DNA from: Wuchereria bancrofti
Taxonomy: Eukaryota > Nematoda > Chromadorea > Rhabditida > Onchocercidae
DNA: 64,000 bases
Direction: 5' to 3'
NCBI GenBank assembly: GCA_005281725.1
Contig: SSBO01000012.1
Span: 20,349,060 to 20,413,059 of the forward strand
A program made the translations under genes and the position numbers. A model generated the notes under the pieces. The model saw only the letters and a list, made by a program, of their open reading frames with translations, ran no database searches and was not told where the DNA came from. Position 1 is the first letter of the stretch. Each line of letters begins with the position of its first letter. Positions 1-64,000 of this stretch are shown here, in pieces.

Positions 1-1874
1 TTTTGCATCGTTTTCCTTTTTTTTTTTTTTTTGTTCTTGCAATTATTATTATCAACTGCAAAATAACACTTCATATTAATTCATTTTAATTAGCTAATTA
101 AAAATTTTAACTATCTATTTTAAATGTTTTCGCTTTTTAGGATTATTACTAGTTTATCAGTAAGACATTATTATTACTAATAGTTGAATCATTCAACAAC
201 AGTTAAATAGCTAAAAATTTTAAACGATAGTCGAATGCCGAAATTTTTAAAGAAAAATATAACTGAAAGCTTAAGCTAGATGAAGTGACGAAGTTGAAGT
301 ATGTTAACAATGAAAGTGTGACAGATGTTTTCATTTGTCGTATATATTTATATCAGCTGTCATCTAACAGGTGATCTACCGGCATTTTAGACAAAATGGA
401 AAAATGCATGATAAAGCGCTGTTTAATTATCGCTATCTATGACAGTAATTTTGAGAACAACCTTATATAGAAATTAAAGAAAAAGAAACAAACAAACAAA
501 TAAAGAAAAAAAAATTGAAATGAATTTTTGTTTTTTTTTTTTTCCAATATAAAATTAAAAGAAAATTTCAAATAAAATTTCAAATAATTGAGGGAAATTC
601 ACTGAGTGTGCTTCTAAGAAAAGCTAAAAATACACGTAAATGATGGTCTTCTATCTGTGAAGTATAAATTGAAATATGCGCAAATGTAAAAGATGTAAAC
701 TGTTATTGTTCCATACACATCTTTGTTATTTATTTTCGAATGAAAAAGTTTGCTTAATTTTTAAATGAAAAAAAAAAGAGCTATAGAAATTTTAGACGGA
801 AAGATTTTAAAAGATTGTTAAAAAAACTGTGGGAGAAATTGAAATTTTTCTGATGTAAAACAAAGAGATTATTTGAAATGTTGATCTGTGATCAATTACA
901 ATGACTTGAAATAATTTTTGTTTACAAAATGGAAAAGAAAACAAATGTCGTTGCAAGATAAGCTAATAAAATAGCAAAACAGTATTGGAAGTAATCAATT
1001 TAATAGTATGATTAAATCAATTTTGATAAATTTTATTTTATTTTCATTACTTTTCAATTTAAAACTTAGTTCGATATTTTAATCATGCAGAATTAATGAT
1101 ATAGAATTGTCAAAATAATGAACCAGCAATTAAATTGCAATTGTTATTGATTTGATAATCCAAATATTGTATTGAAGAATCAAAAATGACGAAAAGTTAA
1201 AGTTATTAGTTAAAAATTGATGTTCCCTTTCAATGGTTCATATTTTCATTTCCAATGATTGCCAAATGTTTAATTGAATTTTTTTATTCAAATTTATATA
1301 TTTATTATTTCAATTTTAGAGAAAATCTTGCAAAAAGTAATAAATAGCTCATTCATTAATTGTATTTTATCATTGCTTATAGACACATTACATAAACATT
1401 CAAATTAATCTATTTTCCAGTTTCTATTTTAATACCTTACCTTTGATATTTTACTTTTAGTATTTTAGTATCAGGTAATATTAGTAAGAGCTGAAATGCG
1501 GAAATGTGTGACTGTTTTGATAGTTAAAGCAACAGATTGTTGATATAAGTATAGCATTGTAAACTTATTTACTTACTTACTTAATTCAATCAAGCGATTG
1601 TAAAATGGCGAAGATTACATAATCCTTTATCATAGTACTGAAATTCTAACATAACTAAAATTTTATCCAATAAACTTTAAGTTAATATAACTGAAATATG
1701 AGTAAAATGAAATAAAGGAAAACTCTGCAAAAATTTTGATTTAAATTAATCTAATTCTTATTTATTTAATAATTCTTATTTATATATTGTATTACTTAAG
1801 AATTAGTCTAATTCTTATTTATAAAGATTAGGTAATATTTATCAGACTGCTAATTATAGATTGAATTTATTTTA

Positions 1875-2485
1875 AATTAGTTAAATAATTATTCTAAGAA
1901 TGCAATATAAGTTAGAAAGAACTTTCGCATAGCATATATCACTGTTAAATTGAAGCTATTAGCAATGATAATTTAGCAAAGAAAAAAAGTTAACAAGATT
2001 AGCTAATAGTCAAAAGTTTTGTTAGTCCATTCCTAAAATAAAACAAATTTAAATTTAAATTAACAGTGATATTTATTAATTTATTGCCTTAACAATTCAT
2101 CTAGTTTTATTTACACATTTCCTCGCTCATTAATTTAATATTTTAAATAATTAAAAACAAAAATATGAAATGAATTTATTCGCTTCATAAGATTGTACTA
2201 TGCGATCAAAGCTATCAATTAGAAAGCAACAGTTGACACTGATTTCTGAGACAAATTGGTATATTATGAAGGTATGAACATTTCGCTTTATCTTTCAACA
2301 ACATATCATGATATGATGATAGATTGATAAGGTGCAAATATATCTTTGAAAATAATTTTTTTTTTGAAATCAGAAATAATTGTTAATTTCAAATTAGTCA
2401 AATAACCATTCTAAGAGCACAATGCAAGCTAGAATAGCATATATAATTGCTAAATTGAAACTGTTATCAAGGATAATTTAGCAAA
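1875..2485 (+). repeat. diverged direct repeat, two copies ~0.5 kb apart
   Basis: Copy A is about 1875-1980 and copy B about 2391-2485. Both start with AAATTAGT and run through CATTCTAAGA-like and AGCATATAT blocks to GATAATTTAGCAAA, with substitutions and a deletion of roughly ten bases in B. This is a local duplication or two members of a dispersed noncoding family. There is no coding potential. Confidence 0.55.
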
Positions 2486-3830
2486 AACAAAAACAAAAAC
2501 AAAAGAAGGCAAAATTAAGAATATTGAAAAGTTTTGTTTTGAAAGAAATTTCAATGAAATTTCTTTTTCTGATAGCAATATCAGATTGTTGCATCAAATT
2601 TATTCATTTTTTAATGACTTCTTCATAAGAGAAATGTTAAGTATTACTTCAAGTAATGTATAACTCAAAAGTTAAGTATTCTCTGTGAAATAACATTTGG
2701 AAAATGATGGATTAAAAGAATGAAAACATCTGCTTAAATTAATGATAATTGGTAAACAATGATTGAAGAAGCGGCAAAGGATAACAGTGCAGTTCCCTTG
2801 GGGCGCAAACATCGAGGTTACATCATCTAAAATACATGAGCCGGCGTGCTACGTTTGTTATTATTATTGTTATTGTCGGCTTATCCTTTTTTTTTTTTTC
2901 AAATTCAACTTAAAAGATATACACCGCCCCGGAACAAAGGGTCACTCTTTGTGATGTTCAGGAAGCTTATTGACATGCTTCTACAAGGATTTTAGTGTAA
3001 TGCGCCAAAAGAAAAAAAAAATTTTTTTTTATTCTTGCACTTGGCTTGTTAGCTCTTCATTGTGTGACATTTAAGCAAGCATTTTTAACTTTTTAAAACT
3101 AAAGAAAATTATGTTAAACTATTTCATATTTGCATGGATGAAAATTTATTTCTTCAATGATAGAACGATCTACAATTCTGGTTTATTAGTTATTCAAGAA
3201 ATTATCATTTACTATAGAACGTATAAACTCGTAGTTGTCTAATTAGTAGCAGTAATAATTAAGCTAATTTAAATAATTATTAGCTACAAATCTATATATT
3301 TAGCTATATATTACTTTGTGCAAATAACATATTACATGCAAACATGAAATGCATTCCATCCTGCACTTCAATTACATCATAACAGTTAATTGAAACTTTA
3401 TAAAATTTTAAGTATTTTATAAAAGTAAAGAAGTAGCAGCTAGCAATAATACCGCTACTTTTTTTTTCTTTTTACACACTTTGAATATTCAAATATAATT
3501 ATTTCTAATAAAAGAAATCCGTCAATTCTTCAATAAAAAGCTATCCGGAATAGTTGTAATCAATATGGAATTGTTATTATACGGAATTGAACTTGAAGTG
3601 CTTAGCCTGATAATGATCAAACATAAAATACATAGAAGTGATTCTGAATGAACAGCAGGGGGCTTTCTTCATTCTTTCGTTTTTATTCCATGAAATACAA
3701 TCAGTGAAGTAAATAGATCCTGAAGTAGTCTCACCTCACCTACAACAGGTGTTAAAAAAAAAGGAGAGACTAACTTCTCAGGTGACATATCTAAGCCTCA
3801 TCTTTCATTTCACATTCATCTTAATAATAT

Positions 3831-3905
3831 TGTTGCCATTGTCATTGTTGTTGTCATTGTTGTTGTTATTGTTGTTGTGGTTATTTTTATTGTTATTATT
3901 GTTGC
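3831..3905 (+). repeat. TTG/ATT trinucleotide microsatellite
   Basis: Imperfect run of TTG, CAT and ATT triplets (GTTGTTGTTATTGTTG and similar). Noncoding context. Confidence 0.8.
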
Positions 3906-4648
3906 TACTTACAATATGACCATTCTGATAATTTTTTTTAGCATTTTTTAAATTTTGCAAAGAAATCTTAGGAACTTTTTAATAAACATACAAATATGCA
4001 TTAAGTGAATATTTTTCTTAAGTGAATATTTTCCTGAAAATTAACCGGAAAAAGGTTTTATTGTTAATTTTATCGTAAACAGAAATGTTTATTAATCATT
4101 TATTACTTACATTTGTTATAGAACAAATTTGCTGCTACGTAGTATTACGGACTTGCGGTTTTATTATTATTTCATTTTTCCGAGAAATTAAAATGATATA
4201 TTTAAAAGATTCCAGTACTGTCTAATTTTTAAAAATAAATTAATAAGATTAAAGATATTTGGTTGACAAGAGCATTTACAATTTAAATTATTTTTTTACT
4301 TCTGTATCAGGTTAAAGGTTAAAGGTAATGTATATGTTGTCAAAAACAAACTTTATGTGTTATTTTCTTCATTCCATCCATATGTTTCATATATCATTGC
4401 ATTACTGACATATAACTAACTGTTTAATTCATATATTTCAAAAAACAAGAATATAAAACGAAGTTATTTATTAATTTTTATTATCAACAATAATTCAGGA
4501 TTTTCAACAGAAGTTATGATAATTTTATCGGATTAAGTGATGGAAAAACAAGAATATGATATCATTAATTTTTATTATCAACAAGTTGACCGATCCATTG
4601 TCCTTCTTTTTTTGTTTTTTCTCTTTGAAACAACAACAAATCAGGAAA

Positions 4649-4679
4649 TCTCTCTCTCCCTTTCTCTCTCTCTCTCTCT
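4649..4679 (+). repeat. CT dinucleotide tract
   Basis: Near-perfect (TC)n run about 1.3 kb upstream of HLH gene A. GA/CT tracts recur in this window near 12240, 14725, 23550, 38880, 56620 and 63160. Confidence 0.85.
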
Positions 4680-5950
4680 AATCACTTCACTTAGCAATAG
4701 ATCCGGAAAAAAAAAATGAAAAACAGATGGAATGTATTGTATTATGGAGGATACGTATTTCGACAGTTGGGCACAACCAACCATTTGCAAAAGTATATTA
4801 TTGTAACAGCTGTGTTGTTTGTGCACCGTTATGCGATAATGTCGCACAGGGAGCCAAGAGATGATGAAGAAGAAGAAGAAGAGAATAACATCTGTCCACG
4901 TCAAAAAATGTTTCACTACCCATTTAATCCTAACATACCGACAAAAAAGAAAAAAAAAAAAAAAGAAAATTTCCTTTACTCAGTTGTCCTCCTTTTTGGA
5001 ATATGGCAGCTGTTAAGCGTGCTAATCCGGAATAAACTATATTTGGTATTCCAATAACAACGAATAAGAAATGATGATATCCGATAATAAAGGTACAATT
5101 CTTGAAAGAAATCGAAAATTTGAAATCCGGAAGATGAGAACTTGATATTATTACTAAATATTGCAGTATGAGAGGAATAATAAATAAGCAAATAAATCAA
5201 AAACATTTTGTAATTGTATATTTTTTGGCCATAATTAAAAAATCTTAAATTTGAACATTTAACAATAAAAGTTACGGAGTTAAAATGATAGAGAAGGAAA
5301 ATTTTTACTCTACTTAATGATTACAATTATAAACTTTTCATTTATAGGACAAGCATAGTTTATGATAAATTTCAAAAAAAAAAAAAAAAAATCAAAAAAC
5401 TTTCCTGACAATTAAATATTGTACCTGATATTTGAGAAGAATGACAGCCGCTGGCTACAATGGGTCACTACTGGTCATCAGTTATTCATGCATGTTCACA
5501 ATGTGACATTTCATTTTATAACGACATTTCTCACGTCCTATTTTATTTATTTATTTTTGCTTTGGATAAATATAACATGAAAGAAAACTAGTTCCGTTGT
5601 TTAGTGATACTTTGTTTGAAATGGAAATGGGTAGGTGTCACATAATTGTCTCTATAATATGAGCGCATTTGCATATAGCGCATTTGAGCCTGGGAAAAGT
5701 TCTTCGTCCATGTGTTGAGTAACTATTTTCCCAGAGCGATGACCGAAACGAAGTAACGAAGTAGGCAGGTGCTACGGAGCAATGCCAGCTGTTCATCGGG
5801 TGTGGCCCTAGCCCTAACATTCGGGTAGGGTTCCCGGGTTGAAGGGGGTGTGTTCAATTCTTCACAATGAAATGCCTAATCGACGATAATACTTTCAGAG
5901 AGTCTAACAGGCGCCAACTTTCGTTTCAAGTTCCATTTGATCAGAGTGCA

Positions 5951-5957
5951 TCTTCAG
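5951..5957 (+). promoter_or_regulatory. candidate spliced-leader (trans-splice) acceptor of HLH gene A
   Basis: TCTTCAG followed 23 nt later by the ATG at 5981, with no obvious upstream coding exon. Position and motif suit nematode SL addition. It is not distinguishable by eye from a cis acceptor of a 5' UTR intron. Confidence 0.4.
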
Positions 5958-5980
5958 TCTTCCGGCATTACTAACCGAAA

Positions 5981-6845
5981 ATGCGTCTACTCATATCAGC
6001 ATCCTCATCAAGTGCTTCATCCGGTTCCGAATCCGATAGCAGTGGACAAATTCGTATCGGTCGAATTAAAAAGGCATCGTATGAACAGCGTCAACGATAT
6101 CAGCTGATGAAGAGACTACGAACAATGGTACCTAATGCTCAAAGTGCTACTACACAACTTGAATTGTTGCAGTATATCATCGATTATATTACCGATTTAC
6201 AGGTTAACAATTTGCATTTATCCATTTTTACTCAAAATTAATTCCTGTAAGATGTTTACTTTTTAACAATAAAACGGAAAGATATAAATGATAAGGTAGA
6301 AAAAAAAAGGGAAATTAATGAGAAATGAAAAAATTTTCTCTTTCCCAAAATTTTGATATTCTGGAAATGGAAATGAAGTATTGATGGATGAAAGGAAAAT
6401 TTATTAGTGAAAATTAAATGTGAGCTGTTTATAAATATACTTTCATTTATATTAATAAGTTATATATTGTTATAATAAATTAAATACTTTATATATTATA
6501 TTGTCCTGTACTTTACATATATATTGACTTGTCAAAGTATGTCAAAAATTGTCAAAATATTGTCATGTCAAGCTGTTAAAATAAATATATCTCAAAATTT
6601 TTATTTATTTGCAGCAAATTGTGAATGATAACGATGACGATAATGTTAATGATAATAATGATAGTGGTATTGATAATAGAGCGATATCAACTGCTGCTGC
6701 TGCTGCTGCTTCTGCTATATCATTCAAGCAAAATCCAACAATCACTGATTTATCGCTTTTATTCTCCAAGATTAATACTACAATCAATACCACATCAATC
6801 AGTTCTATGAAATATTCCACCAGACATGAATTTCATCAACAGTAA
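5981..6845 (+). CDS. Id/Emc-like helix-loop-helix protein A (2 exons, 150 aa)
   Basis: Exons 5981-6202 and 6615-6845 (donor CAG|GTTAAC, acceptor TTTGCAG|CAA) join in phase 0 to 150 residues. Residues 1-22 are Ser-rich. Residues ~36-74 form an HLH: helix 1 ends LRTMVP, a short loop follows, and helix 2 contains ELLQYIIDYITDLQ, very close to the Id consensus EILQHVIDYILDLQ. The region before helix 1 (KKASYEQRQRY) lacks the Glu and Arg pattern that bHLH factors use to bind E-boxes, so I read it as a non-DNA-binding HLH. Such proteins sequester bHLH partners in the nucleus. The loop is about two residues shorter than in vertebrate Id. Exon 2 encodes an Asn/Asp-rich stretch, six alanines and a Ser/Thr-rich tail. 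The intron falls exactly after helix 2, as in HLH gene B, which suggests tandem duplication. The HLH assignment is firm; Id-class rather than another HLH family is probable. Confidence 0.85.
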
Positions 6846-7024
6846 AATATTTTACACATTTAAATTCCTAAATATGATTCTGATTTTGCAGTAAAAAATA
6901 ATGAAAATTTTAACATTTGCCTCCGATGCTACTACTGATAATCTGTATCATATTGTTGATCAATCAGTCGATCAATTGATTGATCGCAGGCGAAATGTTT
7001 TTAAATTTTACTTTCATTTCATAC

Positions 7025-7030
7025 AATAAA
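7025..7030 (+). other. candidate poly(A) signal of HLH gene A
   Basis: AATAAA 180 nt after the stop codon at 6845. The 3' UTR also contains a palindromic GATCAATTGATTGATC block around 6970-6985. Such hexamers are common in this A+T-rich DNA, so this is only a candidate. Confidence 0.35.
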
Positions 7031-7729
7031 ATAAGAATGATAAATGAGGAAGAAAAATTCTATTAATTTGATATGAACTAGTTAATACTAAAATGAATTT
7101 CTTTCTATTTTACTTTTTACAACATACGTACGTGAAGTGTTGATAATTATTTACGTGAACATTGTAACAAAGTTTTGATCCATTATATTGTAACTCTGCG
7201 TATAATTTTTATTATTTTTTCTTTTCATAAAATGCGTAATTTAACTTTATTGTAATCTTACGCTTAATCCAAAACTAAGATGAAATCTTAATTCAAAAAT
7301 TACAATTAAATGCTGTGATATCAAAGAAAATAAATGATACAATAATTTTTGTTCGAAATTACTGCGAATTCTTTTTTGTTTTTTTTTCCCTTTTTTTGGA
7401 GAAAAACTGAGTAACTTTCTCCGCTTTTGATTCAAATTATTTCTCAAATTACTAGAACTTTAAAAACTTTATAATTAATTGTACGCAGTTTTTTGGTTCA
7501 TGAGAAGCTTGTAAATTGTTTTTTTCTTCTCAAAACTTTGAAAAGTTAGAGAAATGTTATTTGTGAATTCTTGAAAATTTGTTGTTTGCGGGTTTTTTTC
7601 TGTTTATTTTCCTAATAAATTTAATTTTTAATTTTAATCTTTTTTCGCCATGACACAAAACAGAATGTATTGTTTTCAAAAAAAAAGGAAGCAAAAATTT
7701 GGTGAATTAGCATGATGCTATTGAATTGA

Positions 7730-7746
7730 CACCTGGTGTACACCTG
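7730..7746 (+). promoter_or_regulatory. paired CACCTG E-boxes
   Basis: CACCTG at 7730-7735 and 7741-7746, with CATCTG following at 7752-7757. Three E-boxes within 28 bp lie 0.9 kb downstream of HLH gene A. CACCTG/CAGGTG is the classic site for E-protein heterodimers and Snail/ZEB-type repressors. Function is inferred. Confidence 0.4.
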
Positions 7747-8439
7747 CTGGACATCTGATGTAAAGCTCTAAGCAATTCATGAATTGATATATTTCAAGTG
7801 TCCTTAACTTAATGATTTCCTACTCAATTGCATGCAAATTTAATTTAAAGAGCAAAAAAAAAGAGGAAAAATTATAGAAATCGAATTTGAAGCATATTTC
7901 TGAATAGTTTTATGCTAAAATTTGAAAAATATTATGAAGCTATGATTTTTTCAGACCAATTTTTACTATTATTAGCAAAGCTTATCAAACAAATTAGATT
8001 TTGTAGAATTTTTCAGTTAAGATATAAAAAAAAAATTATTTGTTTGTTTATTATTATTATTATCCGGAATGATTTTGCTTATCATGAATTCAATTAGAGG
8101 AGGCATTAATGTGATTGAAATATAGCGCTGATAAAAATGATATTAATTCTATCATCGATGTTTGGTCGAAATGTCTGTTAAATAAATTAATGCGCTAAGA
8201 CAATTTTTATGCAAATTTTAGATTTCACTCAACCTTTTAGCGCATTCCATTTCCCCAATGAATAAAAAAAAAAATTTTTTTTTCTTCTTTTCTACAGTGA
8301 CATAATTGAGAATTTCATTTGAAATAGCTTTATGGAATATGATTTCGATAATGAAATAAGGGAAATATTATCAATTATTATTTAAATTTTCTAAACTCTT
8401 ACAAAAATTCCTATCCCTATTTAAATTAATTTAACCCTA

Positions 8440-8700
8440 AAATAGCCATTGATTTGTGGCCTTTAGCAACTAGGCTAAAACTAGTGTCTATGCAATATAA
8501 TGTATATATCCAACAGGGTCAATTCGTTAGCTATATGATGAAGCAAAAAGGAAGAGCAGCTGTCGTAGGCTTTATATATTTCATATGGCCATTGATTTTG
8601 AAGCAGAACCAGATGTCCTCTTGCCTACATATACATCTGACACCAGATCCGTGAAGCCTGCTGCTGCTGCTGATGTTGTTGTATCGGGAAAAGCCAAGAG
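8440..8700. promoter_or_regulatory. less A+T-rich noncoding island (candidate enhancer)
   Basis: This ~260-bp block stands out from the surrounding A/T runs by more mixed composition. It contains the 17-mer AAAAGGAAGAGCAGCTG at 8546-8562, which recurs exactly at 13226-13242, and a GCT-triplet run near 8660. No open frame here looks like a protein. A conserved regulatory element for the HLH genes is a reasonable guess, not shown. Confidence 0.35.
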
Positions 8701-10100
8701 TTAATCAGACTTTGGTCCAGGATAGAAAGCTTTTTAAAAGAGAGCCTAGAAGCTATGTAGTAGTAATTCAATGGAAATACTCAGGAAGCATTCATTTTTC
8801 AACATAAATATGCATTAGAAACTTATTTTTGCAAAAAAAAAAAATGTAAAATTTCACTGTTGTGAAATTCAGATTTTCAGATTCAATTAGAATTCTGATA
8901 CAAATTCACATCCAAATTCAATTCCTGACTTTAAATGTTTAAAGCAAATTTAAAAGTGCAAATTCATATAACAGCAAAAGCGAATTTGAGTAATTCAAAA
9001 TGGCTTACATATAAATAAATGTTAGTAGTAATTGTAATAAATTGCTTAAATCAGTTAATTAAGAAGAATATGATAGTAATATCCTAAAGTAATAGAAGAG
9101 ATTATCAATTACTTATTTGCAATCATTATTTCAATTTTTACAAATGAGAATGTTTGATTGAAAGAATACTGTAAATTATAAAATATTTGGGATGAAAATG
9201 GGAACTGGATAGAAGTGATAAAGGGAAATGTTTGCTTGAGATAACGGATCAGTAAACTATTAACGAGTTAGAACAATTATGGAAGGCATCGGAGGTTCAT
9301 TCACAAAGAGAATTGCATGCATTTATTGCATCTGAGATAACACAAATTAAAGGCGGAAAACGGTTTCGTGAGAAACGGAATATTGGAAAGGACGGAATAA
9401 AAGTGCGGCTTATCGTGATGATAAAAATTTTGTTACTTATGCAACTCTGATTTGCATGCAAAAATAAATGAGCCATAAAAAAAAAAAAAGTTCTAAAACC
9501 AACCATTACGATTCATCTAATTTTGAATCTTATAACTAAATTTCAGAATAATTTTAAGTTGCATTGATTTCACACAAGAAATTACTAGAAGGAAGTACTG
9601 GAAAAATTGCTTTCAAATATTTCCATTTATTTGTGTTTTAACTTAAAAAATTCAACTCATTTTTGAAAAGAAAAATTTAATCATGATAAAGTGATATAAC
9701 ATATATGCATTTTCTAAAACTTGAAATTTGCTACTCCAAAAATGTCACAATTTAGATTATGGATGTGATGTAGTGAATGTTCTTCTTTTTTTTTTTTTTT
9801 TCATCCTTACCGCAGCGACTTTTCTTTCATTTTGTATAATTTCTGCATAATTTATATGTCTGATAGTACTTTTTGAGGTATAAATTTGACCTGAAATTGG
9901 TAGTTTTATATGAATCTTTCTTGAATAAACGAGGTAACTTCAAAAAGAAAAAATGCTTTATAATAAGTGGCGGCTTTGAGCATGCGGTAAAGTAAAGAGG
10001 ACTTAATCTATTCAATTGCCATAGCATCTGTCATGCATTTTTTTGCACCATGCGTTATTTCTTCTACTCTGTATCACCATGATCATTTCTGTAATGATTA

Positions 10101-10255
10101 TTTTATTATTATTTATTATTATTAATTATCTTTAAAACAAATTATTATTACTACTATTATTGTCAATTATCATTATTATTATTGTTATTTATTATTATTG
10201 TTACTATTATTATTATCATTACTAGTGTTATTATTATTAATAATAATTATTAATT
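10101..10255 (+). repeat. ATT/TTA trinucleotide-rich array
   Basis: About 150 bp of imperfect ATT units with occasional GTT, ATC and ACT interruptions. Noncoding. Confidence 0.8.
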
Positions 10256-10886
10256 ACTATGATTCTTCTTCCTTATTTATCTAAAATAAAAGCAGAACTG
10301 AGGATATTACTCACACACATATGCACTATATCGACCAACTATTATTTGATTTTTCTTTTCTGATCATTTATTATCATGCAGTGATTTCTTCGCCGTATCA
10401 AAATTAAATTCTCTTCAATAATGCACAATTAAAAAAAAAAAAAAAGATAGAAATGCATGAATAAAATTAATGAAAACGCAAATTGAACGAAAAACATTCA
10501 ATTGCAATATTTTTCCCATTCAGTTTGCGTTCTCAAAAATTTTCTATTATTTTATAAATTTTTAACAATTGAGCCCTCACAATAATAGTTGTATGTGAAA
10601 AATGAGTCAATGTATAGGCAAACAAATCTGAGAATTTTTTCTTCTCTTTTTTTTTTTGATGAGATAAGGAAAAAAAAATTTGCATAATAAAATAATGGAA
10701 AGTTCAAGGTGAAGATGGATAACGTGTGACAATTCTTCTTCTCATATAATTTATTACAGCTAGTAAATGACCTTGCTCAAAGCCGTTTTCTTTTTTCTGA
10801 TATTTTGCAATTAAGGTCAACGAAATCAAAATTTCTAATCGAAACTTTTTAAAATTATTTATAAAATGTAGTAGGACAGCATGCGT

Positions 10887-10958
10887 GGTCTTGTGGTGTA
10901 GTGGCTATCACGTCTGCTTCACACGCAGAAGGACGCCGGTTCGAACCCGGCCAAGACC
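10887..10958 (+). tRNA. tRNA-Val (anticodon CAC)
   Basis: 72 nt folding as a cloverleaf. The acceptor stem pairs GGTCTTG with CAAGACC. The anticodon stem pairs TCTGC with GCAGA around the loop TTCACAC, giving anticodon CAC (Val, GTG codons). The T arm pairs GCCGG with CCGGC around TTCGAAC. The internal promoter B box GGTTCGAACC is perfect and an A box lies in the D arm. There is no intron and no encoded CCA, as expected for a eukaryotic nuclear tRNA. It stands alone between the HLH genes. A TTTT Pol III stop follows at 10982. Confidence 0.96.
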
Positions 10959-10981
10959 TGATGATTGGAGGCATCCTTCCG

Positions 10982-10985
10982 TTTT
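10982..10985 (+). terminator. RNA polymerase III terminator of tRNA-Val
   Basis: First run of four T on the coding strand after the tRNA, 24 nt beyond its 3' end, which is normal spacing for Pol III termination. Confidence 0.75.
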
Positions 10986-12939
10986 GGACTAACTTTCCTA
11001 ATAATACGATAAAATTAACATTAGTAAATAAAAAATTTATAATGCAGCTGATGTGATGAAGCAAACTTAAAACGATTCGCCATAAAATATTATTTTTGTT
11101 TTTTTTTTCTAAATAATGTTTATTACTTTTCAGTTAATGCATTTGGAAATATAATCTAACTACCAATTATTTAATTGTTAAGTATTAAATTTGCAACGAA
11201 TTGAAGCTATACTTAATGTATGTATAAATTATTCTATGTTTCATAAAAAAAAAAAATGCTTGCAAATTATCCACTGGACATTCTATCTGGTCAATAATGT
11301 TTATTATTTTTTGGGAATCAGTAATGAAGAATAGTGCAATAAAATAATTTTACTTCATAAATAATACTTCCTTGGCTTTATTTTTTAATCTATTATGAAA
11401 AAGCATTGAGGAAGTCAGGTTTAACAGAATCAAAAATGAAAGACTTACTGTAATACATCAAATATTGCCATTATGTTTAAAATATTTAAACATAATGTTT
11501 TTTCTTAAAATATTTAAGAAATCTGTTAAATAATCATCTATTTCTCTTTTAATTATAAACATATTTATATTCCGATAGACAAATGTACCTACTACTCAAG
11601 GACACACAAAATGATCATACGATGTGATACTTTCTCCGTTGTACCCGCAAAGAAACCGGTTCAACAACCTATCTCAAAAATATTCCGATTTTAATTCCAT
11701 GAATACCGTAAGAAGGAAAAGAGTACCGCATCAAACCAAATTTAATCAAAAAAGATTCCAAGGTTATCTTTTTCGGAATCATTATAGTCTCATTTTAATT
11801 AGCTCACGAATTATTTGAAAAAAAAAAAAATTAATTTGTTAGAGTAACTGAAGCGGTTACCATTCAAATAAGATATATTTTCATTTTTGATGGATAAGAA
11901 GAAAAAGAGAATGGATTTTTTCTTTTTTGATTTCAATGAAATATAATTTTAGTTTCAGAATTTTACTTTTTCATTACTATTAAAATCCCTGTTTTCTTTG
12001 CTTCATAAAATTCATTTATTTTAGAAAGTATATCTGTATTTTTCAACTTAAAAATTAAAAAAAAAAGAAGCAAAATAAGTTTTCGATTTTTCTAATTCTA
12101 ATTTATTAATTATATGTTTAATTGTCACATGGAATATTAAAGTTGGCCTTGAATATAGCCAAATTAAAAAGGCGGCTTTTGAATATACCTATATTAAATA
12201 GGGAACTATGATTAATAAACCTAAAATGGAATGGATATGAGGGAGAGAGAGAGAAAGAGATAAATAAAAGGTTAATCCATTTCTGTTGTTAATAATCATA
12301 GATTATACTGATAATTGTGTGACAACAAAGTGTATATCAACACAAAAGATCTCACGTGGATTTACCAGTTAGCAAAAAACGACAAAGAAGCCGGGCGGTC
12401 ATTACTGCATTATTATCCATTATCCATTAACATGCTACTACTACCTACTACTATCTTTTAAATAACTGCACACAATAGAAGAGATGAAATGAATAGTAGT
12501 GTCAAATTAGGAATTAGAAAATTGTCAAATTAGAAAATTAGAAAGGAAAAAAAATACATTCAGTGTAGCTATTAATTTGTATTGCTCAAAAAAAAAAAGC
12601 GCTGTTTATGAAGTAATAAGCTTTCTACTAGCAAAAATTTTGGTTAATGATGAAAAAAGTAAACGATTAGATTTATTAATTTTGCAACAGTTTACAGTAA
12701 GAGAAAGAAAAAAGAAAAAGAAAATAATGTTAAAATTCAATGAAAACTTCCAAAATTTAAAATTTTTTCTTTTTTTGCTTAAATATATAAAATATTGTCA
12801 TGTTCATGTTAATTCAAGCTAATATTGTCACAATTTGTAGTATTTGCTTTTCTTTTCTTTTCTTTTATTTTATTCCTCTCAAAGGTTTATTATTTTATTG
12901 TCTGATTTAATTGCTAAATAGTAAAAATGTGTAAGGCAT

Positions 12940-13245
12940 TGTAAGCATGCGCAAACTGGTACAGCTGGTCTCAAAGTGATACGCATTTATATTGTAGTAG
13001 TATGCTTAAGGCATTAAGCACTAGACAGATAGCACCTGGCCATTTATGGGTGTCCATTTTGAATGAAAGCCGCAAAAAGACGTCATTCCTGGAAAACAAG
13101 AAATCCTTTCTCTTAAATCAAAACCTAATCGGACACCTGCGCTAATTATAACACCCACAAAGCCACTTTTACATGTATGTATGTTATCGTGCGGAAACGG
13201 GCATGCAAAAAAAGGAAAAAGCCAGAAAAGGAAGAGCAGCTGATT
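12940..13245. promoter_or_regulatory. E-box-rich noncoding island (candidate enhancer)
   Basis: This ~300-bp block is clearly less A+T-rich than its surroundings and has no protein-like frame. It contains CAGCTG at 12961-12966, CACCTG at 13033-13038 and 13134-13139, a CRE-like GACGTCAT near 13079, and the 17-mer AAAAGGAAGAGCAGCTG (13226-13242) shared with the island at 8546. It lies about midway between the two HLH genes. Clustered E-boxes near Id-type genes suggest bHLH-responsive control; this is inference from motifs only. Confidence 0.4.
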
Positions 13246-16200
13246 TAATAAATATTATCTGATACTTTTATTTGCATCCGCATCCAATTACAAGATTGCA
13301 TAAATGAATTATTAAAGGTTACAAGGTAACAGATAAAATACGGTTAATTTTTAATTTTTTCTTTCCTTTTTTTCAGTTTAATTTAAAATTTTAAAATCAT
13401 TTGATGAACTAACTGGCAATCACTTGATGAAATGGAAAATATTAAAGGGAAGCATAATAATATATGAGTAATCTTATAATCATACAATGTTTGAATATTT
13501 AAAAGAATTGTAATTTAGCATTGCAAAAACGAAAATATCTTCCTGGCATATGTTAGCAGAAATATCTTATAAAATCAATTAAGCAATATCGAATTTAGCA
13601 ACTATTTTATTGTGTAAGGAATAAAAAGTAATGAAATTTTTCTTATCAAAGTATTACTTTTATTAACAAATCAATTAATACAAATGCAGGTTTTTGCATC
13701 AAAATTCCATTACAATAATATTTAATTTTTGAATTTAAATATAATTTCACATTCATTTTAACCACATTCATTCACTTAAATAATACGCTAATAGTAAATT
13801 AATAAACTGATATTATTTGTTTTTTTTTCTTCTTTTTTGCATAACAAATTAATTGTAAGCTATGAAAAGCTAAATTAAAAATGTACATCTTTTTTTGCAA
13901 AATTTGTTGAAAATTATATTTTGCTAAGTAAATAATTGCATGCATACTTTTGCGCTTATTTGCAATCCAAAATGCAAAAAGTTATTTTCAAATTGTTTGA
14001 AGAAATATTAATCTTATAAAGGAGAAGTTGTTATTGTTGTCATTATTCATCAGGTGCATCACATTCATCCGGTTTCTCATCTCTTTTTTTAGCCTTAATT
14101 CATTTATGGCACATATTTTAAATTTTAAAATAGAAAAATGCAATTATTGAAAGAAGAAGCAATGATAATATATGTTAGCAATGAAATCCGAGTAGTTAAC
14201 TTATTTTAAATGAAGTACCTTTTGCATTATTTGTTGGATAGAGCAGATGATGATAAGCAGACCCCAATTCAATCCAAAGCTTTCGTTGTTGGAAGACTAA
14301 CAGCTGCATAATATAGGCCAGAACCAGTGTTTCTACTTCTGTTCCTGCTGTTGTCATCCATCTGGCGTATACTTTTTGGCCTTAATACATTTTACTTTGT
14401 ACATAACTTAATTGTACTTAAAATCAAATTGTTCCAATTTATTATTATAAAATCCTAATTTGAATTATTTTTAACATTTATTAAAATATTTTCATTGCCA
14501 AAAAAAAAACATTTTTTTTTACTGATGTGATAATATGATTTTTTTTTTGTTTTTGATAGTACCAGTGAATATTATTACAGAAATTGATTAATTGTATATT
14601 GGAATTGAATTATATCGAAATGAATTAAGTCGGTGTAACCAAAGGTTACAGGTAACATCTGGATAAGTACTTCTTAAAACTGATCTAATATATTCAGGTG
14701 TTTACAAAAAAAGAAAAAAGTGAAAGAGACAGAAAGAGAGAGAGGGAGAGAAAAAGAAAGAGTTTGGTCTAGAAAGAACAAACAAACATCAAAGTACATA
14801 TACCGATCAACATTTTGTTCATCAACTTCAAAGGTACTTCAAAATCACGACACAGGTTTATACTTCATCAAGGAGGAGGGATTGTGTCGTAAATTTGCAA
14901 TTATGAACTGTTGTTATGCGTATGTTATGCATATTTTCATTATTCCATTGATGAGTTTGTAACATATTATCGATAAAATTAAAAGTTCTTAACATCGTTA
15001 TACATCCGTCGTTAATAGTTTACTTTTAATTACTTTAATTACTTTTGCTTTTGATTATTACTTTACTATTTACGAAACAAAAAAAAAAAAAGTATGTGTC
15101 AATAAAGCAAAAACTTAGCAGTTTTCATATAATTTTTTAAAAAAATTTTAAAAACCTCGGTTTTTTTCATTATTTTTAATTTTTCCTTCAATTTTTTGGA
15201 TTTAATTTGGATTTTAAACTTAGCAACAGCTAAATAACAATCATTTTTATTAATTCACTCAAATACAATTATTTCTAATTGTGATAACGCTTGTATTTTA
15301 TACTTATACTCATTGCTACTCTTAATTTTTAATTGAATTTAATTTTTAGCTCCTCAGATTAATTTCGGTATTTAGCATAAAAACTATTTTTTTTAATTTA
15401 TTAGAGAAGTTTATTAAAATTTATCCAAAAAAAAAGCTTTTTTTTAACTTATTGTTTCTATTAAAAAGCAGAAACTGCAATATTTTGATTATCGGATTTG
15501 CATCTATGCTAATATCATAGTACCATAATAGCTTTTTGCAGGTGTTGCATGCTTAATATATGATCTTTCTGCTTGTCAGCTGCACATACCTTTACATTTG
15601 ATTATTGGTACAAATGACTTTATATATCTTTTCTATTCCATTAATCTCTTCTGCACCTCTAATCAATTTTTTTTTTCATTTTTAACCTATAACCTTATGA
15701 TATTTGCTATTATATAGATTTATTAAAGTTTTATCTTTGTACAACTTTACTCTTGATTAGATTTATTTAACAAATTTTTTATTTAAAATATTTTTGGTTT
15801 ATTAATTTAATCTTTTTTTTTTCTTTCTAAATTATTATTTTAGTATCTCTTATAAATCTTATAAAATCTCTTATAAAATTTTATCAAAATTTTATTAATT
15901 ATAATATTTTTTTTTCTTGAAGTGTATTTGGTTTAATTTTACATTTTAATTGTACATATTTAATCTCAACTAAGATTTTAGTTTCAAAAATTTATTTCAT
16001 GCACGAATGTTTTATAATGAATTGTTAATTTGAAAAAATTCCTGAAATTTGTCAAAAACAAATTGTATTTTGGTTTTGATTGTCACACTTTTGTTTGACG
16101 AGCAAATTTCACCACTTTTCATGTCACAATGTATTCGGGCGTGGTCCTAGTGTCAAATGATGATGATGAAGAAAAAGAGGTCGAGTTGAGGGGCGGTCAT

Positions 16201-16644
16201 TGTATTTCACAGAGTCCGTTAGTTAGGACAAGATGACAAGAGGAGAGAGACAAGGGCATCTACTATGACACACTGATGTGTCGTGCTTTCTCTATCCTAT
16301 CAGAAAAGTATAATCCTAACATTTCTAAGTGATCCGATCAATTCCTTTACTGTCTTTTTTTTTTTTTTTTGTCATATTTAAAAGATAGTAAGAAATCTTT
16401 CAAATTATTAATTATTCATACTAAGCAATTCTTTTTTTTTTCGTATCTGATCAACGTTAGATGATAATTCGATTAGATCATTTAAGTTATTTCGACAAAA
16501 TTTCCATGAAACATATTCATCATATCTGATATGAAAAGTGATATTTCATTAATGTAAAATTACTACATTTTATCAACTGTATGTGAACGATACCTACAAG
16601 TTTAACTATTTCATTTTTTTGAAAAAAATGAAAAATTGAAATTA

Positions 16645-16651
16645 TTTTCAG
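16645..16651 (+). promoter_or_regulatory. candidate SL trans-splice acceptor of HLH gene B
   Basis: TTTTCAG, a perfect nematode 3' splice site, lies 9 nt before the ATG at 16661. No coding exon is visible upstream, so trans-splicing of a spliced leader is the simplest reading. Confidence 0.6.
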
Positions 16652-16660
16652 ATACTTATC

Positions 16661-16746
16661 ATGTCTTTATTATCTTCACATCCATTAATAACAGAAGGAA
16701 TATCAACTCCTTCAACACTATCACCATCTACATCATCATCATTATC

Positions 16747-16781
<35 letters not shown>

Positions 16782-17471
16782 TGTCATCATCATCATCAAC
16801 AGATTTTTCCACTCATTCACAATCATCCCAATGCAAATTTTCAAACTGTTATGAAATACCATTGCAAAATGGTCGTGTAAATAAAGTGTCATGCAAACGA
16901 CGTGAACATAAACGAACAATTGCTAAATTACGTCGCATGTTACCGCATGAAAAAAATGTGATACAATGCTCAGAGTTGGAGCTTATCAATCATATCATGG
17001 ATTATATTATCTTTCTTGAGGTTTGATCATAAATTTTAATTTAAATTTCAACTCATTTCACGGCTAAAATTAGTCAATATTAAGTTAAGAAAGAGAATTA
17101 TGCTAAGATGTGATATTAATATTACCTAGAAGTTGTGGAAATTCATATCTCCCATAAATTTATACTTATTATTCATTTAGCAAATTTGTACTTCTTTGTC
17201 GAAATTTTAAATTTAATTTGATTTGTTTCAATTTAGATTTAATTTAAACTTAATAAGTAAATTAGATTTTTCTTCTGTTTCATTCAAAAATATACTAATT
17301 TGATGATGTGACATTTTTTAGGAGATGTTACGATCACAAGAAAATATAACCGATGAGAATCATTCATCAACAATCGACGTCACAAATCTGAATAGAGCAT
17401 TATCACGATTTCATTTACGTAGCACCAATAAACGACGACCTTTAAGACCTAGCAAACAAATATGTACTTAA
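16661..17471 (+). CDS. Id/Emc-like helix-loop-helix protein B (2 exons, 169 aa)
   Basis: Exons 16661-17020 and 17322-17471 (donor GAG|GTTTGA, acceptor TTTTTTAG|GAG) join in phase 0 to 169 residues. Residues ~15-55 are almost all Ser/Thr, encoded by a TCA/TCT repeat that could be length-variable. Residues ~81-120 form the HLH: helix 1 ends KLRRMLP, the loop is HEKNVIQCSE, and helix 2 is LELINHIMDYIIFLE. Loop length matches vertebrate Id. The preceding KRREHKR stretch is basic, but I do not see the canonical E-box-reading Glu, so an Id-like dimerisation partner is more likely than a DNA binder; this is less certain than for gene A. The intron lies directly after helix 2 in phase 0, exactly as in gene A. 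The C-terminal exon is basic (STNKRRPLRPSK). An alternative donor at 17464 could splice to a third exon at 17658. Confidence 0.8.
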
Positions 17472-17719
17472 AAATGTTATTTTGCAACTTAATAATTGGA
17501 AATATAATAATAATTCAAATTATTTGTCTGAAATATATAAAATTTGACTTGTAATTTAATATGTAAGATTCATATCTGTCAGATTTAAATTTAACTTTAT
17601 AAGTTTATAAATTATCATATTATTATTCCTCATTTTGTATTGTTGATTTATTTGCAGTTATATGTCAGAGTTCAGTTATTAGAAATATTCGAAGTTCCCT
17701 GAAATATTTTTGTTTTATC

Positions 17720-17725
17720 AATAAA
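17720..17725 (+). other. candidate poly(A) signal of HLH gene B
   Basis: AATAAA about 250 nt after the stop codon at 17471. It would fall inside the possible alternative third exon. Confidence 0.4.
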
Positions 17726-18235
17726 GAAATCTTTACTGCAAACACTTTCATCACTTAATAATGAATCCAATAGTTAGCCAAATTCAATTTAACGTAATCA
17801 CTAAACAAACCAAAATTCGTGAGGAAAAAAAAAGATCTTTCAAAAGTTAACCAACTAAAATTAGAAATAATCATTCATTGAATTTTATTTTAATTTGCTT
17901 TAAATCATTTGAATTCAATTTAGACTTATACCATCATTTTTATACATATACTTGTCTCGAAAATTTGTAAATTAACACTTTGCACAAACTAACAATCAAA
18001 TCTGAAAATAAATAATGGACCAGAAATACTTTTAATTAAAATATTATTTTATTTCATTTCTTTTCCTCAAAATTTCAATAAATTTTATAACACTTATATA
18101 TTTTCATCAAGAAAAAATATCATTAATAACCTAAAATTCGTTTTTTTTTTTTTTTTTGTTATTGTTAGAATTTATGACAAATGATTATGTTGACATATGG
18201 TGTAATGTGCAACAGTTACTCTACTCAATTATTTC

Positions 18236-18254
18236 CAGGTGCACTGCACAGGTG
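18236..18254 (+). promoter_or_regulatory. paired CAGGTG E-boxes downstream of HLH gene B
   Basis: CAGGTG at 18236-18241 and 18249-18254, with a third (CACCTG) at 18392-18397. The paired arrangement with 13-bp spacing resembles the pair downstream of HLH gene A (7730-7746, 11-bp spacing). Confidence 0.4.
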
Positions 18255-20339
18255 TCCTTATATACTTCATAAACCCATATGATAAGTTTTATTTACATCC
18301 CGCATATTTGCAATAATCCATAACATTCATTTCTGTTGTATGGAGAGATTCCGATAATTCAACTACTACATCCATCTGGTATAATAGATTGCACCTGGTT
18401 GTAAAATTAAATTCATCAAACAATTTTGTATTTGATAATTAGCAAATAATTTAACACGCCAACTTTTTTTTTTGTAATACTTGGTATAATAATATTTCAA
18501 ATAATTTATTGCTAACATTTATATGTCTGAGTTTTCTTTTTTTTTGATATAACTATCCATATTTTAAATAAACAATAAATAAACAAATTAGTGTATTTTC
18601 AAATATTCATTAAATTTAAAAATTTTTGAAATATCTGTAAATTTTTAAATACATAGATTAAACATTTAGGTATCAAAAAAATTCAACGATGATTATTTGA
18701 AACAGATAACAAATACGAATATGCTATCTAGGTTTAAGGTGATTAAAGTAATTTCTAAAGTATTGTAAGTAATCGCAGAAGGATAAACAAAATGGACATT
18801 AATTAGATACTTAAATAAAAAAGGTGCCAAAAAGTTTTTACAAGCTTTTAATATAAAAATATTTTTTTTTATTCTGAGTCATTTTTTACTTTTCAAATCT
18901 TCGCTTACCTACTAATTTTTACTTTTTAACTAATTAGCATTAACAAATGTAACTTTTTTAAACCAGAAAGTTTTTAAATTTTTAAAATTTGCTTTACTAT
19001 GCAAAAGTAATCAGCAGTAATATGTAAATCAAACGCAAGTAATAAAAAGTTCAAAGGATTCAATTTGAATTATTTGATTAATTTTCGAGCAATTGTAATT
19101 TATACTTCTCGTTATTTTATTGAATTTTAATTAATTGCAAATTTAACAATAACAAGAAATATATTTTATGAGAGGAAGAATATCCATAAATATGCAATTT
19201 GCGCAAAGTGATGCAGCAAAATGTAAGGAACAAATAGTCATAAAAGAGGGTCATCGAGGAACAATTTGCGGTGTTTTTGAAAAGAGAAAAAGAAAAAGGT
19301 TTAGTTCAAAAATATCGATGTCCACCCGCTTGTCCATTTATTATTTGTCCATCTCCTGAACAATTACCGTATTCTAATAATTGTGAACACACAAAGACTA
19401 AATGAATGTTCAATTCTTGCATGAAACGATTTTGTGCGGTATCTTTGTTAAAAGATACCAGTGGCGGTGTTGCAGTTAATTTAGAAAGTGATCGTTTGCA
19501 TTCGATCAAATTGTCCAAAATTAATTAACAATGCTAAAATGGGCATCGTTGATGTTTGTCTCTTCTTGGGACCAATTATTATTATTGAAATTCTATTCTG
19601 TTAAAGAAAAATATTGTCTTAATAAATTTTATACGTCAGTTATTAAACAAAAAATTTTTATTTAGCAAATTCCAATTTACAATTTGTGATCGTTTCTAAT
19701 TTCTTTACAGCAATGCTCATATGCAATTGTAATTTTCATGCAACGCAAATGATATAGTTCCTAAAAATTTCGAAAAAATTTAAAATGATTTTAATGACTT
19801 TTTATAATTTGAAATTTTTGACAAAATATGCTAAAATGATAAAGCATAAATATGAACGAAAACTATTGTAACTACAATGATCTTTCACCAATATTTTATT
19901 ACTTGAAAAGATATCATCAACAGATTAGATTAAACATACAATAACAAAACGAAATTTTAAGCTAATAATCACATGTATAAATCATCAATGATGGCTTACA
20001 TATTTAAGCATATGCATATATCTGGTCAGTTTGTTGGAATATTTCATGAAGTAATTAGCATAAATGTCATTGATTAGCTCATTAATGCTTGCTTCAGTTA
20101 TTCAAATGATGATGGATGTTTTGTTGATGTTTAAGTGGAAGAGGAAGAAAAGGAAAGTGGATTTCAATGATGCAACAAACATCGCATCATCCTGAAATGA
20201 GTGCAGTCATCAGGAAGTGCTGCTCCCGAGCAGCGGGTGGTCTCATTTCTACCAGAAGCTATGACTAAATTCAAAACCATACACCACTCAATTTCATGCT
20301 ATATGCCCCGGGAACACATGGAACAACCAGATGCTACCG

Positions 20340-20475
20340 TTAATAGCAACCATTATCATCATTATATTCACTCATTATATTCATTTTTGATTTTTCAATG
20401 CTTTCATCATCATCATTATATTATCATTATCATCGTTATCACCATCATTATCATTATCATTATCATCATCTATAA
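20340..20475 (+). repeat. ATC/ATT trinucleotide-rich array
   Basis: Imperfect ATC/ATT units, densest from 20405 to 20470. An open frame through it is a repeat artefact. Confidence 0.75.
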
Positions 20476-23400
20476 CAAGATCTTTTTTTACAGCCTCAAA
20501 ATTTAACTTACACTAATTTTTGTATCATATTAAAAGACCAATTTTAAATTGATGACAATACGTATTTGATATCAATTGATTCAGTAAAATAAAACTATAA
20601 TTTTGATAATTTAAGTGTGGTGAATATTTGACAGAGGAAAAGTTTTCAAAGTTATTATAATTATTAATGGATAAAAGCAAGCACATCTTATATGTAACAT
20701 TCAATTTAAATTAATTTTAGATTAGAAAGTTTATTCATTGCTGAAAATATTGATAAAAATCATCATCATCCTGCTTGAAAATATGTCCAATTGCAAATTT
20801 CAAATAATATCTAACTATTAATGGGCGTCTACCATTCCATATTACAGTTGCAGTGTTAAAATTGCATTTAAATTTTGCCTTAAATACCTGAATAGTTTTT
20901 ATTCTTAAATACTTGAATAGTTGAATAGTAGTTATTTGCCCAAAATGATTCGAAAAATTTCAACTGTTTATTTTGAAGAAAAAAAAAATAATTACGAAAT
21001 GTCACAAAGTAAAATAATATTATTACGTTCAATAATCACAGCTACAACAACAACAACAAATTCCAACTGCAATATATTTGTGCTCTAAAATCAATGATGA
21101 CAAAGTATTATGTACTAGATTATAGTTTAATTTTTTCCCATCATATCTTATCATTTTTTTACATAAAAAAAAATGATAATATCACATGGAAGCTGAGATT
21201 TTCTCACGTACTTTATCAGTTAATTAATTTAAATGCTGAAACATATAATTAATGGTAATTTGATCATTCAAAATGAGTTTTATTTTTTCATATTTTGCAA
21301 GTTTATTCGGAATTTACAATTTTAAAATAACTGTAACTTTGAGTAAGTAACATTTTAGATACGCTTATTGCATTACTTACTTTTTCATTTGGTGTTTTTA
21401 TGCTTCTTTTTTTTTTTTGCGATTTAACTTCACTTTCTTCTTCAATGCTTCTCGCATTTATTTTCACAATTGTAGCACATTTAAGCCAAATAAATCAAAC
21501 TCTATGTAAGCCTAAATAAAATAAACATTTTGAAAAATTTTAAAAGACAAATATATTAAATATATTGTAGTACTTAATTAGCCTTCAATATAAAGCTTTG
21601 AAATGGAAAAATTGAATGTAAAGGGCACGACCTCATATCGTAAAGTGTCTACAATAAATCTTCCAGCAAACAAATATTGAGCGCAACATGCACACACACA
21701 CACACACCTGTGCAGCTGCGCATTATCAGGATGGGAAATCAAACGATGTTGCACTTCACTTCAACCTCAAATTTGCATTTCATTTTGTTAATGTGCATGG
21801 GAAAATGTTAGCAAATTTGTTGTTGACATTTGGTATTGCAATGATTAATATCAATGTTGTGGAAAAAATATGAATACATTCATGTAATTATCAATTTTAA
21901 CATTTCATTGAGTTTCTAATAAATTAAAAATAATATGCTATTTTGGAACGCTATAATGCATTATAATTAACAAAATGGTTAATAAAATCGTTGTTAAATT
22001 TCATTATCTTCATGAAAAAAAAAGTACCATAATTGATTAAATTTACTTCAGTCTCAAGTTAATTTGAAAAAAAGAAAATTCATTTGAATATTAATTTAAA
22101 AAAATTGTGGTTGAAAATGAAAATCTTTGCTTAAAAGAATTTACTGTTTTTTTTTTTGTGCGCTATAGTTTTATTTTATTTTTTAAAGTTAAAAGTAAAA
22201 AAAATTTCATCTCCAGGATTTTGTTTTTCAGTAAAAATTTGATCGTTTTTTCTAGCAAATTAAAAATTTCATTTTGAACATTTCCACTCATAACTCATAC
22301 AAATTGATTTATTCTTTTAACATAATTTATTCTTATATAATATGTCGTAAAGTCTGCTTTTTCTTTTGCTTTTTTTTTTTTTGAAATCCTGTGAACAAAT
22401 ATTTAAATTAACTGTGATTATTCGAGACCATCACGGTTAGTGATCATGATCTATGATTATTCAAAGATTATCACGATTATTGATCATGATTATGATTATG
22501 ATTAAATTACATCGATCATTTCATCATTTGAATATGTTTTTTTTTTCTTGAACTAATGAATCATTCAGCATATATAATAAAATCATTGAGCAAAGGTCAA
22601 CGCTGGTCAAGCTTACCTTTTGGCATCAAGTTTCTACCGCCTTGTTGACATTTCTCACAATCTCATAAAAAGGAAACCTTTTGTTTGAAGCCTAAAGGAA
22701 ATATTTGCAAAAGCTATTGACATCAGAAGTGTCCCATTGGAAGGAGTACTTTATATGTTCCAATCATAATTTACCATTCCATTTCTTAAACCTTCTACTT
22801 TTCCACTTTTTGCCATCGCAAATATATTAAATAATTTTAGAAACAAATTTTAAAAACAATTTCTTTTTTCAAGGAATTATCTTCAAGTAATTAAATCAAA
22901 TCAATAAGTAACAAGAAAAAGTACACACAACGACATATAAATATTATCGGTGAAAGGGTATGACAGAAATGATTTTATGGATGCATCTCCTTGAGCAGTA
23001 GTAAATGCCCTTGAACTTGCGCAGTAGTCGCGATCATCGTCATTACCGCTTGTCAGTGGTTTCTAATTTTTAATGCCCTTTCTACTCAAATGATCTATAA
23101 TTACCTTTATATCTGACAACTTCACAATTGAATGTAGGAAGAGATAAGAGAGGAAGGAATCCTGCTAAGATAATATGATTTCTTAAAATAAATTATCATT
23201 AAATTTTGCGCAAAGGTAGGCGATTGCGCTCAAAGTCATTGATAAAATTAAAGTTGAAACTAATTTTTAAAAATTTCACACACACACGCACATACAGAAC
23301 TATCTCATTTCCGCTTTTATTAGCAAATAAATAAGTAAACGAATGAATAAATCTAGTGATAACTTATTTAATTTAAATTTTTGTTATCACTTTATAATTG

Positions 23401-24353
23401 CACATTGGGATGAATAAATTAACATGCAAAATATGTTAATTAAAGCACAAATGTATGTATTGTTATCATACGACTGATTAGATCATTAATCTTTTTTTTT
23501 CTTCAAAATTGCATTTGCAAATAGAATGTAACCTTCAACTTGTCGAAGAAGAAAGAGAGAAAGTGTATGAGAGAGAGAAAGGTTAATTATTTTGAAGAAA
23601 AAAAAACGAAATGTGACGATGAGTTTAGATGTATTTTCTTTTTTCCTTTTCTTTTTTTCTTCTTCTTTTTAATTTCTTTTTCCACCTGTTAAAGATATGA
23701 GAAAACTATTAGATGAAGAAAAGTGGAAGAAAAGAAAAGAAAAAATAAATTAGAAAAAGAGGAAGAGACGATGAAATGTTGACAATGAAAATTGTACTGA
23801 ATGAATGAATTAATGGTTGAATGATTGGATGATTGGATCGCTAAGCAATTTCCGATTCTTTTAATAGTCAAAAAGTTGAATAGAAATGACAATAAAAATA
23901 ATTATCGAAGGTAGGAAAAGGTTAGCAAAACGGAAAACAGAAGGAAAGGAAGGACATTGATTGCAAAATTGAAAAAAGCATATTTTATAAAATAATATTT
24001 TCAGAAAAGGGAAAAAGAAGGAAAGAAAAAAAAGTAAAAGAAATGAAGAAAGTAAAAAAAAAAGAAATGCAAAATTTATTTTATTTTATACAGTTTTTCA
24101 TTTCCTTTTTTTGTTATTCAAAAATTTCGATCTGACAATAACCATATTTTAACATCAATGAAATTGTATGAAATTTGAAATTATTGATGCATTTTCTGGT
24201 TGCTTTTTTTTTAGCAACAAATAACAGGAAAGTAATATAAGCATTGATATGCATTACGGATTAGTGAACGATGAGAAAGATCAATAAAGATTTAATTGAG
24301 TATTTGAAGCAATCCATTCCATATTAATAAAGTAAATGAAAAATCCGGAATGC

Positions 24354-24431
24354 AAATAAGATCAGAATAATTGCAGTCCAAACAAGATCAAAATAACTGC
24401 AGTCCAAATAAGATCAGAATAACTGCAGTCC
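24354..24431 (+). repeat. 26-bp tandem repeat, three copies
   Basis: Units 24354-24379, 24380-24405 and 24406-24431, each of the form AAAYAAGATCARAATAAYTG followed by CAGTCC. Only a few substitutions separate the units, so it is a recent minisatellite. It lies 1.3 kb upstream of the cyclase gene. Confidence 0.9.
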
Positions 24432-25659
24432 ATCATTTATGAACATTTACCTTCAGGAATTATTAGATAGGCTTTCAGGAATTACTGATGATGAGCAGCA
24501 AAATGTTTTGCCTTTACAATCATTCTACAATCAGAATTAAATAATTTGAAAAAATAAGTAAAGTTAAGAAATGACAAGCATATTTCTGAACATAAAGTTT
24601 TTAACGATGTTTACTGCATCACTTCTGCATTACATTTCGACTTTTTAAAAACTCTGATCACTTTACTTAACCTTTGAACCTTTAAAAGGATAGATCAAAG
24701 CTTATCTTTTCTTGATATCATTATTACTGTGTCTACTAATACTTTTGATACAACTATTTTTGCATCACATTCAGTTATCATCATTGATGCAACTAGAACT
24801 ATATGCTAACATGCTTAATGCACGCAAAACTGCATGCTAATATATCCGATGGAAGTGCATTGAATGCATGCATTTGTAAATCGGATGCAAGTGAAGATAA
24901 ATAGCTCATTTCAAGGTAGCCATTATTAGCTGTCGTTATTATGCAAAGGTGGAAGTTAATTGTCATTTCATCTGATGAAGCAACCAATCAGCGCAAATCA
25001 CTAATGAAGATGAGCAATTTGTACTTTACCACTTACCTCTTCGTTGCTAAGCTCATCCTCATCCATTGTAATGAGATAGAAGTTTGTTATTAAAATAAGT
25101 TAAGTCAGTTCTCAAATCTGTTATTTATGTTAGGAATCGATTTTACAACTGAATGTGTTGAATTAGAAAATATTGTCAATTGATTTTTAGTATCAACGCT
25201 TATCGTAAATAGTTATATTATTATTTATCCTGAAATAGCAATATCATTACTTAACATGATTAGCTATATTATTACTTCTTGCAATGTTTTAAAAAGTATG
25301 TTTATTTAAATTATTCTTAAGATATCACTGTTTCAAGAAACTATTTGCAATTATTTCATCACTTTTAAGATAAGTTTGATCTATTCTTGAGAAAATGATT
25401 AGCATTTCTTTCCAAACTTTCAAAACTTTAAAAGTCAGTTTTAAAAATTACTTCATTTTAATTGATATTATATTGATAAATGATTAAATGCTGAAGATTT
25501 AATTTTTTATACGAATCTAATTTATCATTTTGCTCATCTATCTTTTTCATGTCTTAAATTTGTCCTCATTTTTTCATGAGTTTATATTATTTTTCCAACA
25601 AATCAAATTGCTGTCATACAACTGTAAAGACTAAGAAATAAACTTCAAGTGAGGTAAAA

Positions 25660-25665
25660 TTTCAG
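25660..25665 (+). promoter_or_regulatory. candidate SL trans-splice acceptor of the guanylyl cyclase
   Basis: TTTCAG ends 22 nt before the ATG at 25688 and follows an A/T-rich stretch, with no upstream exon recognised. Confidence 0.5.
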
Positions 25666-25687
25666 AAGTTGAATTTTATCTCAAAAA

Positions 25688-28600
25688 ATGGAAAGGAAGA
25701 TGATTGTATTATTTTTTATTATATCTACGCTCTTATGTGATCCAATTAAACTTGGCATTCTGGAAAGTGATCAAAATCTTGTACATATATGCAAAATGGC
25801 CATAGAGGATGGTCAAAATGCTGGACATTGCACTGCTAATATCATCCAGTACACTTATATAAACTTTCTACTATTTCTCACACTAATTAGTATTAAAAAT
25901 TGGATGGAAAAAAAATTGCTACAAACAATCAAAATAAGAAACAAAAATATCAACATAAGTCGAAATTATTATTATGCCTTACATGCTTAATGCTGTAAAT
26001 TTTGAAAATTCATAAAAAAAAAGATCTATGAAATTATAATTTTTTATCCAACAAATATTTCTTATCTGTAAATATTGTTTAATGATGGCGGAATATTCCA
26101 AACTGATTTTTTATGGCATATTGTCAAAGTTTTTTAAAAAAGTTTGAATAAATAGTAATTTAGGATACAAGATGCTGCGACATGTATGATAAATAATCCG
26201 GCAAAGGGTACAGCTAATGCTATAGCTTTTCACTTTCAGGAACACGTAGAGGTTGTCATTTGTGCATTTGTTGATATTTATGATCGTTCCGTTAAAATTT
26301 AAATATAATTTTAGCAATACAATTTTAAGGCATTCATTAATTCGAGATGTGAAAGTGAAATATTAGAAATAGCTGGCTTAGCTCGTTTCTGGAATTCTCC
26401 AGTTATGATACGAGCTGTTGCAAATCCCATTATCAGTGATCAGGATGTATATCCCACCGTTGTGCAATTTGGTCGAACATCTGCGCTTGATTTCACATAT
26501 GCTATAAAATCACTTATTGATTACCTCAATATTACTTCGGTACAACATTGTTTTTTTTTTTTTGTTTAATTTATTTTATTTATTTATCATTTCTTTCTCT
26601 CTACAAGTTACTCTTGTATATAAGTCTTAAATTAAAGATAAAAAAATTTCCAAAGAAAGTCTGAATTTAATCTATTGCATCTAAAATTGAATCTTCTGAT
26701 ATTTGTTACATAAAAAATTTCAAATCAAATCTTTTTTACTTGCAATTTAATTTAACATAATCAGAATGCATTGATTTGCTGTTTTTTTGTGCTTTCTTTT
26801 TGCTTGAATTTAGTTTCATCTAGTTTACTTTACTTTCGTCTATTCTGTTTATTTTATCATAATCAATTTAACTTTTTAATTTTAGTTTAACTTTGTGCAT
26901 TAGAGCTAATTTCAAGTAGTTATTTGATATAAATTACTATTTGACAGAAAAAGTGAAAGAGTATAAATCTTCCAGGTAGTTTTGGTGAGTTCTACTGAAA
27001 GCAGCTTTGATCATTACTCCATTGTAGCTGGAATCGAACAAACTGCAAAACAACAACGATCATTTCGCATAGACAAATTCATTGAAATTAATGAATATAT
27101 GCTGAGAGAAAATAAAATTATTGCAGAAAAACTTAGGACAACCACAAGTAGTAAGTACTTTCGTTATCATATCAAGAAATATTCAACGACAGTAATAATG
27201 GAATTCCTCAGTGAAATTTAATAAATCATTTGAAAAACATTCAAAAATAACAGCGAATTTTCTATATATCCTAATATTTTTACTTATAATACAACTTTTT
27301 TCATACCATACAGACCTAACTTTCCACCAGAAAGTCTTCCTTTTCTCATACGGATGATAAGTTACATTGTCACTTTAAATCTTGCCATTTCATTTCGTTT
27401 TTGTTTATTTATTATTTGTTTATCGTTAATTAGATTAGTAGTAATTTGAAAGATTCAATTTAATTGGTGAAAATCTCTCAACTTTTTGCAATCCTATAAA
27501 TTAGTATTTTTTTCAGGTTGCTTTTTTGTTTGATGAAAAACATTGAAATTTGAAGCATTAAACATTCAAAAAAAGTATAACTGTTTCAGCAATCATTATC
27601 GGCGATGATTTCAACGATCTTGGAATGGTTCTTCGTAATCTGGAAGTGATTTCACTCAGCGACGATCATTATATGATAATTTTGATATGCAATCAAATTA
27701 GTGAAATATGTACAAACTCAATTAAACATATTGTCGCTGATGCTAGTATCATTATTGTAAGCTTAAAGACAACTTTTATCAGTAATGGACCATTTTTTTT
27801 TAATGTTCAAACTGATTTGAGATTTCGATAAATACTGTATTGGCAGCAATGGTTTTTTTTTTACCAATAATTTTCAGTTAGCTCCAATAATTGAACAATA
27901 CAAAGTGATGGCCAATAAGCTTAGCGAACGACTCAATTTCACAATAAAAGAGGTACAATTTCACAATAAAAGAGTGAATGATATCAATTAATAAGGAAAG
28001 CGGAAAATGGAATAGAATACGGTAGAATGGCTATGGTAATTGTTTTTTGGAGACTGATGCCGTAGTACATTGTATATTTGAACTTTTTAAAAACTATTTT
28101 AATGATATCAATCATACATGAATGCCTGATAGTTGACACTCAACACTATGATACTGTGGATATCAGATACTGTAGTTCTACCGTTTCTTAAAACTTCATA
28201 GAAGGAAATAGAAATGTATGTGACAATGTATGATGCGTGTTATGGTTTCTGTTTTGGTACACGACATAGTTCAATTCTGAATGGCAAGAAATTTGCTCAA
28301 TCTATGAGAAATCAGCATTTCACTGGTTTGTAAAACATTTTCATCTTCCGGTTTTAATTTTTGATTATTCATGCAGGTAAGATCAAATTTTTTTAAGTAT
28401 GATTACGTACTTATCTGTATTATAATTAATTGCTGCTAATAACTATCAATTAATTCAGGGAAGATTATTTAGGTGATTTAAAAATTTTCAATTCAAGATT
28501 TGTATTATTACCAAATTGTCTATTTGAAAGTGAAATTATTTTACATTTTTGTAGATATATTTGGGAATGTCACGTTAGATGGAACAGGAAAACGTTTACA

Positions 28601-31600
28601 AAATTATGCATTTCAATGGCTGCCATCAAGAAATGATGAATTTCAAAGGGTTATGACACTATTAATGATTGAAGCGCAATGTACATATGGAAACAAATGC
28701 TTTGATTTGGTAACAGCGCTTTTTTTTTTGATTATTTTAAGCTTCTTACACTTATTTTGCAATAATTAAAAATAACAAATTTGCTTAGGAATCAGTAAAA
28801 TTGCATGTCAGATACAATAAGTATCAAAGAATGCCAATCTTTATCAACTATTTGATAAAACTATTGTCCATTTGAATTTCTTTTTTTAATTTTATAATTA
28901 AATTTATCTATTTGCTTTATTGTTTATTAAATGATGTGTAAGAAGGAAAAGAGAAAGCGTACATTGTAGGAAGTACAAAATACAAATGACGAATTCTGGA
29001 ACAAATACAGAAATGTCACCATTACAAGATGCGTTAAATGCAAGCAATCATTTTTGTCTACTGTTGCCGTGGCGGTTATAAGTTGTGCTGCTGTCGTGGT
29101 GCTCTGCTTAATTGGCTTTTATTTATATAGAAAAAAGTAAATAAACAACTAATAAGTTACACTTTGAAATATATAATTCAGAAGTGTCGAAAAATTGACT
29201 TTTAAATGAAATGAGAGTGTTAATACTGCACTAATGTTGCCTATTGTTATTAACTCGAAAATTATGTAACTTTATAACATGAAAATTTTGGTATTTTAAC
29301 GTTAGGTTAAGCAAGTATTACTAAGAAATCCAAAAAGGCATTAATGAAAGCTAATATTCTGTTTAAGTTTTAAGCGCAATAAATATTAGATGAGATCTTA
29401 AGAAAAGTTTATACAGTACGTTTTTTTGACTTTTGCACTTATAGCTGGAATAGTTTCCTGAAATAATTGTTAAAATTTTTAAATTATTTTGAACTATTAC
29501 GCATTTTGCATTTTATTTAAAAATTAGCGCTTCGATTTTATAATTACGAATTACGAATTATACAGCGAATGGCAAAATTTTCAGGAAGCATATGGAAGCA
29601 TATCGAATGATGTGGAAAATTTCAAAAGAGGATTTAAAAGTTATTGAAACAAAACGGGTCAGTTAACTTTTTATATGAAAAAAAAATTTTTGCACTTATC
29701 ATATTTTATTAGCCTCACTGAAAGAGATGTGTTCATTCATTTATTTTCTTTTTCATCATTAAATTTTGTTTTAAAATTTTGAGCTAATTTTAGTCTAAAG
29801 AACATGCAATAAGCGATAACTTAAGTCATAAACGTCGACAATTGGAATCATATGCACTGGTTGGTACTTTAAAAGCTGAATTTATATGTTTCAAACAGTA
29901 TAAACGAATTCCATGGAATAAGGCGCAATTGAAATTCCTTTATGAATTGAAATCATTGAATCACAACAATTTAACAAATTTTATTGGAATTTGCTACAAT
30001 GATTTGGATCGTTTTTACGTATTACATACACTAATCGAACGTGCATCGCTAGAAGACTTTATCTATGATCATCAATTCAACGTGGATAATACATTCAAGT
30101 GTGCATTTATCAGAGATATCTTAAAGGTATTATCAGTATTATCATTTAACAATAATTTTTATCAGTGTATACATACCAATAAGGTATTGATTATCCTAAA
30201 ACAAAACATAAAGATCATCCTAGATTAAAGTAATAAAAATAACGACTTCTAAGTTAAACACAACAAATATAAAAATAGTGAGAGAAAAAAACAACAAGTA
30301 TGGAAGGAGTAAAAAATTATTTCAAAATAAATTATCACATTTTTGACTTTGAAATTAATCATATATTGCAGGGATTGAACTAATACTTTTCTCTTCAGGG
30401 ATTACAATATTTGCATAAGTCATCGATTGGATATCACGGAATGTTATCATTAAAAACGTGTATGATTGATACGAATTGGGTTCTTAAATTAACAAATTTT
30501 GGAATTTCAACTATGCTGAATGAATTAATTGATCAAAATTATATACGTACTGTAGAATTGATTCCTCAACAATGTTAGTCATTTTTTTAAGGTATGAAAA
30601 ATTAAACAAACAATAGATAGAGTGAGTCAACAAATTATGATTGATATGACAGTCAATAAATTATGATTAATAGGACACCTATGTCAGTAGCATTATGTAT
30701 GTGAATTAAATATGATCAAATTTTAATAATCTGAAAAATATTCAAATAGACTTTTACAAATTTTATGCTTTTTGTTTTTAGTTTACATCACAGTTGCACC
30801 GGAATTATTAACTGGTATTCAAATTGGATGGAACTTTCCAAAAGGAACCGTTGTTGGAGATATATATAGCTTCGGAATGATGCTTTATTCAATTATTTTT
30901 CGAATTAAACCATTTGATCGACTTTCACTAAAAGGTTTTAATAAAGATTAGAAGGAAAAAATAATCCTTCGTTTTTGATTCACTAAAAAATCTTAGAAAG
31001 TGTCCGAAAAAAGAAATGAGCCATTCTTACAAAAGAAAAATAGCTTGCAGAAGTGCTTCATAATGTTGTTGAAAAATCATTGCGACCACAGATTGATAAT
31101 GATAACAGCGATCCGGTTAGTCTCAAATGAATAATTATTCGTTTTTCTTTTTTCTCTTTTTACTACCATTTAATTCAAATATTCAAAATTGAATGAAAAA
31201 AAAAGAAAACTTCGACCTATGTTTAATAGTCAGAAATATCATTAAGCTTAGTTTTTATTTTGTAAAGCAAGTGGGAGAAATTTTAAAATGAAAACATTTT
31301 GCAGTTAATTACATTAATGTGCGAATGCTGGAATTCAGTGCCAGAAGAACGACCGAAACTTGAAAATATTCGTCAAACTATTCGAACAATTTTCTCAAAT
31401 TCGTAGATTTTTAGCAAATTTGTTATAAAATCATATTTGTCATTTCAGAAATACGGCAAATAATTGCTATAGGAAGAATATATGCTCAACAAATAAACCA
31501 AAAGATTTTACTTATCTTAAAAATTTTCATTCGTTTTTTAAGTGCATCGACATTTCTTTAAAGTATATTAACAACAAAAAAGTTTTTTAAATATATTAAC

Positions 31601-33324
31601 ATTTAAGTGTCACTTTAAGTTATTTTTGACATTCCCTTCTTATTTTTAAATTTTCGAAGTTTATGTTACTTTAAATAGCTTAATCAAATTAACTAAAACT
31701 AATTTTTGTGTGTTTTTTTTTTCATCTTTTACTTCATAACTTTTTAAGAAAAGGTAACCTGGTTGATCAAATGATTAAAATGAACGAGAAATATGCACAA
31801 GAATTAGAACATATCGTTGCGGAACGAACTTCACTTTTAGTTGAAGCACAAGAACAAACTGATCGTTTACTTTGCGAAATGCTACCACCGTTTGTTTTTT
31901 TTTTCTAGTTTTTTAAATCATTTTATTATACAATGTAAAATAATTTTAAAAAGGCTTATCACCTTTTTTTCTTTTGCAAAAAAAAAAGGAAAGTTTTACG
32001 AATTAACTTTTAAGATTAAATTATATTGCATGAAAGTTTTAATTGACAATATTGTTAGATCTATAGCAGCGCAACTCAAAGCAGGCGAAACAATCATTCC
32101 ACGAAATTATGAATCAGTTACAGTTGGATTCTGTCAAATTGTTGAATTTATGTATTTGATGGAGCATTGCACACCTGCGCAAGTCTGTAATATTTCTCAG
32201 TTATTGATAATGTCCGAGATTATTACCTAATGGAGTTAATAAAATTTATTACTTTTTTTCTTAAATTTTCAACAAGCAATGGACTTCGACTGCGATACGT
32301 TTTCAAATGTCATATTTTATTTTCAAATAAAGTTTAGCCATTACAATACTAGCAATTAGTAAAAATTAATTTAAAATATTATTTCATATATAGTTAAGTA
32401 GGCCTAATCATTGTTGGATTTCTATTTCTCTTCAATAAAATGTGGAATGATTGAGAGCCGGGAAAATTTAATCTTTTGTGATATCATCATTTAGGTCATT
32501 TCCTTTTTAAATGAAGCCTTCATGACTTTCGATGAAATAATCAAATGTCACGATGCTTATAAAGTTGAAACGACAGGTGAAACATACATGATGGCATCAG
32601 GAGTACCAAGTGAAAATGGTGGTCGGCATATTTTTGAAATTGCTGAAATTGCACTTAAAATACGGGAGGTAATCATTTTTACACTCAAAAAAACTAAGCA
32701 CATTTCCGCCACTGACTATGTATGACCAAACTAACATCATATCAAATAATTTATGGTAATATTATGTAAAGTTGATAATTTCAATAATTCAATATAAATT
32801 GCAGAAAACTCTCGCTTATAAGGTCACTGCCGCCCCAAACTGGCATCTTCGTGTTCGTATCGGTTTTCATTGTGGACCTATCGCTGCTGGTGTTATCGGT
32901 TTACGGTCACCAAGATACTGTTTATTTGGTGATACGGTACATTTTTCGAAAAAAAAAAAAGATCAACTTCATTTATGTAAATTTGCTACATTTTTAACAT
33001 CTTAAAATAAAAATTTTAAACTTAAACATACGGGAAACTTTTTTTTATAGGTAAATTTTGCCTCTCGAATGCAAAGTAACTGTGAAGCTAATCAAATACA
33101 AGTAGCTGAAAGTACAGCAAAAATTTTAATGGAAAATTCCAAATATAATCTTACAAAACGTGGAGTAGTACACGTAAAAGGCAAAGGTTATTTATTTAAT
33201 TATTATTATTTTTTTTAACTTGGAGAATATATTTTATAAAGAAGCACTAAAATACTGAATTAATATTGCAGGAGATGTGAACACTTATTGGTTAAATGAA
33301 CTAATCCTAAATAAACAACAATAA
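25688..33324 (+). CDS. receptor-type guanylyl cyclase (gcy family), metal-site residues replaced; 21 exons, 995 aa
   Basis: Exons: 25688-25848, 26164-26245, 26315-26539, 26976-27150, 27590-27756, 27878-27952, 28202-28325, 28555-28709, 28970-29136, 29585-29657, 29794-30126, 30399-30573, 30782-30934, 31051-31115, 31305-31402, 31749-31889, 32059-32182, 32495-32668, 32805-32936, 33051-33186, 33272-33324. All join in phase. Domains: signal peptide ~1-17; extracellular ANF-receptor-like ligand-binding region to ~410; membrane helix ~416-440; kinase-homology domain ~488-735 (HGML, then NFG in place of DFG, VAPELL); coiled-coil linker ~743-787; cyclase domain ~791-980. The family converts GTP to cGMP at sensory membranes. 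Guanine-selecting Glu856 and Cys928 and catalytic Asn935 and Arg939 are kept. The two metal-binding Asp are Gln816 (FCQIVEF) and Glu860 (GETYMM), so activity may be lost or altered. The frame is intact throughout, so it is not an obvious pseudogene. Least certain joins: exon 1 donor and exon 13/14. Confidence 0.9.
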
Positions 33325-33599
33325 TAAGTCAATGAGAAGTAGCGATGCTAATTTGTAAAATGCTACATTATCAAATACTGGAAAATGATAGAAAGCAACC
33401 GATCTCAACGAATACAATAATTGCTCTTATCACTATCAGTAATCGTAAATGATCTAAGATTAATATAATATTAACTAATATAGTAATACAACAAACATTA
33501 CCAAGATTTCGTGGTATTTTCAAAAAAAAAGATTCAAATGACTTAGAAAAAAAAAACTAAATATCAGTTCATTTGATGCTGCAATCTGTAAACATTACA

Positions 33600-33605
33600 A
33601 ATAAA
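33600..33605 (+). other. candidate poly(A) signal of the guanylyl cyclase
   Basis: AATAAA 276 nt beyond the stop. Other A/T-rich near-matches follow near 33670, so the choice is uncertain. Confidence 0.35.
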
Positions 33606-33816
33606 CTAAATGAGCTGAGTCCTTCATTAATGAAATTCAAATTATTACAGAATTATGAAATAATTTAAATAAATTTATAAATAAATATTTGCAAACAAGG
33701 AAGTATGTAAACATATATAATAATATCAAAATATATTTGATGAGAAACATTTGTTTATTTCAATTTCTAAGGATAAAAAACCTAGAGATGAATGATGATA
33801 GTTATGATTTTAAAAA

Positions 33817-34019
33817 TTGATTCAAATTAATTTGCAAACTAAAGAAGTCAAATATAATTGAATAGCGTTGAAAATTCGGTTTCTGCTTTTTATTTTATTG
33901 CCTTCTTTCTTTTTTTAAATCATTGACTTTTGTATTTTGTTTTTTTCAAAAACCGAATTTTCAGAGCTATTTCTTTAATTACATTTAATTTCTTTAGTTT
34001 ACAAATTAATTCGAATCAA
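33817..34019. repeat. ~66-bp inverted repeat with ~67-bp spacer
   Basis: The left arm (33817-33882) and the reverse complement of the right arm (33950-34019) match closely: TTGATTC(A/G)AATTAATTTG, then AAACTAAAGAA, and ending TGAAAATTCGGTTT. I count about seven substitutions and one 3-base gap. RNA from either strand could fold into a long hairpin. It sits in the convergent gap between the cyclase and globin 3' ends. It may be a MITE remnant or a hairpin RNA source; I cannot tell which. Confidence 0.8.
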
Positions 34020-34469
34020 TGCAAAATTTACGTCTTTGTTTTTTTCTTTTCTGAATCATTGACTATATTAAAGGAATTGAATGCATTGGGGATTATTACA
34101 GTATAGTAAATTTAATAAATATTGACAGTGACCGAAACAAAGATGGTCAATGTGTGATTCTAATTTGACCAATCCTTATAATTTGCATTCCTTTCAAAAT
34201 ACTGCTAATTTTAATTAAAACCACAAAATTCTGTTAATGCTAAATGAATTTGAAATGATCGAAGAAATAAGTCATATTTGTAAAATTAATGATGTTAGGA
34301 AATTTGGAATTGAAAAGAAAGAAGCTCTCATTGCTGCAAAAAATTTGATTTTCTTCATTCATTTTGCAAAATAATTACTTAAAACTATTTAATTATGTTT
34401 TCAGGCAAATTCATCGGATATCAAACCACTTAAAACTCAGTAATATCTAAAAAACTCAGTAATATCTAA

Positions 34470-34475
34470 TTTATT
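34470..34475 (-). other. candidate poly(A) signal of the globin gene
   Basis: AATAAA on the reverse strand, about 50 nt beyond the globin stop codon at 34526. Confidence 0.5.
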
Positions 34476-34525
34476 ACTAACAAAATTTGTTATTTCAAAT
34501 AGCTCAATGATTTTAAATGGCTCCA

Positions 34526-37129
34526 TCAACTTACAAATTTTTCAGCAATGGATGTAGCAGATTTCTTTGAGCTTTTAATAGAATCAACGGGTTTTTTAAG
34601 TGTTTGTCGTTGAAATCTTAAAGCTGCATAGTAACCATCACGAATTGAGGTAAACATAAGCGATGTTAACTGTGACCATGCCATAACTGTTTCCGTTGGC
34701 TAAAATTATAAATTCAACATTTAAATTATGCGAAATTTAATAATACCTATTGTTACCTTGAAAATATGCCATTTAAAATTCATTTCAAATTCATCGTATT
34801 CGTAAATTAGACAGTATATAATATAATCAGATATCAGAATATTAGCTTTGGCTAAAACAGGCTAATTGAGGAACGAATTATTAATTAGAAACTAATTATT
34901 AATTACTTGATGATTAGCCATATCTAATATAACACATTCAACTGCCATTGCATCAGCTATGCTAACCCAAAAATCAGGCTTAAATCCATATTTTTTCAGT
35001 GGTACATGTCTTTCACCATAGTGTCGTGACATTTCTTCCACTGCTGATACATTGTGAACCTAAAATAAAGCTTAAATTTATACTTCATCAACTTTTCATT
35101 GATATTCAACTATTACCTGTAATCTCGATAACACTGTTCAACTATTACCTGTAATCTCGATAAAACTGTTCAACTATTACCTGTAACCTCGATAACACTG
35201 TTCAACTATGGCTATTATAATCATGCATGTGCTATTGAATTATCACTCATAATGATATTATTCAATTATTATTTATAATATTGATAATATAATTATCACT
35301 TGTAATCTTGGTAATGCTGTTCATAGTTTAATAATTATTTGAAATTTACTGAGTTATCAGTTCAGTTAAGATTATTCTATTTGGTATGACTCACCTTACT
35401 TACAACATTATTCAAGTAATCACGGAGTTCAACAGAAGCACTTAACCATCTTTCCCTTCCCAGAGCATATACAAATCTGCAAAATATAACATTCCAAGTT
35501 TAATTTCATCTAATTCTATTCAATATTACCTTAATTTTCAGTTAAAATGAATTGAAATAAATTTCTTCCAGTTATTTCCTACATTATTTGCATCTCTGAT
35601 ATATAATTTAACATTTTTCATGAAATACATTTTCGACAAAATAACTTTGATATTCGAAATCAATACTTTCTTTTTTTAATTTACATATTTATTAAAATGA
35701 AACCTTTGATAATCAGTACGCTTTTCAAAAACTCGCATGCAAATACGATAACCAATTTCGTTGTGATGATTGCCGAAACAAGCTTGAATAATTTCACGTC
35801 CTTGGGGTGAAATTGGATGAGTTCCACGATAATCAGAATTATTATTACGAAAGTATTGACGTGATTCGTTGAGATTTGATGACCTGAATAATATTTTTCT
35901 TATATAATAAACAATAAAGAATTTTTCATTAATTGTTTTGGAACTGTTTGTGAAAAAAAAATTTGCATTTAAAAAAATTCAATGAAATCAAAAAGTCAAT
36001 TTCTAATTCCATTAAATTTTTTTTTTTGGAACTAAAAAACAACTTTTTTAGAAATAATATAGAATACATCGATTTTTATTAAGTTTAATCAGAAATAAAA
36101 ATGATCGAAATAGAAGAGAATCTTTATCATAAATAGATATGAAATAAATAAATAAATAAATAAATAAATAAATGTATATATTTTATTATTATTACTGTTT
36201 ATTATGATTAATTCTTCTTATTATTATTAATTTGTTTTTGCTATTGCAATAAAAACATTGTTTTTTGATTTTTTTTTAAAATACTTTTATACTTTGAAAA
36301 TGAAATGTGAGGACAAAAATATTTCACTGAGTTTATGATTCCTACCAATTCCATTATTTCAGTTACGTTATCATTTTTTTCTATTTACAAACAAATATTT
36401 CATTGATTGCACAAAATTAACTAAAATATTTTCAATGCTATTTTTGATTTTAAATTGATTCTAAATTATCTGCGAGGCTAAGGCTCGATAAGACTGGACC
36501 ACGTTATCTTTCTCCAGGATATCTCGATGTTCCTGCATGCTATTTGAGAGCATTACTTGTTAGCTTAAAGCTCGTTGCATGCTAATGAGATTTCTATCTA
36601 TCCGCAGTAAATCTGCCGGTAATCTCAATCTCAATTTGATTTTATTATCTGATTTAAAAAAAAAAAATTATCGAGATATTCTGGAGTTATAAAAATTTTT
36701 ATTTATGAACCTGATTCGAGTTAACGATTGATTACGCTTTGCGACACTTCCAGTATTTTTTCGTTGACCACTCGAATTATCACATTTCATTTCATCCACT
36801 AATTTTGGTCGTATAAAAAGTTGCGTATCACTTTCTGAATTTGATTTCCATCTCTTACCATTTACACTTTGTGTGCTTATCTTATGATTTTTGATCACTT
36901 TATCATTTTTATCATAAGATAAATTTGATTTTAGCCTTTCCGGAAATAATTCTTGAACGGTTGACATTTGCTGTTGATTTGGAATATATTTGCCACATTT
37001 CACACTAATCTGACATTTCGCTACTTTCCGGGAAGAATCAGGCATTTTCCGGGAAGCACCACCAGTACGATTATTCAATTTATCGATAATTGCTTTCTTC
37101 CTTTTATTCCATGAAATATGATTACCCAT
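34526..37129 (-). CDS. globin with N-myristoylation start and long N-terminal extension (5 exons, 335 aa)
   Basis: Exons in coding order: 37129-36711, 35883-35704, 35476-35395, 35059-34907, 34699-34526, all joining in phase to 335 residues. The start is the ATG at 37129 (MGNHIS), 9 nt after a possible AG acceptor; upstream frame uses only TTG. MGNHIS fits the N-myristoyltransferase pattern (Gly2, Ser6), so membrane anchoring is likely. Residues ~2-150 are basic, polar and low in hydrophobics (predicted disordered). The globin fold spans ~165-310: A helix GREIIQACF, B helix IGYRICMRVFEK, CD1 Phe201, proximal F8 His245 (GERHVPLKKYGF), then G and H helices. By spacing, the distal E7 position falls at ~216-217 (Glu/Leu), so a His or Gln there is not evident. 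Nematodes have many such globins, several neuronal and some acylated; O2/NO sensing or redox roles are typical rather than O2 storage. Ligand is unknown. No one-to-one C. elegans orthologue claimed. Confidence 0.85.
35104..35210 (+). repeat. 32-bp tandem repeat (3.3 copies) in globin intron 3
   Basis: Units 35104-35135, 35136-35167 and 35168-35199, plus a partial copy to 35210; core TTCAACTATTACCTGTAA. Near-identical copies imply recent expansion. Read on the globin's own strand each unit contains CAGGTAAT, a good match to a 5' splice site. Confidence 0.9.
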
Positions 37130-37156
37130 TTTGTAAATCTGATCAATGAATTTCAA

Positions 37157-38915
37157 TTATCAGTTAGAATATGATGCAGGATGTTATTATTCATTACTCC
37201 ATCATCAATGAGAAAATTCTTCCTTTGATTTTTTTCAATTTTCTGGAATTATAATACAATCAGTAGTTACAATAATTAATGGATACGTTTGGATTTGATC
37301 TTTTACTCAGTTCAATCTTCATTTTCAATGAATTACAGCAGTAGTAACTGCTAAGTTATCAGATTAAGAAATAACGTGAAATTGTATCACTTAAAATGAT
37401 AAGAATCATCATTCCCTCATAAAACGATTTCCGCAAAATATCAATGATAAGCGAAGAAATTTTGAGAAATAAATAAGAATGGTTTTATTGGGAATCAGTG
37501 GTGATCAATTAATTTATGAAATACAGCCAATGCATGACTTTGGCTCGTTATCAGATTTAATATACTGCTAATCTATTCAAGAATTCATAATGATCAGAAG
37601 CGCATTAGAAGAAAATACTAGATTACACTCTTATCATATTTGATATCATCTAAAGAAAGGGCTATAAAATGGTGGAAATGGAGGAATATGAAAGTTGAAA
37701 AGTTTAAAATTATGCAATCATCAAGAAAATGGATTATTCTCTAGAAGACGATAAGAAAAAATAAAAATTTAGAAGCTATAATTAATAAATTAATTTTAAT
37801 ATAATTTCATTTAATGATTTTTAGGGAAGACATTTTTAGCTTATTTTATTTGTACAGAAAAAAAAGCTTAATAAAAATTTGCAAATGCATCATTGATTTG
37901 AAATATAACCATAAAAATGATCCAATGGAGAAAAATTTGTGATTCATTCAAAATCTAAATTTTTTGTTTGCTAAATATGAAAAAAGTTGTAAGTAATACG
38001 AATAAAATTATGAAAGATAAAAAAAAGTGAAACTCATTTATGAAAGATAAAAAAAAAAATATTTGGATAAAAATTTTAACAAAATATGGCAAATGAATGA
38101 AACGAGAAAAAAATTGAAAGTAGTTCAAATTTAAAGATTTACGATTCTCACTTGTCAAATGTGATCGCATTAACATTTTTTTTTTCTTTTTTTCTTTGCT
38201 TGGCACATTTGTCATGTGGGAAAGTGTTACTGGGAAGAAAATGAATGGATAGATAGATACCCATGAAAGATTGGGCAAATATCAATATTTCAATAAAATG
38301 ATATTATATTTATTTACATATAATGATTTCAAAGGAAGTGTCAATACCTATCATTGAACTGAAGATTAATTTTCGTGTGAAATGTTCCCTCAAATTATTC
38401 AGGCATTTGGACTTTTCACATGAAAGACAATAGCCGTGGTATTCTCTCTCTCTCGAAAAAAAAAAGGAAGAAAAAAGTAAATTATCAATGTGGAAGCTAT
38501 TTCATAATAAGAGTGAACTGAATTGGGTGATTACGATTGAAATTTTTATCATTAAATGAAAACCTATCATTAGTATCAGCAGTAGTAGTAGTAGTAGTAG
38601 TAATTGTAGTAAATAAAGATTGATGGCAAAAGAAATGGATGAATATGCAAATAATAAATTTGAATTTCTAATTTGTTCGATTATTTCCTGCAAAGAATGA
38701 AGAAGTGAAAAGAAGGAAAAGATAAGAAAAAAGCTAACCTTTGAACTATTATATAATATGTAAATTTTTGCAGATAATAGTAAAATAGCATTATTATACT
38801 CTTTTTTTTTCAATTACTTTTTATTTGATGAATTTTATTGAACTATGTTGTAGAAAGAAAGACAAAAAAAAAGACAGGGAGAGAGAGAAAGAGAGGAGGG
38901 AGAGAAGAAGGATTA
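37157..38915. other. intergenic region, globin 5' side
   Basis: No gene seen. A reverse-strand frame at 37955-38278 is Phe-rich and follows poly-A tracts, which marks it as a composition artefact. The stretch presumably includes the globin promoter. It carries a GTA triplet run (38579-38602) and a GA tract (38876-38910). Confidence 0.55.
38876..38910 (+). repeat. GA-rich tract
   Basis: GGGAGAGAGAGAAAGAGAGG-type purine run abutting the 5' edge of the SDR pseudogene, so it may mark the duplication boundary. Confidence 0.7.
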
Positions 38916-38919
38916 ATTT

Positions 38920-39615
38920 GGCAAGAAATTCCATTGCTTTTATCAACCATTCAAATGATGTAATATCACAATAAACAACGTTATTTGCTCACTATTAGCT
39001 TCACGCATGATAGTTCCACGCCGAAAAGGTTTAATTGTAAATATCAGTTCACGGTTGCGTGCGATACTTTTTTGACGTACCCTACGGAGTGGATAAAACC
39101 GCTGTAAACTTTTTTGCTTATAGTGATAATTGACAGCTTTATGCATATGAAATTCAATAAAGTACTAAAAATGTTTACTAATCGTTAAGATAACATTGCT
39201 GAAAGATTTACGTTTCAATTTGGAAATTCTAATTTGAGATATTTTCTGTATATGGTTGCAACTTCAACATTAATGAATCAGAGTTAAATTGAAATGATTG
39301 GGTATTGATTATCAGTTAATATCTTAACTGTTGAGAGATAAGTGATTGTTATTAGTCGTCTTGCTGAAAATTCCAGTAATTCCGTGTAAAATTTGATGAG
39401 AATTCTTTGTTTTGTGTCTTATCATTTTATCAGTATCATCATTTTGAAGATATTTAACATATAAAAATTTTTCAAAAAACTTAGACCGATCAAATGTTCG
39501 CTATGGCAGAAGAACTGAAGCATTATAAAGTGAAGCAGTATATCATTATGGCCTGAAACAATAAAAACTGAAAAATCATACCACTGTTTACAATCTTGAA
39601 TGTTCAAATGTATAA
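38920..39615 (+). pseudogene. unprocessed partial pseudogene of the DHRS1-like SDR gene
   Basis: The + strand matches, exon and intron, the reverse complement of the intact SDR gene at 43.8-44.4 kb. About 38920-39111 matches SDR exon 4 (the SRMMVPR to YGVGK region) and 39485-39615 matches exon 5. The stretch 39341-39484 matches the intron between them, including a shared TGAGAATTCTTTGTTTTGTG, so it is a DNA-level copy and not retroposed. It is broken: a 2-nt loss shortens TCAGCGGCTGGTG and shifts the frame, 3 nt are missing in exon 5, the YGVGK Gly is Asp, and the donor GTAAGT reads GTAAAC. Exons 1-3, 6 and 7 are not seen. The copy is inverted relative to the parent, ~4 kb away. Confidence 0.85.
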
Positions 39616-42600
39616 ATAAACTTAATTTTTCATAGTGAATTTCAATTTAATTTCAAAAAATAACAAGTTTTATCTTCCCCCATCTTTCCTTTCTCGACCT
39701 CTTGTTTTAATTATTACACTGTACTAAACGAAATTAAGTTTGAATGAATTCCGAAATTAAATTTAAGAATGAAAGACATCTCATATTGAGTGCACCTTCT
39801 CTCGCCATCTTGACTTATTTCAAAATATTTAATTATAATTCATATAGAAATAGTCATAGAATTATCAATCGCTTAAAATTTGAAATTAAGAAACTTAAAA
39901 ATTTTTTTGCGATTGAAAAAAAGGAATAACATTATTTTGAAAAGTAATTTATTTGTTGGAAAACCGAAAAATACAAAATAATTTCAACAAAATAATTTAA
40001 ACTGCAAAGAAAAAATGTAAAAGAATTTTGTATCCAACTGGCTTATTTTATGCTTCCGTAATTTTATGAACACTTCGTTTTTTTTTTCATTTCATTTTGG
40101 TTTAAAACATCCAATCAGCACTTAAAGTTGAAAAGGAAAGAAAAAAAAAACGGATGCAGAGTTGAAAAGCAAGCAGAGATAATAATGATAGGTTGAAGAT
40201 TATTGGATGAATTCAATTGAAACCAAAATAATCGCACAATGATAAGCAACCTGAATTGACCTTATGTAAGGTAAAATTGGTTTTGTTCCGTTTTTTTTCT
40301 TTTCCGAAAATTTCCATGCAGTATACTGTCTATGTAAGTTTATTGTACAAGAAATATTAATTTAAAAAAATAAAAATATCAAAAAATTTGGAGAAAAAAA
40401 TTTCTGGTTTATCTTAAAATCAGAAAAAAAAAAGGTTTATTAAACAATTTGAATAGTTGTAGCAGATATTACCTTGCTAAAATCGTATGATCTATTATAG
40501 TTACTAGAAGTTTCATAAATTTATAGAAGTCCAAACAAAGAGAAAAAAAAAAAACTTACAATTATACTTAAGCTATTTTAGATTACTTACACTAAATTAC
40601 TTGCACGCAAATACTTTAAGAGTAACAAGTTAAAAAAGAAAACTTATATATATCTGTTGAGGTTATTTTAAATTATTTATGGCAAATGCCTTCAAAAGCA
40701 AAAAGCATCATGTAAACTGCTTTTTTCACAAAAATGAATCATTTTTCATCTGTTATGAAATAAATATTTTGATAGCATTTAAAAAATGTCACATAAATAA
40801 AAGTAAATGAAAGGAAAAAGCGCCGAGCGTAGCAAATAGGTTTTCACGAAAAATTTGAGTACACTCAATCAAACATTAGCATATATGCTTTCGTGTCATA
40901 TAAAATTGAAAAATGGAAGAATGAATAAATGAAAGTAAAGAGAAGTAAAACAAAGTAAAGAAAAGTAATAATAATAATAACAGTAATAATAGTAGTAATG
41001 ATAATAATAATAATAATAATAAATAATAGTTAATAGTAATAGTTAATTTTATTACTAATTTAATTCATGTATTGGTTGAAGAATGAAAAAAATTGGCTTT
41101 GTCCTATGATTCTTTTTTGTTTTTTTAACAGATTCATTAAAATTAAATTAAAAACATCAAAAAAAAAGGAAAAGTTGAAAAGAAGTTTAGTTGCCAGAAA
41201 GTAATTTTACGTTGTTAGTATGCTAGAAAAGTAAAAAAAAAATTTATTCATGGACGTATAGAGCATTTAATTTTAACTTTTACTTACATTTGAAGTTTTT
41301 TTTTTTTTCACACAACAATATGAATCTCATTTTTTTCTTTTTTATCTTCCGTTTTAGTTTCTTTTTCTTTTTTTTTTTCTTTCATCTAAAAGTTTAGTTA
41401 TTTAATTGCAATGTTGCGCGTTTTTATCATCTTTTATTTGCATTTATGCTTGCTTATATGATGCATAAAAGTTTTTAACTTGCACTAAGAGAGGAATGAA
41501 ATGTGATGTAATAGATTTTAACGAATTATTTAGTCCTATTTCATACCATATCATTTTACAAGATTAAATCTCACTCTATCGAGAAACACTTTTTTTTTTA
41601 TTTATTAAACTACGTAAAAATTTACTGAAACAATTATTTTCATACAAAATATATTAATTGTAGTAGCAAAAAATCAAAAGCTACTAACAGAAAAGAAAAA
41701 ATTGAAATTTAATCCAACATTATGTCCTCATATATCCTTATACCTTAATTAATTCAAAGCTCCAAATGGTTAGCACTGATTTGCATGAATGAAGTTTTCA
41801 TGCCATAATCACATGAATTGTTGCAAGCAAAAAGAAAAAATGGCGTAAAAAATGAATTTGCATAGGCACAATTATTTTCTTATATTTTATTAAGCATAAA
41901 ATAAACTATAAATTATAAAGCATGTTTCAGATATCATTATCAGATAAAATAAATCCATCTGTTATTTACACTACTACTAAAAAATGTGAAATATTTCTAA
42001 TACTTTAGTTTCCTTTTTAACTTCGATGAAAATGAAATGATGTAAATTTGGAATGAATCAATTTAAGTATAAATAAAAATGTTTCATGTGATCAAATATT
42101 AATAATGGCACTGATAGAAAAAAATAATTTGATTTTTTTAGCATGATAAATATCCAATATTATTCTCTTTTGAAAAGCGCAATACGTACAGTGTTGACAT
42201 GATCGCTCCGCTCATTTTCTAGATTCATGCTGAATTTGAGTCGAGTTTAACAAGGGAAAGATAGGAAAAAATTTGATTCCACAAAAAAAAAAAAAAATGT
42301 CACACTGTCTTCCCATATGCGTTCATTTTCGAATTCTTTTTTGCTATTGGTTATCATTTTCAATAAAATGATGAACAGTCTATTATACCTTCAGAAGTTT
42401 TAAACAATGATTATATTAACTGTAACAAATAAGGGATGAAATTTAAACAGCATGTCTAAATTGATATAATTACTACTAATACAAAATCAAATGCCTAACG
42501 ATTAAAGTAATGTTTAATTGCAATAAATAAGGAGTTAACGAATATAAAATTTGCAAGTATAATGTGCTGTAAAAATAGAGCCGCTTAATTAAGCTTATTT

Positions 42601-43050
42601 TATTTGTTCGTTACAAATTAGATCAAATAGACAAGCAAGAGAATGCAAAAATGTAGTACATTTTGAGAGAATATGATCATATCAAGAAAATAATGCATTT
42701 TAACAAAGGTTAGACCGATAGCTTCCTTCTAATTTTAGCCAATACATTTCTTTTTTCTTTTATTTCCGAAATATTTTACAACTACACTATTTGTATCCGT
42801 TCTTGTTTCCAATAAAAAGCAACGACTAAGAGTTATATTTGGACACTGCAAACAATGCAAATAAATTAACTTTACAGAATTGATAACCTCTAAACTCTAT
42901 ATTAGCTCCAATTTTCTTCTTGTCATTGTTTTGGGAAAGACATATGTCTGCTCATTTTATCATTTAGTAAAATTTAACAGTGCCACAATCTGCAGTTCAT
43001 TTGGATATGATTCCAAAAAAAAAAAAACAAATTTAATCTAAACAAATGTA
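39616..43050. other. intergenic region between SDR pseudogene and SDR gene
   Basis: No gene supported. Very A+T-rich with many poly-A runs, an AAT/AGT triplet array (40966-41035) and no frame longer than chance. The SDR poly(A) site should lie near its right end, but I see no clear reverse-strand AATAAA within 250 nt of the stop. Confidence 0.55.
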
Positions 43051-43052
43051 AT

Positions 43053-45875
43053 TTATAGCTTATAAAATTTATTAGATGACAAGTGAAGAAATGTGGCCGG
43101 AATTTTCAAGAAGCTTGGTATTAATTTCGCTGCTGATGTGAATCCGAAGAAATCCAATGCAACGTTTACACTCCTCATATTTGAAGGGATTTTTCCTGAA
43201 AAGAAAAGGAAATAATGTGAAAATATTTGCACACATTATCCAATATAACATAATACACTTCAATTCATTGAAAATCCTAGTTGACAACTAAAAACAAGAA
43301 TCAAAAGACTTCAAAAATTGGTATATCCACAACCAAACAATTTCAAATAATCAAACCTAACAACGATAGTAAACAACTAACCATCATTATCAAGAAACAT
43401 ATATTCATTGGATAGATCACCCGTTAAAAGTACACATCCAGTTTTTTTTAATATTTGATAATCGCAAGCTAAGCATACCACGCCTCGTCCAACAAATTCA
43501 GGAGTTTCTCCTTTTTCTATCATACGCTCTATTTGAGCCTGCAATTATTAAGTAACGGTGTTTATCGTAGTCACTAGTTTTTAATATGGATGCAGAGTTC
43601 GTTCAATAGTGAAAGGTTTTAGACACTGCTTTTCAAAACAAGATGATATGACATTCAAGTGAAATGTGACTAAAAAGAAGTTAACATAAGCAAGTGCCAG
43701 GGATAAAACACTGGAAAAGTAAAAGAGATTTTATATCGAGTACACATGAGCTATTAAAAATACGAGGAAGTCAGATTTACATTGTAAAATTGTAAAATAC
43801 TTAAAATTAAACACCTGAGGTATTTTCGTAAGTTTACTCAGCATTCCAGACCGCAACCAATCGTATGATTTTTCAGTCTTTACTGTTCCAGGCCATAATG
43901 ATACCACCGCCACTTTGTAATGTTTCAATTCTTCGGCCATATCCGCGGACATTTTGTCGATCTAAGTTTTAAAAAAGTTTTACATATTAAATATCTTCAA
44001 AATGATATATAAGACACATAAAACGATAAGACACAAAACAAAGAATTCTCATTAAACTTTACATGGAATTACTGGAATTTTTAGCAAAGAAAACTTATAA
44101 CAATCACGTATCACAACAGTTAACATATCAATTGATAATTAGGAGCTTGAATGTATAAAGCTGTTAATGATCATTGTAAGCAAAAAAAAAAAACTTACAG
44201 CGGCTTTACCCACTCCGTAGGGCACATTAAAAAAGTATCGCACACCAGCCGCTGAACTGATATTCACAATTAATCCTTTTTGGCGTGGAACCATCATGCG
44301 AGAAGCTAATACTGAGCAAATATAAACGTTTCGCAAACCAACATTATTTATTTCATCCCAAAATGATGGATGACACTCGAAGAATTTTTTGCCAACATTT
44401 TTTTCCATTGCCTGCAAAATTAAATGTTCAGTGGGGGTAAAATAGAATTGTTAAAACAACTGTTAAAAACTTTTATAGTTTTGTCCATGACTCGACTTGA
44501 TATTTCTGAAGTAAGAAGTCTGCCAAACCGAATCATGAATAAATAGTTTTAATACAAATTAATATCAACTATACTAATATTATATAGCAGTTCTCCTTTA
44601 ATTAGCACTAGTTTTTTCATTGCCCTGATCGATCCAAATCATATATATCGAAATAAATATATAACTTCAGCCATGATTGCTAACCTTAGAGAATAAAAAA
44701 TTAGTAGAAGAAAAGTAAATAACAGACGGTCAGTTTCAAATATGTTCCTAAGAAAAACAAAAAAAGCAACTGAATTCATATGCAAAACTAATGGCTAAGT
44801 AGTTTGACAATCAAAGATAAGAGATATTTATTAACAACATACTAGTTTATTTTCTCCAAAAATAGTTATTTTTATACTTTATTTAACGTTCCTAACAAAA
44901 ACATACAGTGGCTCCTGAAAAAGCATTATTGACCAACACATCCAATCGATTCTTCTCATCTTTCGCAATTCTTTCAAAAAGTTCTTTAACCTCATCATCT
45001 TTACTATGATCGCAGTAAACTGCAATAGCTTTACCACCTCTGCTTGAAATTTCTGAAAATATAATTTTTTTTATTTGGTTATATGAGAAGGGAATTATCA
45101 CTTATTTTCCAAGTCATAATTCTTCTCCTACATGATCTGATAAACATCATCAGCTGAAGAATAAATAATGACAGAAAATCAAAAACTCTTTCACGCTTTT
45201 TTGCATATATTGAGAAAGGTTGCAATTTCAATGAGAGGAAAATGAGACAAAACCTGACCATTGACAGTATCATGCAAAGTAGGTATACTGGCAGGAGAAC
45301 CCGGTTTCCGTCCCGAAATGTATACCGTTGCACCAACTTCAGCTAGTTGCAATGCTATACCTCTACCAACACCTCGCGCACCGCCGGTTACCAAAGCAAC
45401 CTGTCCATTCAATGGTTTTTCTTGTTTTGATACCTTATGCGAAGCCTGAAATAATATGAATAAAGTCAACTAAATGCAATATTTGTAACTTTATCTGAAG
45501 TGATAAGGAATAAAAGTGAGCTAATTTTATATTGCATTTAGTTTGCCTAAAAAATTATGGTTAAACCAGCTTATCTAATATAAGCAACAAATTAGATAAC
45601 TTGATAGTTTTCATCAAAAGTACGAAACAAACAAAAATAAATTCCTGCTACATTTGCATTCATTCACCCTTTATTTGCTCAATTATGGATCACTTATATG
45701 CTTGCATTACTTCTCTATGTACACTGAACTATTGGTACATGCATAAGGTTAAGACACTACAAAGACTATGATTATGAAGGTTCTTCTTAAAGACTTCTAT
45801 AATTACGTAAATCTCTAATTGAATAAATGAGTAATTTTTTAACAGAGTGTCTCTTTAATTCTCAATAATTACCAT
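43053..45875 (-). CDS. DHRS1-like short-chain dehydrogenase/reductase (6 firm exons; first exon tentative)
   Basis: Firm exons in coding order: 45445-45259, 45052-44907, 44411-44199, 43961-43815, 43538-43382, 43195-43053; they join in phase to 330 residues. The first begins mid-protein (ASHKVSK, no Met), so an upstream exon must supply the ATG. ATG|GTAATT at 45875-45873 is in phase and is my tentative exon 1. Features, numbered with that Met: Rossmann glycine motif TGGARGVGRG (21-30), NNAFSG, catalytic Ser164/165 (NISSAAG), Tyr177 and Lys181 (YGVGK). The closest match I know is DHRS1, with shared blocks GRGIALQL, DVLVNNA, INNVGLR, NVPYGVGKAA, SLWPG and a C-terminal IPSFLKIP. DHRS1 is an ER-associated NADPH-dependent reductase of steroids and xenobiotics; the substrate here is unknown. 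The terminal exon is read in the frame ending NKFYKL, set by phase. A broken inverted copy lies at 38.9-39.6 kb. Confidence 0.9.
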
Positions 45876-45944
45876 ATTACATCCATTGATAGTTGTGCTA
45901 GCTACTTTTCTCTTGCATTTATATTACAAAAAAAATTGGAAGGG

Positions 45945-46265
45945 TAAGTGACCAAGGCTATCGATTGTCGAAAGCAGGTGGGAAACGAAGCAAACACCTT
46001 CTCACGACATACCCAACGACCCAACGAACACATCCTGGAATATAGCACGGATGTATCGCATATTGGACCGGACCTGAGAACTGGACCACACCTTCTTGAT
46101 GGAGGTATTGAGATTGGTCACGGATTGATTCCTACATGTATCGAAGATTCTTGTCTCCGCCAGGAATTCGTACAACAACAGAAGCTTCTGTAGGCTGCCT
46201 TACTAGAAGAAGTAATCATAATGCCGGAAATCATTTCGACATTCGAACTTGGCTTCCTCTCTGAG
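45945..46265. other. unassigned less A+T-rich block
   Basis: About 320 bp of clearly mixed composition inside A+T-rich DNA, between the SDR 5' end and the RIF1 3' end. A + strand frame (from a GTG at 45948 to 46193) and a reverse-strand frame of ~60 codons are open, but neither matches a family I recognise. Possibilities: the SDR promoter and 5' UTR, a transposon remnant, or a noncoding RNA. It is not a tRNA, 5S rRNA or SL RNA by inspection. Confidence 0.4.
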
Positions 46266-46867
46266 ATGAACCATACAAGTTATTAGGGTAATAGTGACCT
46301 ACTTCTCTTTCCGTTTTCAAACAACCTTTATTTCATGGTTGTCAAGTACGAGTAAGCAGAAGCTACCAGTATAAATGTCACAGTAAAGTACAAGCATTTC
46401 GCACAGTACCAATAAAACAAAAAGATAACAAGCAATCCATCATTGATTAGATAACAATTTAACTGAACTGACCGGTAAAAATAATCATTCTTCACAAAAG
46501 TTTAATTTTACTAAATGTCATACAAATTAAAAATATAAACATAGCACAAATGTCGGAAAGAATTAAAAAGTATTAAAAATAAAATAGAAAAGTATAAAAT
46601 CCATTCAAAAATCACGGCAAAATATAAGGAATAAATTGTGAGTTATGAAATGTGCATGTTAAACAAGTTAATTAGAAGTGACTCAAAAGAGTCTGTACTA
46701 TATACTTTTTTTTCATTATGACAGTCTTTTTTTTTCCAGTAGTAAATGAATAGATAACACTTTCTCAGTATTATTCTTCGTTGATCTTCTTTGATGAATT
46801 CAGAACTGCCATTTGGAAAGAAACACACGCTTGAGAAAAAGAGAGCAATTGTTCATTGCTAAATTTC

Positions 46868-46873
46868 TTTATT
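46868..46873 (-). other. candidate poly(A) signal of RIF1
   Basis: AATAAA on the reverse strand about 300 nt beyond the RIF1 stop at 47176. Confidence 0.35.
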
Positions 46874-47175
46874 GGGCAAATACCTGAAATAATATGATAT
46901 GAAAATTCTTTTGGATTCTTGAAAAAGTCAAACTATCCTCACTAATTTAAGTAATTTTAATGAAAAGGGTCACTTAGGCACGCTGGCCATTCACAAGTGA
47001 CGTTCAACAGATAGTGAGTTATGATTTAGGTTGTGAACCGATTTTATGGATAACACAGAGTGCAGTTTGAATACGAAATGTTTCAGAATGAATTTTGGCT
47101 AGATTAGTTTTAAATTTGTGGTCCAATATTAATAATTCTTAGTGCTAGATGGCCCTGCAACGGACTCATCAAAAA

Positions 47176-50100
47176 TCAGTAAAATATTAAAACGCTGTTG
47201 GCAAAGATACCTGCTACTGCTGCAACAACTGAATCTTCAAGAAATATACGATATGCGTTTCTGAGAAAATCATTCACATCATAAAGTTTATCTGCATCTT
47301 CTCTTAGCTTCATATTATTCATATCGTTATTTTCCCTTGATTCACTGCTTTCAATATTTTTATCCGACAACTTTTCCGGTGACTTCATAGTTAGCTTTTC
47401 TTCTCCATTGTCATGTTCTGATAAGGATGAACAGCCTACACAATTGTTTGCATCGCTTTTCTCCAATGCAGTCACTGATACTGGGTCATTATTATTTACT
47501 GGTTTATGACTCCTTACAAAGGGATGAAGAAAACCAAATCGAGACCGATTGTTACCTAGAACTAACCATTTAAAAAATGAATTACAAGCCGTTATATTTA
47601 GATGAACATGAGAATATCTGATATCGGAAATTTTTTTTTCACGAGCTTGAGAATTGATTACTACAGTGAATTTTTAAAATTATAAAGTAAGGAATGTTAA
47701 TTTGCTAAATTTCCGAAATGACGGCATATATTATGGTTGAGATGAGCTGCTAGCATTAATTACGCTAGTTAGATATAGTCGCCTATATCATCCTACAAAA
47801 GCAGTGCCAAGAACAGATAGCTTGGAAGACAAATTTATTTGGCAACATGATGCGTTAGAGTAATGTAACATAAACATAAACAAAAAAAAAAAACAGCAAC
47901 CTTGTTCTTGGATCTTTTGCCTAATTTCGAATGGTGGTATAATTCGATTGCTTTCCAAATCTGGTTCTTTCGGATAATTAACCGTCTCATCGTTAACCAA
48001 ACGTTTGACTGAACAGGGTGTAAATCGGTTAAAACCATTTTGGAACGGATTCACATAACTTTGTTCAGTTGAGGCTTTGATAACTTTATTTTCGAAAGCT
48101 CCAGCGACTGTTTTATTTAATGCTTCAGGAACATCAGCAATCAACGGCTCTTGCACTGTCGCAGGAGAAAGTGCTTTACATTTGTCAGTAGGTTGGAGAT
48201 TAACTTCTTTCAAGCAATCAGACGGTGAATTCACTGGACGTTTCATGATTTTCTCCAGTTCAATGGCATCCTCTTTGCTTACCATATTCTTCTAGAACAA
48301 AATTCACATTTCCGCAATAAAAAAATGGAGTACGAAGCATTGAAAAATATTTTGAAAATTTCAATTTTTGCAAAAATTAAACACCTTTTAACTCGTTTTA
48401 TTCAAGTGAGATGTAGACCAAAAGTCATGATCACATTATACTATTTCAGAACACTTGCATATAATCCATGTAACATAACTCGAAAGGCTATGAGAAACAT
48501 ATTATTTCATCTCTATATCATTAGTAAAGGCAACACGGGAATACGAACAGTTCTAGTGATTGTCTTCAATAAATATTCACCAGCCAATTCTTTTTAGCAA
48601 GAAAAAATTACCATTCTGAAATGATCTTCAAGTGCTCGCAGAAAACGACTCAATTTCGGATCCCTAAATGGAAATGTTTCGATATCCTCCTCTGACATAC
48701 AGGCCAAATCACCAACAGTTGCAACACCACGTGACTTCATTAGAGATCGCAGAGCAAGAGAACTGAAATGAAATTTCAAATTTAATTCATAAAATCAGGA
48801 TATATAGTCGCATTACCGTGACAAAAAATCAATTTTTAGCCGAGATTTTTTATATCCTCTAATCATCACAACTAAAGAAATTATTACAAGTATTGGAAAT
48901 TATACCTCATTGTCGGGGCCAATTTGAGATATATTTGTGGTGGAATCAATTCCTCTGACCCGACTAGTGGCGGAAAAACTGCATCAACAGGATTTTTGTT
49001 GGTAGGTAGCACAGATAATCGCTTTGAAGGTGAAGTTGGTTCAGAACGCTCAACGGGCTGGAAAATGTTCGTTAAAAAAAGACAATTCCTGCAAACTCAT
49101 CTTAACTTTGTATAGTTCGTACAAATTAAGTCTTCCGATAATTAAAGCAAATGTAAACCTTTATCTTTCATTTTATTATAACATGCTTTTTATTACAACA
49201 TCCACTTCTACTCAGCCAAATTTAAAAAATTTAAGAATCGAGATTAAATCGACATTAAATCAAAAACTTGGAATCAGGAAATTCAGTAAATCTTAAAAAT
49301 TTTCGTAATATACTTTTTCTTCTTGATGATCAACAGAATGAATATATCGTAAAAATTACCGGTAATCCAAAAAATAACGAATTTCTGGATCGTCGAAAAA
49401 TTTTTCTGCGTGGAAGACCATAAATATCGTCATCGTCTAGAGTTGAAGCGTCGAAGTGAACACGTTTGCACTTAATATTTCATTATTTATCAATAAAACT
49501 GATCATTAAGCATAGCTTATAGTAGCAATTCGGCCCTATTATGGGATCATGTTCTTCTCGAAATGGAATCATAGTATCAACCACCACCACACTATCCATA
49601 GCTGCGTCTATTTTTAGCAATATTTAATCACTTATATATAAAATAGTTCAGAAAATGGAAATTTGTTAAGAAATTCTTTTCTGATTTTCAGATCATTCTA
49701 ATTTTACACGTCTTGGAAACTTTTTCTTTCAAGTATAGTATTACCTTTTTTGCACTGGCTGAAAAAAACTTGATCGTCGGATAAGTTGAACTTCTTTCAC
49801 ACTTTTTCAAGATACTGTTTGGTGTTATCAATAATTCATCTGCATTGTCCTTTCGGCTCGCACTTTCCAAATTTGATTCTGCGATTTCCTGAAGTTTAAG
49901 AAATTATTTCTTGTCACAAATTTACATTTTGGAAATAGATTCAAATTTTTAACGTCTTAAATGTTGATGCGAGAACAGTTCCTTCATCATCAAAACCATA
50001 TCAATCCTTATAATGAAGCTAGAAATGGTCAGGCCCTTAAATCTTAAAAAAGAAAAATGGTTTAAATTTCCCATAAACATAAAGAAGTTCCTAACTTTTA

Positions 50101-53100
50101 CGAGAAAAATACCACAAAAAATTACAGGAGTTTTACATCTTATCGAAAGTTTCGGCTCTTCCAAAATATTTCGCTCCGTGTCTTTCACATGTTCCTCTAA
50201 TAAGATGGACGCTAATTTATTACCGTCCTTGTTTTCGGCACAGGTTTGATTTTGAAGATCTAAAATGCGCGAGCATAGTTTTAAGATTGGGAAAGTTTCT
50301 GAGTAGTAGCAGCAAAATACTTACCTTACTGATAAATGGTGATTTTTTCTTCTTAAGTCCTGATTTCTTTGTTTTGAAAAAAAGATTGACAAATTAAATG
50401 ATATAACATTTTGAGCTATTTCTCACCAAGTAGTACTTACACATCACTAAGGGCATAAATTTTTCGATATCAGACTTTTTTATATCTCTGATATGAAGCG
50501 CCGAGAAAAAAAAAGCAATGAGAAAAAGATGAATTTTGTAAAGCACCAACCAGAAGATTTGTTTTCGCACACAGTTTCATTATTCTGCCTGTCCTAAACA
50601 AATTTTGGATTAAGAAAACTGAGGAAATAATGAACTGAAGTTCGATCTCAAATTTCAGTGGATCAAAGCGAATGTCCACATTAAATTTACGCAAGCTTTT
50701 TGAACATCGACGCAAGTTTTTAATACATTAAATCATTACGAGATTCATAGATCAAACCTCTGAGATTATCAATTTTTTTACTGTGGTTTTGTCATCATTG
50801 ATGTCACCACTGACAACATCTCTCTCATGGTTATCACTTTCGTTAATATCTCCATTGAGCAGATCCTGATTTTTAGAATGAACACAAGTATTTGAGGGAC
50901 CTATACAATTATATTCAACATCGCATTTCTTTACCAGTGATGTTTTTGGAGCTTTCATTGTTGATGAACTGGAATTTGATATTTTCTCATTTGTGAATTT
51001 ACATTAATATACATCATTAACATACAGACGATCAGTTTAAGCTTAGAAATGTTATCAGGTTACATTCCCCTCCACCTTCAACTTCCTTTAATCAAGAAGT
51101 CTAATTTCAATTTCCGCCATATAAAAATATAGTTGGCTATGTTACCACATTTACATTCTATTTATCTTTGAAATCCACATGTGTTCAAAACAAACAAACT
51201 TTACAAACTTTTCTTGCGAAGAATTGTCAGTATATCCCGGTGGAATACGTGCCGCTAAATCGACCGATTGACTTTCTTCAGCAAGGCATAACAAACTATC
51301 ACTGAAACAAACAAATGATATCAAATGCTCATTTTTCTACATTTTGTGCTTTATATGTGAAATTTTTTCTAACCTTCTTTCCATTAGTTTTTCTTTCTGA
51401 TGATTAGTTAATTGCATTTTCTTTTCAGAATGCGATGCATTAATAACTATGTATTCTTCCATACTTTCATCCTTCACGTGTTTCAGTGTTCTGCACTTTG
51501 AAACTGAAGGCTTTGTTCTTTTCATGGGCGACTGTTTAAAGTACTATAAAGAAAAAATAAGTCAACTTCTGTCACAAAGAGACTTAAAATCACAATGTTT
51601 TTTTTACACGTTAGAGACAAAAAATCTGAACGAAACAAGAAGTAGGGCATGTATGGATGCGGTCCTGAACTGAACGACAAGAACTCAAATTTAACACAAC
51701 TAAAGGAAATAAAATGAGAAATGAGTAATTGCATAACTCTGACTATTTGACTAACATTTTCATTTACAGTGCCGTTACTTTCATGCATGGAGGAGTCAAG
51801 ATTTGTATCACAAGATATTGACGTCTTTGAATCATCCAATATCGAAAAATTTTGTTGTTCCGAGACGAAATTTGTCGGTGTATATTTGGCCTGCTCCAGA
51901 GCAGTACTGAAAAATAAATTACAAGAAAAATAATTAAAATACCGAATAGTTTTTCTGCACCTCATACAATTTTAATCCAATCTGCTCAGCAATAAATATA
52001 CTTCATTCAGTCATCTTAGAATGAATAGGCTCAAGGTATCTGAAGTGCCTTTTTTATATCTTAGTTTAAAAAAAAATATGAAGAGAATTCGTATATCTTA
52101 AGCAATAGAGGAGTTATAAAATAACAAAAACAAGATCATCTTTCATTACAAACATCTCTAAGATGAGAAAACAACACGTCCGTGAAAAGGAGGAACGGAA
52201 TAATGGAAACAGAAAAATTAGTGGGAGGCTGAACATTCTTGGAAAAATGACTAGAAAAATGCAACCGAGAAGTGTAAAACGATTTCGTTTTTCAAAAAAA
52301 TCCCAAACGAAAACCAACTTTAGCTCATCTACAATATCAAGATGACTTGCACGACCGAATGTTTGCTGCCAGAAATTGACAAGATAATGACGTAAACGTG
52401 ATATGCGCAGTCCTTTAATGAAGACTGGCTCCAACTGGCCGAGCAATGAAGAGTCGTATGGTCCCGAATAATGTTTTTTCAGAGTAGTTAGAGCTGTTTT
52501 GACCAATATAATAACCTTGAAAATGAAAATTTTTGAATGTATTGAAGTCAGAGTCAGTGACTGGCTAGCATCAGTTATACTAAAATACCAGTGCGAGATA
52601 TTAACATACTCTTGAACCCTAACCTGAGATTTTCAATTTTAAATTTTCCGCTAAGTTATTTCATTGATATGAGATTTTCATTAGTTGTAACTTCATGTCA
52701 AGTCATTAATTACACTAACATTTGTCTGGCCTTTGCAAAATATCCGACAACTTTTTTCTGTCATCAAAGTAAGGTAGCCGCTTATGAATTCAGATAGAGC
52801 ACCAATGACGAACAAAATGTGTGCTGGTTTAGCCATCAGGGATACTAGACTTGTCGCTGCTTCCAAAATGTTTAATATGGATTTCGACATTAATTCAAGA
52901 GCAAGGCCCTAAAAGATCAATTATGAGAAAAGAGAAAAGTTAAAGTTTTTACAGAATTCGAATTTTCCCGAGATTTAATAGTGGAGACTTGCGTAGCAAA
53001 AGTTCTCAAACAATTGCAAAATTGCAATATCAATTCTTTTTTGGAATGAAGACAAAATATCTACTAGAGATACTGGACTTACAGCTTGCCTATCAGCATA

Positions 53101-54933
53101 CTTGAGAAGCGTTTCAATTGAACGCTTCCGAATTTCAATTAGCAGCTTGCAGAAACAATCAAGGACGTTCCCCTTTCCGGACAAATCGAAGTCTGAAAAC
53201 AGAGCATTCTCTTCGCATCCTCAATCCATAACTGTTATGCATATTCTTAGAAATGCTATGAAGTTCATCTAAATAACAAACGTTCATTGTAAGGATAACG
53301 TAATGTTAGTTCTTTCGTCAAAAAAAAAGTGTTCTAGTCGAGTTTTCAAAATTGAAACAGATTTCCCTGCAATGAAAATAAAAATAAAAGGAAAAACCAG
53401 ACCTCCAACAAAAACGTCACTAAGGATATCATAATTAAAGTATTCAATTTGAGCACGAATTATTTGCGAGAAAACGAAAAGTAGCCGGCAATCCATCTGA
53501 AATAAGCCAAAGATTTGTAATGTATAAAATAACGGATGAAGTTACAAATCCTCTACAAGATTATGTGCTCAAATAAGCCAAGCTACTACCATCTTTACTA
53601 CCACCTTATACATTTTAAATTCATTTAATCAAAAAGCAAAATCAAATCTGCATAAAATACTCAAGTACACTTTCGAATAACTAATATAAATACAATCCCA
53701 TTTCCTACAAATATACTTGGATCTTAGATTTCTTAGAGATCTAACAAAGTGGATAAATTGTGTTTCATGAGTAAATAAAATTAAAATGTTTGGAAAACCT
53801 CGCATGCAATTAAATGCCTTATTTGATGTGCTAGTTTAATAGCAAATGTACAACACAGAACGGAATCCTGAGAACAAGAATCAATAACAGCATCATAAAT
53901 ATTCTCCCAAGCTTCGAATATGTGTATCATACTTCGCTGAAATAAAGCAAACATGAATACATCATTAAGTAAGCGAGAGAAATTAAACTTTTAAAATATT
54001 ATTTTAGACGATATTACTTCGTAGATGAAAAGTACTGAATTTTTATAATTTGAAAGGAACTTAATTTGAAAGGAATATAATTTGAAAAAAAAGATAGGAA
54101 ACTTACCGGTCTCACAGAAAACTCATTATTTATCCTGATTTTCATGGGAGCCAATAAAATGGTTCCAGCTAATTGAAGGTACACTTCGGAACGCATTTCA
54201 TCATCCTGAATAATCGTGTTTAGATCGATGTTAATTTTAAGCAGAAGGATGAAAAGCTATACATTAACACTCATAACCATCCGCAAAGCAATGCTTGTTA
54301 ATTATAAAATGTTTCAATGCGCACAATTACAAAAAGACTTGAAAAATTAACTTAAATGTGAAGTTCATGATTTATCTATGAAAATGGACAAAGAGCAGGA
54401 GGACAAAAATCACCTTCAACTGACAAAACTTATGGGCAGCTTTCATCCAAGAACTAGTTGCTTCTTCCCAAGTCTCGAGATTTTCGATCGTATCAATGGA
54501 TATTTCATTGAATAAGTCAACTTTGTCGTTCTTATTAAATCTATTATTTACAGTGGAAGCCTTGTTCTGTGACTTAAACCGACTGAAAATGAGAAAAAGA
54601 CTTAATCAAGTTTATCGATGAACCGTGATGAACCAATAACAATAATAAATGGGAAGTTCAAGTAAATCTCCATTATTTAAGCTTTTCAATCTTAAATTAC
54701 TGCAATATATTTTCTTATATTTGTTAAATATATTGTTTACCATCACGTACTGTTCACTTAAGAATACCATCCTTCCAGAAAATGGTCGAAGAGTGACCTT
54801 CTCTATTCCTAACTTTAAATAATCAGATAATTGAGACATGTTCCAACCACTAATTAGAATACTCAGTGAAACAATGACAGTGAGAAACAGACAAATACAG
54901 AAAATTTTACTTTGGCTTGTTTGATTTTGCCAT
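47176..54933 (-). CDS. rif-1: RIF1 homologue (replication timing / DNA repair), 22 exons, 1058 aa
   Basis: Exons in coding order: 54933-54911, 54582-54414, 54205-54107, 53936-53799, 53496-53403, 53192-53083, 52908-52720, 52515-52319, 51906-51756, 51531-51374, 51301-51209, 50968-50758, 50593-50551, 50485-50427, 50366-50330, 50259-50126, 49888-49745, 49470-49360, 49057-48906, 48762-48612, 48291-47901, 47498-47176. All join in phase. Residues ~30-340 are helical and end with FW..TFG, as in the last HEAT repeats of RIF1. A long polar middle follows. SILK (660-663) and RVHF (686-689) are PP1-docking motifs in the RIF1 order. Then come PPLVGSEELIP and a module (~772-817: LALRSLMKSRGVATVGDL) resembling the RNA polymerase alpha-CTD fold of RIF1. 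A ~240-residue tail ends in a hydrophobic patch. RIF1 brings PP1 to chromatin to oppose DDK at origins and acts in break repair. It is far shorter than vertebrate RIF1 (~2400). Joins around exons 13-15 are least certain. Confidence 0.8.
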
Positions 54934-54957
54934 CGGAATTCTCCAAACTTTCTCTAC

Positions 54958-54964
54958 CTGAAAA
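54958..54964 (-). promoter_or_regulatory. candidate SL trans-splice acceptor of RIF1
   Basis: TTTTCAG on the reverse strand ends 24 nt before the ATG at 54933. The exon is also open upstream of the ATG to this acceptor (reads VEKVWRIP), so it could instead be a cis acceptor from an unseen upstream coding exon. Confidence 0.45.
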
Positions 54965-55194
54965 GAAATAAAGTCAAGACAAATACCCATCTAACTCTTA
55001 CCATCACTCCAGACACCTGCTAAAGCTAATCTTCCCTCATGAAGCTATCAACCTGAAATACATCCCCTACCTCCGCCACATACTCAATAAGCATTCAACA
55101 GAATTCAAATAATCGACATAGCGCCATTTCTTCTTTGTGACCACAATGAGAAATTAGGCGCCACCCACCGATGAGTGAACAGAATAGGACAATA

Positions 55195-55495
55195 TAAAAT
55201 GAATAGTAGTAATGATAGGATAGAACGGAATAGGATGGATGAAATGGAATAAAATAGGATGAGGCAGGATAGAATGGAAGAGAGTACGACGAAATGGAAT
55301 AGAATAATGAGGAGGCGGAATAGAATAGAATAGTGAGAGAATGGATGAAATGGAATAAAATGGAATGAAATAAAATGGGATAGGATAGATTGGAGAGGAT
55401 GGGATGGAATAGAATAATGAGGTAGGATGAAGTAGGAATAGAGTAGGAGAGGATAGGATGGAAAGGAATAGAATAAAGAAATTGGATAAGATACG
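55195..55495 (+). repeat. degenerate pentanucleotide array (GGAAT/AGGAT type)
   Basis: About 300 bp built from 5-base units such as GGAAT, AGAAT, GGATA and GGATG, purine-rich on the + strand. The reverse-strand frame 55105-55524 through it is an artefact of the 5-base period. Confidence 0.85.
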
Positions 55496-56600
55496 TGATA
55501 TGATTTTAAAATTGATATAGGCATGAAGGAAGGTTTATGATGTATTCGAAGTCACTTTGACGAATTGTAAGTTAATTTCAAGGATGGAAAAAGTGAAAAT
55601 TTGTGTGTCGTCTAAACTGCTAATTGTTTTAAGCAGTTTTTGCTTAGTTTTCTTTTCCAAGTCTTTTCAAGACTAACTTAAGTGATTGCAAACTTCATCG
55701 AATGACTAGTACCATAAAATCCAGGTATGCAAATATCGCGAGATTTCAGTTTGTATCCAAGATTGGCAGAGAAGCATTGCCAAATTTAGATTTTTTTATC
55801 GATCATTAAGTCTAATTATCGTCACTGGCTAGTCAGATTTTTTTTTTTTTGCTAAAAAGTATTTTAAAATGCTAATGTTGCAAAAAAGAGAAAGGGAATG
55901 AAATGAATGAAATGATCAGCCTTCTAATTCGATCTGTGATTTCCATTTAACAGACAAATTTTGGATTATACAAAAAAGAAAAAAAAACCCTTAGATAATC
56001 CTTGAAGTCAAATAACATTAAAATATATGATATATTGAAATTTTTACCCCTTTAAATTTCACTGTATAAGCATCCAGTAATGATATATGGCCCACATTAA
56101 GGTGTTGAATATTTTTTAAATTTTGCATGATTGGCTAAACTTTATTAAACGGAAAGCCATTTTGCTGAAATACCCAATTATTTATTTTTTTTTTCTTTTT
56201 ATTACTAAGGGAAGCATTTGAATCTAAAATATGTGCTGTTTATTTTCAATTAGCCTTCCAACCATAGTGTACATCATCTGATATGCTAATTACCGTTATC
56301 AACTGATGTGCCCCCGTCTTTTTTATCACTAACTTTTATTAAAATACAATTAGGCAGCAAAAATACACAGTTAGATAGGCATATTACAAGATACATTTAG
56401 GTAGACATACAGTTAAATAGGAGAATCTAAAAAATTTTCTCCCACTATCGCAAGTATTTTCCCAAGTTTAAATCTCGTAACAATTGAAGGAAGAATGGCA
56501 ATATCACTGATAGAGTGAAATGAATCATTCAGTGTAACCGTAATTTGAACTGTTGAAAGTTTTTTTCTACAAATGATAGCTCATTGACAATGCACAAATT

Positions 56601-56628
56601 TGTCTGTCTGTCTCTCCCTTTGTCTCCG

Positions 56629-56667
<39 letters not shown>

Positions 56668-56669
56668 TT
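56601..56669 (+). repeat. CT dinucleotide tract
   Basis: Starts as TGTC units, becomes near-pure (TC)n for ~30 bp and ends in CCCTTTCC. Confidence 0.9.
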
Positions 56670-59600
56670 CCAAAAGGTTACCAACGAAGGACATAGAAAA
56701 TGATTTTTCACTTGCTATAATATTTTGTACGAACACAACTCGTTCAGATTCCATGGGGTTCTTATTTTAACAGCGCAGTTAACATACAATGCGGTAGAAT
56801 TTTTTAATTTCAGTTTAAAAAAAAAGTGACAATGATTGGTCAGATAGGATAGAATTAATGTGTATTAATTTAAGTTTGAAATTAATCAAATTAAATTGAA
56901 GATTTAATGAAAATTGATGATTCCGATTAAATTTAAAATAGGTAAATACAATGTATATTACAAATTACATCAATTTCGTGACTGCTGAGAATTTGTTGAA
57001 ATCCAAAATATTTTCCATTATACTATCACTGTCCCTTTTATTGATTTGTGCATTTTGTGCTATCACTTTCTGATGTATTTGTTTTGATTTTTATTCTTAA
57101 TCATTTTTCTTGCCACATATCATCATCATCATCTTTCCACATTTGCATTTTTTAAATTACAAAAGAAATTGGAAAAAGAAAAGAAGGCAGTGAATTTTAA
57201 GGTTATTGAAGAATGTCATTTTTCTCATATTTCCATCAAAATTTATTTTCCACACAAGTATAACCATAGAAACTTATGTGCAATGATATCTTCGTGGAAC
57301 AATTTTAATAAATAATTAATCTTAAAATTACTTATATAAAGCGTATTCTTTTTTTTCTTCTTTTGCACCAACTTTATCTTTTTTTTCTGATCGAATTCTT
57401 TGGTCTCAGTTATTTCTAAAAACAAAACACCTGTCTTTTTCCTATTTATTTAAACAATTCAATATTCAATCCTCATGAAATTTTAAACTTTTAGGAAAAG
57501 AAGTTTTCACAAGAACTTTTTTATGAAATTTTCTTTATGATATGATTACTAACTATATTGCTTCAATAAAACTTAGAAAAACTTTCTGGCTCATTATTTA
57601 AGGAGACATTAGAATTATTCCTCGGAATGGCCCAAACATATATTTCAAAGTAGATAGACCATTTTTTTTCTGCTTGACAGATAATACTATTTGAATTAGA
57701 TTGAAATAATTTTCAATGATCCAAATAACTGGAATGTTTCTTTATATCATTTTGTTAACATATGTTCTTTTGTTTTTTTGATTTCTATTTGAAATTTAAG
57801 TTCTAATGAAAAAAAAAATTAGTGAAAAAAATAAACGTTTAGAAAGAAACATTATCTTCAAATGAGATGAATTCCATTCATTTTGACAATTTTCAGTGCA
57901 GAATCCATTTCCTTTCTTTCAATTAGTTAACCACAAATCTATTTGCAAATCTTTTTAATACCACAAATGATTGTGTCATTTTCACAGAATTTTCTAAGTA
58001 ATTTCTTTTTAGAACGAGATCCAAGAAGGTATTGATAATTACACTGATTCTGCAGGCTAAAACCATTAGAAGTCTAGAGCTACTATGGAAATTTTCTTAA
58101 GAAAAGTTTTCCAAAGATCTTTGAAATTAGTATGAATTTATTTTTTTTCTAAATTTTAGCACAATGATTTCAACAGAATTTCAAATTTTCTTTGGTTTAA
58201 TCATTTTAAATCCACATTGATCAAGGGATAATTTTAAATTAGTTCTGGTTTAATTCGTCATTTTAATCTAAATTCATAAAACCTCAAAAATCTTTTTTTG
58301 ACAGTAAATATTTTGCATTGTTCATAAACTTTTCAAATATGAAATACTTCTTAGCAATAGACGCATATATAATAATATGTACAACCAGTCAGTTCAGAAA
58401 AAAAATTAACGCAATTTGATCTCATTCAGTTCGACTAACATTACATCAACTTAAAAAAAAAAAAACACATATCTTTCATTTATTTTTCGTCACATACAGT
58501 TTTATTTGCTAGAAGTCATACGCATTTCTTTTTTTTAGTATTATTCAATTTTTTTTTTCTTTTTAGTAGAGGTGACACATTCACATGAATATTGCCAAAG
58601 AATATTTTCATACTTCAATGTTACTATTTCCTAAAATTTTTCTCATAAAAAGAAAAAATATTTGTTTATTTTTATTTTTTCAGTTCCTTTCTCAGAATTC
58701 CTTCAGGCTAATTTATTACTGAAGCATAATAGCATATAATACGAATGCAAATTACTTTGTGCATTTTGTTGACTATATCAAATTGATATTAGCTTAGTCA
58801 GGTAATGATATCTAGGTATGACATTAAACATTAAATGAGCTTTGAATAAGAATGTTGTTATTATGACATTCTTGACATTAACTCATCGTACAAATATTCA
58901 CTTATTGCAAATTTAACTTTCATTAAATTAATTTAGATTTAAGAAAACGCTGAAAAAACAAAATAAATTAATGTAAATTATGCCTTCATTGGATGAAATT
59001 TGTAATTATAATAAGTTAGTACATAATTTTCACTTACGTATTACAATACTTTACACGTCAATTTCGATAAAATATTTCATAACAATGTTACTTCTCAATG
59101 AATACTTTGCTCAAAATGTTAACTTTCAAATACGAAAATTCTTTTTTTTTCTTTTTTGAATAGTAGATAAAAATGATTTATAGAGTTACAAATTTCATTT
59201 AATGATTACTTATTTTTTGTTTTCTTCTTTTTTTTCTTCTTTCTTTAAAAAAGAATTATTCGCTGATTGAAACGATAATTTTAAAGTGTAATTTTTTTTT
59301 CTTCTAAACAGTGCTTTGTTTTACGCATTACTGCCATTACTTGTTATTATTTGATGTAAATTAAAAATTTTCGTTGTAAATTATCAAATTCTTAGATTTT
59401 TATAATAAATTTATGGGTTTATTGAGTAAATTAGCAATTCCTTTATATTCTTTTTTTTTTTAATTAAATGATTTTATCTTTTCTTTCTATTCTTAATCAA
59501 TAATTCTTTAATCAATATTTTTTACTTTTTATCTTTAACTTTAAGAATAATATTTTCTACTGTAAACAAACAATAGTATTCTTTTAATTTAAATAGAAAT

Positions 59601-61999
59601 TTTCTTTAAATAGAAACCTTTTTTTTCTGTTTCTAACAAAGCATCGAACAAATAAGCTAAAGTGTAATATTTTGCTTACGAATCAACTCTGGTAACTTTT
59701 GTATGTTTTTTATTTCTTTTTTTTTGCTTTTCTTTCTTGCTTTTTGTGATCTATTGATAGATTTGATTAATAACTGATATCAGTCAATTGTTATCATCTC
59801 TTTCCTTAATCATGTTATCACTTCTACATCAATCATTTTTCGCATTTTTTTGTTACTTTTTTTTTACTTCTCTTATAAATTTGATTTGATACGTTACGCA
59901 TTGAAACTGAATTTAGAGAATTCATGATGAGAAATATTTTACAAAATATGAACTTTTTTTTTTAATTTTTTTTTTCTTCTGTATGCATTATTCATATACC
60001 AGCTATTAAAATGCGCTTATTTGACTATATTTACACTTTTTATGAATTGTGGCTATTTCAGAGTAATTGTAAGTTGTATTTGACAACATTTTTGTACATT
60101 TTGTAAATATTTGCGCTTCATTTCATTATATTATAATTTATTCCTTTAAAAAAAAAGATAATAAGGCATATATGCATATACTGTAAGGAAAAAAAAAAAA
60201 CGAAAAATATGAAATAAACGAACTAGGCTAAGGTTATTTAGCCCAAATATACTTAAAATTGAATTTCCATTTCTTTTCTGAATTTAAGAGCAGAAAAAAA
60301 AGTAATGGAATGAATTTTGAAGATTTAAAAATGGAAGTCTATGTTTGATAAATGCAAAGAAACTAGTTGGAAAGTAAATGATGAATCTTGATAAAATTTA
60401 GAATCGATAAATAGATGGCTAGTTATAAGTTTACTTATGTGTTATTTATAATATCGGAAAAAGATTGAAGAGGATCGATTAACAAAAGATTGTTTTGATA
60501 GCAATCTTCTCTGCGACATCTTTGTGGTCTTCAATAATAGATGTTTGAAATGAAAGAAGAGTTGCCGATATGTTATAATCCGTAATTGTTGATTGCTACT
60601 TTTTACCTAACGTAAACAATATTAAAAGAAAAAATATTAAAAAAAAAAAACAAAAAAACAAGGTAAGTGTTTGTTTCACGTTGCTATGGATTATGCTGTT
60701 CAACCAAATTCCTCATTTTCTCCACCTCATCAGTTCCTTAATTTCTTAACTATTTGTTTATTTGTTCCTTAAAAAAAATAGAAATAAAATAAAATTACTG
60801 GTATTTGTCAAAATTGCTCAATTATTATCACAATTAACACCATTGTTTACTCTAATACCTTTTTGTAATTAAAAAACCATTTAAAATTAATTTCAATTTA
60901 TTTTCTTTATAATATCATTTAATAAGTTTTACAGTTGAGTTGCTAATGCTATTAAATATTTTCTCTTATAAAAAATTTCGAAAAACTTTGCAAATTAAAG
61001 GGAAAAAACAGAAAAAAGGAAATTTATCAATGAATGAATCAAAAACAGAACGTTATTTTGCATCTATTAGCCACCATTTCTTATGGAAAATAATTTATGA
61101 GTGATATTGAAAAAAATGAGATCTCTTTCTAAATCCAATTTCAAAAATAATACTTGTTTGAAATTTTTGTCAAAACTTTTCGAATAATGCAAAAGAGAAT
61201 AAAAGGCGTCCTTAGTTCCTTCTCGAAAATTTTCGATCTTTTGCTTGAAAAACACAAAAAAAAAAACAGGAAGAATTTCTTAATTTTTTTCATGTACTTG
61301 AACTAAAAATAACAAAACAAATTGTAAGATTTACTTTGAAAATTACTAAGTTTAGATGAAAAAATCTGAGTTTTTGTTTTTTGGTCAATGGTCAGTGGCC
61401 AGTGAAGTGTGTTTTCCCACGCCATTGAGAGGAAAAGGTTATCAAGAAGAAGAAAAAGTTGCAAAATGGCAGAATTGGTGTAAATTACTACAATTTAAAA
61501 ATGTCATATGTACTCTAACTTTCTTGCTTTTTACATCAATGAAGTTATTGTCGTATTATCGAATGGTAGACAAATAAAATCTTATGATACAATTCAATAA
61601 AGAAAGCTTAGTAAATGATTTTTTATTAACACAATTGAAAGCTTTTGTTCGCTGATTGGAATATAAAATATTTTCCGTTTATTTGTAAGATTTTCAATGC
61701 TTTATCAAAATTGCTAGCATATAGCAATTTTACGTTTTACTTAAAATTATGGCTCATTTCATTCTTTCAAATTAATCTTAAGTGACATTTACCTTCAGTT
61801 GTGAAGCACAAATTTGCAAAAGCAAATCATTTTGCTATGCTTATTTTATAAAAATATGTTGTAGGAAACAAGAAAGAAAATTTAATGGAGCATTTACAAA
61901 TGATGTGCTATTTTTGCGCTCGTTTGTCAGTAATTAATTAGGTTTGACTTCTATTAGCGGAATGTAAATATAATGCTGCATTTATTAGCATAATGACAA

Positions 62000-62049
62000 C
62001 GATCGATTTTAATTTAAAACGTCACGATCGATTCTAATTTAAAACGTTA
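62000..62049 (+). repeat. 25-bp tandem duplication
   Basis: Copies 62000-62024 and 62025-62049, each CGATCGATTYTAATTTAAAA followed by CGTYA, differing at two positions. Confidence 0.9.
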
Positions 62050-62240
62050 TGTTCTTTTTTTTTCACTTTGACATTTGCGTTATGATGCATATTCCATGAC
62101 ACTGATGACCTTTTTAGTTTTTTTATCTACAAGAATGAGTAAGTTTTCATGCAAAAATCCTTTGAAACATATTTTAAAATAGTTTTTCTAAATGTTGTAT
62201 TATGTTAGTCATTGTTTTAGCCGCTAATTTTTGTTAAATA

Positions 62241-62618
62241 AGTGATATCAGTTGATATAATTTTAGAATTTGAGCAGTTAGATTATTGTATAATACCACA
62301 TTTTGATTTGAAATCATTCTTGTTAAATATATTAACAAAATCCTTTCTAATCTCTGATCGATAAAACCATTGTAATCTTTAATCAATTTGATCATTTAAA
62401 ATTTTTTCAAATTTAATTAATTAAATATTGCGATTAACAACCTCTTATTCACACTGCTATAAAACATTGAAAATTGCTCAATTGATTATCAATGCATTTC
62501 ATATCATAGAATTATACTCATATGAGTATCACTTCACTTTGTGCTTTCTTAAAATCTATTTTTAGTGATATCAATTGATATAATTTTAGGATTTGAAGAG
62601 TTATTTTGATCTGAAGTC
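62241..62618 (+). repeat. direct repeat pair, ~50 bp, 320 bp apart
   Basis: AGTGATATCARTTGATATAA followed by TTTTAGRATTTGARSAGTTA occurs at ~62241 and ~62563. The second copy lacks an internal stretch present in the first. Confidence 0.6.
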
Positions 62619-63154
62619 GGTTACATGTCTATCTCAAATTACATTCCAGAAGAAAAAATGTAATTTGTAGAGAATATGCAATTAATTTTCTATCAAGATT
62701 AAATTCAGGTCAGCACGCCATTCTTATATTTTGCATTTTATAAATTTATAAGATATCATAAGATTATGTGTTCAGTAGAGAGATCAAAATATCGCATGTT
62801 GAATTTGTTTTATTTGAATAAAATTTTTGCAAAATATGCAAATGTTAAGAGGTGAGGAAGAGAAAGCTTAGTAATTTAAATAAATTGTGATGAGCCTATT
62901 TTTGTTCATCATTTTAGCCAATAATCTTGCTAAAGTTTTCTCCCTCTTATCTACTTACTCTTCTTCTTTTACATCCCTTAAACTCTTTGCTTCTTTGAAT
63001 ATAACAAAATTTTGGAAAATGGTAAAATTGCTTATTGCTGCTAATAATGCTTCTTCTTTCTTCTCTCTTCTCTTTTCTTATTCACATTTTTGCACCTAAT
63101 TTTCATCTCTTTTCAATAATCTATCAAAAATCTTCAGAAAGTAGCTAGTGAAAA

Positions 63155-63207
63155 CAAGAGAGAAAGGGAGAGAGAAAAAGAAAGAAAGAAAGAGGGAAAG
63201 AGAGAAT
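63155..63207 (+). repeat. GA-rich tract
   Basis: Purine run of GAGA and GAAA units, about 50 bp. Confidence 0.8.
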
Positions 63208-64000
63208 AGATTGAATTAGTAGGAATCATAAATTTACTCACATTTGGTTCTAATGGTTAACATGAAAGATTACTCAGTTAAGTTCTGGGAAAAAGAATGA
63301 TAAAAACGAAATATTTTTCAGTTTCTCTTTTTGTTTTGAAAGTTAAATTTTCCTAGAAGGAAAAAAAAGCCAAAGTTTATGGTTGTTAAAATGAATGGCT
63401 TGTAATTTGATAAATGTTTAATGAAATAAATAGTCAGGTAGAAGAATTAATACGATAAAGATTAATTCATGCTTGCATTGATTTTTGAAATGCGCAGTGG
63501 TTACTGCTTGAATTATGCTAAAGTTATGGCGCAGTTGACGGAGTTACTATTTTATTTATGCTATTCCCAGATCGTCTCTAACTTATATTCTTGAGTGCAT
63601 TAGCTTCTGAAGAAGGGTTTTGTCCTTTTTTTTTTTTTGCTATAAAGAAATGCAATAAGTTATATTTCTTTCTTAAAACCCAAATATCAGTATCAATCTT
63701 TCCTCATATTCTTGAATTTTAATTTTTTCTATTGATTATTTTACATATAATTATGATGCTTAATTCTTTCCACCTGTTTAATTAATCTTATGTTAATTTA
63801 CTAATAAACAAGTAAGTTAATGAGCAATTAAACAACTGAATAATCATTAGTTGTATTCTGTCACGAATTCTGAAGCATTTTCCATTTTTTAAGTTTTTGA
63901 TTAGCGCTATTTCATTATTGTAGTTTAGAAAGTTTAAATGCGATTTTTTTTGCATATTTCTTAAACTTCAATTTTGATAAAGTTATCTTCCTCTCTTTTA

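What the first reader, a model, noticed from the sequence alone, without database searches (positions are those of the whole stretch)
32059..32668. Guanylyl cyclase with both catalytic metal-binding aspartates replaced
The cyclase domain reads FCQIVEF where class III cyclases have F(S/A)DI.GFT, and GETYMM where they have GDAYM. The two metal-binding Asp are therefore Gln816 and Glu860. The guanine-recognition Glu (KVET) and Cys (RYCLFGDT), the catalytic Asn and Arg (VNFASRM), the kinase-homology domain, the coiled coil and the reading frame of all 21 exons are intact. That pattern suggests selection for a non-cyclising or regulatory partner (a heterodimer subunit or cGMP-independent receptor) rather than decay. 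In two-metal cyclases, loss of either Asp normally abolishes activity.
Basis: partly seen in the sequence, partly recalled or inferred. Interest (0 to 1): 0.82.

Follow-up and report, generated by a model that had tools for sequence, protein, structure and literature searches.

The report
Half-enzyme sensory receptor missing its partner
The gene is the filarial-worm version of ODR-1, a known nematode smell-pathway receptor that is only half of a cGMP-making enzyme, and in this worm the gene for its usual other half, DAF-11, appears to be broken.

Summary
A 21-exon gene (25688-33324, +) encodes a receptor guanylyl cyclase with Gln813 and Glu857 where class III cyclases carry the two metal-binding Asp; the purine Glu853 and Cys925 and the catalytic Asn932 and Arg936 are kept. 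It is not decay. It is the ODR-1/GCY-27 orthologue of a filarial worm, by sequence Wuchereria bancrofti. Of 52 clade members counted, 52 have Gln and 49 Glu (3 have Asp); Plectus has both. In C. elegans ODR-1 is already described as one half of an obligate heterodimer with DAF-11 (passages of PMC5225109, PMC8045692). DAF-11 relatives show the complementary pattern: both Asp kept, Asn and Arg lost. New: the one DAF-11 locus found in this genome, 1.7 Mb away, has three in-frame stops and two frame changes, while four relatives' proteins run through the cyclase domain. ODR-1 itself shows no sign of relaxation. Either ODR-1 pairs with another receptor cyclase, or the loss is too recent to show. 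That the break is in the species rests on one assembly and one public gene model.

The parts
25688..33324 (+). odr-1/gcy-27-type receptor guanylyl cyclase gene, 21 exons, 992 aa
   Evidence: exon model, GT-AG introns, open frame; Pfam ANF_receptor, kinase and Guanylate_cyc domains; clade support 100
25688..28709 (+). exons 1-8, hydrophobic N-terminus (read by eye) and extracellular ANF_receptor-like domain
   Evidence: exon 3 starts at 26330 by comparison with B. malayi P0121
28970..29136 (+). exon 9, end of extracellular part and hydrophobic transmembrane-like stretch (left out of gene models P0121 and P0122)
   Evidence: a like segment is in Dirofilaria P0132
29585..31402 (+). exons 10-15, juxtamembrane part and kinase-homology domain
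   Evidence: Pfam PF07714, 1.5e-27
31749..31889 (+). exon 16, dimerisation (coiled-coil) region ahead of the cyclase domain
   Evidence: aligned with the same region of ANP receptor 1; coiled coil not tested separately
32059..33324 (+). exons 17-21, cyclase domain (PF00211)
   Evidence: 1.2e-55
32135..32137 (+). Gln813 codon (CAA) at the first metal-binding Asp site
   Evidence: Gln in 52 of 52 clade rows
32579..32581 (+). Glu857 codon (GAA) at the second metal-binding Asp site
   Evidence: Glu in 49 and Asp in 3 of 52 clade rows
32567..32569 (+). Glu853, purine-recognition Glu, kept
   Evidence: 52 of 52
32919..32921 (+). Cys925, purine-recognition Cys, kept
   Evidence: 52 of 52
33054..33056 (+). 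Asn932, catalytic Asn, kept
   Evidence: 52 of 52
33066..33068 (+). Arg936, catalytic Arg, kept
   Evidence: 52 of 52

Best explanation
The gene is the W. bancrofti orthologue of C. elegans ODR-1/GCY-27. Its cyclase domain is a C2-type half-site: it supplies guanine recognition (Glu, Cys) and the transition-state Asn and Arg, but lacks the two Asp that hold the catalytic Mg ions. It is expected to make cGMP only in a heterodimer with a partner that brings the two Asp, classically DAF-11, feeding cGMP-gated channels in sensory neurons. Shown here: the sequence, the orthology, the conservation and the mirror-image residues of DAF-11. Inferred: heterodimer assembly, cGMP production and neuronal role, carried over from C. 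elegans. In this worm the DAF-11 gene is broken, so any cGMP production by ODR-1 would need another partner, most simply one of the four receptor cyclases with a complete set of residues.
For: Groups with C. elegans ODR-1 and GCY-27: 26 of 26 rows on one side of a branch, support 100. Gln/Glu conserved, in both C. elegans proteins and Plectus too. DAF-11 group, 26 rows counted: Asp at both metal sites in 24 of 24 rows read, Asn in 0 of 23, Arg in 0 of 22. Adenylyl cyclase 5 shows the same division of labour: C2 half FASIANF and GSTYM, C1 half FADIEGF and VTLANHM. Reviews: ODR-1/DAF-11 called an obligate heterodimer (passages); GCY-14 extracellular-domain fusions restored the response only with both intracellular domains (passages). 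Broken DAF-11 locus.
Against: No biochemistry and no expression data. PMC8045692 (passages) says that formal proof of heterodimers in native cells is awaited, gives hints of separate roles of ODR-1 and DAF-11, and thinks GCY-27 and DAF-11 unlikely to act as heteromers in the nitric-oxide response of ASJ, although PMC6066330 (passages) finds both needed there. In this genome the classical partner is broken, so the classical pair cannot be assumed. No nucleotide dN/dS was computed: I held no coding DNA of a relative.
Confidence: 0.85

Rival explanations
1. W. bancrofti ODR-1 is already functionless: with DAF-11 gone it is an intact-looking gene on its way to decay, and the loss is too recent to have left marks.
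For: DAF-11 is the described partner and is broken. In the DAF-11 kinase/coiled-coil part there is no excess of changes (6 Wb-lineage against 10 Loa-specific in 341 sites), which suggests a recent loss.
Against: No stop, frame change or splice lesion in ODR-1; 12 Wb-specific against 14 Bm-specific changes in 911 sites, and 0 against 1 in coiled coil plus cyclase; no departure at 131 highly conserved sites. These fit continued constraint but have little power if the loss is recent.
Confidence: 0.35
2. ODR-1 acts as a receptor or scaffold without cyclase activity.
For: It lacks the metal site. C. elegans data hint at DAF-11-independent aspects of ODR-1 (passages of PMC8045692).
Against: Glu, Cys, Asn and Arg of the active site are kept in 52 of 52 clade rows counted (one dropped row, P0154, has Ser for Asn), which a non-enzyme would have no need to keep.
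Confidence: 0.08
3. The substitutions are decay or a sequencing error in this gene.
For: In this genome a related gene, DAF-11, is broken.
Against: The same residues in B. malayi, W. bancrofti P0122, Loa P0124, Ascaris P0129, C. elegans and Plectus.
Confidence: 0.01

Closest known systems
C. elegans ODR-1 (GCY-10) and GCY-27
   Same: Kinase-homology and cyclase domains, Gln and Glu at the two Asp sites, kept Glu/Cys/Asn/Arg; one group with support 100
   Different: C. elegans has two genes, which the tree places within Caenorhabditis; one such locus was found here. C. elegans DAF-11 is a working gene, the one found in this genome is broken
C2 half of mammalian adenylyl cyclases (for example type 5)
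   Same: Works alike: no metal Asp, keeps residues that complete the partner's site (alignment; roles from established knowledge)
   Different: Ser/Ser instead of Gln/Glu, ATP rather than GTP enzyme, both halves on one chain
DAF-11
   Same: Receptor cyclase, described partner of ODR-1
   Different: Mirror image: both Asp kept, Asn and Arg lost; separate group, support 100

Membership tests
ODR-1/GCY-27 receptor guanylyl cyclases | Extracellular domain, transmembrane helix, kinase-homology domain, coiled coil, cyclase domain | tested here: met
   Pfam hits for extracellular, kinase and cyclase domains; transmembrane and coiled-coil exons only by reading and comparison
ODR-1/GCY-27 receptor guanylyl cyclases | Phylogenetic placement with C. 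elegans ODR-1 and GCY-27 | tested here: met
   26 rows, one side of a branch, SH-aLRT 100, quick tree
ODR-1/GCY-27 receptor guanylyl cyclases | Gln at metal site 1, Glu (rarely Asp) at site 2, other four active-site residues kept | tested here: met
ODR-1/GCY-27 receptor guanylyl cyclases | Expression in olfactory/pheromone sensory neurons | not testable with these tools
   no expression data held
ODR-1/DAF-11 obligate heterodimer | Intact DAF-11 gene in the same genome | tested here: not met
   the one DAF-11 locus found has in-frame stops and frame changes
ODR-1/DAF-11 obligate heterodimer | Physical pairing and shared active site | not testable with these tools
   for C. elegans from passages of reviews only
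Self-sufficient homodimeric receptor guanylyl cyclases | All six residues (two Asp, Glu, Cys, Asn, Arg) in one chain | tested here: not met
   two of six replaced

The most novel reading that the evidence does not exclude
In W. bancrofti the classical ODR-1/DAF-11 enzyme has been dismantled: DAF-11 is a pseudogene while ODR-1 is kept as a working half-enzyme that has switched to another receptor cyclase as partner. This would be a natural partner exchange in a pair thought to be obligate, in a human filarial parasite, with no such loss seen in Loa or in the fragment of Brugia timori.
Probability: 0.35. Interest if true: 0.65.

Novelty: new member of a known kind. Interest (0 to 1): 0.45.

Why it matters
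The lost-Asp observation by itself is the known ODR-1 half-site, here shown in filarial worms and as far out as Plectus. The combination with a broken DAF-11 matters more: it makes the 'obligate heterodimer' claim testable by a natural experiment, and it removes from W. [quoted passage not shown]

Tried and rejected
Decay or error of the window gene: rejected by conservation. A second, intact DAF-11 copy: not found; outside C12:18.64 Mb the best match to Loa DAF-11 is 62% identical, at other cyclase loci (which scores only the best candidates). Relaxation of ODR-1 in W. bancrofti: not seen. A first DAF-11 projection gave 23 Wb-specific against 15 Loa-specific changes and 13 of 183 invariant sites altered, but it ran past an exon end; the curated pieces replaced it. 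In one search the DAF-11 comparison (11 Wb-specific, 6 B. timori-specific in 350 sites) has the same fault: six of the 11 lie at one exon end (281-286), and one of its four stops probably comes from a read past an exon end (SIL*FSY). A stop in the extracellular part seen only in a weak match (VNN*YSS) is not counted. Nucleotide dN/dS, expression and population data were not available. Structure prediction was not run: single-chain folds would not test heterodimers. Literature: 8 of 10 searches used; 'Wuchereria' with 'daf-11' gave 1 paper, off topic by its title and abstract in the listing. Morton 2004 and Murayama 2013 were not seen, only cited through reviews.

Rows left out before the count, from P0121-P0180: P0122 (same gene, same species), P0154 (QE but Ser at the Asn site), P0155 and P0158 (no Guanylate_cyc domain listed), P0159 (Gln read, gaps at two sites), P0172 and P0179 (both QEECNR) and P0180 (odd row, P at site 1). 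In one search P0242 was left out of the counts as the model of the broken gene.

Full report
What is in the window. Every intron is GT-AG and the joined exons are open (in one search exon 21 was taken three bases too far, so it shows a second, tandem stop). Exon 3 starts at 26330 rather than 26315 as, judging from the B. malayi protein P0121; this gives 992 aa, Gln813 and Glu857. Pfam finds ANF_receptor, kinase and Guanylate_cyc domains. An exon with a hydrophobic, transmembrane-like stretch (28970-29136) is present in the DNA and has a counterpart in Dirofilaria P0132, although the gene models P0121 and P0122 skip it.

Which worm. The contig set has 86.5 Mb in 108 contigs and the window lies on a 24.1 Mb contig. 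The window protein matches W. bancrofti P0122 apart from gene-model boundaries, and B. malayi P0121 at 97%. Most pieces of the DAF-11 locus match W. bancrofti P0242 at or near 100%.

The replaced residues are ancient. In the alignment to proteins of solved structures the Gln and Glu fall on the Asp of SDI and GDAYM of ANP receptor 1 and guanylyl cyclase C (that these Asp bind the metals is established knowledge). In a table of 241 rows (240 held proteins and the window) the pattern Q E E C N R occurs in 58 rows, window included, against 160 rows with the complete D D E C N R; three rows (P0140-P0142: Parastrongyloides, an unnamed protein and Strongyloides) have Q with D; the other 20 rows are partial, odd or misaligned, or differ at another site. 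In 52 clade members, window not counted, Gln is found in 52, Glu in 49 and Asp in 3 at the second site; the other four residues are kept in 52 of 52; and the window departs from none of the 131 sites that are at least 95% one residue. Eight rows dropped before that count are listed under Tried and rejected. Both C. elegans relatives (P0161 and GCY-27, P0171) and Plectus sambesii P0157 carry Q and E.

Name. A quick maximum-likelihood tree of 55 rows puts the window with C. elegans P0161 and GCY-27 in one group of 26 (support 100) and DAF-11 in another of 12 (support 100). I take P0161 to be ODR-1: it lies on a 17.7 Mb contig that I recall to be chromosome X, where I recall odr-1 to be; a Dirofilaria member is named gcy-10 by its source, and ODR-1 is GCY-10 (Table 1 of PMC5225109, passages). 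P0259 is DAF-11: it contains the flanks of the daf-11 deletion printed in PMC6066330 (passages; sequence).

How it works. Class III cyclases form their sites at the dimer face: one half brings the two Asp and the metals, the other the base-recognising and transition-state residues (established knowledge). The window protein has only the second set. The DAF-11 group keeps the Asp and lacks Asn and Arg: Asp in 24 of 24 rows read at each metal site, no Asn in 23 and no Arg in 22 rows read, of 26 rows counted; its Glu is kept in 24 of 24, and its Cys site reads C in 13, S in 8 and A in 2. So the complementarity is strict for the metals and for Asn/Arg, and loose for purine recognition. The adenylyl cyclase 5 alignment shows the same split between its two halves. 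For C. [quoted passage not shown] The finding as given is thus a new species' member of a known kind.

The partner. Searching the same genome for DAF-11 with the Loa protein gives one locus, C12:18.640-18.647 Mb, on the same contig as the window; matches elsewhere are 62% identical or less. The locus is broken: in-frame stops at 18640855 (TAG), 18643017 (TGA) and 18643509 (TAA), and two changes of frame inside the cyclase domain, one in the exon of the second metal site and one in the exon of the Asn/Arg site, where the spacing of conserved words differs from that of relatives by a number of bases not divisible by three. After HNHV the frame runs into stops, and the stretch that relatives read as RDIAFVAIMMRD survives only as a short out-of-frame remnant. 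The transmembrane exon is at best a diverged remnant. Relatives' proteins run on: Loa P0241, Acanthocheilonema P0243, Setaria P0244 and Toxocara P0247 through the cyclase domain; the B. timori fragment P0254 over the part it covers, ending before the cyclase domain. The public W. bancrofti model P0242 steps round the same places, so the lesions are probably in the species and not only in this assembly; whether P0242 comes from an independent assembly I cannot tell. No B. malayi DAF-11 was among the 120 listed hits (limited by length), so its state was not tested.

What ODR-1 shows after that loss. Polarised against six other filarioids, W. bancrofti ODR-1 has 12 own changes and B. malayi 14 in 911 sites (16 unresolved); in coiled coil plus cyclase 0 and 1 (4 unresolved). 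DAF-11 shows 8 changes on the W. bancrofti side against 3 for Loa in 185 cyclase sites, but 6 against 10 in 341 kinase/coiled-coil sites (the W. bancrofti side includes any branch shared with Brugia), so relaxation is modest and the loss looks recent. ODR-1 intactness therefore cannot by itself prove use after the loss. Four other receptor cyclases in the genome (loci L001, L003, L005, L017) have all six residues in the exons read and could in principle bring the metal site; their genes were not checked end to end. One match to the CNG-channel domain PF16526 (E 3.3e-7, with a stop inside the matched stretch that may be an exon end) is at least in keeping with a cGMP pathway still being there.

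Novelty. 'Wuchereria' with 'daf-11' returned one paper, off topic by title and abstract, in a library of open-licence papers only. [quoted passage not shown] the part of its species list shown names Brugia malayi and Loa loa).

Noticed in passing
L031 (G000:C12:18638000-18647500): DAF-11 orthologue of this genome with in-frame stops and frame changes; the public W. bancrofti entry P0242 seems to be a gene model built around these lesions.
   Followed up: yes
window 28970-29136: Exon with the transmembrane-like stretch of ODR-1, left out of the public B. malayi and W. bancrofti models P0121 and P0122.
   Followed up: partly
P0140, P0141, P0142: ODR-1 relatives (Parastrongyloides, an unnamed protein, Strongyloides) with Gln at metal site 1 but Asp at site 2, so only one of the two Asp is replaced there.
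   Followed up: no
window 5981-6205: Open reading frame on + with a weak HLH domain match just above Pfam's cut-off (21.1 against 20.7 bits).
   Followed up: no
window 10887-10959: tRNA-Val (CAC) gene.
   Followed up: no
window 34526-35978: Exon-like open stretches on the - strand just downstream; three pieces gave no Pfam match above cut-off; reminded me of nematode globins, from recall only.
   Followed up: partly
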